64,000 nucleotides of DNA, taken from NCBI GenBank assembly GCA_021845665.1, contig JAJZVO010000007.1, forward strand, positions 1 through 64,000. Reading direction: 5' to 3'. Of this stretch, positions 1-64,000 are shown piece by piece; position 1 is the stretch's first letter, and every line of letters begins with the position of its first letter. The DNA comes from Bacteroidota bacterium (GTDB lineage Bacteria; Bacteroidota; Ignavibacteria; Kryptoniales; JAKASW01). Under the pieces are notes generated by a model. The model did not search any database. It worked only from the letters and a program-made list of their open reading frames with translations, and was not told the DNA's origin. Made by a program: the position numbers and the translations under genes.

Positions 1-371
1 AAAAAAATGGTGGGGACAGAGTTGCGTAACTACTGAGCAAAGTGTCGAAGAGAGGTGAGTGGCGATCAGGGGAAGATGAAAGGGAAGAAGGAATTCTGAG
101 ATAGGAGAAGGATTGAGGCACCTGAAGATTGATTTGTCACTCACATATATAAGACACTTTGCTCAGTACGAGAGAAAGGGTCAAAATGTTCCAGATTTTT
201 TTGATGCATCTCCCGACAAGGTCGTGATCTGACTCGCTCTACATTCTTGCTCATTATAGCGGGATTTGCTAAAATCCCATAGGGAAAACGGGAAGGAAAG
301 GGCGGCAAAAGGATGAGGACGATGATGGCTGTGGTTGATGATACATTGGAGGAGTCCGACTCGCCCACGCC
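1..371. other. Stretch without a recognised gene; 16-bp inverted repeat and a hairpin
   Basis: I see no convincing gene here. A perfect 16-bp inverted repeat (tactgagcaaagtgtc at 31-46, its complement at 153-168) brackets about 106 bp and could mark a small insertion-element end or a long hairpin. A second, compact hairpin (GGGATTT-gcta-AAATCCC) lies at 261-278. The stretch should be the 3' end of a cassette whose start is left of the window, because an attC begins at 372. Confidence 0.5.
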
Positions 372-496
372 GTTTAACATCCGGCATCACGGCGCTCATT
401 ATTTATATTTGAAAAAGGAGTTCGCTCAATGGCGTGCGCATCACATTACCCCAACAAAGGATGCACGCCACTGCGTGATGCCGGGGAACGTTAAGC
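372..496 (+). other. attC: attC site 1
   Basis: It runs from gtttaac (R'', 372-378) to gttaagc (R', 490-496). The inner arms ccggcatcacggcgctc and cgtgatgccgg are complementary, so the single strand can fold. It closes the cassette that begins left of the window. Confidence 0.9.
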
Positions 497-534
497 GCAA
501 TGCACGCAACTAAACAAAACTAGGCGACCGTTTT

Positions 535-1293
535 ATGCGAGGACTTCTTGTTAGAGTCGGCATCGACAAAACTTACGGCGGATGGAATGCGCCTTGTCGC
601 GCCGATGGGTCTTTTTGCTATGTTCCAATGAAGCCTCGGGATCCCGAAGACTCCGAAGATGGCTTTCGGACGACATACGACGAATTCGAAACGGCTTGCG
701 GTGAGTTTATGAGTAACACTGATGCGGTCTTTCCAAACTGGCTTCACGCGACATCCCCTCACCTTGATCCTGACTTTCGTTATTTGACATATGGTGATGG
801 CGGCCGAAGGGCAGCAAGAATTAGAAACTTCTTTGATGGTTCAGATGACAACTTCATCGCCTTCTACGCCAGCTTCCGACCTGTTGATTATGTTCAGCAA
901 TCTCTTGTCTATGCCATCATGGGATTCTATCGATTTCGCAACGTCATACCAGCTAACCAAGTGCCTGTCAACCAGAGAAACCAGAACGCACACACGAGAG
1001 TGCGCGCGTACGAAGCCGCCGATAATACAGACATCGTGGTATTTGGTGGACCAGGTAGTTCAGGCAGGCTTACGTGCTTGCTGCCCATCGGCGAGCAAAG
1101 AGTCAATCACCATTACTACGTTCGAAAAGACCTCTTCGATGCCTGGGGCGGCATCAGTTCCCGCAATGGTTGGATTCAACGAAGCGCCTATTTGCCCCAC
1201 TTTTGCGAGCCAGAGAGGTTTCTTGACTGGTTCAATGCTCAGAGCCCTGAATTGATTGCCCGCAATAACACCATGGAACAACAGGCGCGATAG
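535..1293 (+). CDS. Nmad3-like protein (putative nucleotide-modification-associated domain)
   Basis: A 252-residue soluble protein and the sole gene of the cassette between attC 1 and attC 2. The N-terminus (LLVRVGIDKTYGGWNAP) and the later segments RYLTYGDGG (about 82-90) and NFIAFYASFRP (about 105-115) resemble, from memory, the Nmad3 family, which was predicted from genome context to work with modified nucleotides in DNA. No catalytic residues can be assigned by eye. The next cassette carries a DNA methyltransferase and a restriction enzyme, which fits a DNA-modification theme, but cassettes are independently mobile so the pairing may be chance. There is no signal peptide or membrane segment. 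The start is the first ATG after the attC, and the Shine-Dalgarno sequence is weak. Family assignment is tentative. Confidence 0.55.
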   Translation: MRGLLVRVGIDKTYGGWNAPCRADGSFCYVPMKPRDPEDSEDGFRTTYDEFETACGEFMSNTDAVFPNWLHATSPHLDPDFRYLTYGDGGRRAARIRNFFDGSDDNFIAFYASFRPVDYVQQSLVYAIMGFYRFRNVIPANQVPVNQRNQNAHTRVRAYEAADNTDIVVFGGPGSSGRLTCLLPIGEQRVNHHYYVRKDLFDAWGGISSRNGWIQRSAYLPHFCEPERFLDWFNAQSPELIARNNTMEQQAR

Positions 1294-1307
1294 AATGCGT
1301 GCACTGC

Positions 1308-1442
1308 GCTTAACAAGCAGAAAGAAGACGCTCATCATGGAACATATGTCGTGTTCGCTTCATTCCGATTTGTCGCCAGCATCGGAGCTTCGCGCATCCA
1401 TAGCGCCAAATCGAAACGACTTCTTTCTGCATCACGTTAGGC
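1308..1442 (+). other. attC: attC site 2
   Basis: From gcttaac (1308-1314) to gttaggc (1436-1442). Its 5' part (gcgcttaac) mirrors the gttaagcgc at the left end of the cassette, as expected for an intact cassette unit. Confidence 0.92.
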
Positions 1443-1504
1443 GAAATGGCGGCACGGCCAAATGGATTCTCCAGTCGGCTTTCGTTATCTTTCTTTAGAA
1501 CCAA

Positions 1505-2485
1505 ATGCAGCCTATGCAAAAAAACAAGACAAAAAAAAGAATAGACCTGACTGGAAAGAAATACGATGTTGTGAAGTCGAAGGTCGCTGAACAGAGTGGA
1601 CTCTACGTCGTCAGCGTTTCATCGACTCACGCCCACATTCCATTAGATTCCATAGTCTGCGGCGACGCTCTGCAAGTACTCAAGAGCTTTCCCGCTGACT
1701 TTGTCGATTTGATTGTAACCTCCCCTCCATACGCCGACAAGAGACAGAATTCATACGGTGGAATTCATCCTGACCGCTACGTTCAGTGGTTCCTGCCGAT
1801 AGCTCAGGAGCTCAAGCGTGTCCTGAAGCCCTCGGGAACCTTCGTACTGAACATAAAGGAGGGAGTTTCGGAAGGACAGAGAGAAACTTACGTCTTGGAG
1901 CTAATACTTGAAATGAAAAAGCAAGGATGGCTCTGGACGGAGGAGTACATATGGCACAAACGGAACAGTTATCCCGGCAAGTGGCCCAATAGGTTCCGTG
2001 ACGCGTGGGAGCACTGCCTACAGTTCAACAAAGAGAAAAAGTTCTCGATGTACCAAGAAAGCGTTATGGTTCCCATGGGGGACTGGGCCAAAGCACGCCT
2101 GAAAAATCTAAGCGACACGGACAAGCTTCGAGACGAATCAAAAGTGGGTAGTGGCTTCGGAAAGAAGATTGCAAACTGGGTGGGAAGACGAATGGCTTAC
2201 CCCGATAACGTGCTTCATTTGGCAACCGAGTCTGCCAACAAGAACCACAGTGCCGCTTTCCCCAGTGTGCTCCCAGAGTGGTTCATAAAGCTATTCACAA
2301 AACCTGGTGACGTAGTTCTCGACCCCTTCCTTGGTTCCGGTACCTCTGCAGTCGCCGCGAAGAGATTGGGCCGCAGATACATTGGAATTGAGGTGCTTAG
2401 GCAGTTCTGCACGGAGGCTGAGAAGCGACTTAAACGAGAAGCAATCCATCCTGGAGACCTATTCGATGAAAACCATATCCCTTGA
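1505..2485 (+). CDS. Type II DNA methyltransferase, beta class, probably N4-cytosine
   Basis: 326 residues. The catalytic motif IV TSPPY (72-76) precedes the SAM-binding motif I, DPFLGSGT (273-280), giving the beta-class order. An SPPY tetrapeptide is typical of N4-cytosine methyltransferases, whereas DPPY or NPPY would suggest N6-adenine. It should transfer a methyl group from SAM to the sequence also recognised by the endonuclease encoded immediately downstream, whose ATG overlaps this gene's 3' end by 20 bp. The two genes form one bicistronic cassette bounded by attC 2 and attC 3. The recognition sequence cannot be read from the protein. An alternative ATG lies three codons downstream, and neither start has a strong ribosome-binding site. 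Confidence 0.9.
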   Translation: MQPMQKNKTKKRIDLTGKKYDVVKSKVAEQSGLYVVSVSSTHAHIPLDSIVCGDALQVLKSFPADFVDLIVTSPPYADKRQNSYGGIHPDRYVQWFLPIAQELKRVLKPSGTFVLNIKEGVSEGQRETYVLELILEMKKQGWLWTEEYIWHKRNSYPGKWPNRFRDAWEHCLQFNKEKKFSMYQESVMVPMGDWAKARLKNLSDTDKLRDESKVGSGFGKKIANWVGRRMAYPDNVLHLATESANKNHSAAFPSVLPEWFIKLFTKPGDVVLDPFLGSGTSAVAAKRLGRRYIGIEVLRQFCTEAEKRLKREAIHPGDLFDENHIP

Positions 2486-3206
2486 GGAGGTTAAAGAGTT
2501 CGTAAGTCACCACATCGGTGAGTTTCATGAAAGTCGGATAAGCAGAGTCAAGACAATCAAACTTAAGGACGTTCTTCAAAAAAAGAACCCCTACCTCTTT
2601 CGCGCAAAGAACATCCTTACTGCCGAGAGACTCATTGAATCGTTGCTTCAGGCCTATCTCTCGTCATCTGAGGAGGAGCTGTTCGGGCAATTCCTTGAGG
2701 AACTTGCCATCTTCATAGCTGGCAGGACACTTAATGGGCGCAAGTCCCCGGGCACAGGCATCGACTTAGAGTTTACCAAAGATGGCGTCGTTTACCTTGT
2801 TTCCATAAAGTCCGGGGTGAATTGGGGAAACAGTTCGCAGTATGCCGCGCTAAGAGATAGATTCAAGAAAGCGGTCCAAGTTCTCAAACAATCTAAATCC
2901 GTGAAGTCCGTTCAGCCTGTGCTGGCGTCGTGCTACGGGAGAAGGAGAACCGTGAACAATGGCGAGTACCTTCGCATTTGCGGACAAGAATTCTGGTACT
3001 TCATCAGCGGCAACACGCACCTTTACACGGACATCATAGAGCCGTTGGGCCATCAGGCCAAGCAACACAACCAGCACTACGAAGAAGAACTGGCCGCGGT
3101 CATCAATAAGTTCACGGCAGACTTCTCAAAGGAGTTCTGCGACGACGGCAGAATAGATTGGAACAAGCTGGTACACTTCAATAGCGGAAACTTGAAGTCA
3201 GCTTAA
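2466..3206 (+). CDS. Type II restriction endonuclease, PmeII/EcoO109I-like
   Basis: 246 residues. The ATG at 2466 is chosen because it overlaps the methyltransferase end and because protein-like sequence begins there; the frame is open further upstream but only antiparallel to methyltransferase codons. The segment KNPYLFRAKN (about 40-49) and the acidic stretch SSSEEELFGQFLEEL (about 66-80) resemble PmeII-family endonucleases. GTGID (D100) followed by VSIKSG (K115) fits a PD-(D/E)XK nuclease core, in which D100 would bind magnesium and K115 act in catalysis. It would cleave unmethylated foreign DNA such as phage DNA, protected at home by the upstream methyltransferase. Translational overlap suggests coordinated synthesis. 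The specific subfamily is from memory and less sure than the general role. Confidence 0.8.
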   Translation: MKTISLEEVKEFVSHHIGEFHESRISRVKTIKLKDVLQKKNPYLFRAKNILTAERLIESLLQAYLSSSEEELFGQFLEELAIFIAGRTLNGRKSPGTGIDLEFTKDGVVYLVSIKSGVNWGNSSQYAALRDRFKKAVQVLKQSKSVKSVQPVLASCYGRRRTVNNGEYLRICGQEFWYFISGNTHLYTDIIEPLGHQAKQHNQHYEEELAAVINKFTADFSKEFCDDGRIDWNKLVHFNSGNLKSA

Positions 3207-3243
3207 AGGCTTTTCCGTTGAGGGAACTCCCTGCCGCCACTTC

Positions 3244-3378
3244 GCCTAACACGCGCAACAAAGACGCTCGACTATTATATATCATCGTCCTCGCTTCATC
3301 CCGCTTCGCCGCTCTCATCGAGCTTCGCCCATTTATGGCGTCGAAGCGGGACGAACTTTGTTGCGCATCACGTTATGT
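3244..3378 (+). other. attC: attC site 3
   Basis: From gcctaac (3244-3250) to gttatgt (3372-3378). The preceding ccgccacttc mirrors the gaaatggcgg at the start of the restriction-modification cassette, so that cassette is an intact unit of about 1.9 kb. Confidence 0.9.
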
Positions 3379-3425
3379 GTCATTGCGGCGCTCAATCCGT
3401 TTAACCTGACAAGGGAGGAAGTAAT

Positions 3426-4664
3426 ATGCCAGAATCGTACAAATGTCCAGTCTGCGGTAAGCCTTTAACGCAAACCGAATATGTCAAAGCTCTGGGTCTC
3501 TGGGAAGAACAGCAACAGCATATCAAGCACCTCAAGGACGAGCAGAAGAAGCTGAGGGAAAAAGAGAAATCAATCAAAAGATCGTTGGAGGTTGAGAGGA
3601 AAAAGCTTAGACAACAAGAAGCTCGGTTCAAACAACAGTCCGAACAGCAGGCCAAGCAGTTCAAGGCTGAACACGCGAAGCTCAAGCGGGAGACACAAAA
3701 GCAGATTACAGAGCAAGCTAGGAAGTCGGCTCGCCAACTCAAGGAACAACGCCGCCACATTGAGAAGTCTTTTCAACAGAAAATGAAAGTTGAAATAAAG
3801 AAAGGTATTGAGGAAGGTGTCGAGGAACAGAAGAAGCAGTTCAAGAAGCAGGAATCCGAGCTAAGGAAAACGAAGAACAAGATGGTTCAGTTGGAAAACA
3901 GTCTCAAAGTCTCCGCTAAGAAGTACGATCAGGCGAGTGAAGAAATCAAGAAGCTTAAAGAGCAGATTGAGAAAGGTATTACACCTCAAATCGAGGGTTT
4001 GCTCGAAGAAGACAAGTTGCTTGCCAAGCTTAAGGAGCTATTTCCAAATGACAGATTCGAGCACCCTGGCAAAGGTGGTGACATTATCCAATTTGTTATT
4101 GAACAAGCCAAAGAAATCGGACGAATTGTTTATGAATGTAAAAAGGTAAAGTCATTCAACAAAAGTCACGTTGAGCAAGCTAAGGAAGCTCGCCGACTCC
4201 GAGAAGCTGATTTTGCCATCCTTGTGACCAATGCCTTCCCCTCCAAGAAACAATATTACTTCGTGGAGCAAACCGTTTTTGTCATCAGCCCCGTCAGTCT
4301 TGAGCCGATAACATATACACTGAGAGAGAGCTTGGTGAAGATGGCTTTGCTAAAGATGTCAAATGAGGCCAAGCAGAAAGCGGTTCAAAAAGTGTACGAT
4401 TACTTGTCAAGTTCCGAATATAATAACAAGATGAACGATGTGGCCAATCAACTCATCGACTTAGCGAAGGACTTGAAGGTTGAAATAAAGTCTCACAAAG
4501 ACAGGTGGGAAAAACGGTATGCTATTTATAGTAAGCTGTATAATGACGTTGGATTGATCGACTTCAAGTTGAAGGGTCTTATCCAAAATCAATTGGATGG
4601 CAAAACTAAGTTGCTCCCACCGCCGAAGAAGGAGTTTGTGGAGATTAAAGACCTTGAACGCTGA
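3426..4664 (+). CDS. DUF2130 protein: zinc ribbon, long coiled coil, nuclease-like core
   Basis: 412 residues. A CPVCGKPL zinc-knuckle half is at 7-14, a Lys/Gln/Glu-rich coiled coil spans about 25-190, and a globular domain at about 205-310 contains GGDIIQ (D219), YECK (E237, K239) and ADFAILVTNAFP. The D...ExK arrangement fits a PD-(D/E)XK-type fold, and the pattern matches DUF2130. The family's biochemical role is not established to my knowledge. A nuclease-like core on a coiled coil suggests DNA or RNA processing, possibly phage defence, but that is inference. It is the sole gene of its cassette, with a strong Shine-Dalgarno (gggagg) upstream. The neighbouring cassettes carry restriction-modification and TIR-like genes. 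Confidence 0.8.
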   Translation: MPESYKCPVCGKPLTQTEYVKALGLWEEQQQHIKHLKDEQKKLREKEKSIKRSLEVERKKLRQQEARFKQQSEQQAKQFKAEHAKLKRETQKQITEQARKSARQLKEQRRHIEKSFQQKMKVEIKKGIEEGVEEQKKQFKKQESELRKTKNKMVQLENSLKVSAKKYDQASEEIKKLKEQIEKGITPQIEGLLEEDKLLAKLKELFPNDRFEHPGKGGDIIQFVIEQAKEIGRIVYECKKVKSFNKSHVEQAKEARRLREADFAILVTNAFPSKKQYYFVEQTVFVISPVSLEPITYTLRESLVKMALLKMSNEAKQKAVQKVYDYLSSSEYNNKMNDVANQLIDLAKDLKVEIKSHKDRWEKRYAIYSKLYNDVGLIDFKLKGLIQNQLDGKTKLLPPPKKEFVEIKDLER

Positions 4665-4678
4665 GCGCCGCAACGGAC

Positions 4679-4813
4679 ACATAACAAGCAGGAAGAAGAC
4701 GCTCAATTATTATATACCATGGTGCTCGCTTCATTGCTCTCGCCCGTTGTCTCGATGCTACGCAATACTTATTACGGGCGAGAGCAACGACTTCTTCCTG
4801 CAACACGTTATGC
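4679..4813 (+). other. attC: attC site 4
   Basis: From acataac (4679-4685) to gttatgc (4807-4813). Arms gcaggaagaagacgctc and gacttcttcctgc are complementary. The 5' core mirrors the gttatgtgtcattgcgg start of the DUF2130 cassette. Confidence 0.92.
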
Positions 4814-4862
4814 GCCAGCAAGCGATTCTTCGGCAAGACATTCCAAATAACGAGGTAGGAAG

Positions 4863-5675
4863 GTGAAGAAGAAGAAAACGTATGAGAGGACGTGCTTTTC
4901 CCCCGAAGTACTTGAAGAGGCAAGGACCCTGTTGTCATGCCCCCTCAAGGATGCCCAACCAACATCGGCCTCCGTGGAGTTTAGGGGGGAAAAGTGGTAC
5001 CACGATTTGAAAGAGGAATGTTATGCTGACATACGCAAAGAAATTGACTACTACTATTACTATGTGTCTGCCGAAGCATACGGGATAGAGGTTACCTACT
5101 TTGGCCCGTACAGCACTGCGGAAGTCAAAGCCCCGACTAGGTCTGAGGTTGAGGAGATCTTCTCTTGCTTCGAGAGAGGTGCACCACATTGCATAGTTCC
5201 CATTTCCTCCGCAGAGGCGGGTAAACCTGAATCTGATAGGCCCGTGGTTTTCATCGGTCACGGGAGAAGTCCGCAATGGAAAGAGTTGAAGGACCATCTA
5301 CGCGAACAACACGGTTATCCTGTCGAAGCCTATGAAATCGGAGCTAGGGCCGGACACGCAATTCGGGATATTCTTGAAGAGATGCTTGAGAAAAGTTCGT
5401 TTGCGATCCTTGTTATGACCGCCGAAGACAGAGTTCGCAAGGCGCACATGAGAGCACGCCAGAATGTGGTGCATGAACTTGGGCTGTTTCAGGGAAGACT
5501 TGGATTCAGCAGAGCCATTATTCTACTCGAACGTGGCGTTGAAGGATTCTCTAATATGCAGGGCATCCATCAGATACTGTTTTCCAAAAGGAACATTAAA
5601 GAAACTTTCGGCGATGTGCTTGCTACGCTGAAGCGCGAGTTCGCACAGTCCGAGCGGGACATTGAAGAAGAGTGA
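4863..5675 (+). CDS. TIR-like (PF10137-type) nucleotide-binding protein, candidate antiphage NADase
   Basis: 270 residues with a GTG start seven bases after an AGG Shine-Dalgarno. Residues about 1-115 form an unrecognised N-terminal domain containing a run of five tyrosines (63-67). Residues 128-255 look like the TIR-like domain of PF10137: VFIGHGRS (129-136), a conserved middle FAILVMTAEDR (180-190), then RARQNVVHELGLFQGRLG, where E205 would be the catalytic glutamate. Related domains cleave NAD+ as abortive-infection effectors, for example in CBASS. No cyclase, Argonaute or other sensor partner is in this cassette, so the N-terminal domain would have to sense the trigger itself. Domain identity is fairly sure; the defence role is inferred. 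Confidence 0.8.
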   Translation: MKKKKTYERTCFSPEVLEEARTLLSCPLKDAQPTSASVEFRGEKWYHDLKEECYADIRKEIDYYYYYVSAEAYGIEVTYFGPYSTAEVKAPTRSEVEEIFSCFERGAPHCIVPISSAEAGKPESDRPVVFIGHGRSPQWKELKDHLREQHGYPVEAYEIGARAGHAIRDILEEMLEKSSFAILVMTAEDRVRKAHMRARQNVVHELGLFQGRLGFSRAIILLERGVEGFSNMQGIHQILFSKRNIKETFGDVLATLKREFAQSERDIEEE

Positions 5676-5708
5676 TTCTGCGATCGAGAAAAGCCAGCGC
5701 TTGCCGGC

Positions 5709-5828
5709 GCATAACAAGCCGGACAGAGACGCTCGTCATTTGCATATATGGAACTCGCTTCATGGCGCGCTCATGCAGTACCCCAACAGAGGATGCGCGC
5801 CACGACTTTGTCCGGCGGGACGTTATCT
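5709..5828 (+). other. attC: attC site 5
   Basis: From gcataac (5709-5715) to gttatct (5822-5828). Outer arms aagccggacagagac and gactttgtccgg are complementary. Confidence 0.9.
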
Positions 5829-5868
5829 GCCATTGGCGCAACACAAACAAACTAGAACGAGGAGAACC

Positions 5869-6309
5869 ATGAACAGCGACGCGAGTTTCAAACCAAAGCC
5901 CGACATCGACCTCGCCCAAATGCGGCGACTTCACTATTGGCTTTCCTACAACCGCTATAGCATCTTCATCTATGGTGGTGGTTTCTTCCTGCCTGCGGTA
6001 CCTATACTCCTCGCATTGATCGTACTCGCCATCGTGTTCGCTCCCTATATGCTTTGCGTTCTTTACCAAAATTGGAAGCATGGCTGGCTCGTTACCTTTG
6101 CAATTATGGTGGGCATTCCATTGCCCTTTGCATTCTTATCGACTGGCAGTGTTATTATTGACACCGGATTACATTTTCTACCCCTGCTGACCTTCTATTT
6201 CTACTGCTACCTTCTCCGGTTCTCAGTTGGCGAATGGATCAGCGACGCGAGTCCAATCGACGCGCTCTGGACTAACGAAGAAAACGCACAAAACAGACTA
6301 GGCCAATAG
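5869..6309 (+). CDS. Multi-pass membrane protein of unknown function
   Basis: 146 residues starting at ATG 5869, after a good AGGAG site. The frame is open upstream only because it crosses attC 5. About three to four hydrophobic segments are visible: YSIFIYGGGFFLPAVPILLA, the following ALIVLAIVFAPYMLCVLY, LVTFAIMVGIPLPFAFL, and a region rich in Leu/Phe/Tyr around FLPLLTFYFYCYLL. The termini are polar and probably cytoplasmic. I recognise no family. It is the only gene of its cassette, whose attC (begins at 6365) is interrupted by an IS110-family element. Confidence 0.6.
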   Translation: MNSDASFKPKPDIDLAQMRRLHYWLSYNRYSIFIYGGGFFLPAVPILLALIVLAIVFAPYMLCVLYQNWKHGWLVTFAIMVGIPLPFAFLSTGSVIIDTGLHFLPLLTFYFYCYLLRFSVGEWISDASPIDALWTNEENAQNRLGQ

Positions 6310-6364
6310 ACATGGAACCCTATTCGGAAGTCTTTGTAGGAGAACGCAACCGTGCGCCAACGGC

Positions 6365-6371
6365 AGATAAC
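6365..6371 (+). other. attC: Left core (R'') of attC site 6, separated by an insertion
   Basis: agataac is preceded by caacggc, and the block ggcagataac is the exact complement of gttatctgcc (5822-5831) at the cassette's left end. It is therefore a genuine R'' core. The body of this attC resumes at about 7948. Confidence 0.85.
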
Positions 6372-6811
6372 ATGCGCCTATAGAAAAGAATGTCAAGAGA
6401 AAAGACGATTCCATTAGGAAAAATATTTCCTTTCTTTCCTTGCATTCGGTCTCACAAGCCATGGTGTGGCAGAACACTTTCTTAGAGATGCCCGTGGTGG
6501 AACGGGGAAGTCGTGCTCTTTGCCTCTAGCGATCTTTTCTTTACTCGATTATTTGCTGTAAGCATTTTGCTTATGCGCCTATCTGAGCTCTCACTTAGCT
6601 GACCCATTGTAAAAGGGGAAAGCAATTCGGGCTACGGTAAATTTGAGCAAAAGCCGGAGGGGGCTAACCGAGAAGATGGTGTATCCCCGACATGGCAGGG
6701 TCACATGCATGTTATTGAGCTCTCCCTCCTGAACTCCAAGTTCGCTTTTCTGACAAAGAACGTTTTAGATGACAACAGTCTTAAGTTGGGTAGCCACAAT
6801 GGCTTACTCTT
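6372..6811 (-). other. Non-coding tract downstream of the IS110-family transposase
   Basis: 440 bp without a plausible gene. In IS1111-type elements the guide (bridge/seek) RNA is encoded downstream of the transposase, so about 6640-6811 on the reverse strand is the place to expect one; I cannot fold it reliably by eye. The outer part (6372-6634) carries a 10-bp direct repeat, atgcgcctat, at 6372-6381 and 6573-6582, and may be a separate insertion or cassette remnant. Confidence 0.4.
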
Positions 6812-7849
6812 CTACTTCTTTACACTTTTGCTCCATCTGTATGGCTCATACTTTTCGTTGCTCTTCATGATCCCTAAGGACAGCCGAGCGATATACCTGG
6901 CAACGGCAACTCTGGCGTTATGCTCGGCGATGCCTTTCTTGAGAAGATAGTCGTAGTATTCTCTTACCGGCCCGTCTCCATTGATGGCACTCATTGCAGC
7001 ACCGTTGTATATGCCCTTGAGCATCCGATTGTAATGGGGCTTTCGGGTCCCGTACTTTTTCCTTCCGCTTGTCTTCTCCACTCTGACCAGACCGCAGTAG
7101 GCCAGATATCTGCCTGTTGTGGAGAATCGCTTCGGCTCGATCACAGCCGCAAGGATCTTCGCCGCCCTGATGGGCCCTATTCCGTCGAGACTTGCAAGAG
7201 TCTTGATGGATCGATTCTTCTTGCGCCATTTCTCGAACTCTGCCTCGTATGCAGACTTCGTCTCTTCGTAGAGAGATATGTTCCGATCCAGGAACCCGCC
7301 GATAAATGTCGCCGCATCATCCAATCTGGCAGCGTCCGAACCGAGTCCACGGATGAGTGAGTGTCTTTGATTTTGCGAACGAACCCCGTGTTTTATCACA
7401 TCCTCGTAAGCAGCGACCAAACGCCTTAGTTTATATAGCTCTTCGTCGTCAGCGTGGAAGACCTCTGTAAGCAATCCTCCTTTGAGCAGTTCGACAAGCT
7501 TCGTCGCGTCGATCTTGTCGGTCTTTGGACCGTCGGAGAGGAGCTTATTCTTGAACGGATCGCATACGATCACTCTTTCCACAACATCCTTTAGTTCCAG
7601 GTAAAGCCAGTGGGCACCCGTACTCTCTTCGAAGGTCACGACGGTCTTGCCTGGCAGCCCTTTCAGGTATCGCTTTAGCTCAACGATATTCGACGGAACG
7701 TCTGCAACCCTAAGCTTTCCGCTCCCTCTTTTCATCACAGCAATTGCCATATTGTTAATCGACCAGTCGACGGCAACGTAGTTATCATACCTTTGCATCT
7801 CCGACCGGTTGCTTCTTCGACGATCCTCTTTTACCTTTCCTAAAATCAT
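6812..7849 (-). CDS. IS110-family DEDD transposase
   Basis: 345 residues. The N-terminal RuvC-like domain shows D28 (AVDWS), E74/E75 (FEES), and D111/D114 (TDKIDA), the DEDD catalytic residues. The C-terminal Tnp20 domain contains a helix-hairpin-helix-like segment (LASLDGIGPIRAAKIL) and the region GAAMSA carrying the candidate nucleophilic serine. The start at 7849 has an AAAGGAG site seven bases upstream. The length is normal for the family and the frame is intact, so the element may be active. IS110-family enzymes recombine via a circular intermediate, guided by an element-encoded RNA. The gene is transcribed against the direction of the cassette genes. Confidence 0.95.
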   Translation of the reverse strand: MILGKVKEDRRRSNRSEMQRYDNYVAVDWSINNMAIAVMKRGSGKLRVADVPSNIVELKRYLKGLPGKTVVTFEESTGAHWLYLELKDVVERVIVCDPFKNKLLSDGPKTDKIDATKLVELLKGGLLTEVFHADDEELYKLRRLVAAYEDVIKHGVRSQNQRHSLIRGLGSDAARLDDAATFIGGFLDRNISLYEETKSAYEAEFEKWRKKNRSIKTLASLDGIGPIRAAKILAAVIEPKRFSTTGRYLAYCGLVRVEKTSGRKKYGTRKPHYNRMLKGIYNGAAMSAINGDGPVREYYDYLLKKGIAEHNARVAVARYIARLSLGIMKSNEKYEPYRWSKSVKK

Positions 7850-7886
7850 GGTGGTCTCCTTTCGTGTTTTGAGATGTCAACTTTCT

Positions 7887-7911
7887 CCCCCGCTTTGCGG
7901 GGGACTACACC
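7887..7911. repeat. Hairpin and subterminal inverted repeat of the IS110-family element
   Basis: CCCCCGC-ttt-GCGGGGG (7887-7903) is a perfect 7-bp stem. Its right arm continues into actacacc, and 7897-7911 is the partner of 6678-6691 at the other end of the element. It lies between the transposase gene and the element's right edge. Confidence 0.6.
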
Positions 7912-7947
7912 AGGATACGATCGTGAGACCATCTTTTCTAATTTACC

Positions 7948-8070
7948 GGGAAGAAGACGCTCGTCATTTGTATGTTTCGTTCTCGCTTCATTGCGTTCGC
8001 CCGGCGCTTCGACGCTTCGCGACTTGTATAGCGGGCGACCGCAACGACTTCTTCCTGCGTCACGTTAGGC
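7948..8070 (+). other. attC: Body and right core of attC site 6
   Basis: gggaagaagacgctcgtc through cgacttcttcctgc to gttaggc (8064-8070). The arms are complementary, but the expected left core is missing here and lies at 6365-6371, with the IS110-family element between. Confidence 0.88.
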
Positions 8071-8164
8071 GCAACGCTGCCAGGATTCCGAAGTACAACA
8101 TCAGATGGATATTTCATATTAGTTGAATAAACATTGTCCATGAAAGCAATAAGGAGGTGACCTT

Positions 8165-9064
8165 ATGAGAAATGCAATTCTCGGCTTTTTGATGCTAGTG
8201 TTAGCATTTCCGTCAGCCAACCTTGATGCTCAGGATTCGACGGATTATTTCCCGCTCCACGTCGGAGATTTCTGGAGATACAAAGGAGATGAGTGGCCTT
8301 GGGCATCGACGCAGGCGACAGACACGATAAGCATAAACGCAAACAAATACTACATATTGCCGGGCATACTCGTTTGGAGTTGGACGGTTCCGTATCCCGA
8401 TACTGTCCGGCTGCGCTCAGATGGCAATGTAGTCTTTTACCGGAATGGTAGCGAACACTTATTTTATGAACTCAACGCTGCGGTTGGAGACACCTGGTCC
8501 TACTCATTACAAACCCCAAATCAGGCTGTAGAGCATGTCGTCTCATTTGCCGCTTACCTTGATAGCTTTCAGATAAAGCAAGGCCCTCTCTTGGGCACTT
8601 ATCGCAAAGTAAAAGTGCTTTTCAATGATACCCCTAATTATAGTGACGGATGGTCTTACGATTACCTTGCTCCGGGACTCGGTCTAATTTTCCGCGACAC
8701 TTACCTGGATAGGCGCATCCTTTATGGGGCAGCAATCGCCGGCAAATTATATGGAGACACCAGCACAACCGACATAAAACTTACGAACATCCCAATCCCG
8801 ACCGATTTTAAACTGCTCCAAAACTATCCTAACCCGTTCAATCCGACCACTACTATGGAATACAAGTTGCCCGAAAGAATTTTTGTTGACTTATCGGTCT
8901 ATGATGTCTTAGGCAGGAAAGTGAAGACTTTGGTCAGGGGGATTAGGGGAGCTGGTACATACCAGGCAAAATTGGAAGGAGGTGATTTACCAAGTGGGAT
9001 ATATTTCTACCGCCTTGTGGCGGGCCCGAATGTCCTTGTCCGTAAGGCGATGTTAGTTAAATAA
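8165..9064 (+). CDS. Secreted protein with type IX secretion C-terminal sorting domain
   Basis: 299 residues behind an excellent AAGGAGGTGA site. Residues 1-22 are a signal peptide (hydrophobic ILGFLMLVLAFPSA, then DAQ). The middle is an unrecognised beta-rich domain starting DYFPLHVGDFWRYKG, a motif common in secreted proteins of this group. The last about 80 residues are the T9SS type A sorting domain: LLQNYPNPFNPTT, then VYDVLGRKVKTL and SGIYFYRLVAG. The signal directs export across the outer membrane and usually attachment at the surface. It shares a cassette of about 2.1 kb with a second protein of the same kind. Finding T9SS cargo as cassette freight means the array supplies surface proteins as well as defence genes. 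Confidence 0.85.
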   Translation: MRNAILGFLMLVLAFPSANLDAQDSTDYFPLHVGDFWRYKGDEWPWASTQATDTISINANKYYILPGILVWSWTVPYPDTVRLRSDGNVVFYRNGSEHLFYELNAAVGDTWSYSLQTPNQAVEHVVSFAAYLDSFQIKQGPLLGTYRKVKVLFNDTPNYSDGWSYDYLAPGLGLIFRDTYLDRRILYGAAIAGKLYGDTSTTDIKLTNIPIPTDFKLLQNYPNPFNPTTTMEYKLPERIFVDLSVYDVLGRKVKTLVRGIRGAGTYQAKLEGGDLPSGIYFYRLVAGPNVLVRKAMLVK

Positions 9065-9100
9065 CTATTCATCAACGCAAAAACCTTGTGGGGTGCAATT

Positions 9101-10034
9101 ATGAAATCACGATTTACGGATGCAATCGGGCGAATAAGCGTGGCTTTGTTCGCCAGCATTCTATTATCTTCGGTGGCTCTTGGAGCTACTCAAAAGACAG
9201 TTTGCGATGTCAGCAATGTCACTCTTCCGCCAAACACCGTGATGTTGAATACATCGCTGACCACTGGACTGCTTCTGGTTCAATTCTCCGGCTGGCAAAC
9301 TAACGATGACGGACGTCGGAGCCGAGGTTAAAGCTTACAACGTCAGTACTAGCACATACAATATTGACCTGTATTATCAAGGAATCGAGAATGCCTCTCC
9401 GTCAAAACCGAAGAATCTCAGAGTGACAAACACATCGGTGGGTCCGGTAACGTTGGTATGGAACGCTAATACGGAACCCAATATCGCTTCGTATCTGATC
9501 CTTAGAGATGATCTCGATATGTTTCCGCCTAATGGCACCCCCGGCTGGATATATCTTGGAACAACAACCTCGACGAATTTTACCGATTATCAGTACACGT
9601 GGCAACCATCGTCGGGTGACCGGCTCGAATACAAAATAGAGGCGAAGAATTCGCTTGGGGAACTTTCCGTTTATAGTGACATCGCGCCTGTATATGGTAA
9701 TCCATCATATGCTGCGGGCCGGAGCCCGAAGCCGACAAACCCTGGGAAGTCAACAACCGTTGCAGAACCGACCGCTTTTTCACTGGCGCAAAATTATCCG
9801 AATCCGTTTAACCCGTCAACGGAGATTTCTTTTGCAATTCCCAAAGACTCATATGTGAAGCTTGTTGTTTACGACATGCTTGGAAGGGAAGTGGCGAAAC
9901 TCGCTGACGGTGAAATGTCCGCAGGTTATCATGCTGTTACTTGGAATGCAAGCGGAGTAGCGAGCGGTGTTTACATCTATAGATTCTCCGCCGGTAATTT
10001 TGTTCAGGTGAAGAGAATGCTTCTGCTTAAATGA
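9101..10034 (+). pseudogene. Frameshifted secreted protein with fibronectin-III-like and T9SS sorting domains
   Basis: The first frame (9101-9331) encodes a signal peptide (SVALFASILLSSVALGA) and about 50 residues before a stop. The second frame (open from 9306 to 10034) continues with a fibronectin type III-like domain (SKPKNLRVTNTSVGPVTLVW) and a complete T9SS tail (LAQNYPNPFNPST, VVYDMLGREVAKL). Each half lacks what the other has, and the internal ATG at 9306 has no ribosome-binding site. One secreted protein broken by a single-base shift at about 9305-9318 is the simplest reading. Either the gene is decaying or the assembly has an error. Two separate genes are possible but unlikely. Confidence 0.7.
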
Positions 10035-10051
10035 GGGACCGGCAGCGCTGC

Positions 10052-10167
10052 GCCTAACAAGCCGCATCACGACGCTCGTCATTATATATTCAACGTTCTC
10101 GCTCCATGCCGCGCGCGGAGGAATTGCCGAAAGGCGCGGCACGGCGTGATGCGGCAGTACGTTATGT
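10052..10167 (+). other. attC: attC site 7
   Basis: From gcctaac (10052-10058) to gttatgt (10161-10167), with arms aagccgcatcacgacgctcg and cgtgatgcggc. At 116 nt it is the shortest of the complete sites with both cores recognisable. Confidence 0.9.
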
Positions 10168-10229
10168 GGCATTCGGCGGGGAGGTTTCTTATCTTTACGC
10201 GGGAATAATAGGTAGAAAGGAGTGGCCTA

Positions 10230-10460
10230 ATGAGCCAAGTACCCATGGAGCATGCGATTGTCCAATATCTCAAGAATTTGGGGGAGAAAGAGCAGCAGGA
10301 AGTATTGGAGTTTGCGCGTGCGCTCTCACAGTCAAAACCAAGAGGTGTCCCCGGTCAATCGTTGCTCGCGTTTGCTGGCTCGATTGGCCGCAAGGATGCA
10401 GACCTGATGCAACAGGCAATTGACTCGGACTGTGAGAGAGTTTCCGCCGATGAATGGTAA
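10230..10460 (+). CDS. VapB-like antitoxin, now without an intact toxin
   Basis: 76 residues with an AAAGGAG site eight bases before the ATG. The sequence (HAIVQYLKNLGEKEQQEVLEFARAL, then AIDSDCERVSADEW at the C-terminus) resembles small antitoxins paired with PIN-domain toxins. Its last codons overlap the ATG at 10450 of a vapC start, the usual VapBC coupling. Normally the antitoxin C-terminus plugs the toxin active site and the complex represses its own promoter. Here the toxin is cut to 30 codons, so the antitoxin is an orphan. It might still neutralise a related toxin elsewhere, but that is speculation. Confidence 0.65.
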   Translation: MSQVPMEHAIVQYLKNLGEKEQQEVLEFARALSQSKPRGVPGQSLLAFAGSIGRKDADLMQQAIDSDCERVSADEW

Positions 10461-10542
10461 ATTTCTGCTCGATAGTAATATTATCTCGGAGCTTCGCGCA
10501 TTTATAGTGCCGAATCGGGACGACTTTTTGCCGCAAGACTAG
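10450..10542 (+). pseudogene. vapC (PIN-domain toxin) remnant truncated into an attC
   Basis: The first about 15 codons read FLLDSNIISELR, the signature start of a PIN-domain VapC with the first acidic active-site residue. From the codons for SELR onward the DNA equals the right half of the other attC sites (tcggagcttcgcgcat onward), and the frame stops at 10542 inside it. A normal VapC has about 130 residues, so more than 100 are missing along with the left half of the attC. Confidence 0.75.
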
Positions 10543-10548
10543 TTGCCA
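10486..10548 (+). other. attC: attC site 8, truncated (right half only)
   Basis: tcggagcttcgcgcatttatagtgccgaatcgggacgac matches the right half of attC 2 and attC 10, but there is no left half. The R' core is decayed to ctagttgcc. It is probably not recombinable. Confidence 0.75.
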
Positions 10549-10588
10549 TTGCCGGCTGATGGTCAAATGAAAGGAGGTGTGCTATTCC

Positions 10589-11678
10589 GTGACAACGCAA
10601 AGTGTTCGTTGTGCCATTTCAGTCGCAATCATCTTGAGCTTGGTTGCAACTGCTGAAAGTGCCTCTGCTCAGGTGCTGCGAGTTCGCCCCGATCTGAGAC
10701 TGTTTAGCGTCTTTGCCTTCCTTAACGCTGCCGGATACAATACAGAGTACGGTCACGCCATGGACACCATTCGCATCCTCGTCCGTAAATCCCTGGATGA
10801 CTTAGACCCGATTCTGTTGAACGAGATGAAAACCTTTTACAAGTCACACCAGGACGTGGATTGGATAGCCTACAGGGTTTATTCTCTAATGTTGAGTAAT
10901 CCACCAGATTTTCATCTTGCCCCCAAATATGTTGGTGATGAATATGCCCGACAACTTAATCGAGAACTAGCAGGCTTCTCCACACTGCTGTCGGAATTTT
11001 ATCGGGAAGCATGCATCGATTCGTTGTATAGCCAACTACTGCCAACTTATGAAAAGGGTATCGATACTCTCAGAAGGCAAATTGGAGGAGAGGTAGACAC
11101 GATGTGGAACTACCTTAGAATTACCCGGAAGAATCGGCCCAAGAGAAAGATAGTTGTTATTCCGAATTTGCTTAATTCCTATTACTTGTTCACGCAGTTT
11201 GATGATTCAGCCTCAAATGTGCTCCACATATTTTGTGGCCCGCCATCGTCAAATTCGCCGATAGTCGGAGGGGGTAGTGCATGAGGTACTTCACACGGTG
11301 ACAAGACCACTGTTGTTCAGGTACAAGGCCATCGTGGACGAAAAGGCAGGCCTTCTTTCCTTGGTGACGAATAAACCTGAAGTCAAGTACAATTACAAGG
11401 GAAGCTTCGCGACGATCCTAGACGAATCACTGGTGCGGGCGTTGACATGGCGTATTGTGTATAAACGCATCGCTCTAAGAATTCTTAAGCCATTAATCCA
11501 AAAGGAGTACCGAGAAGGTTTCGTTCTGGAGTGGTATTTCTACGATAACCTGGCAAACTACGAAAGGAGCAAAATGCCATTTCCAAAGTTCTATCCTAAT
11601 TTAATTTCTCGTGTCAATATTGAGAGTGAAACGGAACGATGGAAGCAAGACAACGCTCAAACCGGCAACGGCGGCTAA
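10589..11678 (+). pseudogene. Frameshifted exported HExxH metallopeptidase-like gene
   Basis: The start is the GTG at 10589, eleven bases after AAGGAGG. A signal peptide (CAISVAIILSLVATAESASA) is followed by about 200 residues of unrecognised sequence, and this frame stops at 11284. The continuation is in the next frame: dropping one G from the GGGGG run at about 11268-11273 gives GGVVHEVLHTV, a zinc-binding HExxH motif, running on to 11678. The motif falls exactly at the junction, which argues that this is one gene of about 360 residues with a one-base insertion in a homopolymer. It may be real decay or a sequencing error. The peptidase family is not identified. Confidence 0.7.
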
Positions 11679-11790
11679 CAAGGGCAATCACGACACTCGA
11701 TTATTTTATATCGTCGTGCTCGGTTCATCGCGCGTTCATTATATCACCCCAAGAAAGGATGCGCGGCACGACATGATTGCCGTGTACTAC
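11673..11790 (+). other. attC: attC site 9, R' core decayed
   Basis: ggctaac (11673-11679), then arms agggcaatcacgac and acatgattgcc. The expected gtt core at the right end reads gtactac (11784-11790). It is followed by gccattggcgc, the sequence type that follows R' elsewhere. Confidence 0.75.
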
Positions 11791-11849
11791 GCCATTGGCG
11801 CGGAATGTTGCTCAAACCCTGACGGTGTTACACTACATGCAACTTGAGG

Positions 11850-12494
11850 CTATCGGAACATACGGGCGAGATTCTTTTTCGACGCCCCCAGAACGAGGAG
11901 TGAACGGACAAGCAAGTCGAGCGACACCGATGGATCCCCAGCTTCCATCTTCGCGATTCTTGATTGGCTTGACTTCAGCAGTCTCGCAAGCCCTTGTTGC
12001 GTCAATTTCTTCTCGAGACGGTACTTCTGGAGGTTCTTGCTCAACGTCAATTTCAGTTCGATATATGCAACTTCCTCAGCTGAAAGGTTCAGGAATTCAC
12101 TTGCATTCCCTACCTTCCACCCCTTCGCTTCGAGGCGTTTTCTCTTTGAGGTTCTCATGTTTCTACTCCAATCTTGCGATTCGTATAGCCGAATTCGTCG
12201 CTTGCAGTTCTCAATCACATCTTTGGGTGTCTTCTGAGTCTTCTTGTCGGAGACCTCAAGAATCACGATGGCATCGGAGTCAACTCTATAAACGATACGC
12301 CACGTCCTATTCTCGTCATCAATCCGAAGCTCGTGACACCTTGCACCGACCGACGGCATTGGGCGCGAGTGAGGCAATGAAAGATTCTCGCCCATCTGCA
12401 ACCGACGCAACAAGTAACCAGCTTCAATCCTTGCTTGGCCTGAGAAGGGAGGTGTCTTTATCTCTCCATGAAGCCAAACAAGAGGTTTGTTCAC
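11850..12494 (-). CDS. HigB-HigA toxin-antitoxin fused in one reading frame
   Basis: About 214 residues from the GTG at 12494 (a TTG three codons upstream is also open). Residues about 1-108 match the HigB/RelE-like mRNA interferase family (KPLVWLHGEIKTPPF, HSRPMP, TWRIVYRVDSDAIVILEV, KRRI). From the internal ATG at 12158 the protein is HigA-like, with an XRE helix-turn-helix (LQKYRLEKKLTQQGLARLLK, then SSQSRIAKME). Normally toxin and antitoxin are separate proteins; here no stop separates them. GGAG lies seven bases before the internal ATG, so free antitoxin is probably also made (11850-12158). The gene runs against the cassette direction and has its own promoter and operator, as toxin-antitoxin cassettes often do. 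Confidence 0.8.
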   Translation of the reverse strand: MNKPLVWLHGEIKTPPFSGQARIEAGYLLRRLQMGENLSLPHSRPMPSVGARCHELRIDDENRTWRIVYRVDSDAIVILEVSDKKTQKTPKDVIENCKRRIRLYESQDWSRNMRTSKRKRLEAKGWKVGNASEFLNLSAEEVAYIELKLTLSKNLQKYRLEKKLTQQGLARLLKSSQSRIAKMEAGDPSVSLDLLVRSLLVLGASKKNLARMFR

Positions 12495-12513
12495 TGTTTT
12501 CAATCGATATAAT

Positions 12514-12533
12514 GTATGTCACTTTTGACATAC
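12514..12533. promoter_or_regulatory. Candidate HigA operator in the higBA promoter
   Basis: GTATGTCA-cttt-TGACATAC is a perfect 8-bp inverted repeat. On the reverse strand a -35-like TTGACT begins just outside it (12539-12534), and an AT-rich -10-like tacattatat follows its far edge. Binding of the HigA domain here would block transcription. The start codon lies only about 20 bases beyond. Confidence 0.6.
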
Positions 12534-12573
12534 AGTCAAATGAAGTACACATGTATCTCACCGCGCCAACGGC

Positions 12574-12709
12574 GGATAACAAGTGGGAAAAAGACGCTCG
12601 TCATTTGTATATATCGAGCTCGCTTCATCCCGATTCGGCACCATCATTGGAGCTTCGCGCATTTGTAGTGTCGAATCGGGACGACTTCTTCCGGCAGGAC
12701 TACTTAGCC
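12574..12709 (+). other. attC: attC site 10, R' core altered
   Basis: ggataac (12574-12580) to cttagcc (12703-12709), the latter a one-base variant of gttagcc. The body is well conserved (aaagacgctcgtcatttgtatatat, cgggacgacttcttcc). Confidence 0.8.
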
Positions 12710-12761
12710 GACGCGCAACTCACAATGGAGTACCAACAACAAGGACAAAATGGAGGAACCA

Positions 12762-13220
12762 ATGAGTCACTTAGTGATGCTTCTGCTGACGCTATCGTTA
12801 ATCAGCACGATCCTAATCGGATGCAGTAATAGTAGTAATCCCGTGACCCCGTCTGAAACCCAAACGTCCGGCGCGCTCCAATACACTTTCGCCACTCCGA
12901 AGACCACCTACAACCCAGGAGACACACTAACCGCCGCTGTCACAGTGCATAACCCCGGGTTCTCTCCCGATACAATAGCTGTCGGAGATGGAATCTTTGA
13001 GTGGGCACTGGTGACCTCGAGCGGTGACACTGTGATGATAGGCGGAGGTGATAACAACGTCATGATGTCGCTCCCTGTATTGCCCGGCCAATCCAAAGAG
13101 ATTTACTCTCTCGATCGGGTACTTACAGAGGGCTCAGGACAGACGTTTCCATCGGGTTCATATTCCCTCAAAGCCACCGTACGTCCCATGTCCTTTCTTC
13201 TGAAGCTGTCGGTTCAGTAG
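12762..13220 (+). CDS. Lipoprotein with BsuPI-like domain
   Basis: 152 residues from the ATG at 12762, which has GGAGG six bases upstream; the earlier in-frame ATG at 12750 overlaps that site and is less likely. The N-terminus is a lipoprotein signal peptide (LLLTLSLISTILIGC), with the lipid-modified cysteine followed by SNSS. Residues about 30-145 form one beta-sandwich-like domain (TYNPGDTLTAAVTVHN, FEWALVTSSGDTV, PSGSYSLKATVRP) resembling the BsuPI domain of a Bacillus intracellular proteinase inhibitor. It is probably anchored at a periplasmic membrane face or the cell surface. Function is unknown; protease inhibition would be a guess. It is the only gene of its cassette. Confidence 0.65.
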   Translation: MSHLVMLLLTLSLISTILIGCSNSSNPVTPSETQTSGALQYTFATPKTTYNPGDTLTAAVTVHNPGFSPDTIAVGDGIFEWALVTSSGDTVMIGGGDNNVMMSLPVLPGQSKEIYSLDRVLTEGSGQTFPSGSYSLKATVRPMSFLLKLSVQ

Positions 13221-13273
13221 ATAAGACACTTAGTTACAGTGGGTACTGATTACTTTTCAGGTAGTTGCGCATC

Positions 13274-13389
13274 GGCTAACAACGAGAAAACAGACCCTCA
13301 TCATTGGATATTTATCGAGTTCGCTTCATCCCGCGCTCATTGGAATAGCGTGGATGCGCGGCGCAACTCTTTTCTCGTAAACGCTATGC
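13274..13389 (+). other. attC: attC site 11, R' core altered
   Basis: ggctaac (13274-13280) to gctatgc (13383-13389), a one-base variant of gttatgc. The preceding gttgcgcatc mirrors the start of the lipoprotein cassette. It is the last recognisable attC of the array. Confidence 0.8.
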
Positions 13390-13400
13390 GCAACGGCAGT

Positions 13401-13799
13401 TCAATGCTTCGGGAGGCGGGCCGAATGATTCTTCAGCCAGGAGGATAGCTCAGTCTTCGAGACATTTCCTGAAGATAAGTCGATCATCAATGAATATGCG
13501 TCCTCCTCGTTGGCAGCAATCTCCCAACCGTTTCTCTGGAGGAAAAGATCCATTAGTACAAAGGCAACTCGTTTATTGCCGTCAATAAATGGATGGTTTT
13601 TGCACAGATGAAATCCATAAGCTGCCGCCTTGTCGAAGACCGACTTGTGCACGAACTTTCGCCCGACGGTTACTTTGGGCTGGGCCAGAGCGGATTGAAG
13701 CAGAGCTACATCCCGGATCCCGGCTTTTCCGCCGTATCGCTGGAGGAGATCAGAATGGATTATTGTTACGAGTTCCTCCGGCAGGAAGCGGATGGCCAT
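13401..13799 (-). CDS. doc: Doc-type toxin (Fic fold)
   Basis: 132 residues, the usual Doc length. The Fic-like active-site motif HPFIDGNKR lies at 69-77. In Doc proteins this domain phosphorylates elongation factor EF-Tu and stops translation. Its ATG overlaps the stop codon of the upstream AbrB-type antitoxin gene by one base (TAATG), so the two are translationally coupled. The pair is transcribed against the cassette direction and ends 12 bp from the preceding attC core. The frame and motif are intact, so the toxin is probably functional. Confidence 0.9.
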   Translation of the reverse strand: MAIRFLPEELVTIIHSDLLQRYGGKAGIRDVALLQSALAQPKVTVGRKFVHKSVFDKAAAYGFHLCKNHPFIDGNKRVAFVLMDLFLQRNGWEIAANEEDAYSLMIDLSSGNVSKTELSSWLKNHSARLPKH

Positions 13800-14023
13800 T
13801 ATTTCGCTAAGGCCTTAAGCGTGTTCCTGTACTTCTTGTTTGTGCGTTCGTATGCCTTTGCCCAATCAGCAAACTTGGGGTTGAACGGCGTAATGATCAC
13901 GCCCTCATCTGTCTCGACGAGGTGCAGCTCATCGCCCTCGCTGAGGTGCAAATTGTCGATCACGGTTCTCGGCAGGGTAATTCCCAGGCTGTTGCCAACT
14001 CGTCGGACCGCTGTCTTAAGCAT
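13799..14023 (-). CDS. AbrB/SpoVT-type antitoxin of the Doc pair
   Basis: 74 residues. The N-terminal about 50 (AVRRVGNSLGITLPRTVID, LSEGDELHLVETDEGVIITP) are a swapped-hairpin AbrB DNA-binding domain. The C-terminal FADWAKAYERTNKKYRNTLK is the likely toxin-neutralising tail. GGAG lies eight bases upstream of the ATG. It should repress its own promoter with Doc as co-repressor. Some Doc toxins pair with Phd-type antitoxins; here the partner has the AbrB fold. Confidence 0.88.
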   Translation of the reverse strand: MLKTAVRRVGNSLGITLPRTVIDNLHLSEGDELHLVETDEGVIITPFNPKFADWAKAYERTNKKYRNTLKALAK

Positions 14024-14033
14024 GGTTCGTTCT

Positions 14034-14062
14034 CCAGATTATACTGGATTATAACATATGTA
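14034..14062 (-). promoter_or_regulatory. Promoter and palindromic operator of the AbrB-Doc pair
   Basis: CCAG-attata-CTGG (14034-14047) is a palindrome whose centre read on the reverse strand is TATAAT. A second TATAAT lies just upstream (gttataatcc). The repeat therefore overlaps a -10 element, a suitable place for antitoxin autorepression. Confidence 0.5.
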
Positions 14063-14109
14063 TTACGCGAAATCAACTGACGTGACTCAAGATACGTCAA
14101 TTGCCGGCG

Positions 14110-14337
14110 ATGCCGGGCGGCACGTTACCAACTTCAGGTGGGTGGAATTGCTTTGCCATTGAAGTGTCTGACATTGAGTCGATAGTGAAGACGCTGCGGC
14201 AATCACGTGTTCACTTCCGGAACGACATCATCACCGGTGTCGGGGGAAAACAGTGCTTGTTTGATGACCCTTCAGGTAATCCGATTGAATTATTCCAGCC
14301 AATCGTACCAGAGGCCCATTTGAACAAAGGTTCTTAG
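14110..14337 (+). pseudogene. 5'-truncated VOC (glyoxalase/bleomycin resistance) protein
   Basis: Only the C-terminal half of a vicinal-oxygen-chelate domain is present: GGWNCFAIEVSDIESIVKTLRQSRVHFRNDIITGVGGKQ, with the metal-ligand region DPSGNPIELFQP. A complete protein has about 125 residues, here about 75. No upstream ATG with a ribosome-binding site restores the N-terminal half. The truncation coincides with the end of the cassette array, so the gene was probably broken when the array border formed. Confidence 0.6.
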
Positions 14338-15040
14338 AAGGTATGCTTCTCAATGAGCCACGCGGAAGATTCTGTAGCAGGATAATACGTAAAGGCAAAA
14401 CAACTTCGGCTAATACCCCGGCATCACGAAGATAGACTTGCTATGCTCGCAGTACCCTAAAACACGCATACCTCATTTGAAGTGTGCGCTTGCGACTAAA
14501 GTTTCTGACAGATGATTTTGAAGTATAAGCCCTTGTATCGGCGAACGTGCCATTGACGAACGAAGTCAATATCGCCGTCGCTTTCTGGCTCATCACCCTC
14601 GCCGTTCTTGTCCAAGATCGGTGGTCGTCCGACAGGAGCATGTAGCCTTCGGCTTCTAATCCGTCTTCGGTACCTACGAAGATATCCAAGACGTCGCCAT
14701 GAAATTCATCCTGTGCGGTATACGAAGTTTCTATGATTCCCCGGCAGTACTTTTGTGGTCCCCAGTTTGAAGACTCATCTTACATCTTCCATGCAGAAAG
14801 AGAGTCAGGGCACAATGGCACTCGATATGATTGGGACTCCCCAAGCTTTTCAGGTCACCGCGACTGACGCTCAGTCCGAAACCAACGGGCAGGGGAGAGG
14901 ATTGGCCTTCAGGTCCCTTGTTTAGGATTACGACTACAGGGTCAAGGCTCTTTGGCTTGTTTGGATCTAGTTGGTTGGAGTTTGGAAATTCACACAGTGT
15001 GAAAACGAGTACCCCCCTTCTCACGTTCGGACAAATTTCG
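14338..15040. other. Decayed intergenic region
   Basis: About 700 bp without an intact gene. On the reverse strand a stretch at about 14690-14500 reads like protein (DIFVGTEDGLEAEGYMLLSD) and then seems to change frame near TSFVNGTFA, suggesting a decayed gene of unknown family. cggctaataccccggcatcacga at about 14408 vaguely resembles an attC left end but has no partner. Confidence 0.4.
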
Positions 15041-15115
15041 TGGGCAGTACAGGATTCGAACCTGTGACCCCGTGCGTGTAAGGCACGTGCTCTGAACCAG
15101 CTGAGCTAACTGCCC
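15041..15115 (-). tRNA. tRNA-Val (UAC)
   Basis: Read on the reverse strand, acceptor arms GGGCAGT/ACTGCCC with discriminator A enclose a D arm, an anticodon stem CGTGC/GCACG with loop CTTACAC (anticodon TAC), and a T arm ACAGG-TTCGAAT-CCTGT. It is 75 nt long with no encoded CCA. It reads valine GUA codons. Confidence 0.95.
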
Positions 15116-15124
15116 ATTTCCAAG

Positions 15125-15196
15125 AGCGGGAGACGGGGATCGAACCCGCGACATCCAGCTTGGGAAGCTGGCGTTCTACCGCTGAACTACTCCCGC
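15125..15196 (-). tRNA. tRNA-Gly (CCC)
   Basis: Acceptor arms GCGGGAG/CTCCCGC with discriminator U, anticodon stem CCAGC/GCTGG with loop TTCCCAA (anticodon CCC), and T arm GCGGG-TTCGATC-CCCGT. It is 72 nt, 9 bp upstream of tRNA-Val on the same strand, and probably cotranscribed with it. Confidence 0.95.
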
Positions 15197-15372
15197 AATT
15201 CCAAACTCAACTTCTTTAAGGAACTACATCCGCTACGACGTTCAACTGACGGTCACAATATGCACCGAATTCCCCTCATATTCAATGGCCCGCATGACTC
15301 CGCCTTAACTCAAAAACATCTCCGCGAAATCAACGCCCCGGGCGAGTCTGCAAAATTGCACCGCAGATACCC

Positions 15373-15424
15373 TTGACATGATACCACTAATTAGTTATAT
15401 TTTAATTCGTAAGACATTAATTAG
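15373..15424 (+). promoter_or_regulatory. Sigma-70-type promoter with palindromic MarR operator
   Basis: TTGACA (15373-15378), a 17-bp spacer, and TATATT (15396-15401). The 10-bp perfect palindrome ACTAATTAGT (15387-15396) lies inside the spacer, and a second TTAATTAG occurs at about 15417-15424. Binding there would block polymerase, the usual mode of MarR autorepression. Confidence 0.75.
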
Positions 15425-15434
15425 AAGCACTGAG

Positions 15435-15929
15435 ATGAAGACGACAAAGAAATACGGCAGGAAGGCCGATCTGGCACTCGGAATGTGGGTCAAGCTCGCT
15501 AGGGCGGCAAACACGATGTCGACACTTACGATACGCGACATCGCCACTTACGGACTGACGGAAGCGCAGTTCGGCGTTATCGAGGCGCTAGGACATCTCG
15601 GCCCAATGAAGGTCGGCGAACTCTGCGCGAAAAACCTATCCTCCGGAGGGAACATGACTGTCGTCGTCGACAACCTCGAAAGGGACGGGCTCGTCGAAAG
15701 GATCCGCAGTGTAAACGATAGACGCGCGTATATCGTCCAGCTCACCGCCAAAGGGAAGACTCTCTTCCACGACACCTTTGTCAAACACGCGAAATTTGTC
15801 ACAGACCTCGTGTACTCCGCGTTGTCAGATGAAGAGATCTCGAACCTGAGCGAATTACTTAAGAAACTCGGCCTTTCATTGAAAGATAGACTTAAGAAAA
15901 CTGAAAATACGCTTCGAGAGGACAACTAG
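15435..15929 (+). CDS. MarR-family transcriptional regulator
   Basis: 164 residues. The winged helix-turn-helix occupies about 45-120: LTEAQFGVIEALGHLGPMK, the recognition segment LSSGGNMTVVVDNLERDGLV, and the wing NDRRAYIVQLTAKG. The first gene of an operon with a flavin reductase (7 bp downstream) and a YceI protein. MarR repressors of this kind usually release DNA on binding an aromatic compound or on thiol oxidation; no conserved single cysteine near the N-terminus is present, so the inducer is unknown. The ATG at 15435 is chosen because the protein homology starts there; an upstream in-frame ATG at 15378 overlaps the promoter. Confidence 0.9.
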   Translation: MKTTKKYGRKADLALGMWVKLARAANTMSTLTIRDIATYGLTEAQFGVIEALGHLGPMKVGELCAKNLSSGGNMTVVVDNLERDGLVERIRSVNDRRAYIVQLTAKGKTLFHDTFVKHAKFVTDLVYSALSDEEISNLSELLKKLGLSLKDRLKKTENTLREDN

Positions 15930-15935
15930 ATAAAG

Positions 15936-16520
15936 ATGAAAAAGAATCTACATTTTGTAGGTATTTCAGGGAGTCTCCGTAAGGGATCTTACAATACTAT
16001 GCTGCTCAACGCAGCATACAAGCTGCTGCCCGAAGGAACTACGATGGAAATTGTCGAAATCGGAAATCTCCCGCTCTATAACGATGACCTTCAATCCGGA
16101 TCTCTACCTGAACCCGTCTCTGTTTTCAGGAAGAAGCTCTCGACGGCTGATGGCTTTGTCTTTGCATCGCCGGAGTACAATTATTCCGTGCCGGGCACAC
16201 TCAAGAACGCGATCGACTGGGCCTCACGGGGAAAAGATTCGCCCCTTGTCGGCAAGCCGGTAGCTCTCATGGGTGCGACACAAGGCATGTGGGGGACAGT
16301 GAGAATGCAGATAGCGTTCCGCCCAATATTCCAGTTCCTCAATATGGTCCCGGTCAACAAACCGGAAGTCCTGATCGGACAAGCACAAAACAAATTTGAC
16401 GCTGACTACAACCTGATCGACGAGCCGACAATATCCATAATCAGGCAGCAGCTCAAGGAGCTCGCGACACTTGCGACTCACGCACAGATCATAAAAGAAG
16501 TCACAACAGAACAAAACTAA
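15936..16520 (+). CDS. NADPH-dependent FMN reductase
   Basis: 194 residues with a flavodoxin-like fold. The FMN phosphate loop GISGSLRKGSYNT is at about 8-20, and the flavin-stacking segment SPEYNYSVPGTLKNAIDW is at about 77-94. The family includes chromate reductase ChrR, YieF and azoreductases; two-electron reduction of quinones, nitro- or azo-compounds protects against redox cycling. Its place under a MarR regulator suggests induction by such compounds. The substrate is not determinable from sequence. Confidence 0.9.
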   Translation: MKKNLHFVGISGSLRKGSYNTMLLNAAYKLLPEGTTMEIVEIGNLPLYNDDLQSGSLPEPVSVFRKKLSTADGFVFASPEYNYSVPGTLKNAIDWASRGKDSPLVGKPVALMGATQGMWGTVRMQIAFRPIFQFLNMVPVNKPEVLIGQAQNKFDADYNLIDEPTISIIRQQLKELATLATHAQIIKEVTTEQN

Positions 16521-16540
16521 ACTGAGAAAGGCTAATTGAA

Positions 16541-17083
16541 ATGGCAACATGGAAAATCGATCCGGTTCATTCTGAAATAAACTTCAAAGTAAGACACCTT
16601 GTCGTGTCGACGGTCACCGGACAGTTTCACAATTTCGACGCAACAGTCGAGGCTGCAAAGCCGGACTTCAGCGACGCGAAGATAAGCTTCGAAGCGGATG
16701 TGAACAGCATCAGCACCAAGAACGACCAGAGGGACGGTCACCTGAAATCAGCGGATTTCTTCGACGCTGCCAACCACCCGAAGATCACTTTCGTTTCCTC
16801 TTCGGTTGCAAACAAGAGCGGCGGAGCGCTTGAAATCCTCGGCAATCTCACCATCCGCGAGACGACAAAACCCATTAAATTGACCGCAACATACAACGGG
16901 ACAGTCAAGGGATTCGGCGGCACTGAAGTGGCAGGCTTTGAGATCGTGGGAAAGGTAAACCGTTTCGAGTACGGCCTTCAGTGGAACGGTCTGACCGAGG
17001 CGGGAGGCGTCGTTGTAGGCGACGAAGTCAGAATAGAAATCGAAGCTGAGCTCAACCGCATGGCAAGCGCGAAGGCCGCCTGA
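16541..17083 (+). CDS. YceI-family lipid-binding protein
   Basis: 180 residues forming a lipocalin-like beta-barrel. WKIDPVHSEINFKVRHL at the N-terminus, the central SISTKNDQRDGHLKSADFFD and the end EVRIEIEAEL are family hallmarks. YceI proteins bind isoprenoid chains. This copy lacks a signal peptide, so it is probably cytoplasmic. It is third in the MarR operon, 20 bp after the reductase, with AGAAAGG upstream. A role in quinone or isoprenoid binding would fit the neighbouring reductase, but this is inference. Confidence 0.92.
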   Translation: MATWKIDPVHSEINFKVRHLVVSTVTGQFHNFDATVEAAKPDFSDAKISFEADVNSISTKNDQRDGHLKSADFFDAANHPKITFVSSSVANKSGGALEILGNLTIRETTKPIKLTATYNGTVKGFGGTEVAGFEIVGKVNRFEYGLQWNGLTEAGGVVVGDEVRIEIEAELNRMASAKAA

Positions 17084-17211
17084 CTATCTTCTCTTTGCAG
17101 GCAACTCGTATATTTGCAGATAAAATTCCAGCCGCGGAGCACATCGAGGCATTCGACCAAAATCGAATGCCTTGTGCTTCGCGGAACGGAGTCGGCAAGT
17201 CAACCATGCCT

Positions 17212-18393
17212 TCAAGGCAGGCAAATCTTCCCGATGAGTGTTTCCTTCGAAGCACCAGTTACAGAAGGGAGATTGGCCGGGTTTCCCGATACCAGCTCGT
17301 TAGCGAGAACGGCAAAGCAAAGGGCCTCCTTAGCGTCCGACGAAACCCCGATATCTTCAGCGGCAGCAACGCTGACCCCACCAAAATGATTTCTCAATGA
17401 ATCTAGGATGTATCTGTTATGAGCGCCTCCGCCGCTTACGAAGAGCTCATCTATTCCGCCTTTGGTTTTCAGGAACAAGAGATAGTTTGTATACACGGAG
17501 ACGGCCGTGAATTCTGAGACTGTCGCTATGATGTCTTCAATCCGCCTGCCTCCATATTTTTCCAGAAGGGAAGTTACGAAAGGATCGCCGTAGCGCTCAC
17601 GGCCTGTCGATTTCGGAGGTGCCATCCTCACGAATGTGTCCGTCATCAGCCAATCGATCATGTCTCCCTGTATCGTTCCTGCGATGGCGATTGCGCCGCC
17701 CTCGTCGAAATCTTTGTTAAACATCTTCTTCATCAGCCGATCTACTATCATGTTCCCGGGCCCCGTATCGAACGCGAGCACATCCTGCGTGCCACATCCC
17801 TTAGGAAGGTATGTTATGTTTGAAATCCCGCCGATGTTCAGGAGAGATCTCGACTTTTCATTCGACCTGAAAAGGATGTAATCGAAGTAGGGAACAAGCG
17901 GCGCGCCCTGTCCGCCCAGCGCGATATCGCCCACTCTGAAATCTCCAACCGTCGCTATCCCGGTGAGTTTAGCCAGGACCGACGGATCGCCAATCTGCAA
18001 GGTCGCACTCACATCCTTACCGAACATCCGCTCCGCGCGTGGTAAGTGATGAATCGTCTGTCCATGCGACCCGATCAGATCTACATCCTGAGTCTTCACA
18101 CCGGCGTGATTACAGAGCCGGCGCACTGCGTCTGCGTAGAGTTGAGCGATGAGGAAATTGAGACGCGCGATATCTGCGACGTCGCTTGTCCCGGTCAGGG
18201 AATTCCTGATGACAAGTTCCTTGAAGCCTTCAGGAAACGGCACGGTAATGAAGTCGATTTGCCTCATCTTCATGCCGGTTCCGCTCCCTTCGATCTCGGC
18301 TATGGCGGCATCGATCCCGTCTACGCTTGTACCGCTCATTAAACCGATTACGAGACGCGACTTCTTTTCAAAGAGTTCGACAAGCTGTTTCAT
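17212..18393 (-). CDS. anmK: Anhydro-N-acetylmuramic acid kinase
   Basis: 393 residues, slightly longer than the family average of about 370. IGLMSGTSVDGIDAA (16-30) is the ATP-binding loop typical of AnmK. DLIGSHGQTIHHLP (about 105-118), FDTGPGNMIVDRLM and ELFVSGGGAHNRYI follow in the expected order. The enzyme phosphorylates and opens 1,6-anhydro-MurNAc, yielding MurNAc-6-phosphate for peptidoglycan recycling. It is cytoplasmic. It diverges from the endonuclease IV gene with 29 bp between the starts, so the promoters overlap. Confidence 0.95.
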   Translation of the reverse strand: MKQLVELFEKKSRLVIGLMSGTSVDGIDAAIAEIEGSGTGMKMRQIDFITVPFPEGFKELVIRNSLTGTSDVADIARLNFLIAQLYADAVRRLCNHAGVKTQDVDLIGSHGQTIHHLPRAERMFGKDVSATLQIGDPSVLAKLTGIATVGDFRVGDIALGGQGAPLVPYFDYILFRSNEKSRSLLNIGGISNITYLPKGCGTQDVLAFDTGPGNMIVDRLMKKMFNKDFDEGGAIAIAGTIQGDMIDWLMTDTFVRMAPPKSTGRERYGDPFVTSLLEKYGGRRIEDIIATVSEFTAVSVYTNYLLFLKTKGGIDELFVSGGGAHNRYILDSLRNHFGGVSVAAAEDIGVSSDAKEALCFAVLANELVSGNPANLPSVTGASKETLIGKICLP

Positions 18394-18422
18394 TCTGGCT
18401 CTGTTTTCTGCTATCTTTTTTC

Positions 18423-19307
18423 ATGAATAAGAAAAACGATATTGCCGGCGACTTACTGATCGGCGCACACATGTCGGTCGCCGGCGGACTTTACACGGCC
18501 TTTCAAAGAGCCGACCGCGTCGGATGTACCGCGCTGCAGATTTTCACGAAAAATTCAAATCAGTGGAACGACCCTGCGCTGACCGCTGAAGACATCGCAA
18601 AATACCGCGATGCCGAGAATAAATCAAAGGTCAGGCTGGTGGTTTCACACGATTCGTACCTGATAAACCTCTGCGGCGCCACACAGGAGCTCCTCTTGCG
18701 GTCCAGAAAAGCATTCATAAACGAGATCGAGAGGTGCAGGCTGCTCGGTATCCGTTATGTCATTTTTCATCCCGGTGCCCACACGACACAGGACAGGAAG
18801 TCGGCTCTTAAGCTTGTTTCAAAGAGTCTTAACTATGCACATGATGCAACTGCCGGAGCTGCTGTCGTGACACTCATCGAGACAACAGCGGGTCAGGGCA
18901 CTAACGTCGGAAGTTCGTTCGGGGAAGTCGCCGAGATAATCTCAGGCGTGAAGAGTCAGAAAAGAGTGGGTGTCTGTATCGATACCTGTCATATTTTCGC
19001 CGCAGGTTATGACATCCGCAACCGGGCGGGATATGATAAGACCATGGAAGAGTTCGAGCAAACGCTGGGCTTCCCACTTCTTCGCGCGATTCATTTCAAC
19101 GACGCAAAAAAAACGCTTAACTCTCACGTCGACAGGCACGAGCATATCGGGAGAGGAGAGATCGGAAAACAAGCTTTTGGTTTCTTCATTAACGACGAAA
19201 GGCTCGTTGACATACCTAAGATTCTCGAAACCCCGAAAGGCGACGACGGCTTTAGTATGGATGTAGAGAACCTCAAAGTGCTCAGGTCGCTGGCGAAAAA
19301 GAGCTGA
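18423..19307 (+). CDS. nfo: Endonuclease IV (AP endonuclease)
   Basis: 294 residues from the ATG at 18423. The family length is about 280-300; the frame is open upstream but overlaps anmK. The trinuclear zinc ligands are visible in order: VSHDSYLINL, FHPGAH, IETTAGQG, VCIDTCHIFAAGYD, IHFNDAK, HVDRHEHIGRG and ETPKGDD. It cuts DNA 5' to abasic sites and removes 3'-blocking groups in base excision repair. All key residues are present. Confidence 0.96.
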   Translation: MNKKNDIAGDLLIGAHMSVAGGLYTAFQRADRVGCTALQIFTKNSNQWNDPALTAEDIAKYRDAENKSKVRLVVSHDSYLINLCGATQELLLRSRKAFINEIERCRLLGIRYVIFHPGAHTTQDRKSALKLVSKSLNYAHDATAGAAVVTLIETTAGQGTNVGSSFGEVAEIISGVKSQKRVGVCIDTCHIFAAGYDIRNRAGYDKTMEEFEQTLGFPLLRAIHFNDAKKTLNSHVDRHEHIGRGEIGKQAFGFFINDERLVDIPKILETPKGDDGFSMDVENLKVLRSLAKKS

Positions 19308-19684
19308 GCCATTTATCGCGATCGTGTTCGAATACCGTACCGGATCCCTGTACGTATGTCAGTCGCAACTGCCCCGTGTCAACGATGTGACTCCCGGTAT
19401 TCACCTGGGACAGCCGAACCTTCACGCTCACTCCGCCATTTGCGGCGCGCTCACGCGGCAGAAGGATATAGACGGTTCTTTTGCCCCCATCCTTGGTGGC
19501 GCAAGTGAAATCTCTTTGAGATGGCGTCGCCTGTCATCGGTGAAAGCATAAGCTGGTTTTGTCAGATAATCGTAAACCTGCGTTCAGTCAGAAACTTTGC
19601 GGTCTCAACGAACAAAACCATAGAGATCCTTATTGGACGATGGAGACAAATAATAAATAGAGAACCGCTATCCGCAACTTTAGC
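19308..19684. other. Intergenic stretch without a recognised gene
   Basis: About 375 bp between convergent nfo and kbl. On the reverse strand one frame is open for about 80 codons after a stop (protein-like KRTVYILLPRERAANGGVSVKVRLS) but has no start codon. It may be the tail of a decayed gene. No terminator is evident. Confidence 0.35.
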
Positions 19685-20878
19685 CTAAGCCTTTATAACT
19701 CCGAGGCTTTTCCCGACCTTCACGAATGCGTTTATAGCTTTATCGATATTCTCTTTTGAGTGCGCAGCAGACAACTGTACTCTTATCCGCGCCTGTCCTT
19801 TAGGCACAACAGGATAAGAGAAGCCTATCACGTAGATACCTTCTTTCAGCAACGCATCTGCGAAGTCTGTGGCGAGTTTTGCTTCGTAGAGCATTATCGG
19901 AATGATCGGGTGTTCGCCAGGGGTAATCTGGAATCCGCGCTTCGTCATTTCCGCACGGAAGTATTTAGTATTGGACTCCAGTCTGTCGCGCAGTTCGGTG
20001 GTCGACTCGAGCAAATCGAATACCGTAATCGCCGCACTCACTATCGGTGGGGGAAGTGTGTTCGAAAAAAGGTACGGTCTCGATCTTTGCCTCAGGAATT
20101 CTATGATCTCTTTACGTCCGCTGGTGAACCCGCCCGATGCGCCGCCCGCAGCTTTCCCGAGCGTGCTCGTAATTATATCCACACGTCCCATTACGTTCCT
20201 GTACTCGATGCTCCCGCGGCCGGTCTTGCCGACAAATCCAGTCGCGTGCGAATCGTCTACCATGACCAGTGCCCCATACTTATCCGCCAGGTCGCATATC
20301 AAATCGAGCTTCGCAATATCACCATCCATGGAGAAAACGCCGTCGGTAGCAACCAGTTTGAATCGTGATGCCGAAGCTTCCTTAAGCTTCGTCTCGAGGT
20401 CGGCCATGTCGGCATGTTTATATCTGAATCTTGCCGCCTTCGAACCGCGTATCCCGTCTATGATGCTCGCATGATTGAGCTCATCTGAGATTATCGCGTC
20501 CTCCTCGGTGAGGAGCGGTTCAAAGACTCCGCCGTTGGCGTCGAAACATGCGACGTACAGGATAGTATCTTCGGTTCGGAGAAATTTCGAAATCTTATCC
20601 TCGAGCTCCTTGTGAATATCCTGAGTCCCGCAAATAAATCTTACGGACGACATTCCGTACCCTCGTTCGTCGAGTCCGCGTTTTGCCGCCTCGATGACTT
20701 TAGGATGACTCGAAAGTCCCAAGTAATTGTTCGCGCAGAAGTTCAACACCTCTTTCCCGCCGGAAAGCCTGACGGTACCGCCTTGAGGAGAAGCGATTAT
20801 GCGTTCGTTTTTGTAGAGGCCTGCATTCCTGATTGACGTCAGTTCGTTGGCAAGGTGTTCCTTGAATTTCCCGTACAT
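19685..20878 (-). CDS. kbl: Glycine C-acetyltransferase (2-amino-3-ketobutyrate CoA ligase)
   Basis: 397 residues, the normal length. A PLP-dependent alpha-oxoamine synthase: [15 protein letters not shown] (47-61), [16 protein letters not shown] (78-93), the PLP-binding [11 protein letters not shown] (207-217) and the PLP lysine K242 in [13 protein letters not shown]. It converts 2-amino-3-ketobutyrate plus CoA to glycine plus acetyl-CoA in threonine catabolism. The usual partner, threonine dehydrogenase, is not next to it. Closely related enzymes (KAPA synthase BioF, ALA synthase) are less likely, because the N-terminus and the RFICGTQ segment follow the Kbl pattern. Confidence 0.93.
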
Positions 20879-20889
20879 CTGGCAGTCTC

Positions 20890-21775
20890 CGTAGGTTTAG
20901 TTGTTTGAGGCATTTGTAAGGCCCCGTTTCGGTTAACGTATGATCGGATACAAGTTCACCATGGCACAGTTTAGTCAAGGGGGTATGAAAAATCAATTCT
21001 CTGTGTCGGGGCTCATTGAACGCGGTTGCATCTTCCTTTCGCAGGAAGTATTTGACAAGGGAAGTGATGTCCCCTTTCCGCTCGCGAAGCGGCGGGACGA
21101 ATATTCGTATCACGTTCAGGCGATAATACAAATCCTTACGGAATTTTTCGTCCCTGACCAGCCTGGCAATCGCGCGATTGGTATCCGCAAGTACCCGGAT
21201 GTCGACCTTCAGTGTGTCGGTCCCGCTAACTCAGTTGAATTTCCCGGATTGAAGAACGCGAAGCAGCTTCGTTTGAAAGAACTCGCTTATTTCCGCGATC
21301 TCTTCCAGGAAGATCGTCCGGTGGTCCGCTGCTTTGAACAGTCCCTTCTTCGTCTTGTTCGCGCTTGTGTAGGCGCCTTCCTCATGACCGAAAAGTTCGC
21401 TTTCAAGAAGAGACTCCGGAATTGCTCCGCAGTTAATTGCAACGAATGGTTCCCGGCTTCTGCCGCTAAACTTGTGTATTGCCTCCGCGATCAGTTACTT
21501 GCCTGTGCCGCTCTCCTCAAGTATCAGAATCGTCGCGTCGCTCGCTGCGACTTTCAAGGCCAGTTCAATCACCCTCTTCATCGCTTCGAGGAGGGAGTCC
21601 CGTATTGCAAGCACGACTATTAAAGAGTCCATTGCGACCGGGCCGCGAAGTCCGAATTCCATATGGCTGAATTCGGAATCGACCCCTGCCAGCGGCTTGC
21701 TTAAGGCGACCATTACAGCCACCACAACTGCCTCTGCTGCCGCGCCTTGTTTCATCGTTCGACTGACCATCATGT
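20890..21775 (-). pseudogene. Sigma-54-dependent activator (NtrC-type) pseudogene
   Basis: The reverse strand encodes a recognisable AAA+ activator domain: ILEESGTGK (Walker A), INCGAIPESLLESELFGHEEGAYTSA (including the GAFTGA-loop position), HRTIFLEEIAEIS (Walker B) and LYYRLNVIRIFVPPLRERKGDI. A TAA stop lies directly after GTGK and a TGA later, after SGKFN. The canonical GESGTGKE has become EESGTGK-stop, and the GAFTGA loop reads GAYTSA. The C-terminal part has drifted and no helix-turn-helix is evident. The gene is clearly dead; its former targets are unknown. Confidence 0.85.
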
Positions 21776-22030
21776 GCTAGACGTCGATGGTTCGACGCCG
21801 TATGGCGAATCAATCCTAATACTCGATTGATGTCATTGCAAGTTCACTGGATCCGCCCGACAACTGCCCATCCCTTCGTCGCATCTCGATGGGTCTAATC
21901 TTGCAGACCCACCGGGAATTTGCTGCAATAGCCCTACAATGTCCGCTCCTTGACTTTTCGGCGCAATAAACCCTGATGATAATTCTTTATGGGGAAGAGA
22001 TGTCATGGTATGAAAAGATGTGAGTAGATG
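21776..22030. other. Intergenic stretch between the activator pseudogene and the RND operon end
   Basis: About 250 bp in which I see no gene. It may contain the lost N-terminal region of the pseudogene, but no receiver or PAS motif survives. Confidence 0.3.
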
Positions 22031-22063
22031 GAAAAACGCCGGCGCGCCGTCGAAGCGCGCCGG
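22031..22063 (-). terminator. Rho-independent terminator of the RND operon
   Basis: CCGGCGCGC (22039-22047), a 7-nt loop, and GCGCGCCGG (22055-22063) form a perfect 9-bp GC stem. On the reverse strand it is followed by CGTTTTTCC. It lies 12 bp past the stop of the second RND gene. Confidence 0.9.
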
Positions 22064-22074
22064 TTACAGCGGAA

Positions 22075-25000
22075 TTACAATTCAGTCTCCTTCATCTCGC
22101 GCCTGAACTTCTCTTCGAATATCGTGTAGAGAGTAGGAATAAATATCAGGGTCAGAAATGTCGAAACGGTGAGGCCGCCGATGACTGCAATCGCCAATGG
22201 AGCCTGCGAGCGATCGCCGCCCATTCCGAACGCCATCGGCAGGAGTCCGATAACGGTTGCAAGGGAAGTCATCAGAATCGGCCGCAGTCTGGTCCTGCCG
22301 CCGAGCGTCACTGCCTCGTGCAGCTCCATGCCCGATTTACGAAGTCTGTTGATGTAGTCCACCAGAAGAATTCCATTCGATACCACAATCCCAACCATCA
22401 CTATCACGCCTTCGAATGATGTAACCGAAAGCGACGTATTGCTCAGGAACAGAGCCCAAATGACCCCGACCAGGCCAAGCGGAACGGTGAACATGATGAT
22501 GAAAGGATCCACCAGCGATTGGAACTGGGAGGCCATCACCATGTATACCATAACTATGGCAAGCGCGAGGGCGAGCAAAAGAGACCTGAACGTGCTCTTC
22601 TGCTGCTGTATGTTTCCGCTCTGTTTAACCTGGAACCCGGTCGGGATTTCCAGCTTGTTAAGCCTGTTCTGGATGTCGGCTGAAACGCTGCCCAGATCTC
22701 GTCCGGTGACGTTGGCGGTTACATCGATAATCCTCTGCTGGTATTTCCTGTCGATCTCAACCGGGGTCTTGGTCATTACCACTTTTGCGATATTTCCGAG
22801 TTCCACAAGCTGGCCGCTGGAGCTTGGAACTGTCAACTTGCCTATATCGCTTATGTGGTTACGGTCCTTCCTGTCGAGGCGTACCAGGATATTATACTGG
22901 TTGCCGGTATGCGGGTCCGTAAACTGCGACGCGACCGTACCATCAATTGCAGTGGCGACGGTGTTAGCCACCTGCTCAACGTTCACCCCGAGCGCACCCG
23001 CTTTCACGCGGTTGATGACCACCTTCAGCTCCGGCATGTCGGGGTCCATGCTTATTTGTGCATCGGTCGCACCGGGAGTCGTCTTGACTATGTCGTCAAC
23101 CTCACGTGCAAGTCTCATACCGGTATGGAGGTTGTACCCCATTATTTCGACATCGATCGGCGCAGCCGAGCCGAAGTTCAGCAGGAAGTGCAGGAAGCCG
23201 CCCGGCGCAAGGTACATCTTCGCTCCCGGCATCGCCATCAGCTTCGGCCTGAGCGCATCCATAATCTGTTCCTCCGAACGGCTCCTCTCCGTCGGCGGGA
23301 CAAGCTCCACTTGTATGTTTGCCGCGTACTCCCCGGCGTTCTGGCTGAACAGGTTCCCGCTCTTCTCGGACGGTACGCCTATATCGGAAATGATCGTCTT
23401 CGTCTCAGGGACCTCTTTCCTGATAAGGTCCTCGACTTTCTCTACATACTTTTTTGTTTCCCTCAGCCGTGTCCCGACAGGGAGTTTGACGGTTATCCCG
23501 AACTGGCTCTCATCGGTATTTGGAAAGAATTCCGTCCCGACAAACTTAAATAGCAGAAATGACAGCACGGCAAAGCCGAGAACGATCCCCACGACTTCCC
23601 GTTTGTGCCTCAATGCCGTCGAGATCACTTTCTGATAATTATTATCGAGGCTTTCGAAAAAGCTCTTCGAATATAACTTCAGCCTGCCGAACATATTCGC
23701 CGACCCCGGCTCGATTTCCTTTTCCGGCTCCAGAATCCGGTAACAGAGGAGGGGAGTGACGGTTCTCGACACAAAGAAGGAGGCGAACAAAGCCACGCTT
23801 ATCGTGAGAACAAGCGGCATGAAGAGCAGCTGCGCGATGCCAGAAAGGAAAATAACGGGGAGGAACACTATCACCGTGGATAGCGTGGAAATGAAAATCG
23901 GTCCGGCAACCTCGAGTGCCGCGTCGAGTGTCGCCTGCATTCTGCTTGAGCCAGTCGTCTTCATGAGACTGAAGTGGCGTGTTATGTTCTCCAATTCGAC
24001 GATCGAATCGTCCACCATCCTTCCGACTCCAAGCGCCAATCCGCCGAGCGTCATTATGTTCAACGAATTCCCGCTGAACCTGAAGAAGACAAAAGTCACC
24101 AGTATGGAGAGCGGAATGGCTATAAAGATGACTACCGCGCTCTTGAAGTCTCTCAGGAAAAGGAGAATGACTACAGTGGCGAGGAGCGCTCCAAGGATCG
24201 CTTCCTGCTCCAGTCCGTTTATGGATTGCTTTATGTAAGTGCTCTGGTTGAAAGCAAGTGAGGCCTTAACGGAACTCGGAACCCCCTGCAACTTCGGGAT
24301 TTCTTTTAGTATCTCGTCGACAACCTGAACGGTGTTCGCATCCGGGGATTTTTGAACGCGAAGGATGACGCCGTTCTTTCCGTTCACCCGGAGAAGCTCG
24401 GTCTGCTCCTGGAAGGAGTCTTCGACTTTTCCGATATCGCCGATCGTTATCGGATCGCCGTTGACGTCCTCCACGACAATGTTTTCCATCGGCTTGACCA
24501 GGTTGAACTGGCTTTCTGTCGTCAGAGAGTAGTCGTACGTCCCGGTCTTCAGATCGCCGGATGGAAGTATCAGGTTGGAATTAGCGACCGCTTGCGTGAC
24601 CGCAGTGATAGGAATGTTGAGCGCCTGGAGTTTGCTCCTGTCTACTATGACGTGGATTTCCCTTATCTTTCCGCCGGCGACAGCCGCCTGGGCGACGCCG
24701 GGGAGATGCTCCAGCTGAGGCTCTATCGTATTATAAGCAAGATCATAAAGTGCGCGCTGTCCCATGTTGCTGCTCAGAACCACCGTGCACACGGGAATGT
24801 TGGATATGTCGAACTGAAGCGCGATCGGTTGGGACACGCCCGGAGGTAAGAGTTCCAGCTCTCTGTTTATCTTTTGAATTATGTCGACCAAACCTACGTC
24901 TGTGTTCGTGCCCCAGTTGAAATAGACGAATATCTGGGATATGCCTTCGCGGGTTCGCGACTGGACATAGTTGATGTCGTTGGTGCTGCTGACCGCCCGC

Positions 25001-25203
25001 TCGAGAGGAACAGTCACCGACTGTTCCATATCTGTCGGAGCAGCACCATTGTAGAACGTTATCACTGAAATCACCGGTATCTGTATGTTCGGCAGCATGT
25101 CTATAGGAAGCTGCAGAAACGACACCAGTCCCAGAACGAATATCGCTATCGATCCCATCAACGTCGAGATGGGATATTTCAGTGCAAGTCGAGTTAACCA
25201 CAT
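22075..25203 (-). CDS. RND efflux pump, inner-membrane subunit (second copy)
   Basis: 1042 residues, full length for the AcrB/HAE1 family with 12 predicted membrane helices and two large periplasmic loops. The N-terminus is LALKYPISTLMGSIAIFVLG, and the helix-4 proton-relay aspartates are in GRMVDDSIVE, where most relatives have GxxVDDAIV. The fold uses proton influx to expel drugs or other amphiphiles from periplasm or inner membrane. It is a near copy of the gene upstream; over the first 200 residues only about one in ten positions differs. It is last in the sigma/anti-sigma/Spy/adaptor operon and is followed by a terminator. The substrate is unknown. Confidence 0.95.
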   Translation of the reverse strand: MWLTRLALKYPISTLMGSIAIFVLGLVSFLQLPIDMLPNIQIPVISVITFYNGAAPTDMEQSVTVPLERAVSSTNDINYVQSRTREGISQIFVYFNWGTNTDVGLVDIIQKINRELELLPPGVSQPIALQFDISNIPVCTVVLSSNMGQRALYDLAYNTIEPQLEHLPGVAQAAVAGGKIREIHVIVDRSKLQALNIPITAVTQAVANSNLILPSGDLKTGTYDYSLTTESQFNLVKPMENIVVEDVNGDPITIGDIGKVEDSFQEQTELLRVNGKNGVILRVQKSPDANTVQVVDEILKEIPKLQGVPSSVKASLAFNQSTYIKQSINGLEQEAILGALLATVVILLFLRDFKSAVVIFIAIPLSILVTFVFFRFSGNSLNIMTLGGLALGVGRMVDDSIVELENITRHFSLMKTTGSSRMQATLDAALEVAGPIFISTLSTVIVFLPVIFLSGIAQLLFMPLVLTISVALFASFFVSRTVTPLLCYRILEPEKEIEPGSANMFGRLKLYSKSFFESLDNNYQKVISTALRHKREVVGIVLGFAVLSFLLFKFVGTEFFPNTDESQFGITVKLPVGTRLRETKKYVEKVEDLIRKEVPETKTIISDIGVPSEKSGNLFSQNAGEYAANIQVELVPPTERSRSEEQIMDALRPKLMAMPGAKMYLAPGGFLHFLLNFGSAAPIDVEIMGYNLHTGMRLAREVDDIVKTTPGATDAQISMDPDMPELKVVINRVKAGALGVNVEQVANTVATAIDGTVASQFTDPHTGNQYNILVRLDRKDRNHISDIGKLTVPSSSGQLVELGNIAKVVMTKTPVEIDRKYQQRIIDVTANVTGRDLGSVSADIQNRLNKLEIPTGFQVKQSGNIQQQKSTFRSLLLALALAIVMVYMVMASQFQSLVDPFIIMFTVPLGLVGVIWALFLSNTSLSVTSFEGVIVMVGIVVSNGILLVDYINRLRKSGMELHEAVTLGGRTRLRPILMTSLATVIGLLPMAFGMGGDRSQAPLAIAVIGGLTVSTFLTLIFIPTLYTIFEEKFRREMKETEL

Positions 25204-25286
25204 ATGGCTACCTCGCCTTCTTCACATACCCGTAACCCCCACATGGTTACTGAACCAGCTGCGGCTTCTTTGTGCATCTTGTCCAT
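25194..25286 (-). CDS. Possible 30-residue leader peptide coupled to the second RND gene
   Basis: ATG at 25286 follows gaaagaggtaacg, a strong ribosome-binding site, stronger than any near the RND start. The 30-codon frame (MDKMHKEAAAGSVTMWGLRV, then CEEGEVAICG) stops at 25194, 7 bp inside the RND gene, whose ATG lies at 25203. Such an overlap allows translational coupling. The mRNA also contains an inverted pair GTAACC/GGTTAC inside the leader. I recognise no family, and it may be a chance frame. Confidence 0.4.
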   Translation of the reverse strand: MDKMHKEAAAGSVTMWGLRVCEEGEVAICG

Positions 25287-25488
25287 CGTTACCTCTTTCT
25301 TTCCAGTGCAGCCGGGGAAGTCGCAAAAAGCCCGAGCCGCGGTTAAATCCGTAAACTCAAAAACTCAGTCTCATCTCCTTTCATTGCAGGGCCACAAACT
25401 CCGGAAACTGTTCGATATTCAATTTCTGAAATTCGCGGCCCGGTTATTCTTAAACCCGTTGCTCAAGGGAGCGGTGCATCTTTCAGGC

Positions 25489-28400
25489 TTAGCCCTCTTC
25501 CTCCCGTTTGATCTCTCTCTTAAATCTCTCCTCAAAAATCGTGTAAAGTGTCGGAACGAAAATCAGCGTCAGGAAGGTCGAGACTGTGAGACCGCCGATG
25601 ACGGCGATCGCAAGAGGTGCCTGCGACGAGTCGCCGCCCATTCCGAGCGCCATCGGGAGCAGACCAAGTACCGTCGCCAGCGATGTCATCAGGATCGGGC
25701 GAAGCCTCGTCCTTCCGCCGAGCGTGACTGCCTCGTGGAGCTCGACTCCCCGTTTCCTCAAACGGTTGATGTAATCGATCAGCAATATTCCATTCGACAC
25801 CACGATACCTACCATCACTATCACTCCTTCGAATGAAGTGACAGACAGGCTCGTGTTTGTCAGGAACAATGCCCAGACTACGCCGGCCAATCCAAGCGGG
25901 ACCGTGAACATGATGATGAACGGATCGACGAGCGATTGGAACTGCGAGGCCATGACCATGTAAACCATGATGATAGCCAGCAGCAGGGCAAGGAGGAGTG
26001 ACCGGAACGTGCTCTTCTGTTGCTCGATGTTCCCGCTCTGCACTACCTGGAAGCCCGTGGGCACGTCAAGCTTGTTCAGACGCGACTGAATCACGGAAGA
26101 CACCGTGCCGAGATCGCTGCCGGTAACGTTCGCTGTCACGTCGATGATCCTCTGCTGGTACTTACGGTCGATTTCCACGGGGGTATTCGTCATGACTACC
26201 TGCGCGATATTCCCGAGTTTGACAAGCTGTCCGTTCGCACTCGGTACGGTCAGTCTGCTTATATCGTCGATGCGGTCCCGGTCGGTCGAATCGAGACGAA
26301 CCAGGATATTGTACTGGTTTCCACTTTGCGGGTCGGTATACTGAGATGCAACTGCTCCGTCAATTGCGGTAGCCACCGTATTTGCCACATCCGCGACATT
26401 GACGCCGAGTGCTCCTGCTTTGACCCTGTCGACCACGACCTTAAGCTGGGGCATGTTCGGATCCATGCTTATCTGCGCATCGGTAGCTCCGGGGGTGGTC
26501 CTGACAATATCCAAAACCTGGTGCGCGAGGTTCATACCGGTCTTCAGATTGTAACCCATAATTGAAACATCGATCGGTGCGTTGGAACCGAAGTTCAGCA
26601 GGAAATGCAGGAATCCGCCTGGTGCCAAGAATATCCTCGCGCCGGGAAGCGCCATCAGCCTCGGTCTCAGTGCATCCATTATCTGCTGCTCGGATCTCGT
26701 TCTCTGTGTTGGGTCTGTCAATTGGACCTGAATGTTCGCAGCGTATGTCCCGGGGTTCTGGCTGAACAGGGTCCCGCTCTTTTCGTTCGGTACACCGATA
26801 TCTGAAATGATCTTTCTTGTCTCGGGTGCATACTTCCTGATAAGATTCTCGACATTGGCAACGTACCTCTCGGTCCGCTCAATGCGAGTGCCGACGGGGA
26901 GTTTTACCGTAACAGAAAACTGGCTCTCATCGGTGTTCGGGAAGAACTCGGTCCCAACGAACTTGAAAAGGAAGAACGATGCGACCGCGAAACCTGCGAC
27001 GCCATAAATTACCTGTTTCTTATGCCCGAGCGCATATCCGATGATTCTCTGATAGGTGTTGTCGAGATCGTCGAAGAACTTCTTCGACGTCAACTTCGCC
27101 CTGTCGATAAACTTCGTGGAATTGGGGTCTATTTCTTCCTCCGGCCGAAGTACTCTGTTGCAGAGAAGGGGAGTGACCGTCCGGGAAACGAAGAACGATC
27201 CGAAGAGCGCCACGGTTATCGTGAGGACGAGAGGAAGGAATAGCAGCTGCGCGATTCCCGACAGGAAGATCACCGGCAAGAAAACGATTACCGTCGACAA
27301 GGTGGAGATGAAGATCGGGCCGGCAACCTCAAGCGCGGCATCGAGTGTCGCCTGCATCTTGCTCACCCCGGTGTTGCCGATCAGGTTGAAGTGGCGTGTT
27401 ATGTTTTCGAGCTCGACGATGGAATCGTCCACCATACGGCCCACACCGAGTGCAAGTCCTCCGAGCGTCATAATGTTCAGAGAGCTTCCGCTGAACCTGA
27501 AGAAAATGAACGCCACGAGTATCGACAGAGGTATCGCTATGAAAATTACAAGCGCACTTCTCAAATCCCGTAGGAAAAGGAGTATTACGATTGTCGCAAG
27601 GAGCGCTCCCATCGCCGCTTCCTGCTCCAGTCCGCTTATCGACTGCTTGATATATGTACTCTGATCAAAAGCAACGGAAGACTTAACGCTTGCCGGTACA
27701 CCCTGCAGTTTCGGAAGTGCAGCCATGACTTCCTTTACCACCTGAACGGTATTCGCATCTGGCGATTTCTGCACGCGAAGGACGACGCCGTTCTTGCCGT
27801 TCACCCTTAAAACCTCGGTCTGCTCCTGGTATGAATCCTCGACTCTGCCGATGTCCCTTATTCGTATCGGTGTGCCGTTCACAACCTTGACGACAATGTT
27901 CTCCATCGGCTTGACCAGGCTGAACTGGCTCTCGGTAGTTAGCGAGTAATCGTACATTCCGGTCTTCAGGTCGCCGGAAGGAAGGATCAGGTTCGAGTTA
28001 GCGACCGCCTGTGTCACCGCTTCGATAGGTATGTTAAGGGCCTCGAGCTTGCTTCTGTTTATGACAAGGTGAATTTCCCTGATCTCACCGCCGGCAACGG
28101 CCGCCTGTGCCACACCAGGAAGATGCTCAAGCTGAGGCTCGATCACGTTGTATGCAAGGTCGTACAGATCGCGAGGATCCATGTTGCTGCTCAGAACGAC
28201 GGTGCAAACAGGTATGTTGCTTATATCGAACTGCAGCGCCACCGGCTGGGAAACGCCGGGAGGTAGAAGCTCCAGGGCTCTGTTCACCTTCTGTATTATA
28301 TCGACCAGGCCGACGTCTGTGTTCGTCCCCCAGTTGAAGTACACCATGATCTGCGACATCCCTTCGCGGGTGCGCGACTGGACATAACTTATGTCGTTAG

Positions 28401-28620
28401 TACTGCTGACTGCCCGTTCGAGAGGTACGGTGACCGATTGCTCCATGTCCGTCGGTGCCGCTCCGTTATAGAAGGTTATCACGGATACCACCGGTATCTG
28501 GATATTCGGCAACATATCAATCGGGAGCTGCAGAAAAGAAACCAAGCCAAGAACCAAGATGGCTATGGACCCCATCAGCGTAGAGATGGGGTATTTAAGT
28601 GCAAGCCGCGTTAGCCACAT
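25489..28620 (-). CDS. RND efflux pump, inner-membrane subunit (first copy)
   Basis: 1043 residues of the AcrB/HAE1 type with the same layout as the downstream copy: LALKYPISTLMGSIAILVLG, GRMVDDSIVE in helix 4, and IVVSNGILLIDYINRLRK near helix 11. It starts four bases after the adaptor stop codon, so it is tightly coupled to it. A 285-bp gap separates it from the second copy. Two full-length permeases behind one adaptor suggest either that both share the adaptor, possibly as a heteromeric trimer as in MdtBC, or redundancy after duplication. No TolC-like gene is in the window. Confidence 0.95.
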   Translation of the reverse strand: MWLTRLALKYPISTLMGSIAILVLGLVSFLQLPIDMLPNIQIPVVSVITFYNGAAPTDMEQSVTVPLERAVSSTNDISYVQSRTREGMSQIMVYFNWGTNTDVGLVDIIQKVNRALELLPPGVSQPVALQFDISNIPVCTVVLSSNMDPRDLYDLAYNVIEPQLEHLPGVAQAAVAGGEIREIHLVINRSKLEALNIPIEAVTQAVANSNLILPSGDLKTGMYDYSLTTESQFSLVKPMENIVVKVVNGTPIRIRDIGRVEDSYQEQTEVLRVNGKNGVVLRVQKSPDANTVQVVKEVMAALPKLQGVPASVKSSVAFDQSTYIKQSISGLEQEAAMGALLATIVILLFLRDLRSALVIFIAIPLSILVAFIFFRFSGSSLNIMTLGGLALGVGRMVDDSIVELENITRHFNLIGNTGVSKMQATLDAALEVAGPIFISTLSTVIVFLPVIFLSGIAQLLFLPLVLTITVALFGSFFVSRTVTPLLCNRVLRPEEEIDPNSTKFIDRAKLTSKKFFDDLDNTYQRIIGYALGHKKQVIYGVAGFAVASFFLFKFVGTEFFPNTDESQFSVTVKLPVGTRIERTERYVANVENLIRKYAPETRKIISDIGVPNEKSGTLFSQNPGTYAANIQVQLTDPTQRTRSEQQIMDALRPRLMALPGARIFLAPGGFLHFLLNFGSNAPIDVSIMGYNLKTGMNLAHQVLDIVRTTPGATDAQISMDPNMPQLKVVVDRVKAGALGVNVADVANTVATAIDGAVASQYTDPQSGNQYNILVRLDSTDRDRIDDISRLTVPSANGQLVKLGNIAQVVMTNTPVEIDRKYQQRIIDVTANVTGSDLGTVSSVIQSRLNKLDVPTGFQVVQSGNIEQQKSTFRSLLLALLLAIIMVYMVMASQFQSLVDPFIIMFTVPLGLAGVVWALFLTNTSLSVTSFEGVIVMVGIVVSNGILLIDYINRLRKRGVELHEAVTLGGRTRLRPILMTSLATVLGLLPMALGMGGDSSQAPLAIAVIGGLTVSTFLTLIFVPTLYTIFEERFKREIKREEEG

Positions 28621-28624
28621 ATAA

Positions 28625-29740
28625 TTATCTCGCCACCCTGACTTTCATTCCGTCATGTACCATATCATATCCCATGAATACAACCTGGTCGTTCTCAGTT
28701 ATCCCGGAGAGAATCTGATCGAGGTTATCATGGTTGACACCTATTTTCACATAAGTTTTGTGAACCACGTCGCCGCTGCCCAGAGTGTAAACGTAACTCC
28801 CGGAGCTGTCTTTCAAGACAACCTGTGTCGGGAGGATCATGGTGTTGGCGGCTTTGTCATAAACAAGGTCGACGTTGGCGAACATACCTGGCTTGAGCAG
28901 ACCGTTTGGATTATTTATGTCTACCTCAACCGGCATCGTTCGTGTCGAAAGGTCGAGCTGCTGACTGATCCGGGTGATCTTCCCGTGGAAAACCATTTTG
29001 GGATAGGCATCGACTGTAATCTGGACGTCCTGGACCTGTGGAAGGATAGGGATATCCTCTTCCAGAACGTCGACCATCACCTTCACTTTGTTTATGTCAG
29101 CCAGATAGAAGAGCGTGGAACTTGAAGAATTAGTTGAGGCAGTGACATAAGTTCCCGGGTCGAAGAATCTTCTCGTGATATAGCCGCTGAAAGGGGCCTC
29201 GACGCGGCAATACCCAAGCTGAACCTGAGCATTTTTCAATGTCGCGGATGCCGCCTCATCCTGTGCAAGGGCGACCTTGTAAGCTGTCTCCGAATTGTCA
29301 AGATCCTGTCTGGCTATAAGGTTCTGCGAGAGAAGGCTCTTGTCTCGCTCGTAAGTCAGCTTGGAATTCGAGAGCGTGGCTTCCGCCTGAAGGAACGCGG
29401 CTCTTGCCTGTCTCGCGTTCTCCGAATAGATGGTTGTGTCTATGAGCGCCAGCACCTGCCCCTTATGGACGTAGTCCCCTATATCGACATATTCTCTCTC
29501 GATGTTTCCATTGACTCGAGGGAATATGTTTGATTCCTGTATCGCGGATATGTTCCCGGAGAAGGACAGCGTTTTCTCGATGGAACCCACTTTCGCTTTC
29601 TCCACCTGGATAGTCGGAACCGGGCGCACGACTTTCGCTGCCTGGTCCGCGTTCGTCTTGATTCTGAAATAAACGAGTAGAATTAGCAGGAGTACGATCA
29701 CTGCCGAAAAGATATATACACGTTTTTGGTTTCTGCTCAT
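28625..29740 (-). CDS. RND periplasmic adaptor (HlyD/MFP family)
   Basis: 371 residues. The N-terminal membrane anchor is IFSAVIVLLLILLVYF (about 10-25). A lipoyl half-motif (GNISAIQESNIFPRVNGNIE) and its partner (VEAPFSGYITRRFFDPGTYV) flank an alpha-helical hairpin at about 110-165. The beta-barrel domain follows (VKVMVDVLEEDIPIL). It bridges the inner-membrane pumps to an outer-membrane channel. It sits between the Spy-like gene and the first RND gene. Confidence 0.94.
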   Translation of the reverse strand: MSRNQKRVYIFSAVIVLLLILLVYFRIKTNADQAAKVVRPVPTIQVEKAKVGSIEKTLSFSGNISAIQESNIFPRVNGNIEREYVDIGDYVHKGQVLALIDTTIYSENARQARAAFLQAEATLSNSKLTYERDKSLLSQNLIARQDLDNSETAYKVALAQDEAASATLKNAQVQLGYCRVEAPFSGYITRRFFDPGTYVTASTNSSSSTLFYLADINKVKVMVDVLEEDIPILPQVQDVQITVDAYPKMVFHGKITRISQQLDLSTRTMPVEVDINNPNGLLKPGMFANVDLVYDKAANTMILPTQVVLKDSSGSYVYTLGSGDVVHKTYVKIGVNHDNLDQILSGITENDQVVFMGYDMVHDGMKVRVAR

Positions 29741-29761
29741 TTAAGATCCTATTTGTTGTCG

Positions 29762-30109
29762 TTATCGCCCTTGCATTCGCCTGTTCAGCGAATCGAGCTT
29801 GATTTGTTGCTGCGGTGTCAGTATTGATTTTATCATCCCCTGGGTTGAATCGATCTGGCTTTTCATTTCCGACTTAAAGTTCTTCCTGATCGCTTGAAAC
29901 TTCGGGTGCACATACGTGATTATCGAATCGAGCTGTCGCTGCTGGCCTGTCGACAGACCGAGCTCTTCGGTCATATAGTTTATAAACTTCGTCTTACCGA
30001 AATGCGATTCGCGGGATTGGAACGCAAGCCTGTCCACCACGACTCCGGCTATTCCTCCGACGATTAACGAAAAGACTATCGCCGCCAAGAGAGTTCGTTT
30101 CGTAATCAC
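29762..30109 (-). CDS. Spy/CpxP-like periplasmic protein
   Basis: 115 residues. One N-terminal hydrophobic segment (LLAAIVFSLIVGGIAGVVV) acts as anchor or signal. It is then all-helical with two LTxxQ-type repeats: LGLSTGQQRQLDSII (about 51-65) and ILTPQQQIKLDSL (about 95-107). Such proteins bind metals or unfolded proteins in the periplasm and often feed back on envelope-stress sigma systems. Its place between anti-sigma factor and efflux genes fits that. It starts 1 bp after the anti-sigma stop. Confidence 0.7.
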   Translation of the reverse strand: MITKRTLLAAIVFSLIVGGIAGVVVDRLAFQSRESHFGKTKFINYMTEELGLSTGQQRQLDSIITYVHPKFQAIRKNFKSEMKSQIDSTQGMIKSILTPQQQIKLDSLNRRMQGR

Positions 30110-30110
30110 T

Positions 30111-30557
30111 TTATTTGTTCCTCAATACAAGTTCGAGTACCTGGTCGTTTGAAAGGCTGGTTTGCTCCATAGAGCTTCTCTCGATCCTGTCGAGTTTCCC
30201 AACCATGTCTACCGAGCTGATCTTCGGACGGCTGAAAAGCTGGATCGCAATGAGGACGATAGCCATCAGAGTGGCAAGACTTATGATGATATCCTCGAGA
30301 GCGATGCGAATCCCCATGGCTGGTTCCGGCTTCCGCTCCTTTCTCAGTTCGGCGACAACCGAATAATTGAACCTCTGGTCCGGCTGAATCGAAAACGACC
30401 GCTCAAGCAAGTCTTGGATCCTCATGAGTCTCTCGATCTCCCCCGTGCATATGCGGCACGAGCCGAGGTGAGACTCGAAATCCTGGAGCTCATCAGGGTT
30501 CATCTCGTCGTGGACGTAGTCGTCGACGTCAGCAATGTAGCGGCAGCTATTTCCCAT
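30111..30557 (-). CDS. Anti-sigma factor with zinc-finger domain
   Basis: 148 residues. An N-terminal zinc-binding anti-sigma domain shows HLGSCRIC (H-x3-C-x2-C, about 30-37) preceded by an acidic helix. One membrane helix follows (IIISLATLMAIVLIAIQLF, about 90-108), and a short periplasmic tail. It should hold the sigma factor encoded just upstream at the membrane until a signal is received. The two genes overlap by 11 bp, typical of sigma/anti-sigma pairs. Arrangement and motif make the role likely; the signal is unknown. Confidence 0.88.
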   Translation of the reverse strand: MGNSCRYIADVDDYVHDEMNPDELQDFESHLGSCRICTGEIERLMRIQDLLERSFSIQPDQRFNYSVVAELRKERKPEPAMGIRIALEDIIISLATLMAIVLIAIQLFSRPKISSVDMVGKLDRIERSSMEQTSLSNDQVLELVLRNK

Positions 30558-31191
30558 AGTTAAGCCTCTCAGTTAGTTTATCGCGGAGTATCTGTCTTGC
30601 GCGGAACACGCGCGTCTTCGCGGTCCCGATGCTGATCTTCAGTAGCTTGGAAATCTCGCTGTAACTCAAACCGTCGATCTCCCTCATCGTCACAGCCACA
30701 CGGAGGATAGAGGGGAGGTTTTCCATCTCTTTCCGCACGATCTCTATGCTCTCTCCTGAATCGTAAATGTTGACCGGATCGCTTGCAGTGCCCGTCTCAA
30801 TCTGCTCCTGTACGTCATAGTCATCATTCCTGCTGAAGACTTCCGTGAAATTGAATATTCGCTTGATTTGCTTTCGTCTTATCTCGTCCCGGCACAGGTT
30901 GACGGTAATTCTTATCAGGTATGTGTAGAATGACGAGTCTCTTCGGTACCGCCTGATGGAGTTAAATGCCCTGGTGAAAGCTTCGTGCGAAATTTCCTCG
31001 ACGTAACCTCTGCCGAGGATCGAATAAACCGTCGCAGCGACCTTTCCCTTGTATAGATCGATGATCTCGGAGAATGCGGCCTCATCGTCCGCGAGGGCGC
31101 GATCGATGAGCTCCTTTTCCTTGATCCTCTTGTCATACGACTTCGGTGAAATAGACGATCCTGAGGCGCTGCGGTTCAGTTTGTCGACCAT
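30547..31191 (-). CDS. ECF-type RNA polymerase sigma factor
   Basis: 214 residues from the ATG at 31191, since an upstream in-frame TTG at 31236 would reach into the divergent gene. Region 2: ADDEAAFSEIIDLYKGKVAA, VEEISHEAFTRAFNSIRRYR and SSFYTYLIRITVNLCRDEIRR. Region 4: LPSILRVAVTMREIDGLSYSEIS, then GTAKTRVFRARQIL. A 60-residue acidic linker separates the regions. It should direct its own operon and perhaps other envelope genes. The start codon lies 50 bp from the divergent gldA-like gene. Confidence 0.9.
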   Translation of the reverse strand: MVDKLNRSASGSSISPKSYDKRIKEKELIDRALADDEAAFSEIIDLYKGKVAATVYSILGRGYVEEISHEAFTRAFNSIRRYRRDSSFYTYLIRITVNLCRDEIRRKQIKRIFNFTEVFSRNDDYDVQEQIETGTASDPVNIYDSGESIEIVRKEMENLPSILRVAVTMREIDGLSYSEISKLLKISIGTAKTRVFRARQILRDKLTERLNYGK

Positions 31192-31202
31192 AATTTTTTG
31201 TG

Positions 31203-31231
31203 TTGACAATTTTGTTGAATGCCAATAAATT
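31203..31231 (+). promoter_or_regulatory. Sigma-70-type promoter of the GldA-like operon
   Basis: TTGACA (31203-31208), a 17-bp spacer, and TAAATT (31226-31231). The ATG lies at 31242, only a few bases after the expected transcription start, and has no ribosome-binding site, so the mRNA may be leaderless. The sigma-operon promoter must share this 50-bp gap. Confidence 0.6.
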
Positions 31232-31241
31232 TCCAAGTGTT

Positions 31242-32195
31242 ATGGGTCTTGAGATAAGAGGAGTTAGTAAGCTGTTCGGTTCAAAAACAGCTGTCGATAA
31301 TATATCGTTCCAGATTAATGAACCTAGCGTCGTAGGTTTTCTTGGTCCCAATGGGGCAGGGAAGACGACAACGATGAGAATGATCACCGGGTATCTCGCC
31401 GCCACCGAGGGAGAGGTAGCCATAGACGGCCTGCGCGTCGATCAGGCCCACGTGGGCCTGAGGTCGAAGATAGGCTACCTTCCGGAGAGCAACCCGCTCT
31501 ACACCGAGATGGAAGTCCATGAGTACCTCAAGTTCGCCGCCCAATTGTCCGGCCTGGATGCAGCCGCGACATCACAGCGGCTGGAATTCGTCGTTGAAAG
31601 GTGCGGTCTCAGGGAAGTCCTGTACGATCCCATCTACAGGCTCTCGAAAGGGTACAAGCAGCGCGTCGGGCTCGCTCAGGCGATGATACACGACCCGGAG
31701 ATCCTGATTCTTGACGAGCCCACTTCGGGGCTCGACCCCAATCAGGTGATCGGGATACGGGGCCTCATATCCGAACTGGCTAAAGAAAAATTCGTCGTGC
31801 TTTCCACCCACATTCTTTCCGAAGTGCAAGCGCTTTGCAATCGCGTCCTCATCATAAACAGGGGAAAGCTTGTTCTTGATGCGACCGCCGATGAGCTGAA
31901 ACACAGGAATACGGGCTTGCTCTCGATCGTGGTGAAGACCGAACTCCCGGCAGAGAAGGTTGCCGAGACTTTCGAGAAGGCGCTGGAGCCCAACCGCTGC
32001 TCCGCCAAAAAGAGCGGCGGTAACGTCAACGTCCAGCTTTCCCTGAAAGACAGTGATGAAGTGCGCGAGAGGGCCTTCGACCTCTGTGTCTCCAACAATT
32101 TCAAGATGCTGGGGCTGAGCAACTCGGGAACCGACCTTGAGAACATATTCAGAGAATTAACGCTAGGTTCAGATGAAACAGGACAGCAACAATAG
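31242..32195 (+). CDS. gldA: ABC transporter ATP-binding protein, GldA-like
   Basis: 317 residues. Walker A GPNGAGKTT (35-43), signature LSKGYKQRVGLAQAM, and Walker B ILILDEPTSGLD with the D-loop. The C-terminal about 80 residues are a regulatory extension found in the DrrA/GldA group. Together with the permease (overlapping by 23 bp) and the GldG-like gene it forms an ABC-2 exporter. In gliding Bacteroidota this transporter is associated with gliding and T9SS, but its substrate is unknown and many non-gliders have it. Confidence 0.88.
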   Translation: MGLEIRGVSKLFGSKTAVDNISFQINEPSVVGFLGPNGAGKTTTMRMITGYLAATEGEVAIDGLRVDQAHVGLRSKIGYLPESNPLYTEMEVHEYLKFAAQLSGLDAAATSQRLEFVVERCGLREVLYDPIYRLSKGYKQRVGLAQAMIHDPEILILDEPTSGLDPNQVIGIRGLISELAKEKFVVLSTHILSEVQALCNRVLIINRGKLVLDATADELKHRNTGLLSIVVKTELPAEKVAETFEKALEPNRCSAKKSGGNVNVQLSLKDSDEVRERAFDLCVSNNFKMLGLSNSGTDLENIFRELTLGSDETGQQQ

Positions 32196-32895
32196 TTTGA
32201 AAGTTCTCCTGAAGAAGGAGATGCTCATAGCTCTAAAAACTCCCTCCGCCTATGTGGTGATTATTGTATTCCTTTTGATCTCCGGATACTTGTTCGCCGA
32301 CGGACTTTTCCTTTCTAACGTCGCTACACTTCGGCCGTTCTTCTCACTAACCGGAATCCTGTTCCTATTCTTTATCCCCGCGCTTACTATGAGATCGTTC
32401 TCGGAAGAATTCAGGAACGGCACGCTCGAAGTGCTTGTGACACACCCTGTGAGCCGCACAAGGCTGATCGCAGCGAAGCTTCTTTCGAGTTACCTGATTG
32501 TGGTAGCCACTCTCGTTCCGACAATTTTTTACGTTGTCGTAGTCGCAAGCCTCGGCAACATCGACCCGGGGACCGCGTTTGCCGGATATCTAGGTCTCTT
32601 GTTTCTGGCCGCAGGGTACGTCTCGGCAGGCGTTTTCGCCTCGAGCCTCACCCAAAACCAGGTGGTGGCTTTCATTATCGGATTATTCATACTCTTTATC
32701 TTTTTCATCCTCGATAAGGTTACGGCCCTAACAACGGGTCCCGTTGCATATATAATGCAATACGCCAGCTCAGATTTTCATCTGGCAAGTTTTTACAAGG
32801 GCGCAATAGACTTTAGAGACGTCGTGTACTTTCTGGGCGTGACTATCTTCTTCTCAACCATGACGTCCAAGTGGTTGGAGCTTAGATTCAAATGA
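32173..32895 (+). CDS. gldF: ABC-2 permease, GldF-like
   Basis: 240 residues with six hydrophobic segments, beginning AYVVIIVFLLISGYLF and ending VVYFLGVTIFFSTM. The ABC-2 hallmark RSFSEEFRNGTLEVLVTHPVSR lies at about 76-97. It is the inner-membrane pore partner of the upstream ATPase. Its stop overlaps the GldG-like start by 4 bp. Confidence 0.88.
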   Translation: MKQDSNNSLKVLLKKEMLIALKTPSAYVVIIVFLLISGYLFADGLFLSNVATLRPFFSLTGILFLFFIPALTMRSFSEEFRNGTLEVLVTHPVSRTRLIAAKLLSSYLIVVATLVPTIFYVVVVASLGNIDPGTAFAGYLGLLFLAAGYVSAGVFASSLTQNQVVAFIIGLFILFIFFILDKVTALTTGPVAYIMQYASSDFHLASFYKGAIDFRDVVYFLGVTIFFSTMTSKWLELRFK

Positions 32896-34478
32896 GAAAA
32901 TCCACTCGCGACACAATCATACAGGCCATCCTATATTTCGTGGTAATCATCCTCGTAAACGTTGTCGTAAGCGGATGGTTCTTCAGGCTCGACCTGACGC
33001 GAAATCACATAAACACCTTGTCGCCAGCTACCGAGAAGCTTCTCCGGAGTCTCAAAGACCGGATGATCGTTCGTGTCTATTTCAATGCAGATCTCCCTTC
33101 GCCTTATAACGCAAATCGGCTGGCCCTCATCGACATGATGCAGGAGTTCAGAAGCCTCTCGGACGGGAAGTTTGACTACGACATAATCAACCCGAAGAAC
33201 GACAAGGAAATAGAAAAAGCTACTTCGGATGGAATCCCGCAGGTACAGGTCCAGGTTGTAAACAACGACAAGCTTGAAGTCAAGCGCGCGATGATGGGTC
33301 TCGTCATGGAGTACCAGGCAAGAAAGCAGGTGCTTCCGGTAATCGAGAACATGTCCAACCTCGAGTACGAAATGGCATCCCGGATTGAACGGCTTATCAA
33401 CCCTCGAAAGAAATTAATAGGGATCGCCCAGGGGAACGGAGAGCCCTCGTTCCAGGAAATTCAGCAGGCCGAGCAGGCACTTTCCCACAGGTATGATGTT
33501 ATTCCGGTAGACTTCTCGAAACCCGTGCCGGATTCGCTTTCGGCGCTCATCATAATCCAACCCACCACTGCATTTGCCGATTCACAGCTGTACTATCTTG
33601 ACCAGTACATGATGGACAGGGGAAGGGTGGCGTTTTTGACGAGCATGGTGAACGCTTCGATGCAGAGTGAGTTCGCTACAAATCTTTCGCTCAACCTGTC
33701 GCATCTCTTCCACTCCTACGGTTTCGGTATCAAGAAGAATCTGGTACGCGATGCCGTCTGCGCTTCCGTTTCCGTAATTCAGCGAGAAGCCGGGATGACG
33801 ATTCAGACCGCTGTCCCAAACCCATACATACCGATCGTGAGCCATCTTGATAAGGATTTTGTTCTCACTCAGGATCTGCACCAAATCATCATGCCGTTTT
33901 CAAGCGAAGTCGATACTTCGTACGCCGACAGTCTTCATATCAAAGTTTTACCCTTCGCGGTCTCAAGTTCGCGGAGCGGCACCCAGGAGAACATCTACGA
34001 TCTGAACCCCACTGCAAATTTCACGAGGGCGATGTTCGAAAAACACAACCTGCTTCTCGGTGCTGCCTTTACCGGCAAAATACACTCGGCGATTCCAGAC
34101 ACCGATCATTACGTCAAGGCAAATCCCGGGCGTAAGACCGTCGGCAATGAAAGAGTCATCGTAATGGGCAGCGGAGATTTCATAGAGGATGCTTTCCTGG
34201 GAAACCCGGAAAACCTTTCCATATTCCTCAATACCGTCGACTATTTGACGGACAACGTAGGCCTCATTTCCATACGTTCGAAAAATTTCCTCCCTCCGCC
34301 ACTTCGGCCCGTTTCCGACACGACAAAGTCCATAACGAAAGATCTCATCGTGGCCTTCCCGCCCCTTCTCGTTCTTGCGATCGGGCTCTTCTATTGGAGA
34401 AAGACCGTCATACGTCGGAGAAAATACAAAGAATCCTTCGCCCAGAAAGATAGTGATGTAAATGAGCAAAACAACTAA
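32892..34478 (+). CDS. gldG: GldG-like ABC-associated auxiliary protein
   Basis: 528 residues. One N-terminal membrane helix (ILYFVVIILVNVVVSGWFF), a large extracytoplasmic ABC_transp_aux/Gldg domain (DLTRNHINTLSPATEKLL, VRVYFNADLPSPYN) and a C-terminal helix (LIVAFPPLLVLAIGLFYW). It is part of the same exporter as the two preceding genes and overlaps DUF4340 by 17 bp. Confidence 0.85.
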   Translation: MRKSTRDTIIQAILYFVVIILVNVVVSGWFFRLDLTRNHINTLSPATEKLLRSLKDRMIVRVYFNADLPSPYNANRLALIDMMQEFRSLSDGKFDYDIINPKNDKEIEKATSDGIPQVQVQVVNNDKLEVKRAMMGLVMEYQARKQVLPVIENMSNLEYEMASRIERLINPRKKLIGIAQGNGEPSFQEIQQAEQALSHRYDVIPVDFSKPVPDSLSALIIIQPTTAFADSQLYYLDQYMMDRGRVAFLTSMVNASMQSEFATNLSLNLSHLFHSYGFGIKKNLVRDAVCASVSVIQREAGMTIQTAVPNPYIPIVSHLDKDFVLTQDLHQIIMPFSSEVDTSYADSLHIKVLPFAVSSSRSGTQENIYDLNPTANFTRAMFEKHNLLLGAAFTGKIHSAIPDTDHYVKANPGRKTVGNERVIVMGSGDFIEDAFLGNPENLSIFLNTVDYLTDNVGLISIRSKNFLPPPLRPVSDTTKSITKDLIVAFPPLLVLAIGLFYWRKTVIRRRKYKESFAQKDSDVNEQNN

Positions 34479-35385
34479 GATATTGATTGCGGTAGTAGTG
34501 GTGTTTGCCGCAATCTACGCCATCCAGCGCTTTACGTCAAGAAACTCTACGACAGAAATATCCCGACCGTTCGCAGGCGTCGATACTGCCAAGGTAAATC
34601 TTGTCAGGATAGATTATTCGAAGGACATTACGATCGAAAGGAACAACGGCATCTGGGACATTACATCACCGGTAAGTTCCCCCGCTTCTCCCGGGCAGAT
34701 GAGCCTTCTCCTAACGCGTTTGGCAGCGGACCCGACAGCGACTGTCGTAGCGGACAACCTCTCGGACAGCTCTGCCTACGGGCTAGGTAACGGCGCGCCG
34801 TTCGCCAGCTTCGGAACCTCAGGAGGGAAGACCGTTACTATGCGCATAGGTGACGTGACTCCGGACTTCACTGGATGCTATGTTCAAATTGAAGGGGACT
34901 CGAAAATATACCAGTTGTCGACCAACCTGAGAAGTCTCATCGGCCAACCGCTCACAGAATGGCGTGATAAGCAGATTTTCAGCTTCTCCGTCTCAAGCGT
35001 AGAGGATGTCGACCTCGCACTCGGCGATACTCTCTTTCACTTCTTCCACAGGGATACCACCTGGAAGGTAAACAATATCCCTGTTCCACAATCTGAGGCA
35101 GAAGGGATCGTGGGTAGATTGATCGGGTCCAGGGCGCTCGGATTCATCGACAGCACCATCCCACCGGCCAAGGTCATTGTCGATTACGGAATAACCCTTA
35201 ACAACAGGGATCACATCGCAGGCCAGATATTCAAATCGGCCGAGTCCGAAGCAACCGTTGGGCAGATTTGCCTTTCGAACTCGGCCGACCATCAGACTTA
35301 CACCGTCAGCTCGATGCTTCCGCAAACGCTTCTGCAGCAATTGCGCGAATTGCAGATCGACTACTTGACCAAACGCAAGTCGTAA
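34462..35385 (+). CDS. DUF4340 domain protein
   Basis: 307 residues. N-terminal helix ILIAVVVVFAAIYAIQRF, then a beta-rich periplasmic domain with the DUF4340 pattern: VRIDYSKDITIERNNGIWDI, GAPFASFGTSGGKTVTMRIG, LTEWRDKQIFSF. The family nearly always follows GldG-type genes, suggesting a shared complex, but its role is not established. It converges on the next gene, overlapping it by 25 bp. Confidence 0.8.
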   Translation: MSKTTKILIAVVVVFAAIYAIQRFTSRNSTTEISRPFAGVDTAKVNLVRIDYSKDITIERNNGIWDITSPVSSPASPGQMSLLLTRLAADPTATVVADNLSDSSAYGLGNGAPFASFGTSGGKTVTMRIGDVTPDFTGCYVQIEGDSKIYQLSTNLRSLIGQPLTEWRDKQIFSFSVSSVEDVDLALGDTLFHFFHRDTTWKVNNIPVPQSEAEGIVGRLIGSRALGFIDSTIPPAKVIVDYGITLNNRDHIAGQIFKSAESEATVGQICLSNSADHQTYTVSSMLPQTLLQQLRELQIDYLTKRKS

Positions 35386-36182
35386 TCGGTTTTCTGACTC
35401 ATCGGGATCGTTACTGCCTTCTGGCCACTCGAAGCCATAGTCAAATTCTGGTCGGAATTTCCCGAGAGACGAACGACCTTCCCGTGAGCATAATCGAATA
35501 TGGCGGTTCCTGATATAGTTCCACTGCCGTTAATTGCAAAGTCAATCCCTTGATATGATGTTGCGCCTTTCAGGCCAACCTGCCCGGTAAATGTAATCCT
35601 GACGCACGGTAATCCTTCGACCGTTTCCTTATCGACGAGTTTGTAGTTGGAATTGGTTGTCACCATAATGCTTCCTTCGCCGCCTCCTGTTTGCACCGTG
35701 TCCACTTTGGTCTGCGCCCAGGTAGATCCGGTACTCACTTCTTTGTCGGGAAGTCTGAAGAAGAAGTTGCCGAAGTCTTTCGTCTCACCCGCCTGCGTTT
35801 TGGCAAACGCCGAGTCGAGCCAGCGCGAGGATATCACGTTTCCGTCCGGATGAACCCGTGTTTCCTTGGTTTGCCCTACGGTAGGGGAAGTGGTCCTCGT
35901 CGTATCGCCGTTCGGCAATAGAGTGATATTTCTGCTTGAATCCACCGTAATGTCGTAGACTATATCGGATCCGTCCTTCGAACTCGTCATGCTGATACTC
36001 TGATCGGACTTAACAGACACCTTAGCCTGCTGCCCCATCATAGATTCAACGGTTTCCAGAGTAGTATGGGCCTTGTAGCGAACCGGTGTGGAGCCGGAAG
36101 CTTTGTACTCGAGTTTGTATTGAGCAAACGCGCCGATGTTCATTACCAGGACCGTGACAATTAATGCCGCTAATGATTTCAA
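35361..36182 (-). CDS. Secreted beta-rich protein, DUF6263-like
   Basis: 273 residues with an N-terminal signal peptide (LAALIVTVLVMNIGAFA, then QYKLEYKA). The rest is predicted beta-strands: a first half rich in Ser/Thr and a second half with EVSTGSTWAQTKVDT and TYSGTA-like repeats. The overall pattern resembles DUF6263 proteins of Bacteroidota, whose function is unknown. It converges on the DUF4340 gene with overlapping 3' ends. Confidence 0.55.
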   Translation of the reverse strand: MKSLAALIVTVLVMNIGAFAQYKLEYKASGSTPVRYKAHTTLETVESMMGQQAKVSVKSDQSISMTSSKDGSDIVYDITVDSSRNITLLPNGDTTRTTSPTVGQTKETRVHPDGNVISSRWLDSAFAKTQAGETKDFGNFFFRLPDKEVSTGSTWAQTKVDTVQTGGGEGSIMVTTNSNYKLVDKETVEGLPCVRITFTGQVGLKGATSYQGIDFAINGSGTISGTAIFDYAHGKVVRLSGNSDQNLTMASSGQKAVTIPMSQKTDYDLRLVK

Positions 36183-36203
36183 TTTACCTCCATTGTTTTT
36201 CGT

Positions 36204-38222
36204 TTAGTTGACTGTAGCTCCGACTTCAGCCCCGTTCAATGCTTCCAGAATGAGCTCCGCTACATCCTTCACTTCAACCGATTCAGCTTCTTTTGCTTTC
36301 ACTCCGTCAGTGAGCATCGTCATGCAGAAAGGGCAGGCCGACGCAATCACGTCAGGGTTAGTCGCGAGCGCTTCTTCGGTTCTCTCGATATTTATTCTCT
36401 TGCCCGCTTTTTCTTCCATCCACATCCTCGCACCGCCGGCACCGCAACAGAAGCCCTTGTCTTTAGAGCGCTTCATCTCGATTAGTTTAGCCCCGTCCAA
36501 CTTTCCTATTATTCTCCTCGGCTCATCGAATATGCCGTTATATCTTCCGATGTAACACGAATCGTGATAGGTAATGCGCGCTTTCTGCGAAGGCGTCATC
36601 TTCAATCTTCCAGACTCGATGAGATGGATGATGAACTGAGTGTGATGGACGACCTCGTACTTCCCGCCGAAATCCGGGTATTCGTTCTTAAGCGTGTTGA
36701 AGCAATGCGGACAGGTTGCAACAATCTTCTTAACTTTGTGCCTATTAAGGGTTTCGATGTTCTCCTTAATCAGCGTCTGGGCAAGATACTCATTGCCGCT
36801 TCTGCGAGCAGGATCTCCGGTGCATTTTTCTTCATTGCCCAGTATGGCAAATTTCACGTTAGCCAATTTCATCAATTGGACAAAAGCTCTTGCGACTTTC
36901 TGGTACCTCATGTCGAAACTCCCTGCGCATCCGACCCAATATAGCACATCGAACTCGTCATTTAAATTTGCTGCTGTCGGCACATTGTAGCCTTCGGTCC
37001 ACTTCGCCCTGTCTCTCCAGTTGAACGCCCAAACGGTGTAATTGTTCTCGATGTTCTTATACGCGGCCGCGAGCTCCGGGGGGAAGCGCGATTCGTTAAG
37101 CACAAGATACCTTCTCATGTCGACGATGGCGTTAACGTGTTCGATCGTCACCGGACATTCTTCCATACATGCTCGACAAGTCGTGCACGACCACAGCTCA
37201 TCTTCGTTTATATAGCCGTCCACCAGCATCATGTCCGGTGGATCGCTTTCCGCCAAGATATCAGGGGCCTTTTCCATCGTCCGACGGCGGATATCAGTAA
37301 CGATCTTTCGCGGAGAAAGCGGCTTGCCTGTAAGGTAGGCCGGACAGACCGAGTTACATCTTCCACATTCAGTGCAGGTATACCCGTCGAGAAGTTGCTT
37401 CCAAGTCAGGTCCTCGATATCGCCCGCTCCGAATCTCGTTATATTCTCAGCTTCCAGATCAAGCGGCTTCAATTCACCTTTCGGCCGCAAACTTGAAAAG
37501 TAAACGTTGAAAGCGGATGAAACGATATGCAGGTGCTTAGAATAGGGAAGATAATTCAGAAATCCGAGAACGAGAAGAACATGAGACCACCAGAAAATTT
37601 CGAACAAGAGCGCCTGGGTCCCGTGTCCATATCCGAGGAAAAGCATTGAAATTGCGGACGAAACATACCGCCATCCGGCATCGAGTGTATCACCGGCACC
37701 CGGAGTCGACCTTTCGACCGCAATATGTGCTGCATTCTGAAGAAACATCGAAACCATGATCAGGAGAATCAGCGTAAGGATTAAGTTGGCATCGAACTTG
37801 GAATGCCTGTCACCCTGGAGCCGTTTCACACGCAGGATGTTCCTTCGAAAAAGGGCGAACAGGATTGACAGGATGACCAGCACCCCTAACGTATCCTGTG
37901 CGAAAACTAAAGGGCCGTAGATGGCCCCAAGAAATGCAAAAGAGAGATTCCTTCCTAATCCCTGCAGAAAACTCTCCAGAATTGCCGTCAGGAGGATCAC
38001 AAACCCCCAGAAAATGAAGAAATGCATCCATCCCGCTGCGGGCTCACGCAGAAGTTTCTTCTGACCGAACACGATTGAAAGTACATTCTTGAGACGAGCG
38101 GGGAAGTTGTCGGTCCTTTCTTCGCCCTTACCGACTATCAGATAACTAACCAGCCTCTTTACGTTCAAACTGAAGAAGGCAAGTGCCCCGAGAAGAAGTA
38201 AAAGAAAGATGATTGTTCTCAT
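36204..38222 (-). CDS. Membrane Fe-S oxidoreductase, heterodisulfide-reductase-like
   Basis: 672 residues from ATG 38222; upstream in-frame codons look non-coding. Order: five or so membrane helices in an NarI-like cytochrome b part (residues 1-250), two 4Fe-4S motifs CTECGRCNSVCP and CTTCRACMEECP (about 295-390), then two CCG domains (VGCAGSFDMRY...CTGDPARR and DSCYIGRYN...CCGAGGARMW), which are the HdrD/GlpC-type cysteine-rich modules. It probably passes electrons from a quinone or flavoprotein partner to or from a thiol or acyl substrate. EtfAB, a frequent partner, is not next to it. It diverges from parA. Confidence 0.85.
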   Translation of the reverse strand: MRTIIFLLLLLGALAFFSLNVKRLVSYLIVGKGEERTDNFPARLKNVLSIVFGQKKLLREPAAGWMHFFIFWGFVILLTAILESFLQGLGRNLSFAFLGAIYGPLVFAQDTLGVLVILSILFALFRRNILRVKRLQGDRHSKFDANLILTLILLIMVSMFLQNAAHIAVERSTPGAGDTLDAGWRYVSSAISMLFLGYGHGTQALLFEIFWWSHVLLVLGFLNYLPYSKHLHIVSSAFNVYFSSLRPKGELKPLDLEAENITRFGAGDIEDLTWKQLLDGYTCTECGRCNSVCPAYLTGKPLSPRKIVTDIRRRTMEKAPDILAESDPPDMMLVDGYINEDELWSCTTCRACMEECPVTIEHVNAIVDMRRYLVLNESRFPPELAAAYKNIENNYTVWAFNWRDRAKWTEGYNVPTAANLNDEFDVLYWVGCAGSFDMRYQKVARAFVQLMKLANVKFAILGNEEKCTGDPARRSGNEYLAQTLIKENIETLNRHKVKKIVATCPHCFNTLKNEYPDFGGKYEVVHHTQFIIHLIESGRLKMTPSQKARITYHDSCYIGRYNGIFDEPRRIIGKLDGAKLIEMKRSKDKGFCCGAGGARMWMEEKAGKRINIERTEEALATNPDVIASACPFCMTMLTDGVKAKEAESVEVKDVAELILEALNGAEVGATVN

Positions 38223-38286
38223 TGTCACGACCTGATTTGAATGAATATATCCACACGAAGACATACAATCAATTGAGGAGTTCCAA

Positions 38287-38315
38287 TTGAAGTTTTGCGC
38301 AACGGAATTTATATT
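38287..38315 (+). promoter_or_regulatory. Putative parAB promoter
   Basis: TTGAAG (38287-38292), a 17-bp spacer and TATATT (38310-38315), 53 bp upstream of the parA ATG, in the 145-bp divergent gap. Confidence 0.5.
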
Positions 38316-38367
38316 CATTGCAATAGAATGTACTCAAAGAAGGTCTCGAAATAGCGGCTTAGGCTTT

Positions 38368-39213
38368 ATGGGAAAGATAGTAGCCATAGCGAATCAAAAA
38401 GGCGGCGTTGGAAAGACGACGACGACCGTCAATGTTTCCGCGTGCATAGCCGCGATGGAGCGCAAGGTTCTCCTCGTGGACATAGATCCTCAATCAAATG
38501 CCACAAGCGCACTCGGGTTCGACAAGGAAAAAGAACATCTAAGCACCTATGATATACTCATCGGGTCGGCAGAGCCTTCGAGTTCAATTAAAGAGACCGC
38601 GCTCTCCTACCTGAAAGTAATGCCTTCTGACATCAACCTCGTCGGGGCCGAAATAGAACTCGTCGACATTGAAAACAGGGAATCGCTCCTGAAGAGCGCC
38701 CTTACTAAAATCAAGGATGAATTCGACTTTATCTTCATCGATTGCCCCCCTTCACTCGGGCTTCTTACCGTCAACGCGCTTGTTTCGGCCGACAGCGTCT
38801 TAGTGCCGGTTCAAACGGAATATTTCGCGCTCGAAGGGCTCGGTCAACTTTTGAACACAATTTCCAGGGTGAAACGCAGTCTGAATGCGAATCTAGAGCT
38901 CGAAGGTGTTCTTTTGACGATGTACGACTCTCGTTTAAAGCTCTCGAACCAGGTGGTTGAGGAGGTCCGCCGCTACTTCGACCAGCGCGTTTTTAAAACC
39001 GTCATCGGACGGAATGTTCGACTAAGTGAAGCTCAGAGCTTCGGGAAGCCGATCATACTCTACGACGCCGCTTCGCTCGGGGCAAAACACTACATGGAAC
39101 TCGCGAAGGAGCTGATGGGAAGGAACTCAAAACCATTAGCTCATCAAGAAGCCCCACAGCCTCCGCAGGAAGAGAAAGCCAGCGTCAGGGATAGAGAGAA
39201 TGAAACGACATGA
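38368..39213 (+). CDS. parA: Chromosome-partitioning ATPase ParA/Soj
   Basis: 281 residues from ATG 38368, which begins the canonical GKIVAIANQKGG. The deviant Walker A KGGVGKTTT lies at 11-19 and the switch VDIDPQSNATSALG follows. DFIFIDCPPSLGLLT is Walker B, and the DNA-binding C-terminus contains VLLTMYDSRLKLSNQVVEEV. It binds DNA nonspecifically in the ATP form and is stimulated by ParB at parS sites. The parB gene overlaps its end by 4 bp. No parS-like motif was noticed nearby. Confidence 0.95.
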   Translation: MGKIVAIANQKGGVGKTTTTVNVSACIAAMERKVLLVDIDPQSNATSALGFDKEKEHLSTYDILIGSAEPSSSIKETALSYLKVMPSDINLVGAEIELVDIENRESLLKSALTKIKDEFDFIFIDCPPSLGLLTVNALVSADSVLVPVQTEYFALEGLGQLLNTISRVKRSLNANLELEGVLLTMYDSRLKLSNQVVEEVRRYFDQRVFKTVIGRNVRLSEAQSFGKPIILYDAASLGAKHYMELAKELMGRNSKPLAHQEAPQPPQEEKASVRDRENETT

Positions 39214-40148
39214 AATCTAACGTCCGTCTTGGCAGGGGCTTAGATGCACTGATCAAAAGAGATTCCGAACAACAATACCAGGCACCTTCTGCGCCTGTTC
39301 CCCATCAACCATCGATTAATTCTACATCGAGGATATCTGTCGCCAGGATCCGCGCCAACAAGTTCCAACCAAGAAAGGTCTTCGGGCGCGAGCCCCTTGA
39401 GGAGCTGAAGAAATCAATCCATGAAAACGGTTTGGTCCAACCGATTACAGTCAGGCAGGTGGAGGACGGCATGTTCGAGCTTGTCTCAGGCGAAAGGCGA
39501 TTCAGAGCGGTGTCTGAATTGGGTTACGCTGAGATACCCGCGTATGTCCTCCAAGTAGATTCCGACACTAAGATGCTGGAACTTGCCCTAACCGAGAACC
39601 TTCAGCGCGAAGATCTCAACGCGATTGAGGTTGCGGCCGGTTACCAGCGCTTGCTGGATGAGTGCAGCCTGACGCAGGAACAGGTCGCCGAGCGGGTTGG
39701 AAAGGACAGGGCCACCGTTGCGAATTTCCTTCGTCTCCTCAGGCTGCCTGCGGAAATTCAGAAGAGCCTCATCGAAGGAGAAATTTCGGCCGGTCATGCC
39801 AGAGCCCTTCTTGCAATTGATGATGAAGTCGAAAGGGCCCGGCTCTTCAATAAGATCATACGCCACAACCTCAGTGTCAGGCAAGTCGAGAAGGAGGTAA
39901 GGCAACTTCTCGGTCGGGAGGGAAAGAAGGGAAACAGCAATGCGGCTCAGACACAGAAAGATTCCGTCAAACCCACCTCGAACGATCCGGCGCTGCTCGA
40001 CATAATCGACAAACTTAGAAGACATTTGGGCACGCAAGTTAAGGTAATTTACAGCGACTCTCACAATGGTGAAATTAAGATTCAATTCTACAACGACGAT
40101 GACCTGAGTCGCCTCGTCGAGATCATATTGCAGGATCAAAGGGAGTGA
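39210..40148 (+). CDS. parB: Chromosome-partitioning protein ParB
   Basis: 312 residues. N-terminal ParA-interaction tip (RLGRGLDALI), the CTP-binding segment with GERRFRAV, the ENLQREDLNAIEVAAGYQRL helix, the HTH (SLTQEQVAERVGKDRATVANFLRLL), and a C-terminal dimer domain. It loads onto parS and clamps DNA, and ParA then separates the origins. It follows parA in one operon. Confidence 0.95.
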   Translation: MKSNVRLGRGLDALIKRDSEQQYQAPSAPVPHQPSINSTSRISVARIRANKFQPRKVFGREPLEELKKSIHENGLVQPITVRQVEDGMFELVSGERRFRAVSELGYAEIPAYVLQVDSDTKMLELALTENLQREDLNAIEVAAGYQRLLDECSLTQEQVAERVGKDRATVANFLRLLRLPAEIQKSLIEGEISAGHARALLAIDDEVERARLFNKIIRHNLSVRQVEKEVRQLLGREGKKGNSNAAQTQKDSVKPTSNDPALLDIIDKLRRHLGTQVKVIYSDSHNGEIKIQFYNDDDLSRLVEIILQDQRE

Positions 40149-40151
40149 CAG

Positions 40152-40523
40152 TTGAAGAAGCTTTACACAAAGAACGCGCCTGAGCCAATCGGACCGTACT
40201 CACAAGGGATTGAGACGGGTGGATTCATATTTCTATCTGGGCAGATAGCATTGAAGCCCGATACAGGGGAGCTCGTCGAAGGACTTGCTCCTCAAACTCA
40301 TCAGGTTATCCGGAACATAAAGGCAATTCTCGACGCTTCGGGCTGTGTTCTCGCAAACGTTGTGAAGACAACAGTCTACCTCCGCAGAATGAAGGACTTC
40401 GCGGAGTTCAATCAAGTGTACGCCGGGTATTTCAAAGAGAATCCTCCAGCCAGGACTACGGTTGAAGTATCCGCACTCCCCAAAGATGCTTTGATAGAGA
40501 TAGACATCATTGCCCGCAAGTAG
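40152..40523 (+). CDS. ridA: RidA-family enamine/imine deaminase
   Basis: 123 residues, beginning with a TTG codon (residue 1), [18 protein letters not shown]. The catalytic arginine in [22 protein letters not shown] (about 97-118) is present. It hydrolyses reactive 2-aminoacrylate and related imines from PLP enzymes. It sits 3 bp after parB, so it is probably cotranscribed, without an evident functional link. Confidence 0.94.
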
Positions 40524-41160
40524 AAATCCGGCATCGAAAGGAATCGAACTCGCAATAACCGCGATCTTCTTTTTCTCAGCTCCCGGACTAATCGCCGCCC
40601 AGACTCACTCTGGCTCACAATTTCATGCTTCCGGGGTCAGGCTCGCGCTCGGAGAGCAGCTGGGCATTCAGAGGATCGCCGTCGATTCTTCCGGTCAGCA
40701 GGCTCCTCAGGTCGCGGATACGGTCTCAGGCGCACACGAAAGAAAGTCTCCACTGGCTGCCGTTTTATTCTCACTTATCCCGGGCGGAGGACAAATCTAC
40801 AATGGAAGCTACTGGAAGGTTCCCATAGTCTGGGGCTTGCAGGGGTTCTTTGTGTACGAATGGATAGCAAACAACAAGGTGTATCAGGGCTACCGGCAGG
40901 AGACGACCGACTCAATAGCGGTAAATGGACCCGTTACTTCCTCCGATCCCAATGTGCTGACTATTCCGACGCTCATCGGGCTGCGAAACGCGGCTCAAGA
41001 CCAGCGAGACTCTTACGCGTGGTACATAGCGGGAACTTATTTACTCTCGATGCTCGACGCGTACGTGGACGCTGAACTCTCCGGCTTCGATGTCTCGCCG
41101 AATCTCGGAGTCGTGCAATCACACACTGTCGTCGCCGTCAACTTCAGCATGCGCTTCTGA
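40510..41160 (+). CDS. DUF5683 membrane protein
   Basis: 216 residues from a TTG overlapping the ridA end. A signal-like N-terminus ([17 protein letters not shown]) is followed by a disordered part and the DUF5683 region with [25 protein letters not shown] (quoted from about 76), a membrane loop [10 protein letters not shown] and [18 protein letters not shown]. The family is common in Bacteroidota; its function is unknown. The 3' end overlaps the convergent symporter gene by 42 bp. Confidence 0.75.
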
Positions 41161-42600
41161 CACCTGCGCTGAAGTTGCAGCAACCATTCTTTGCCTGCGA
41201 GCCAAGCCGAACAAGTAAAATACCAGAGACAACAGCAGTCCCGGGTACATAGGCTGCATATTCAAAAGATAACCTCCTCTGGTGGATGCACCTTCGAAGA
41301 ATCCCGTCAGCAGCCACAGCAGGGAAGTGACCCATCCGAATGTCATCGATAGAAAAGTGTATCGAGATGGGACCTGAAGTCTTGGGAAATAGCTCGTCAT
41401 TAGCGGAATCAACAGCCCGGGGATGAACACTGTACCGAGATCATACCAGATTTGTATTACTGATGGAATGAGAAGGGCCAATACGACCGATATCACCGCC
41501 GTCACGAAAATGCCAATCTGTGAGTATCTCATTGTCTTCTTGCCTGCATCCGCCCGATTCGGATCGCCGTGGAGAAGGCGAAACAGGAGATCCTTACCGA
41601 TGGTAACCGCGGAGACGAAAGTAAGACTTTCAAGACTGGCCATGATGGAGGCAAGCATCCCGACATAAAAGAGGCCTTTCACGAAACTCGGAAGGACGAC
41701 TTCGGCAAGTGCGGGGTAAGACATCACCGGCTGGCTGAGGTGCGGGAGAATCGCCCTTGCATATAATCCGGTGGTCGATGTCATGAAATCGAAGAAAAGC
41801 CAGAACAGAGTTGAGACGAGAATTCCATTCCTCGCGACCTTGCCGGATTTTGCGGCGTAGCACCTCTGGTGAAAGACAGGATCGACCAGGGTAAGGCTCG
41901 CTATGAAAAACCATGCAATGATATACTGCCATGAATTTCCGCCCGTAAGCGTAAGGTGCCCGGGGGGGACGTGCGACTCGATAAATGACAGCCCGCCATA
42001 ATGGATGTAGCAGTAAGGGAGAATCACGCTGAAGCCGATGTACATCATGATGAACTCGACGCTGTTGGTCCGTACATCGGAGTGAAGACCGCCGGCATAG
42101 AGGTAGGCAACCGACACCACAGTTGTGAATATGACAGATGCTGTAAGGCTCCAGCCGAACATCATTTCGACAAGAATACCTATCATCAACACGTAGGGGG
42201 CCGGTGTAACGATGAAAAGCGTCAGGAACGCTCCCATGTTGGCAGTGCGGTCTCCGAAAGTCTCCCTCAGTTTGTCTGGGATTGTGTGCAACTTTGCGTC
42301 GTGCACGCGCGGCGCGAGGAATATCGCAAAAATGATCGCAAACAAGTAGTATGGTACACCGAAGATGAACCAGTTCGATATCCCGTACCTGTACGAAAAT
42401 TCGCCTACACCGAGTATACCACCGTACCATGTTGAGACCAGGGTAGCGACAAATACCGGAAGCGTGATGCTCCTGCCTGCAACGAGGTATTCGTCAATGT
42501 GCGAACGAGCTTTCCTAGACGCGCGGAAGCCTACAAAAACCACCGACGCAAAGTAGATAATTATAACCGACCAGTCGATGACGGAGAGATGAGCTGTCAT
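41119..42600 (-). CDS. Sodium:solute symporter, candidate thiamine transporter
   Basis: 493 residues, about 13 membrane helices, SSS family: YFASVVFVGFRASRKARS, DEYLVAGRSITLPVFVATLVSTWYGG (about 36-60), and GMLASIMASLESLTFVSAVTIGKDL. It overlaps the thiamine pyrophosphokinase gene by 4 bp and lies in the operon under the TPP riboswitch. Known TPP-regulated operons of Bacteroidota use PnuT at this place, and SSS-type thiamine transporters (ThiV) are known elsewhere, so thiamine or a precursor is the likely substrate. The family alone could carry many solutes, so the assignment rests on context. Confidence 0.8.
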   Translation of the reverse strand: MTAHLSVIDWSVIIIYFASVVFVGFRASRKARSHIDEYLVAGRSITLPVFVATLVSTWYGGILGVGEFSYRYGISNWFIFGVPYYLFAIIFAIFLAPRVHDAKLHTIPDKLRETFGDRTANMGAFLTLFIVTPAPYVLMIGILVEMMFGWSLTASVIFTTVVSVAYLYAGGLHSDVRTNSVEFIMMYIGFSVILPYCYIHYGGLSFIESHVPPGHLTLTGGNSWQYIIAWFFIASLTLVDPVFHQRCYAAKSGKVARNGILVSTLFWLFFDFMTSTTGLYARAILPHLSQPVMSYPALAEVVLPSFVKGLFYVGMLASIMASLESLTFVSAVTIGKDLLFRLLHGDPNRADAGKKTMRYSQIGIFVTAVISVVLALLIPSVIQIWYDLGTVFIPGLLIPLMTSYFPRLQVPSRYTFLSMTFGWVTSLLWLLTGFFEGASTRGGYLLNMQPMYPGLLLSLVFYLFGLARRQRMVAATSAQVSEAHAEVDGDDSV

Positions 42601-43223
42601 ACGTCGTTCACCATGAGCAGAATCCCTCCTTTATGCACTGTCACTGAAATGGACTCTTTGATCGACTTATTGCTGACTGCGTGACCTCCTTTCGGCAGCA
42701 CTGATTCATTTAGGCCGTAGGCAAGTCCGGAAGCACTGACGACGCTTTCATCCGTCATCGATATGATTGAGACTGTGGACCCGACGGGGAATTCAGATTC
42801 GAATGTCCCGGTAACGGGAAAAAGAACGAAGTGGTTGTCTGCAAGCGCGATCATGCACCTGGCCGCGTACTCGAAAGCGATTTGTATATTCGCCAGAGTC
42901 TGGTCTATTCGTCCTCCTGAAAACGCGGTTACCAGGAAATGATCCATCCCGCGGGCGAGCATCACGTCGAGCGTCTTCTCGAAATCCGTATTATCCTGGC
43001 CTGGAACCCTGACAATTTCGACGCCATCGGAAAGGCCGCTGCCCGCGTCAAGGGAATCCAGATCACCCACTATCAGGTCAGGTGAGTATCCTGCAGCCAG
43101 TGCCTTCTGTGCGCCGCCGTCAGCACAGACGATGCGCGCCGGATCTCTGACGAGATTCCTCAGCCGCTCTCCGTGCGGAGGATCCCCATTGCAGAAGACT
43201 AAAGTATAGTTTTCGAAATTCAA
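42597..43223 (-). CDS. thiN: Thiamine pyrophosphokinase
   Basis: 208 residues. RIVCADGGAQKALAAG (about 30-45), DLIVGDLDSLD (about 49-59) and QDNTDFEKTLDVML (about 76-89) are the substrate/metal-binding motifs. FSGGRIDQTLANI follows, and the C-terminal beta-sandwich (GLAYGLNESVLPKGGHAVSN) holds thiamine. It makes TPP from imported thiamine and ATP. It lies between the receptor and the symporter, 4 bp after the receptor stop codon. Confidence 0.94.
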   Translation of the reverse strand: MNFENYTLVFCNGDPPHGERLRNLVRDPARIVCADGGAQKALAAGYSPDLIVGDLDSLDAGSGLSDGVEIVRVPGQDNTDFEKTLDVMLARGMDHFLVTAFSGGRIDQTLANIQIAFEYAARCMIALADNHFVLFPVTGTFESEFPVGSTVSIISMTDESVVSASGLAYGLNESVLPKGGHAVSNKSIKESISVTVHKGGILLMVNDV

Positions 43224-43227
43224 ACTG

Positions 43228-45771
43228 TCAAAGGTTTACGCTGCAGCTCAGATAGAAGTACCTCGTTGCGGCAGGATAGAAATAGATTCCTTCGCCGTGA
43301 GGGATGTATAACCTGTCGAGCAGGTTGTTCACATAAAGCTTGAAATCTACCGAAGAGGCCGAGAGAAAATGTTCCAGCCTGTAAGACACCCAGGCATTCG
43401 CCACAAAATACGGGCTGAGCTTCCTGGATGCGAGATTGAAGTTGTCGGTATATTGCGAGCCTACATACTGCCCGAGAAGGACTACTGAGAGTCCTCCGAC
43501 TGCGTAGGTTGCTCTTATATTGCCGAGGAATCCAGGAAAGCCGGATATAGTGTTCCCGTTGAGAGAAATGCCGCCAGGGACTGGGTTACCAAGTGTGTCG
43601 ATATAGCTGGTGTAGTCGATCAGTCTGTTGCTGCTGAAGGAAACGTTGCCGTACAACGAGAAGTTCGGCGTGACAATAGCGCTGCCGTCGAGCTCAAGCC
43701 CGATGTGACGGGTCCTCTTTGCGTTGCCGGTGATGGGCTGCCCGTACTGATCCAGCAGGCCGTTGGAAACCAGCTCGTTGTAGAACTCCATCCAATACGC
43801 GCTCACACCCGCTCTAACGCGGCTGTTCCTGAAGTGATACCCCAGCTCGAAGTCGTTCAGGGTTTCCGGCTTTATCAGAGGATTACCGAAGTTGTAAGTG
43901 CCGTTCGGATTGAGGGCGAATTCCGGAGTTGCGCCACCGCTCGATTCGTCGGCGTTGTACAGACTCGAAAGCTGCGGCTCTCTGGAGGTCTGGCTCACAC
44001 TGAAGTATATGTTCGATGTTGAGGTCAGGTTGTAGTTAATGCCTATACGAGGGTTCAGGAAATGGTAAGGGACGATAAATTGATTACCGACAAACTTCTC
44101 GTAGTAGAAGTCGTATTGTTTGAACTCGTATTCAAGTGACAGCATCAGAGTCGCCTTCGAAGAAAGGTCATACATCTCATTGCCGTACAATGTGGCGACA
44201 TCGGTCCGCGCCCGCCATTGATTGAAGCGGTAACCTGCACCGAGCCCGGGAGGAAGATTTTGTGCCCATTCGATCGTCTGCCAGTGATCCGAAACGTTCT
44301 GGTCGAGCTCGGCACCTAGGACAAGCGTACCGTCAGCGTGCTTGATCGTCAGGCGAGGTAACCATCCGTACTGACTCTCACCGACATAAGCGTGGATGAG
44401 CGAGTAACTTGGATTCACAGTCGGATGAAAACCGTATTGAGATGTAATCCTGAAATAGTTCGTGTCTGCCCAAGATCCGTCATAATTGTAGAAACCTTTT
44501 CCGATGATGAGGAAAAGGGAATTGTTGAGTGTGAGAGAAGGGGAGATGTGCCATTCATTGAGAAGGCTGAAATGGGGTTGCGAGAAGTTCTCAATTTCGG
44601 TAGGTCTCCTCGGTACGGCGTAGACGGTGTCCTTCCCGTTGTTCGAGACAACCATCTTCATAATAGGAGAATAGTTAACCATCGAACTGTCGGTATTCCA
44701 GTCTGCCCAGTTGGAGGTACGCAGGTTCTTGTCCAGCGCGACGAACTGCGGAAGTCCTAGGTAAGAAAGCCCATCAGAGATTGGTCCGCCGTAAAGATTT
44801 ATCGTCGTTGTAACATTTTTGTCATAGCGGCTCGCCATGAAGAAATAGCTGTCCAGATGTACCCAGGAGTTCTGCCGGTAGCCGTCGGTCTCGTTCTGTG
44901 CAAGGTGACCATAGAAGGTGTACTTCTTGTCGACAAGGCCCGAGCCGAATGTTGCAGAGTATCGCCTTGTCATCCCCGTACCGAACAGCTGGTTCATAAG
45001 AGAACCGTTGGGAGATTGTCCCGTAGAACCTGCGCCGAATGAAAAGCTTAGCTCTCTTTTCGTACCGAGGCCCGTAGTCTCTACGTTGATAGAGCCGCCG
45101 ATCGCCGGCGCACCGTAGAATTCGTTTCCAGCACCGCGCTGCACCTGTATCAAGCTCGCGTTCGCCTGCAGGTCAGGCATATCGATCCAGTAGACGTTGT
45201 GGTCCTCCGGATCGTTCTGCGGGATGCCGTTGACCATTATCGATATCCTTCGCTGGTCGAAGCCGCGCATCGTTATGTAGGAGTAACCTATCCCTTCGCC
45301 GTTCTCGGAATACTCGGTAATGGACGGAAGCTGGGAGAGCAGCACAGGAATGTCCTGGACGGCGAATTGCTCCTTGATTGTCTTTGCATTGAGGTTGCTG
45401 AACGTGACGGGCGACCTCCGCTCCCGGGCGATTTGAGCCGTCACTAAAATCGGTTTGAGACGGAATGTCTTACGCACCAAAGCCACGGTTAGGTTTGGCC
45501 CGGGTACTTTCGTTTCAATATACCTGTTTTCGTAACCGGCTGCCTTGATCTCAATTCCATACGTGCCAGGTTTAGACGTCCGTATGAGGAACGAGCCATC
45601 ATTACCGGTTGTGGCCGTATCGCCATCAGGAAGGACTTTAATAAAAGCGTGAACGACTGGAGCATTGTCGGTTGAGTCTATTACCGACCCGCTGATAGTG
45701 CCTGATTGTTGAGCTCGTGCGACTACCACCAGCGAGAACAATAAGAAGGCCGTAGCAAATCTATTTTTCAT
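43228..45771 (-). CDS. TonB-dependent receptor, probably for thiamine
   Basis: 847 residues from ATG 45771 with GGAG nearby; the frame is open further upstream across the riboswitch but that is not coding. Signal peptide ATAFLLFSLVVVARA, a carboxypeptidase-regulatory-like domain (GTISGSVIDSTDNAPVVHAF), then the plug (VLLSQLPSITEY, ITMRGFDQRRISIMVNG, ASLIQVQRGAG), and a barrel ending in an aromatic-rich strand. It would bring thiamine compounds across the outer membrane using TonB energy. The TPP riboswitch directly upstream and the downstream thiN support the substrate. Confidence 0.88.
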   Translation of the reverse strand: MKNRFATAFLLFSLVVVARAQQSGTISGSVIDSTDNAPVVHAFIKVLPDGDTATTGNDGSFLIRTSKPGTYGIEIKAAGYENRYIETKVPGPNLTVALVRKTFRLKPILVTAQIARERRSPVTFSNLNAKTIKEQFAVQDIPVLLSQLPSITEYSENGEGIGYSYITMRGFDQRRISIMVNGIPQNDPEDHNVYWIDMPDLQANASLIQVQRGAGNEFYGAPAIGGSINVETTGLGTKRELSFSFGAGSTGQSPNGSLMNQLFGTGMTRRYSATFGSGLVDKKYTFYGHLAQNETDGYRQNSWVHLDSYFFMASRYDKNVTTTINLYGGPISDGLSYLGLPQFVALDKNLRTSNWADWNTDSSMVNYSPIMKMVVSNNGKDTVYAVPRRPTEIENFSQPHFSLLNEWHISPSLTLNNSLFLIIGKGFYNYDGSWADTNYFRITSQYGFHPTVNPSYSLIHAYVGESQYGWLPRLTIKHADGTLVLGAELDQNVSDHWQTIEWAQNLPPGLGAGYRFNQWRARTDVATLYGNEMYDLSSKATLMLSLEYEFKQYDFYYEKFVGNQFIVPYHFLNPRIGINYNLTSTSNIYFSVSQTSREPQLSSLYNADESSGGATPEFALNPNGTYNFGNPLIKPETLNDFELGYHFRNSRVRAGVSAYWMEFYNELVSNGLLDQYGQPITGNAKRTRHIGLELDGSAIVTPNFSLYGNVSFSSNRLIDYTSYIDTLGNPVPGGISLNGNTISGFPGFLGNIRATYAVGGLSVVLLGQYVGSQYTDNFNLASRKLSPYFVANAWVSYRLEHFLSASSVDFKLYVNNLLDRLYIPHGEGIYFYPAATRYFYLSCSVNL

Positions 45772-45784
45772 GACTTCTCCGGAA

Positions 45785-45847
45785 ATTAAAATACCGTTCC
45801 TCGTTGTGACTGAAGGGGACGCCAACAGTCGAAAAGAGAAACGGTAT
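45785..45847 (-). terminator. Riboswitch expression-platform terminator
   Basis: On the reverse strand ATACCGTT-t-CTC (45847-45836) pairs with GAG-g-AACGGTAT (45802-45791) and is followed by TTTTAATTT. It lies between the TPP aptamer and the receptor start, so ligand binding would favour termination. Confidence 0.75.
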
Positions 45848-45859
45848 GCGAGAAGCCAC

Positions 45860-45950
45860 GTCCATTTTCCTCCGCTGGCATTACCCAGATCAGGTTCGTA
45901 GGGTTTTATCTCAGCCATCCTTCTTCGGGTGGACGGCACCCCTAACGGAC
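45860..45950 (-). ncRNA. TPP riboswitch (THI element)
   Basis: Read on the reverse strand: GGGGTGCC near the 5' end, GGCTGAGA, ACCCTACGAACCTGATCTGGGTAATGCC (parts at 45909-45876), and CAGCGGAGG. P1 can close between gtcc at 45950-45947 and ggac at 45863-45860. These are the universally conserved THI-box blocks. It precedes the receptor-thiN-symporter operon and should turn it off when TPP is plentiful. Confidence 0.97.
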
Positions 45951-46110
45951 TAAGAAATTTAGGCTGTCTCCTGGAGTAAAGCAAATTCCGATGCACAGGA
46001 AGTATGACCAATTGGAACAGATTTTTCAGACGATGGAGCGCGCGGCAATCAATTCGCCTGTCAATTAGGTAACATAACACTGATTCTGAAACGAGAGTCC
46101 CGTTAAGAAT

Positions 46111-46145
46111 AGGCGGAAACGCGTTTCCGCATCTCCGCCTTTTTC
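46111..46145. terminator. Bidirectional hairpin terminator
   Basis: AGGCGGA and TCCGCCT enclose a loop that is itself the palindrome GCGGAAACGCGTTTCCGC-like. TTTTTCC follows on the + strand and ATTCTT on the reverse strand. It ends the transcript of the propeller protein gene before the riboswitch operon. Confidence 0.7.
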
Positions 46146-46170
46146 CTTGAATCCGAGACGACCTACATCC

Positions 46171-49100
46171 TCATCTCTTTGCGCTGATCGTCGGACCTCC
46201 AAATAGCGTCGGTACACCTTCAGTCTGCGCAACCTTGTTGAACGCCGGAATGTCTGTAGTCAGTACACCATTGAACTGCGACAGAACATTGTCCATCTGA
46301 CCCGTCAACAATTGGATCGTCATCATCGTTACGGGTGTCGGCACGCCGTTGTATGGCGAATAGAATCCGTACATCAGATTTCGCAGTCTTTCCTGGAGAT
46401 GCGTGAAGCCATGTATGTCGTCCTCTACCACACTGTGCTGTATCCCTTTGGTATACACAGTATCCTGCAAGACCGATAGCTTCTTCTCAATTTTCTTCAT
46501 CTGGCCCAGGACGCTCTTGTACTTTCCGGACTTCATGCCTTCCTTGTCCGTCTCGAGGGCTTTTCTTATGGTAGCCATCTGATTATCGATATTCTTGATA
46601 CGGTTGAGCATATCGTTGACCGCACTCACGCTGTTGACGACAACGAGACCGTTTGTCGCTGTGGACGTGAAGTAATCCGCTGGTACCGTGAATCTCGGAT
46701 CAGGAAGAAGCTTTGCGTCGATGGTCTCCGTTTTACCCGCCGCAGTTACCATGATCTTATAAGTACCCGGCGTGACCATAGGTCCGCGAGTGTTGTACGG
46801 ATTCTCTCTTGCCGCCATCTTCGGATTGATAGTCAGCGGGGCCGCGCCCTGATAACGCATGTTCCAGACGAGCCTATTGATGCCTTTCTTGTCCGGACCA
46901 TACAAGGTCGCAACGTGATTACCCGCCTCATCGGTTATCTGAACTTCTATGGGAGTCTTGTGATGTTTTCGATCCTTAGGATTCACACTAAGAGTGTCTT
47001 TGAGATAATAATCGATCGTCACTCCGTACGGCTGGTTAGGTGCCATGAAGGTGCTGAGATTATTGTATCCATCCATGTACGTCATATGATACATGTAAGC
47101 AGGAATCGTCGAGAACAGATGGAATTCCTCGTCCAGGATCCTGCTGTTCAGCTGCTCCAGCGGGGTGATGTTATCCAGGACATAGATACCGTTACCGTGA
47201 GTGGCAACGACCAGGTCATGAGTCTGTTTCTGGAACTCGAGATCGTAAACGCATGCCGTCGGGAAATTGCTCTTGAGCGCCGTCCACTGACTTCCGTCGT
47301 CGTTCGAATAGAACAATCCGTCGTCTGTCCCTGCGACGAGGAACCCGCGGTCGTTTGGATCTTCGCGAACGACGTGGACCGGGAATCCATCCGGAAAGCC
47401 GTTCGAAATCGAAGTCCAAGTCTTTCCGTAATTATCGGTTTTGAAAGCATACGGTTTGTTGTTATTGAGCTCGTGAAGATCGACCGTTATGTAGCACGAT
47501 GCCGGATTGAACGGTGAAGGTGCGACATGGTACACACGGCCCCACGCAGGCAAATTCGGAATATTCTTCGCGACTTCCTCCCAATGCTTACCTCCGTCCC
47601 GGGTTACCTGGACCAAGCCGTCGTCCGTACCTATCCAGATTACATTTGAATCGAGCGGAGAAATTCCTATCGAAAGGATCGTATCGTAATTCTCTGCGCC
47701 GCTTATGTCGAGGTTGACCGGACCGCCGCTTGGCTGCTGTTTCGACTTGTCGTCGCGGGTAAGATCCGGGCTAATGACAGTCCAGTGGAAGCCTCCATCC
47801 ATGCTTTTGAATAGAACGTTGCCTCCGAGGAACACCTCATTGGGATCCGTATACGACACCGCAATGGGTGAAGTCCAGTTGAACCGGTACTTCAGTTCGT
47901 AAGGCGGCATGTCAGGCGAATCAAAGAAGTACGGCCTTATGTATCTCTGCAGACCGGTCTTCATGTCGAGCCTCTTGAGGTATGCGTCCTGCGATTCCGC
48001 GTAGACTATGTTCGGATCGCTCGGTGCGGGTACGACATACTGCCCGTCGCCGCCGGCAACTGTGAGCCAATTATAGCCAGCGATTCCGGGACCGTTCAGG
48101 TTGGTCGATATTCCATACATTGCATTGTTGTCCTGCAAACCGCCGCAGATGTGAAACGGGTTTGCGCTGTCTACGGCTACCTGGTAGAACTGTTCGATCG
48201 GAAGATTGTCCAGGTACCTCCATGTCTTGGCTCCATCGACCGACAAATATGCGCCGCCATCGTTGCCGATGATAATTCGGTTTGGGTCTTTCGGGTCGAT
48301 CCAGATGGCATGGTTATCGACGTGAGCCTGCCCGGTCACATCTTTGATGGTCTTGCCTCCGTCGATCGATTCCGAAATGTTGAACGAGAGAAAAAAGAGT
48401 TTATCCTGATTGTCCGGCGAAACTATGAGGTTCGAGAAGTAGAACGGCCTGACATCCATATCATGGTTGTTACTTACAAAACGCCAGTGCTTTCCCAGAT
48501 CTTGGGAGTCGTAGAGGAGTCCCTTCTTCGACTCCACGAGAGCATAAATGTGGTCAGGATTGCTCGGAGCAGCTGCGAGTGCGATCCTTCCTATCGGTCC
48601 AGTGGGAAGTCCCTTGGTAAGCTTCTTCCAGGTTGTGCCGCCGTCTGTTGATCTGTAAATGCCGCTTGAGTATCCTCCGTCATCCAGCATCCAAGGATAC
48701 CTGCGTACCTGCCACATGCCGGCGAACAATACCTTTGGATTGCCCGGATCCATTACGAGCGACGAAGCCCCTGTAGTATCGTTCACATACAGGACCTTCT
48801 CCCATGTCTTTCCGCCGTCAGTGGTGCGAAAGACTCCGCGTTCCGTTGACGGAGCCCAGGCATCTCCGACAGCCGCAACGAAGACTATATCGGGATTCGA
48901 AGGATCTATGACAACTTTAGAAATCTGGCCGACATCCTTCAGCCCCATGAACTGCCACGTCTTCCCCGCGTCCGGAGAGAAATAAACGCCTTGTCCGTCG
49001 ATGATGTCGTTACGAAGATTGGCTTCGCCTGTTCCAACCCAAACATAGTTGGGGTTGGACGGCGCCAATGCGATCGCGCCGATAGATGAAGTGGCTTCGT

Positions 49101-49374
49101 GGGCAAAAACGTGTTTCCACGTCACTCCGCCGTTGACGGTTTTATAGACTCCGCCTCCTGCGGCGCCGATATAGTAAATGTTAGGCTGACCAGGGACACC
49201 GGCAACGGCACTTACTCTCCCACCGCCGGCAGCGGGCCCGATGCTTCTGAACTTGATGTTATGCATTACATCAAAGCTGTCAGTTTTTGCCGCAGCAAGA
49301 AGAGGAAACAAGCATATCATCAATACAATGCCTGCCATTCCTTTCAAAGCAAAGCCTCTCTTCTTTTCTGGCAT
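46171..49374 (-). CDS. Exported VPS10/sortilin-like BNR propeller protein
   Basis: 1067 residues from ATG 49374, nine bases after GGAGG. A signal peptide (GIVLMICLFPLLAAA) is followed by a ten-or-so-bladed propeller: many DGG-T-W Asp-box repeats such as VYKTVNGGVTW, VFRTTDGGKTW and YRSTDGGTTW. The C-terminal about 300 residues are helical with a fibronectin-like segment (VATLYGPDKKGINRLVWN). Related proteins are annotated as glycosyl hydrolase/photosystem-stability-like, but the activity of this class is not established. There is no T9SS tail at the end, so periplasmic or lipid-independent location is likely. Confidence 0.75.
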   Translation of the reverse strand: MPEKKRGFALKGMAGIVLMICLFPLLAAAKTDSFDVMHNIKFRSIGPAAGGGRVSAVAGVPGQPNIYYIGAAGGGVYKTVNGGVTWKHVFAHEATSSIGAIALAPSNPNYVWVGTGEANLRNDIIDGQGVYFSPDAGKTWQFMGLKDVGQISKVVIDPSNPDIVFVAAVGDAWAPSTERGVFRTTDGGKTWEKVLYVNDTTGASSLVMDPGNPKVLFAGMWQVRRYPWMLDDGGYSSGIYRSTDGGTTWKKLTKGLPTGPIGRIALAAAPSNPDHIYALVESKKGLLYDSQDLGKHWRFVSNNHDMDVRPFYFSNLIVSPDNQDKLFFLSFNISESIDGGKTIKDVTGQAHVDNHAIWIDPKDPNRIIIGNDGGAYLSVDGAKTWRYLDNLPIEQFYQVAVDSANPFHICGGLQDNNAMYGISTNLNGPGIAGYNWLTVAGGDGQYVVPAPSDPNIVYAESQDAYLKRLDMKTGLQRYIRPYFFDSPDMPPYELKYRFNWTSPIAVSYTDPNEVFLGGNVLFKSMDGGFHWTVISPDLTRDDKSKQQPSGGPVNLDISGAENYDTILSIGISPLDSNVIWIGTDDGLVQVTRDGGKHWEEVAKNIPNLPAWGRVYHVAPSPFNPASCYITVDLHELNNNKPYAFKTDNYGKTWTSISNGFPDGFPVHVVREDPNDRGFLVAGTDDGLFYSNDDGSQWTALKSNFPTACVYDLEFQKQTHDLVVATHGNGIYVLDNITPLEQLNSRILDEEFHLFSTIPAYMYHMTYMDGYNNLSTFMAPNQPYGVTIDYYLKDTLSVNPKDRKHHKTPIEVQITDEAGNHVATLYGPDKKGINRLVWNMRYQGAAPLTINPKMAARENPYNTRGPMVTPGTYKIMVTAAGKTETIDAKLLPDPRFTVPADYFTSTATNGLVVVNSVSAVNDMLNRIKNIDNQMATIRKALETDKEGMKSGKYKSVLGQMKKIEKKLSVLQDTVYTKGIQHSVVEDDIHGFTHLQERLRNLMYGFYSPYNGVPTPVTMMTIQLLTGQMDNVLSQFNGVLTTDIPAFNKVAQTEGVPTLFGGPTISAKR

Positions 49375-49408
49375 TTGGATTTCCTCCATTTTGTGATTAA
49401 GGTTTACG

Positions 49409-49894
49409 TCAAGCCTTCCGAAATGGGCGAACTTTCGTTTCTCTTTGACGTTTGGTTCTGCTGTTTTCATCGATGAATTTCAAATGGCTCCCACACCCTT
49501 CCTTGCAATCGGTGGAACCGAATCGAGGAACAATGATCCCGCCTTCAGTGCTCTTGTTAAGTTTACACTCGCTCGACCTGGAAAGTATGATCTTAGAGAT
49601 TGATATTCCCGGGCCCGAAAGCAAGTAATCGATATGCCAATGCAGACTCTTCGCACGCTCAAGGTGCCTAAGGACCCTTCCGCGAATGTTTCTCTTTGCG
49701 CTCCCGGTGTAGACGTAATCTCCTGCCGGCAAATCTCGACTGCCCATCTTCCCTATCTTGAGAGTCAAAGGGACACTGAGCTTAAAATAGATTTGGTAGG
49801 CGATAAATGAACTGGCTACCGGTGCAGAAGTAGAAAATGATTGTAAGTCCACAATCTCCAGGTTTTTCATTGAATTGCTTTTACAAGTACTCAT
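49409..49894 (-). CDS. DUF123 (GIY-YIG-like) protein
   Basis: 161 residues. YQIYFKLSVPLTLKIGKMG, LPAGDYVYTGSAKRNIRGRVLRHL (quoted in part, about 55-78), LHWHIDYLLS and CKEGCGSHL match the DUF123 family, sometimes found fused to endonuclease III and related to GIY-YIG nucleases. Function in DNA repair is suspected but not shown. It lies 34 bp upstream of the propeller gene. Confidence 0.8.
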   Translation of the reverse strand: MSTCKSNSMKNLEIVDLQSFSTSAPVASSFIAYQIYFKLSVPLTLKIGKMGSRDLPAGDYVYTGSAKRNIRGRVLRHLERAKSLHWHIDYLLSGPGISISKIILSRSSECKLNKSTEGGIIVPRFGSTDCKEGCGSHLKFIDENSRTKRQRETKVRPFRKA

Positions 49895-49996
49895 CAGGTG
49901 GCAGGTTTTTCGTGTGAGCCACGATAGACATTACCGTCCCCACAATTCATTTAGCTCGCGGCCTGAAACCGCCGAGGTTATTCAATTAGACGAACA

Positions 49997-51136
49997 CTAA
50001 CGTTCAAGGTCCTCAACGCTAGCTGGTACTAAAATCTTCTCTCCCGCCATCAGATACCGCCCCCGCGGCAAATCATTCATCTCGGTAAGGTCGCTCACTG
50101 TCAATCCATACCTCTGAGCGATCCTGATGAGCGAATCGCCCTCTTTGACAACATAAGTCATAGTGCCAGAGCTGTCCGCTTTCCTCCCTACTGAATTGGA
50201 GGCTAGCAGGATTGAATGGCATGATGCAGGCAGTTCCATCCTCCAACTCCCTTCCGGAAGCGCTCTTCTCAGCAGCCATGGATTCAAATATTTTACTTCC
50301 TGGTATGTGGTGCCTTGCTGCCTGGCCCAGGCGGCCAAACTATAGATACTCCCGACTTTCACGATTTTGACCTGGGGAGCAGGATAGAAATCGTCCGAGT
50401 TCAGATCGAAGCCGTACATCTTATAATGAGACATGATCTGTTTGATCGCTACAATCCTGAAAATGAACCGTGACGTTTGGTCGTTAAGGTGCAAATCATA
50501 ATAATCGTTCGTCATCTGATAACGAACCGTAGCCAGCATTCCATTTTGTCCCATGTTGTAGGCAGCGACGGCCGTGGTCCAGTTGCCAAACACCGAATGC
50601 AAATCGGAAAGATATCTCAGCGCAGCAACCGTCGCCTTTCGGAAATCATACCGTTCATCGACATAGTAGTTTACGGCGAGCCCGTACCTCCTCGCCGTCG
50701 ACCTTGTAAACTGCCAGATACCTGCCGCGCCGGCGTAAGAGACGAGATTCCTCAATGCACTTTCCGCGACGGGCAGATACTTAAGATCCTCCGGCAGGTT
50801 CATCTCGCGCAGTTTCTTTTCGATATATGGGAAATATACCGCACTGCGTTTAAGATCCAATATTATCTGTGCATCGGACAATTCAATGTAAAAGGCTTGT
50901 TCCATTCTGCGACGCACATATTCATCGCGAAGCGGCATCCCCTCTCCGCAGAAATCGAGAGTACCCGGGATGTGGTATGTCGACAAACGGCTTACGTATT
51001 CGGCGCCCGCCGTCCTCGTCGCAGCACCGCTGGCAATTCCGAATTGGTGGGTGACTATCGCGAGGAGCGCGCCAATCAGAATGGCGACCGGCAGACCGAC
51101 AACCACGAAGGTTCTAGAAATTCGTGACGTATCCAT
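49997..51136 (-). CDS. Membrane-bound lytic transglycosylase with LysM (MltD-like)
   Basis: 379 residues. N-terminal anchor FVVVGLPVAILIGALLAIV, then the SLT domain: YLPVAESALRN with the catalytic glutamate (about 127), GAAGIWQFTRSTARRYGL, YDFRKATVAALRYLSDLH and AVAAYNMGQ. One LysM repeat at the end (YVVKEGDSLIRIAQRYGLTV) binds peptidoglycan. It cleaves glycan strands to 1,6-anhydro-MurNAc products, which AnmK elsewhere in the window would help recycle. It overlaps the LOG gene by 23 bp. Confidence 0.93.
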   Translation of the reverse strand: MDTSRISRTFVVVGLPVAILIGALLAIVTHQFGIASGAATRTAGAEYVSRLSTYHIPGTLDFCGEGMPLRDEYVRRRMEQAFYIELSDAQIILDLKRSAVYFPYIEKKLREMNLPEDLKYLPVAESALRNLVSYAGAAGIWQFTRSTARRYGLAVNYYVDERYDFRKATVAALRYLSDLHSVFGNWTTAVAAYNMGQNGMLATVRYQMTNDYYDLHLNDQTSRFIFRIVAIKQIMSHYKMYGFDLNSDDFYPAPQVKIVKVGSIYSLAAWARQQGTTYQEVKYLNPWLLRRALPEGSWRMELPASCHSILLASNSVGRKADSSGTMTYVVKEGDSLIRIAQRYGLTVSDLTEMNDLPRGRYLMAGEKILVPASVEDLER

Positions 51137-51818
51137 GCCCTATTCCGAAATCCTTGATTATGTTTACCGCCTCGGTCGGATCGTCACATACGCTGAAAAT
51201 GTCGAGGTCTGCCTCCGATATGCTTCCTTCAGCAAGAGCAGTTTCCTTAATCCATGCAAGAAGTTTTTCCCAATATTCTCTTCCCATCAATATGACGGGG
51301 AACCTTTTGGTTTTCTTCGTCTGGATCAGAGTAATTGCCTCAGAAAACTCGTCGAGTGTGCCGTAGCCACCCGGCATTACTACAAAGCCCTGCGCGTACT
51401 TGACAAACATTACCTTCCGAACGAAGAAGTGCTGAAACGTCATCAGCTTATCCTGATCTATGTAGTCGTTGGATTTCTGTTCGAAAGGCAATTCGATATT
51501 TAGTCCGATCGATTCTCCTCCCGCTTCGCGGGCTCCCCGATTGGCGGCTTCCATAATACCGCCGCCGCCGCCGCTCACAATAGCGTAACCGGTCTTCGCC
51601 AGTTCGTATGCCACCTGGCGCGTGAGCTCATAGTACTTGCTCCCCGGCTTCATCCTTGCCGACCCGAATATCGAGACCGCTGGAGACGCCCTGCTGAGAA
51701 GGTCGAATCCATCGACGAACTCCGACATTATTTTGAAAATCCTCCAGATATCCCTCTGCCGTGCCTCCAGGATTGACATGCGATCGTAGTTGGGCGTGTG
51801 ATTGATGGTAGTGCTCAT
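51114..51818 (-). CDS. LOG-family (TIGR00730) Rossmann protein
   Basis: 234 residues from ATG 51818, which overlaps the end of trpG; an upstream in-frame TTG is less likely. SGGGGGIMEAANRGAREAGG and PGGYGTLDEFSEAIT are the family motifs (nucleotide and ribose binding). LOG proteins hydrolyse cytokinin-type or other nucleoside 5'-monophosphates, while bacterial members of this length may act on AMP-like compounds. The physiological substrate is not known. Confidence 0.9.
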   Translation of the reverse strand: MSTTINHTPNYDRMSILEARQRDIWRIFKIMSEFVDGFDLLSRASPAVSIFGSARMKPGSKYYELTRQVAYELAKTGYAIVSGGGGGIMEAANRGAREAGGESIGLNIELPFEQKSNDYIDQDKLMTFQHFFVRKVMFVKYAQGFVVMPGGYGTLDEFSEAITLIQTKKTKRFPVILMGREYWEKLLAWIKETALAEGSISEADLDIFSVCDDPTEAVNIIKDFGIGHGYVTNF

Positions 51819-51819
51819 G

Positions 51820-52389
51820 TTAGATTCTTCCGTCAAGAAAGTTATGGAGAAGGGTTTTGCCGTTTTCCGTCATCACGGATTCCGGGTGAAATTGGACACC
51901 TACGGTTGGATAATCCCGGTGCTTTAATCCCATGACGATATTGTCTTCCGTCCAGGAAATCACATCGAGCTGCCCGGGGAAGTCTTCCCTGTCGACGATA
52001 AGTGAATGATACCTCGTAGCGGGAAACGGAATCGGAAGAGAAGCAAATATCGATCTACCGTTGTGTAATATCTGAGAAATCTTGCCGTGCATCGGTATCG
52101 GCGCCTTGACGATTCGTCCTCCGAAGGCCTCGCCTATCGCCTGATGCCCGAGACATACTCCGAGTATCGGCACTGACTTGTAAAATTCCTTTATCACGCT
52201 TTCCGATATCCCGGCTTCGGCAGGAGTCTTCGGACCGGGGGAAATCACGATCGCCTCCGGCTTCTTCCTCCGGATTTCTTCCACCGTTATCCTGTCGTTG
52301 CGAGCGACGGACACCTCGGCACCGAGTTCTGAAAGATACTGGTACAGGTTATAAGTAAAAGAGTCGTAATTATCGATGAGTAGAATCAT
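51820..52389 (-). CDS. trpG: Anthranilate/aminodeoxychorismate synthase glutamine amidotransferase
   Basis: 189 residues, a class I glutaminase: ILLIDNYDSFTYNLYQYL, the nucleophile GVCLGHQAIGEAFGG (C79 region), and the HFHPES-type VGVQFHPESV. It supplies ammonia to the synthase encoded by the overlapping trpE (4 bp). The same subunit can serve PabB in folate synthesis, so either name (trpG or pabA) could apply. Confidence 0.94.
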   Translation of the reverse strand: MILLIDNYDSFTYNLYQYLSELGAEVSVARNDRITVEEIRRKKPEAIVISPGPKTPAEAGISESVIKEFYKSVPILGVCLGHQAIGEAFGGRIVKAPIPMHGKISQILHNGRSIFASLPIPFPATRYHSLIVDREDFPGQLDVISWTEDNIVMGLKHRDYPTVGVQFHPESVMTENGKTLLHNFLDGRI

Positions 52390-53879
52390 TGGAATCTATC
52401 CAGTACTTTCAACGCCTCAAGATTGGCCCTCATTTTATTTAGTGACTCGTTGTACTCGCGTTCCGGATCGGAATCGTGCACAATTCCGGCACCTGCCTGC
52501 AGATAGGCGATCTCGCCTTCCACGACGAAGGTACGAATGGCAATGCAGGTATCCATATTGTTGTTGAAATCTATGTAACCGACCGTTCCGCCGTAAATCT
52601 TCCTTGGGGTATTCTCCAACTCTGAGATTATCTCCATAGCCCGGACCTTCGGCGCTCCGCTCAAAGTCCCCGCGGGAAAACACGCCGCAAGAGTTTCTAC
52701 GGCATCGCTTCGGTCGTCTATCGTTCCGATCACATCCGAGACGATATGCATTACATGGGAAAACTTCTCCACATGCATGAAGTTTTCCACGCGCACGGAA
52801 CCTGTGGATGCAACCCGGCCGATGTCGTTCCGACCGAGATCGACCAGCATCACATGCTCTGCCTTTTCCTTCTCGTCCTCAACTAGCTGGCGTGTAAACA
52901 TCTCGTCCTCTTCGACTGTCTTACCTCGCGGGCTGGTACCGGCGATTGGACGCATTTCGATGCGCATCCCCTCTTTCCGGACAAACATCTCAGGCGACGA
53001 GCCAATAACGCCTAGCCTGTCTTTCCCCTTTCCAAACTCCAAATAAAACATGTACGGTGATGGGTTGAGTGCTCTGACGCTTCTGTAAAGGAGGAAAGGG
53101 TCGCCGTCGAGCGCAAAATCCGCACGTTGTGACAGGACGACCTGGAAGATATCGCCTTCCACAATGTATTGCTTGGCCCGGGAGACGATCTCTTCAAATC
53201 GCTCTTTGGACATGTTGAACTTCGGTTCGCCGACGGAGCAGCGAAGCGGTGCGGGACCAGCATCACGTTCACCTATCAGTTCGACGATTTTCCGAGCGTA
53301 CGTCATTCGTTCCTTAAGGACATTTTCAAACGAAGACACTTCCCCCGCCAGGGGCATGAGCGCAACGAGGACAACTTTTCTCTTGAGATTATCTACTGCA
53401 AGTATCGTGTCGTAGAAATTGAGAAAAACTTCGGGCACCGGCTTATCCGATTCGCTAATGGGAATCGCCTCAAGATACTTCACAAAATCGTAGCCGAAAT
53501 AACCGACGGCACCCCCGGCAAGCCGGGGTAGATTCTCTATGGGGAAAACCCTAAAACCCGAAAAGAAGTTCTTCAGTTCCGAAACAGGCGACCCCGCGTC
53601 CTTCTTTTCAGCGCCGCCGATGACAATCCTCCCGCCGCTTACCCGGAAGCTTGTGAATGGATTTACTCCCATGAATGAATATCGGCCAATTTTCTCGCCT
53701 CCTTCCGCGCTCTCGAGAAGGAAGCTGTTGTCGCCCAGTGTCCGCAGCCTGAGATATAATCCGACGGGGGTGTATATATCCTGGAGCGATTCGACAACGA
53801 CAGGATAATGGGTGTACCCTGCGTTCTTCGCCTTCATGAGGTCCTTTAGATCCGGGATATGCTCAACAGTCGACGCCAT
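52386..53879 (-). CDS. trpE: Anthranilate synthase component I
   Basis: 497 residues. N-terminal regulatory part with LLESAEGGEKIGRYSFMG (about 52-69; the LLES region is the usual tryptophan-feedback site), then chorismate-binding domain: GDIFQVVLSQRA, SPEMFVRKEG, PIAGTSPRGKT, FPAGTLSGAPKVRAMEII and AGAGIVHDSDPEREY. It converts chorismate and glutamine-derived ammonia to anthranilate. The feedback motif favours TrpE over PabB. No other trp genes are in the window. Confidence 0.94.
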   Translation of the reverse strand: MASTVEHIPDLKDLMKAKNAGYTHYPVVVESLQDIYTPVGLYLRLRTLGDNSFLLESAEGGEKIGRYSFMGVNPFTSFRVSGGRIVIGGAEKKDAGSPVSELKNFFSGFRVFPIENLPRLAGGAVGYFGYDFVKYLEAIPISESDKPVPEVFLNFYDTILAVDNLKRKVVLVALMPLAGEVSSFENVLKERMTYARKIVELIGERDAGPAPLRCSVGEPKFNMSKERFEEIVSRAKQYIVEGDIFQVVLSQRADFALDGDPFLLYRSVRALNPSPYMFYLEFGKGKDRLGVIGSSPEMFVRKEGMRIEMRPIAGTSPRGKTVEEDEMFTRQLVEDEKEKAEHVMLVDLGRNDIGRVASTGSVRVENFMHVEKFSHVMHIVSDVIGTIDDRSDAVETLAACFPAGTLSGAPKVRAMEIISELENTPRKIYGGTVGYIDFNNNMDTCIAIRTFVVEGEIAYLQAGAGIVHDSDPEREYNESLNKMRANLEALKVLDRFQ

Positions 53880-53940
53880 CGGCCTTTAGTTTTATCCTTT
53901 CAGTGTGGATGTATTAGTCACCTGGCGTGAAGATGGCTCT

Positions 53941-54981
53941 TCAATTTCCTTTGTAATTGGCCAGCATTTCGGCCGCCTTTTTCACCTGTGCCATGGAGAC
54001 ATCTAGATGGGTAACAGCGCGCAACTTCCCTGCACTACCCGCTGAGACCAGGACTCCAAGCGCCTTCGCCTCTGCGATGAATTTATCGACGCTGATCGGG
54101 TGCTTTATCCCAAAGATTATGATATTTGTTTCGACATGATCGACATTGACTTCGTACATGGAAGAATCGCGAAGTATTGTGGCGAATGTCTTTGCCTTCT
54201 CGTGATCCTCGGCAAGCCTCGTGAAGTTATGCTTAAGTGCATAGAGACCCGCCGCCGCCAAAATGCCGGCCTGCCTCATACCTCCGCCGAAAATTTTCCT
54301 GAACCGCCTGGCCCGTTCTATATATTCCTTCGTGCCTGTGAGCACCGAGCCTACAGGCGCCCCAAGCCCTTTTGACAAACAAACCGACACGGAATCGAAA
54401 TGCCTCGCATACTCGGAGACTTTGATCCCGGTAGCCACCGAAGCGTTCCAGAGCCGTGCCCCGTCAAGGTGATACTTAAGGCCGTGTCTCACAGCTACCG
54501 CCCTGATCTCCTCGATCAGCTTCATGGGATAGAGACTCCCGCCGCCTCTATTGTGAGTATTCTCGACACATATGAGACGCGTAGGGACCATGTAATACGA
54601 ATCTGGCCTAATTGCATCCTCGACATCTTTCGCCGTCATAATTCCACGAACGCCGGGAACAGGATTCAGCTGAACTCCCGAAAGGAGAGCCGGGGCGCCC
54701 GTTTCATAATTAAATATATGAGAATCCTTCTCTACGATTACTTCTTCACCCGGAGTCGTATGTGTCTTAATAGCAACCTGGTTGGACATAACTCCGCTTG
54801 GGACGTAAAGGCCGCTTTCTTTGCCGAGCATCTCCGCGACCGTCTCCTGAAGCCGGTTCACTGTCGGGTCTTCGCCGAAGACATCGTCACCGACTTCGGC
54901 AGAAGCCATAACCCTGCGCATCTCTTCGCCCGGTTTCGTTACGGTATCACTTCGTAAATCAACGTAGTCCGTATGACTCAC
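53941..54981 (-). CDS. ltaE: Low-specificity L-threonine aldolase
   Basis: 346 residues, PLP fold type I. VDLRSDTVTKPGEEMRR at the N-terminus, GDDVFGEDPTVNRLQ, HIFNYETGAP, and CLSKGLGAPVGSVL with the PLP lysine (about K204). It splits threonine or allo-threonine into glycine and acetaldehyde. Together with kbl elsewhere in the window it points to threonine-to-glycine conversion. The start overlaps the lnt end by 23 bp. Confidence 0.94.
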   Translation of the reverse strand: MSHTDYVDLRSDTVTKPGEEMRRVMASAEVGDDVFGEDPTVNRLQETVAEMLGKESGLYVPSGVMSNQVAIKTHTTPGEEVIVEKDSHIFNYETGAPALLSGVQLNPVPGVRGIMTAKDVEDAIRPDSYYMVPTRLICVENTHNRGGGSLYPMKLIEEIRAVAVRHGLKYHLDGARLWNASVATGIKVSEYARHFDSVSVCLSKGLGAPVGSVLTGTKEYIERARRFRKIFGGGMRQAGILAAAGLYALKHNFTRLAEDHEKAKTFATILRDSSMYEVNVDHVETNIIIFGIKHPISVDKFIAEAKALGVLVSAGSAGKLRAVTHLDVSMAQVKKAAEMLANYKGN

Positions 54982-56605
54982 TCCTTCTGTCTTTGCTCCT
55001 AAATTTAAGAAAAAGTCCGATAAGAATGGACGCCGCTGAAATAATTTCAGCTATATGGGCAATCCAGTTTCCGTATTCGGAATAAAACGTCACCCGGTTA
55101 TTCAACGGAATGTTTTCCGACAGCGTCGCGACCACGCCGTACCTGGTTGGTTCACCGATGTACCTGCCGTACGGATCGATGAATTCGGATATACCTGTGT
55201 TGGCCGATCTCACAACGGCTCTTCTGTTTTCCACAGCTCGCATTATAGCATAGGCTGCATGCTGATAAGGGCCGGAGGTGTTACCGTACCAGCCGTCATT
55301 TGTTATTATCACCAGGAAGTCGGCGCCTTTCTTCGCGAATTCCCTCACGTATCCCGGAAAGACGCTCTCATAACATATGGCCGTCGAGAAGCGGGTACCG
55401 TTGGCAAGCCGGAATACAGTCGTGTCGGTGCCTCGCGCCCAATTGCTTATACCGACTCCCCATTTCAAAGGCTTGATGAGAAATGAAAGGTGATTGGCAT
55501 AAGGTAGCCTTTCGGCGAACGGTACAAGGATGATCTTTCCATAAGTCTGATAGTGATGGACATGTGGCATAAACAACGCCGCGCCGTTATACGCGTCGTA
55601 ATACTCATGCATGAAATCATCGTAGTGACTGCTCGGCTGCGCTTCGCTGCTATTTGCATAGTAATGTGCAAGCGGAAGTCCGCTTAACAGTGAAATACCG
55701 GTAGTGTCGACAAACGTCTGCAGCTCGTTCCTGTAGAAACTGAACTGCGGTAGAAGAAGATAAAACGGGATCGCGGTTTCTGGCCAGACGACCAGGTCCG
55801 GTTTGTTGTGAAGCGCCCGGTAAGTTTCCCTCTCGTACGCTCTCATGATTTCCGAAGGCGGGCCGTCCCACTTCGCGTACGGGTTGATGTTAGGCTGAAC
55901 AATAGTCACCCGCATCTGCTTCTTGAAGTCGGAAAGCTTCGCAGTCCCGAGAACCGCAATGCCATAAATTTCTGGGACGACGACAAGAACGAGCGCAACA
56001 GAAAGGGGCCACACTATCTTTCCATGGCGTGGTTTTGGCAATTCCATCCAACGAATCAGAGCGTACGTCAGCAGTGAATTCACAATCAGCAATTGAAGGG
56101 AAACTCCGAAAAGGCCGGTAAAGGAAGCGAACTGTATGTCCGCCAGGTTATAGCACTGCGAGTAACCGAGTGTCAGCCACGGGAATGCGAATTGAGTTAT
56201 CGAGTGAAGGTACTCGAAAGTTAGATAGAGAAACGGGAAGAGAAGCAGTGCGTTCCTGCCGAATTTCCGTCTCACAAAAAAATAGAACAGCATGGGAACC
56301 ACGAAGAACAGGGGATGCCCGACAACCAGCGCGCCGCCCCCAATCATCATGAAGGGGTCTGTTTGCTTGTTCCATCCTCCGATCCAGTAAATGGCGATGA
56401 TGTTAAACACCAGGAAGCTGAAGTAAGTAAGCTTGAGAACTTCCCTGTAGCTTCTCGCCCCCTCGAGTGCGTAGAGAAACGGGATCAATGCGACGAAGGC
56501 TATCCATTCGATATGAAAGGGAGGGAAAGAGAAGCCGAGAAGGATCCCCGACAAGATGCCGAGGGCTAACTTTGAGTCGAGAAATCTATGAGACTTTTCC
56601 ATCAT
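54959..56605 (-). CDS. lnt: Apolipoprotein N-acyltransferase
   Basis: 548 residues, six to seven N-terminal membrane helices, then the nitrilase-like periplasmic domain. The catalytic triad is visible: E in VVWPETAIPF, K in GKIILVPFAERLP, C in STAICYESVFPG, followed by IITNDGWYGNTSGPYQH. It adds the third acyl chain to lipoproteins, such as the BsuPI-like one in the cassette array. It is longer than the E. coli enzyme (512) by a loop at about 310-350. Confidence 0.94.
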   Translation of the reverse strand: MMEKSHRFLDSKLALGILSGILLGFSFPPFHIEWIAFVALIPFLYALEGARSYREVLKLTYFSFLVFNIIAIYWIGGWNKQTDPFMMIGGGALVVGHPLFFVVPMLFYFFVRRKFGRNALLLFPFLYLTFEYLHSITQFAFPWLTLGYSQCYNLADIQFASFTGLFGVSLQLLIVNSLLTYALIRWMELPKPRHGKIVWPLSVALVLVVVPEIYGIAVLGTAKLSDFKKQMRVTIVQPNINPYAKWDGPPSEIMRAYERETYRALHNKPDLVVWPETAIPFYLLLPQFSFYRNELQTFVDTTGISLLSGLPLAHYYANSSEAQPSSHYDDFMHEYYDAYNGAALFMPHVHHYQTYGKIILVPFAERLPYANHLSFLIKPLKWGVGISNWARGTDTTVFRLANGTRFSTAICYESVFPGYVREFAKKGADFLVIITNDGWYGNTSGPYQHAAYAIMRAVENRRAVVRSANTGISEFIDPYGRYIGEPTRYGVVATLSENIPLNNRVTFYSEYGNWIAHIAEIISAASILIGLFLKFRSKDRRSESYGLR

Positions 56606-57811
56606 TTATCTTTTGTAGATGTATATTGGATTTGAAATAATCCAGGGATAAGAGCGCTCCAGGAACAGCGGGAGCATCGTTCTCTTCTGGAACACCTCAA
56701 CCCGATAAATGCCGGGTGATTTTATTCCCAGCGAGATCGAGCCGGTATTCTCATACTTCCTGATGACATTCCCATCCTTCAGCACCCGCGTTTCCACTTC
56801 GTTGCTATCAGGAAGAGATATCCGGAGTTGCGCCCGGCCGTAAAGACGAAGGCTGTCTCCCATCATCCCGGTAGTATCTCCTGAAGTTGCAGTAAAATAG
56901 AATCCCCTTGCCGGCTCAAGGCCCGAAAATGCGACATACATGTGCCCACGCTTAAGCGCTTCGATCGTAAGGTCCCTATCATGCGAGTATTGTGCCGAAT
57001 ACGGAGTCTTGGTCACGATTATAGTATGAACAAACTCAAGCTCACTTTCATAAGATGGAAATCTAACTCCGCCGCTTTTCTTGAGAAGAGTATTCGGAGG
57101 CAGAGTTGTGGTTGCGATTCCGACAATCTTCCGACGATCGTTTAACTTATCAAATTCACTCATCCTGTTTTTCCGATATCTTATCAAGTAGTTTAACGTG
57201 CGCTGATCCATCGTGTAGTCGAGAAACGCTCCGAATAATTTGTTGACACCCGTTAAGCTGACCATGCTCCTCAAATCGCGGCTGAAATTATACAATTCGA
57301 TTCCGGAGAACGGAACCCCAATGTCAGACGAGGAGGTCACGTCGTCGCTGTGATTTCGATTGTCGCATGCAACGACAAAACTTCCTTGACTCGTCGCCTG
57401 GGCCAGTGCCGAATCGACGGTCACCTCATCTCCAGGGAGAGTCGGGATGCTATCGCCTATGACAAGAAAGCGTTGGCGGCCATCGTGCGCCGAAATTTCG
57501 ACGGCCGGTATCATCAACGTCATCCCGTACCGCCTCTCCAGACTTCTCGCCATGGCTTTGTCTGTATTTACATCGGTAGTGATGACGAAGTGCATGTTCA
57601 GTGAATCGGCTATCTTCCCTAAGTCGGCATACGACAGCCCTCCGTCGGAATACTTCGTGTGCACGCCGATGACACCGGAATACTCATAATAGCCGACAAA
57701 ATCGACGGGGTCGTAGCGATTGACACGATATACGAAAAAAGGATTGAGTATCGACAGTATCACGACAGCCGCCAGAAGGAATCCTGCAAACTTTGCAATT
57801 CTCTTAAGCAT
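56606..57811 (-). CDS. Membrane-anchored PHP-like protein with degenerate metal site
   Basis: 401 residues. N-terminal helix FAGFLLAAVVILSILNPFF. The core resembles a PHP (polymerase-histidinol-phosphatase) domain: GVIGVHTKYSDGGLSYADL (about 48-66) and HFVITTDVNTDKA (about 74-86), then VEISAHDGRQRFLVIG. Where active PHP domains read HxHS and TDHN, this has HTKYS and TDVN, losing two metal-binding histidines. A C-terminal beta domain follows. It may be non-catalytic or use another metal set. It lies between lnt and a DedA gene in a dense operon. Confidence 0.65.
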   Translation of the reverse strand: MLKRIAKFAGFLLAAVVILSILNPFFVYRVNRYDPVDFVGYYEYSGVIGVHTKYSDGGLSYADLGKIADSLNMHFVITTDVNTDKAMARSLERRYGMTLMIPAVEISAHDGRQRFLVIGDSIPTLPGDEVTVDSALAQATSQGSFVVACDNRNHSDDVTSSSDIGVPFSGIELYNFSRDLRSMVSLTGVNKLFGAFLDYTMDQRTLNYLIRYRKNRMSEFDKLNDRRKIVGIATTTLPPNTLLKKSGGVRFPSYESELEFVHTIIVTKTPYSAQYSHDRDLTIEALKRGHMYVAFSGLEPARGFYFTATSGDTTGMMGDSLRLYGRAQLRISLPDSNEVETRVLKDGNVIRKYENTGSISLGIKSPGIYRVEVFQKRTMLPLFLERSYPWIISNPIYIYKR

Positions 57812-58415
57812 TCTTGCGCCTCAGGAAAAATCGCACCGCAAACAAACCAGCCGCGACACATATCACAACAAGCACCGCCGTTCCATAAATCGTCAGATAC
57901 TCTTCGAGAGATCTCCAGTTATGCCCGAGCGTGTATCCGCCGTACAACAGGATCGAATTCCAGAGCAGCGCGCTGACCGCGCAGAGTGGAAGTGTAACAG
58001 CAACGGGGATCTCAGAGAGCCCGACGAAGAAAGAAATAACGGCCCTGGTGCCCGAAAGGAAACGGTTCAGTACAACAAGCCAATAGCCGTATTTGGCGAA
58101 CCATTTCTCTACGACTTTTATCTTCTCGAAGGGAAGAAAACGCGGCTTCCCTGAATCGATAAGTTTCTTCCCGAGGAGGAAACCGACATAGTACATGACG
58201 ATGAATCCGAGAGTGCTCCCAAGTGTCGCGAAAAACAGTGCTGCGCCGAAGCTCAGCTTCCCAATCCCGACCAGCGAGCCGCCAAATGCAATGATCAGAT
58301 TGCTCGGTGCAGGCGGAAAAAGGTTTTCAAGAAATGCGATAAAGAAAAGCGTGAAATACAGGTACGACGGATCGGTTCGGCTTAGTGCAGAGATGAGCGA
58401 GTCGATTTCTGTCAC
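57804..58415 (-). CDS. DedA-family membrane protein
   Basis: 203 residues, four to five membrane helices. FLENLFPPAPSNLIIAFGGSLVG (about 30-52) carries the DedA E/P-rich re-entrant segment, and RFLSGTRAVISFFVGLSEIP (about 118-137) includes the conserved arginines. Members flip polyprenyl-phosphate or phospholipids across the membrane and need the proton motive force. It overlaps the ispF start by 4 bp. Confidence 0.92.
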   Translation of the reverse strand: MTEIDSLISALSRTDPSYLYFTLFFIAFLENLFPPAPSNLIIAFGGSLVGIGKLSFGAALFFATLGSTLGFIVMYYVGFLLGKKLIDSGKPRFLPFEKIKVVEKWFAKYGYWLVVLNRFLSGTRAVISFFVGLSEIPVAVTLPLCAVSALLWNSILLYGGYTLGHNWRSLEEYLTIYGTAVLVVICVAAGLFAVRFFLRRKNA

Positions 58416-58879
58416 AATTCATCCATCAAAGCAATTGCAAAGCACGCAATGGCGCCTTTTCCCACCATCGTTCCCTCGGTAGTCTTCGCTTTCAAGGAGA
58501 CGGCGCCCTCATCAATTCCGCAGCACCCAGATATTGATCGTCTAATAGTATCGTACAACCCGCTAAGCTTCGGTTTATCGGCGGCGAGGACAATATCTAT
58601 GTTGTGTATCTTCAAGCCGGCACTTCTTGCTTTCGCCAACGCGAATTCAAGTATACGCCGGCTGTCGATTCCCTCAATTTTCTTATCGTCATCGCGGAAG
58701 TATACGCCGATATCTCCGCCGGCACATGAGCCGAGGACCGCATCGCTAAGCGCGTGAAGCACAACGTCGCCATCGGAATGTCCACGAAGGCCTTTCTCAT
58801 ACTCAATATGAACTCCACCGAGGAACAGATGCTTCCCTTCGACAAGCTCATGCGCATCAAATCCGAAACCGATCCTCAT
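58412..58879 (-). CDS. ispF: 2-C-methyl-D-erythritol 2,4-cyclodiphosphate synthase
   Basis: 155 residues, the normal length. Zinc ligands in [10 protein letters not shown] (D8, H10) and [14 protein letters not shown] (H34 region). [13 protein letters not shown] and [20 protein letters not shown] complete the pattern. It acts in the MEP pathway of isoprenoid synthesis. It sits in a dense reverse-strand run with 4-bp overlaps on both sides. Confidence 0.96.
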
Positions 58880-59151
58880 AATCCCTGAAACCCCTTGAAC
58901 TCATATGTAGGGTTGTCCCATTCGATTCGAACGTCAGTTACATGGGCAGACATCGGACCGACCTTCAGATCGCTGACAAATTGATCCACCATGCTCCGGC
59001 TCCCCTCGGCCACCACCTCAACTCTTCCGTCGATCAGGTTTTTTGCAAACCCGTTTATTCGATAAGTGTTAGCTTTCCGCATTGCAAAGTACCTGTAACC
59101 GACGCCCTGGACGAGCCCGCTTACGAAGATGTGTGCTCTTGCATCACCCAT
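58876..59151 (-). CDS. acyP: Acylphosphatase
   Basis: 91 residues. [14 protein letters not shown] (about 9-22) holds the catalytic arginine and [19 protein letters not shown] (about 32-50) the asparagine. It hydrolyses acyl phosphates such as carbamoyl phosphate or 1,3-bisphosphoglycerate. It overlaps ispF by 4 bp and AlaX by 8 bp. Confidence 0.95.
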
Positions 59152-60328
59152 TACGAACCCTTCTTCTCACGAAGTCAACCACATTTTCAAATGCAGAGAT
59201 CTCAAAAGTAATTGAGAAATAGCCGCCGCGGCCTCCACCCTTAACTCCAATGTCAGAGCGCAGGGAATCGATAATGGAAGCTGCAAGGCCCACTTCCACC
59301 GTAAGGTTCAAATTCATGTAGCAAATATTTCCCTCGGTATGGTGAAATGCAAACGACTTCTTCGTCCTCTTCGAGACGCAGCTCCCGACAAAGCGGAGGT
59401 CCTCTGTCGACTCAATTTCCGACGAAAGGTCGATCACGACCAGTGAATCTCCCGCCCCATCCACTTTGGGAGTTAGGCGGTCACAAATGCTTTCGAGAAT
59501 TTTCCCGGACAGCTCCTTGACCCTGCTTTCTCGTTCCTGGATTTGTGCCTTGAGCTTCCGGACCGCAGACGGCAGGTCGTCAATGCCTGAGGAGATGAGC
59601 CTTGAGCTCTCGCGCGCGGAACTGAATAATTCATAGTAACGCCTTACTGCCCTCTCTCCGCAAAAAAATTCGATCCGGGTCAGCGCACCCTTAACCTTTT
59701 CGAGGTTACCCGTGAGAACAACTCCAATTTCAGAAGTGTGTGTACAGTGAGTGCCGCCACATGCAGACATGTCAAAATCCCTGACATCGATGATTCTCAC
59801 GGTGCCAACAACTTTCGGGCGTTTTCTCAGACTAAATTTTCCTATCTCACCGGGTTCCGCATAATGAACGGTAACCGGCCTGTCCTCACGAATGACCATA
59901 TTCACCATTTCAACTGCCTGTGAAAGCTCGGCGTCAGTCGGCTGACGCGACAGGTCGATCGAACCGACATATTCGCCAAGCCTGGATGAAACAGTTCCGA
60001 TGCCGAACAGGTTGTCGAACGCGGCAGACAACATATGCTGGCCGGTATGCTGCTGCATGTTTGCTATACGCCGTTTCCAGTCTATTCTGCAGGATACCTG
60101 ACCTGGTTGGACCTGGCGGGAGATGATATGCACGACGCGGTCGTCTTCTTCAATGACATCCGTGACTTCAGCTTCGCCGATGAATCCTGTATCATGCTCC
60201 TGACCACCAGAAGTCGGGTAGAAGTAACTATTGTCAAGAATGACGGCAAAACTTTCTCCTTTGCTGAAGCACTCTGTCACGCTTGCGTTGAACTCAGAGG
60301 TATACGTGTCGTCGTAGTATGGTCTCAA
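59144..60328 (-). CDS. AlaX-type alanyl-tRNA editing protein
   Basis: 394 residues, long AlaX form. An AlaRS-like N-terminal domain ([19 protein letters not shown]), then zinc-binding [11 protein letters not shown] and [13 protein letters not shown], then a coiled coil (about 235-270) and a DHHA1 domain with [12 protein letters not shown]. It hydrolyses Ser- or Gly-tRNA(Ala) mischarged by AlaRS. It overlaps the CDF gene by 4 bp. Confidence 0.92.
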
Positions 60329-61716
60329 GATATCCTGCCGACAACAGGTTCCTGGTGAATTACCGCTTTACTGATTTCGGGAAATTCTCTGACGATATCT
60401 TCTTCCAACTCGTTGACGATTCTAACAGTTTCTTCCAGTGAAAAAACATCCTTGATCTGGCAAGTAAGACCTACGCGGAGTCCGGATGCACTTTCGGTAA
60501 AATTCAGGTTGCCGCACGACACGACTTCGCGCTTCGACTTAATGTATTCGATCAGCTTGCGAGGAAGGTCAGTGCTTCTCAGGTTCAACGACTTAGCCCT
60601 TATGAGACTCGCCGGCGATTTGTCGATGTGAATAAATATCTGGTCTACTTTCTCTATCTGATGTCGAATAGCGTTTTCCAGCTCATCCGCCTTGATGTGT
60701 GCTTCCTCGATGGTGTTGGCATCTTCCACTTCGAGGTGAAGATCGATGACAATTCCGCTGTCCGTTGTGAAGACTTCCACTTTGTGGATTTTGTTGTTGG
60801 TGTTCTCAGCGGCAAATCTCACTTTGTCGAGAATGGTTTCCTCACCTGTTTCGACGGGTTCGGCATGAACCACGACGTCGATGCCTTCTCTGACCTTTCT
60901 CACCCGCTGTTCGATATCATCCATCAGCTTGTGGGCCTGTCCGAAGGGAAGGAGCCGCGGGAGTTCAACTACCATATCCACAAAGATTCTACCGCCGGAA
61001 TCCCTGACACGAAGCTTCTTCAGCTCGCGGATGTCGCTCGACTCAAGCGCAGCGGCGCGTATCGAGTCGACGAATGAAGTATCCGGGCTCCTGTCGACGA
61101 GAACATCGATGGATCTTTTCCCAAGTCTGAGGCTTATGACCACGACGATGGCCGAAACGCCGAGCGCCGCGATGGGATCAGCGAACTCAAAGCCAAGCCT
61201 CGCACCGACGAGTCCGAAGATAACGACGCTGGAGCTGAGAATGTCCGTGCTGAAATGAAGCGCATCGGCTTCCAAAGCCTGGCTGTGATGTTTCTTCGCG
61301 GCACGAAGGAGAATTCTCGACCTTGTGAAATCGATTGCGATCGATGCGCCCATTACGATGAAGCTCCAGGCAGTCACGTCGATTGGGACTTGGCGGACGA
61401 AAATGCGTTCGATCGCTTCCCTTGCGATAAGGAAACAGGTCAAGAGCAAAAGGAGTGTTTCAAAAAGGGCCGAGATGTTTTCAAACTTGCCATGTCCGTA
61501 ATGGTGCTCGGAGTCGGCAGGCTTGTCCGCAGCCCTAACGGCGAAGAAAGTCATACCCGCCGCCAGGAGGTCAAGTCCGGAGTGGGCCGCCTCGCTGAGT
61601 ATTCCAAGGCTCCCCGTACTTATTCCAACGATGAGTTTAAATGCGGTAAGAAACACGGCGGCAACTACAGAACTTAGCGCCGCCGTCATTTTTTCTTGAG
61701 ACGAACTTTTCGTCAA
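60325..61716 (-). CDS. Cation diffusion facilitator with duplicated C-terminal domain
   Basis: 463 residues against about 300 for most of the family. Six helices in residues 1-205. The transport site is in SEAAHSGLDLLAAG (H/D, helix 2) and ADALHFSTDILSS (H/D, helix 5), and the HYGHGKFE loop between. Residues about 210-290 are the usual dimer domain (RVRKVREGIDVVVHAEP), and a second similar domain follows at about 375-455 (LEEDIVREFPEISKAVIHQEP). It exports Zn2+ or another divalent cation by proton antiport. The extra domain may sense a second metal or stabilise the dimer. Confidence 0.9.
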   Translation of the reverse strand: MTKSSSQEKMTAALSSVVAAVFLTAFKLIVGISTGSLGILSEAAHSGLDLLAAGMTFFAVRAADKPADSEHHYGHGKFENISALFETLLLLLTCFLIAREAIERIFVRQVPIDVTAWSFIVMGASIAIDFTRSRILLRAAKKHHSQALEADALHFSTDILSSSVVIFGLVGARLGFEFADPIAALGVSAIVVVISLRLGKRSIDVLVDRSPDTSFVDSIRAAALESSDIRELKKLRVRDSGGRIFVDMVVELPRLLPFGQAHKLMDDIEQRVRKVREGIDVVVHAEPVETGEETILDKVRFAAENTNNKIHKVEVFTTDSGIVIDLHLEVEDANTIEEAHIKADELENAIRHQIEKVDQIFIHIDKSPASLIRAKSLNLRSTDLPRKLIEYIKSKREVVSCGNLNFTESASGLRVGLTCQIKDVFSLEETVRIVNELEEDIVREFPEISKAVIHQEPVVGRIS

Positions 61717-61759
61717 GCCGAGAAAATGTCCCTTCTCTCAACCGATCTTTCGATCAGCC

Positions 61760-63109
61760 TCAGAATTTGACGTATTTGTCGACTATACTCTTTGTGTTCT
61801 GCATATTCAGTTTCAGGAAGATGAACTCGAATCTCTTCTCAAGCTCTTTGTTCGCCTTCTCGAACCAGACCTTATCGAGGTTCCACATCTGCTCCTTAAA
61901 CGGGCCGAAACCTTTCTTTCTGGTCTTGTAGATAAACTGTTCGTCTGTCATGTCCGGCTTCTTCTCCTCGGCCATGTTCTTCCTGAGATAGTCGTAAATA
62001 CTTTCTCTGAATTCCTTCGGGAACAAATCGTACAGGAGATTTTGGAATCCGGTAGCGAGATGTATCTCGGCAGTGCCGACGCCCGGGAATTTGTCGAAAA
62101 GCTCCTCCGGCAGGGTGGATGCACCGTGTTGCACGGCTCCGGCCATCCCGTATTCCTTCCGAGCAATTTCAGAAATCTTCTTGAGGACGTCAAAGTCGAT
62201 GTTGACTTTGGCCACCGTGCCGTCAGCCAGAGGGACTCCTCCGTGACTCGAACCGGTCTGGACACTGATCTTGCTGATCGTCTTCGCGCCTTTCTTCTTT
62301 GCGGTCAGAGTCTTCACATAGCCCTGCATGTAAGCGCGGAACTCTTCGGGGGTAGAATTCTTCTTTCCGACTTCTCCTATTTCACCTCCGACGGAAACCG
62401 TCACTCCCTTAGGTTCGAGTTCTCTTATGAGAGCCGTCATTTCAGCGGCGAGTTCGAAGTTGTTGCGTTGTTGCTCTTCCAGGGTGGGTTTGCTAAGGTC
62501 GACGAGCGTCGAGGAATCGATGTCGATATTGTAAAACTGAGCGGCGATCGCTTCCTTGATCAGGGATCTGATTACTTCAGTCTCCTTCTTGGGATCTTCG
62601 GCGAACTTCTTCGCATTGAACTGAAAGTGGTCGCCCTGGATAAATACCGGGCCGGAGTAGTTTTCCTTGACCGCGGCGGCAAGTATGCACGCAGAGTACT
62701 CGTCGGGCCTCTGGAAGGTATATCCCATTTCCGACTTTGCGATCTCAAATACAAATGCGCCGATCTGGTGTTTCTTGGCGACACGGAACATTGCCCGTGC
62801 AAAGTCATACGTCATGCCACGCACGTTTACTGCCGGGACGGTGAAACCGGATACTTCGCCGCGCCCGAACGCGTCGTACAGACCCTGGATTGAACCCGAG
62901 CCGCAACCCAGGTTCTTCGCAAGCTCGCGTATCAGCCAGCGTGTCTTTGTCTTAACTTCTTCGCTCGAATTGAAAACCGATTCGTAAACAAGTGTGTCTA
63001 TGACAGAGCTGCGGAGCTTATCTGCATTGGCAACTCTCGCTTTCTGCCAGCCGTCTACCTCGACGACTCCCTGCAGAGTACTTTTAAGCTCTTCAACGTT
63101 CTTCAACAT
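61760..63109 (-). CDS. fba: Class II fructose-bisphosphate aldolase
   Basis: 449 residues, a long variant with about 70 extra N-terminal residues and a helical C-terminus. FTVPAVNVRGM (about 94-104), IQGDHFQFN with the catalytic aspartate and zinc histidine, NIDIDSSTLVDLSKP, VGGEIGEVG and TGSSHGGVPL, AVQHGASTLPEELF are all in class II order. It splits fructose 1,6-bisphosphate in glycolysis and works the other way in gluconeogenesis. Start and stop are intact. Confidence 0.9.
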   Translation of the reverse strand: MLKNVEELKSTLQGVVEVDGWQKARVANADKLRSSVIDTLVYESVFNSSEEVKTKTRWLIRELAKNLGCGSGSIQGLYDAFGRGEVSGFTVPAVNVRGMTYDFARAMFRVAKKHQIGAFVFEIAKSEMGYTFQRPDEYSACILAAAVKENYSGPVFIQGDHFQFNAKKFAEDPKKETEVIRSLIKEAIAAQFYNIDIDSSTLVDLSKPTLEEQQRNNFELAAEMTALIRELEPKGVTVSVGGEIGEVGKKNSTPEEFRAYMQGYVKTLTAKKKGAKTISKISVQTGSSHGGVPLADGTVAKVNIDFDVLKKISEIARKEYGMAGAVQHGASTLPEELFDKFPGVGTAEIHLATGFQNLLYDLFPKEFRESIYDYLRKNMAEEKKPDMTDEQFIYKTRKKGFGPFKEQMWNLDKVWFEKANKELEKRFEFIFLKLNMQNTKSIVDKYVKF

Positions 63110-63171
63110 TTAAACCTCCAAAGATGTTTTCGTTAGCAAGATATTAAAAGGACGCGTCGCATACAAGAATA

Positions 63172-64000
63172 TCACCGTGTCTTGCGCAGCCTCGCCGCGA
63201 AACTTCCATCCATGTCGTTCCGATGCGGGAGAGTCTCGATATAACCTTCCTTGCTGACGAGGGACCGATCCACGAAGCCGTTAGCAGGCTCCAACGTAAA
63301 TTCCGGATGCCGCGTCAGGAAAGCCTGAACTATTTCCTGGTTCTCCGCTGGTTCGATAGTGCACGTACTATAGACTATCACACCATTGGGCTTCAGCAAC
63401 TTCACAGCGTTCTCCATGATGTTCGTCTGGATTTGATTCAACAGCTCGATATCCTCCGGCTCACGTTTCCATTTAGAGTCCGGTTTTTTCTTCATCACTC
63501 CGAAACCGGTACATGGGGCGTCGATCAGTATTTTATCGAAGAGGACCGCGTCGGAGTACATCCCGGCGTCCGCAACAACGATCTTTATCTGAGAATATCC
63601 CATCCTGTCGACTGCATCCTGAATCAGCCTCGCGCGGTTTTCATATTTCTCGACGGCGGTGAGGTCGGCTTCCCCGCCCGTCAGCTCCAGGATATGCGTA
63701 GTCTTACCCCCCGGGGCGGCACACATGTCCAGTATCCGCTCCGCAGGCTTCGGGTCAAGCAACCTGGAAACTAATCCTGCGCTTTCGTCCTGCACTGTAA
63801 ACTGTCCCGAACGGAAAGACTCGAGCTCACCGATCCTGGACAGCCCTTCGACGCAGAAGAAGTTCGGGATGAATCGTCCCTTAGTGACTTTCAATCCCTT
63901 GTTCTCAAAAGAAGAAGCGAGCTCGGCAACGGAGATTTTCTTGGGATTTACCCTGACCGAAAGCCGCGGCCTTTCATTCAGAGACGTCAACAGCTGCTCC
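63172..64000 (-). CDS. rsmB: 16S rRNA m5C methyltransferase RsmB-like (partial)
   Basis: At least 276 residues of the C-terminal part; the N-terminus (NusB-like domain expected) lies beyond the right edge and the frame is open to 64,000. RLSVRVNPKKIS opens the methyltransferase part, AAPGGKTTHILEL is the SAM motif I, IDAPCTGFGVMKKKPDSKW holds the motif IV cysteine, and VYSTCTIEPAENQEIV the catalytic motif VI cysteine. It methylates C967 of 16S rRNA in E. coli. RsmF is the alternative. Confidence 0.92.
   Translation of the reverse strand, partial: EQLLTSLNERPRLSVRVNPKKISVAELASSFENKGLKVTKGRFIPNFFCVEGLSRIGELESFRSGQFTVQDESAGLVSRLLDPKPAERILDMCAAPGGKTTHILELTGGEADLTAVEKYENRARLIQDAVDRMGYSQIKIVVADAGMYSDAVLFDKILIDAPCTGFGVMKKKPDSKWKREPEDIELLNQIQTNIMENAVKLLKPNGVIVYSTCTIEPAENQEIVQAFLTRHPEFTLEPANGFVDRSLVSKEGYIETLPHRNDMDGSFAARLRKTR

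Follow-up and report, generated by a model that had tools for sequence, protein, structure and literature searches.

An IS1111-like element inside an integron attC site in a Bacteroidota genome, with candidate guide sequences matching the site

Results and discussion

A split attC site in an integron cassette array

The first 13.4 kb of the window (the whole 64,000-nucleotide stretch of DNA that was analysed) are occupied by a cassette array, whose attC repeats follow the scheme TAACA-11 bases-GACGCTCR...CGTTA(G/T)GC. One attC pattern matches six further sites in the array (at 1309, 3245, 4680, 5710, 10053 and 13275), and an additional attC lies at 12577. Seven matches to the pattern lie in this genome, either on the window's contig or on contig C92, and sister genomes contribute about 100, with a reversed control pattern giving 0–2 matches per genome and strand. 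One attC is split by an insertion element, and the features of this locus are as follows:

5869..6309, plus strand: 146-aa gene carried by the interrupted cassette; sister genome G002:C26 has a copy at 91% identity
6365..6376, plus strand: left remnant of the split attC (R'' and initial spacer bases), agataacatgCG
6375..6376: CG core dinucleotide at the element's right end, placed by the gapless restored site
6377..7948, minus strand: insertion element, 1572 bp counting one CG core, delimited by empty-site alignment and the conserved ends of relatives
6381..6394, minus strand: right subterminal inverted repeat (plus strand TAGAAAAGAATGTC), conserved in relatives
6391..6396, minus strand: TTGACA, -35 half of a putative junction promoter, 17 bp from TAAATT
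6812..7849, minus strand: intact DEDD transposase/recombinase gene, 345 aa (Pfam, alignment and structure model)
7927..7940, minus strand: left subterminal inverted repeat (minus strand TAGAAAAGATGGTC), conserved in relatives
7940..7945, minus strand: TAAATT, -10 half of the putative junction promoter
7947..7948: CG core dinucleotide at the element's left end, placed by the gapless restored site
7949..8070, plus strand: right remnant of the split attC, from the L'' arm to R'

The sequence-only reading had proposed an IS110/IS1111-like element exactly inside an attC of an Ignavibacteriota/Bacteroidota-type genome, flanked by the R'' core agataac (6365-6371) and the remaining attC, and each of these points held. 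When position 6376 is joined to 7949, where the remainder begins, the restored attC (AGATAACATGCGGGAAGAAGACGCTCG...) can be aligned gaplessly across the join with the intact attC sites of five sister genomes (G003, G011, G004, G002 and G007; 83–89% identity), and the insertion is therefore exact, with edges at 6376/6377 and 7948/7949. The split falls between the R'' core and the L'' arm, the R' core gttaggc lying at 8064-8070, and the element thus occupies one end of the attC, as in the IS1111-attC group. Uninterrupted homologous sites had been suggested as a means of exposing false junctions; the sister sites run gapless across the join, so the edges are insertion edges. A merely divergent attC with a cassette-borne transposase gene is hence an extremely improbable reading: such genes can ride in cassettes, but the flanks rejoin to a full attC, which already refutes this explanation, and the element's ends are common to relatives in unrelated sites.

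Several other features of the array and genus were recorded. A Pfam search with the interrupted-cassette gene returned no match, and its copy in the sister genome (G002:C26:242241-242778) is without an attC directly downstream. Defence-type cassette genes at 1505-3206, 4863-5675 and 535-1293 comprise an EcoO109I-like restriction enzyme and methylase, a CAP12/PCTIR TIR-domain effector and an Nmad3 nucleotide-modification protein. On the minus strand (11850-12503 and 13401-14023), in or adjoining the array, lie a HigBA-like pair, Gp49 plus HTH read in a single frame, and a Fic/Doc gene partnered by an AbrB-like one. A tyrosine recombinase of the same genome (G000:C92:79342-80361, or L112:3343-4362) matched the integron integrase model in two pieces only, the middle stretch being absent, and ends in an IntI-like RSPIESI tail. 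Comparable two-piece recombinases are encoded at G011:C71:69270-70079 and G004:C61:66284, and in three genomes of the genus the gene adjoins attC repeats; judging from these sequences, it could be an integron integrase without the usual insertion.

Transposase and element ends

The transposase matches Transposase_20 (E 8e-14) and DEDD_Tnp_IS110 (E 4e-8), both above cut-offs, and has the DEDD RuvC-like N-terminal and Transposase_20 C-terminal domains of the IS110/IS1111 superfamily. Residues D28, E74/E75, D111, D114 and S261 are conserved in the alignment, and the length of 345 aa falls within the 330–350 aa given for IS1111 transposases (PMC11187229). Its AlphaFold model (pLDDT 84) has the IS621 and ISCro4 recombinases as best structural matches (E 3e-12 and 1e-11, respectively; TM-score 0.50–0.55, about 20% identity). 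Plasmid-borne IS110s share no more than 29% identity with the transposase across most of its length.

The extended imperfect end repeats noted earlier are real: the subterminal inverted repeats agree at 12 of 14 positions, repeats in the IS1111 group being usually 11–13 bp. About 430 noncoding bases lie downstream of the transposase gene (6377-6811) compared with about 100 upstream (7850-7948), and a long noncoding region downstream is typical of that group. The end extensions do not follow the IS1111 arrangement of 7 bp on the left and 3 bp on the right (occasionally 6 and 3); here they are GTAAAT (6) and CCTA (4), plus the CG core per edge, giving about 12 bases in the circle rather than 10. 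Edges of 7 and 3 bases by analogy with IS1111 were rejected, as they leave the restored attC 4 bases too long, and the CG-core edges were preferred because they restore the 11-base spacer of the other attC sites. Relatives share a common left end (C-G-NTAAATT...) and a common right end (...TTGAC(A/T)TTCTTTTCTATAG(A/G)-C). TTGACA and TAAATT come to lie 17 bp apart once the ends join in a circle; in ISEc11, a promoter is formed at the joined ends (PMC11187229). The element is present in one copy in its genome.

A putative guide RNA region matching the attC and the element ends

Downstream of the transposase gene, a region conserved in relatives contains four candidate guides, two for the target and two for the element's own ends:

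6570..6741, minus strand: putative seekRNA/bridge-RNA region, target loop then donor loop
6724..6729, minus strand: 5' arm of the target-loop closing stem, RNA GGAGGG
6707..6715, minus strand: target guide 1, AUAACAUGC, with 9/9 pairs to GCATGTTAT on the right flank (attC R'' side)
6668..6675, minus strand: target guide 2, CUUCUCGG, matching the left flank CTTCCCGG with one G-U pair
6656..6661, minus strand: 3' arm of the target-loop closing stem, RNA CCCUCC
6635..6643, minus strand: donor guide 1, AAUUUACCG, complement of the left end CGGTAAATT at 9/9 positions
6576..6582, minus strand: donor guide 2, AUAGGCG, same sequence as the right end (ATAGG-CG) and changing with it in relatives

Within target guide 2, the stretch CUUCUCG forms six pairs and one G-U with the L'' side of the attC. 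The arrangement is that of a seekRNA/bridge RNA, with pairing to the top and bottom target strands and the top match 5' of the bottom one. The motifs GAGAGnTCA-[guide 1]...[guide 2]-GGTTA and AAATTTACCG-TAGCCC...GAGAGCTCA-[ATAG(A/G)CG] persist in those relatives whose noncoding region is intact, and the closing stem shows compensating changes (GGGAG/CTCCC, GGAAG/CTTCC, GAGAAG/CTTCTC and GGAGTG/CACTCC). Structure here means stems identified by script and by eye: the fold energy of the window's RNA was not better than that of shuffles (z -0.44 and +0.86), an Rfam search of the region matched no family, and RNAalifold on a gap-rich MAFFT alignment of relatives gave no consensus structure because loop lengths vary.

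The guides co-vary with targets and ends among relatives. Guide 1 scored against its own right flank gave a sum of 95 in 12 elements (52.4 ± 5.0 when permuted) and 215.5 in 30 elements (97.3 ± 7.4), with none of 20,000 permutations as good in either case; the anchors of the first 16 elements were placed by hand. A score of at least 7 was reached by 24 of the 30 elements, compared with 1.4% of mismatched pairs, and some of the six low-scoring elements are probably decayed or mis-anchored. Guide 2 against its own left flank scored 62.5 versus 39.6 ± 3.9 (0 of 20,000), with poor matches in G112 and G342. A 9-nt match anywhere in the 420-nt noncoding region, free of any register constraint, arose in 33 of 3000 shuffles (about 1%). 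The pattern matches 112 attC sites in the genus. Of these, 11 start with TAACATGC, and one (G004:C51:22872, TAACATGCGAGAAGAAG) pairs with both target guides without wobble.

The donor guides change together with the ends (CGATAAATT with AAUUUAUCG). ATAGG ends go with AUAGG guides in the six such elements with matching core position, the exception being L190, which is decayed at its target too, and ATAGA ends accompany AUAGA guides in nearly all other elements. In L233, a TG core accompanies the guide AAUUUACCA.

Since the guide-RNA region matches the site base for base, the attC was very probably chosen by RNA-guided targeting. We consider it highly likely (probability about 0.9), on the strength of these sequence comparisons, that a complete IS1111-like (IS110-family) element lies in this attC because the site is the one for which its seekRNA/bridge RNA is programmed. 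The position and strand of insertion follow the guide. Choice of target by shape, that is, by a hairpin or palindrome such as an attC, REP or terminator, would also fit the several palindromic targets in the lineage (G012, G011, G130 and REP-like GTCATTCCCGCG sites), but it is very unlikely given that the in-register matches of guides to their own flanks lie far above permutation and that some targets do not look palindromic.

Relatives, their targets and the origin of attC targeting

Relatives were sought in 391 genomes of the class, 395 of the phylum and GTDB contigs. A contig scan with the single transposase protein as query found no relative; with the alignment as query it found 147, of which the best 80 were retained, and a search of viral contigs found none. 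At about 38–55% identity, relatives occur in Ignavibacteriota, Bacteroidota, Myxococcota, Bdellovibrionota, Nitrospirota, Thermodesulfobacteriota and others, these names being those of metagenome bins.

The nearest relatives with readable ends (52–55% identity, same genus) occupy other palindromes, such as AAACCCCTC-CG-GGGTTTT in G012 and CCTGC-CG-GCAGG in G011, and each relative with an intact noncoding region has its own target guide there. In the latter genome, a CCTGCCTGCCGGCAGGCAGG palindrome, of the same kind as that element's target, lies inside the transposase gene of a decayed copy (L022, near 4640).

Four other elements (G225, G342 (BRH_c32), G112 and L180) sit at the TAACGGCG(TTG) ends of attC-type repeats. 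The G225 repeats form a same-strand array spanning 16 kb, and a full integron integrase is encoded on another contig of that genome (435 bits); array layout, palindromy and the integrase are the grounds for identifying such repeats as attC. The copy in G225 is at the other end of its repeat with its transposase gene along the cassettes, whereas the window's copy is at the R'' end with its gene against them. The expectation that copies would always be in attC and on the same strand, as in the IS1111-attC group, consequently failed, both for the close relatives and for orientation.

The four attC-associated taxa form a clade (support 100/99), and in the best tree the window element falls apart from them, beside L193/G012 (support 96/95). 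A tree forced to group all attC copies is worse by 19.9 log units (AU p 0.055), and a single common attC clade is not firmly rejected on these sequences. It nonetheless appears unlikely that the element comes from a dedicated attC-hunting lineage of the IS1111-attC type, one whose proteins are themselves bound to attC by descent. The window element and four taxa of its lineage do occupy attC or attC-type repeats, as that origin would predict; the separation in the best tree, the other sites and guides of the neighbours, and the low identity to plasmid IS110s speak against it. On present evidence, the lineage would instead be RNA-programmed and IS1111-like without being dedicated to attC, because close relatives occupy other, mostly palindromic sites with their own guides, and attC targeting in this separate branch appears to have arisen on its own. 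The earlier suggestion of a new lineage is thus upheld as regards distance from plasmid IS110s and abandoned as regards dedication to attC.

Comparison with known systems

Targeting of attC by IS1111 elements, which the sequence-only reading had noted as known, is published: ISKpn4, ISPst6, ISPa25 and ISPa21 are such elements (Tetu & Holmes 2008 and Post & Hall 2009, as cited in PMC11187229 and PMC11616780). The element described here for this reason adds a new and distant member to a known kind, one whose guide evidence is unusually clear. It appears remote by sequence from those four, as judged from the comparison with plasmid IS110s. Its end extensions comprise about 6 and 4 bases, to which a 2-base core is added, whereas theirs are 7 and 3, and its near relatives use other targets.

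In ISEc11 and ISXne4 (IS1111; PMC11187229), as here, related transposases carry different guides and have different targets, which amounts to natural reprogramming, and a promoter is formed at the joined ends; here, however, re-targeting extends across some 30 elements and many phyla, and donor guides can be read too. The bridge-RNA recombinases IS621 and ISCro4 (PDB 8wt6/8wt9 and 9t56) share separate target and donor loops and a dinucleotide core. In IS621, of the IS110 group, the RNA is in the left end, upstream of the gene (PMC11208160), whereas the RNA region here is downstream of the transposase gene and accompanied by long subterminal repeats, and the core in the window's lineage is CG or CA, rarely TG, and not CT.

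Proposed mechanism

In the mechanism that we propose, the element would leave as a circle, and its joined ends would create a promoter (TTGACA-17 bp-TAAATT) for expression of the recombinase and the downstream RNA. The donor loop would then pair with the joined ends (AAUUUACCG with the left end and AUAGGCG with the right end) and the target loop, through AUAACAUGC and CUUCUCG, with the R''–L'' interval of the attC, and the DEDD recombinase would swap strands at the shared CG core. A split attC would no longer be foldable or recombinable by the integron integrase, and the cassette in front would therefore be locked until the element exits precisely. The sequences show an exact insertion, a complete element and guides that co-vary with targets and ends; that the RNA is expressed, how strands are exchanged and that the cassette is locked we infer.

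Implications

The element may represent an undescribed, phylum-crossing clade of IS1111-like RNA-guided recombinases, with a C-R core, an altered end geometry and four readable guides, in which attC targeting was acquired at least twice by guide rewriting, such that integrons outside Proteobacteria are repeatedly colonised by RNA-programmed elements; we regard the odds of this as roughly even. The elements provide a natural series of about 30 diverged RNA-guided recombinases that allows target guides, donor guides, core and ends to be read side by side, which is useful for working out the programming rules of IS1111-type systems, less studied than IS621. The finding also suggests that attC sites are recurrent, guide-specified targets in the sedentary integrons of environmental bacteria, where each insertion into an attC should freeze one cassette reversibly.
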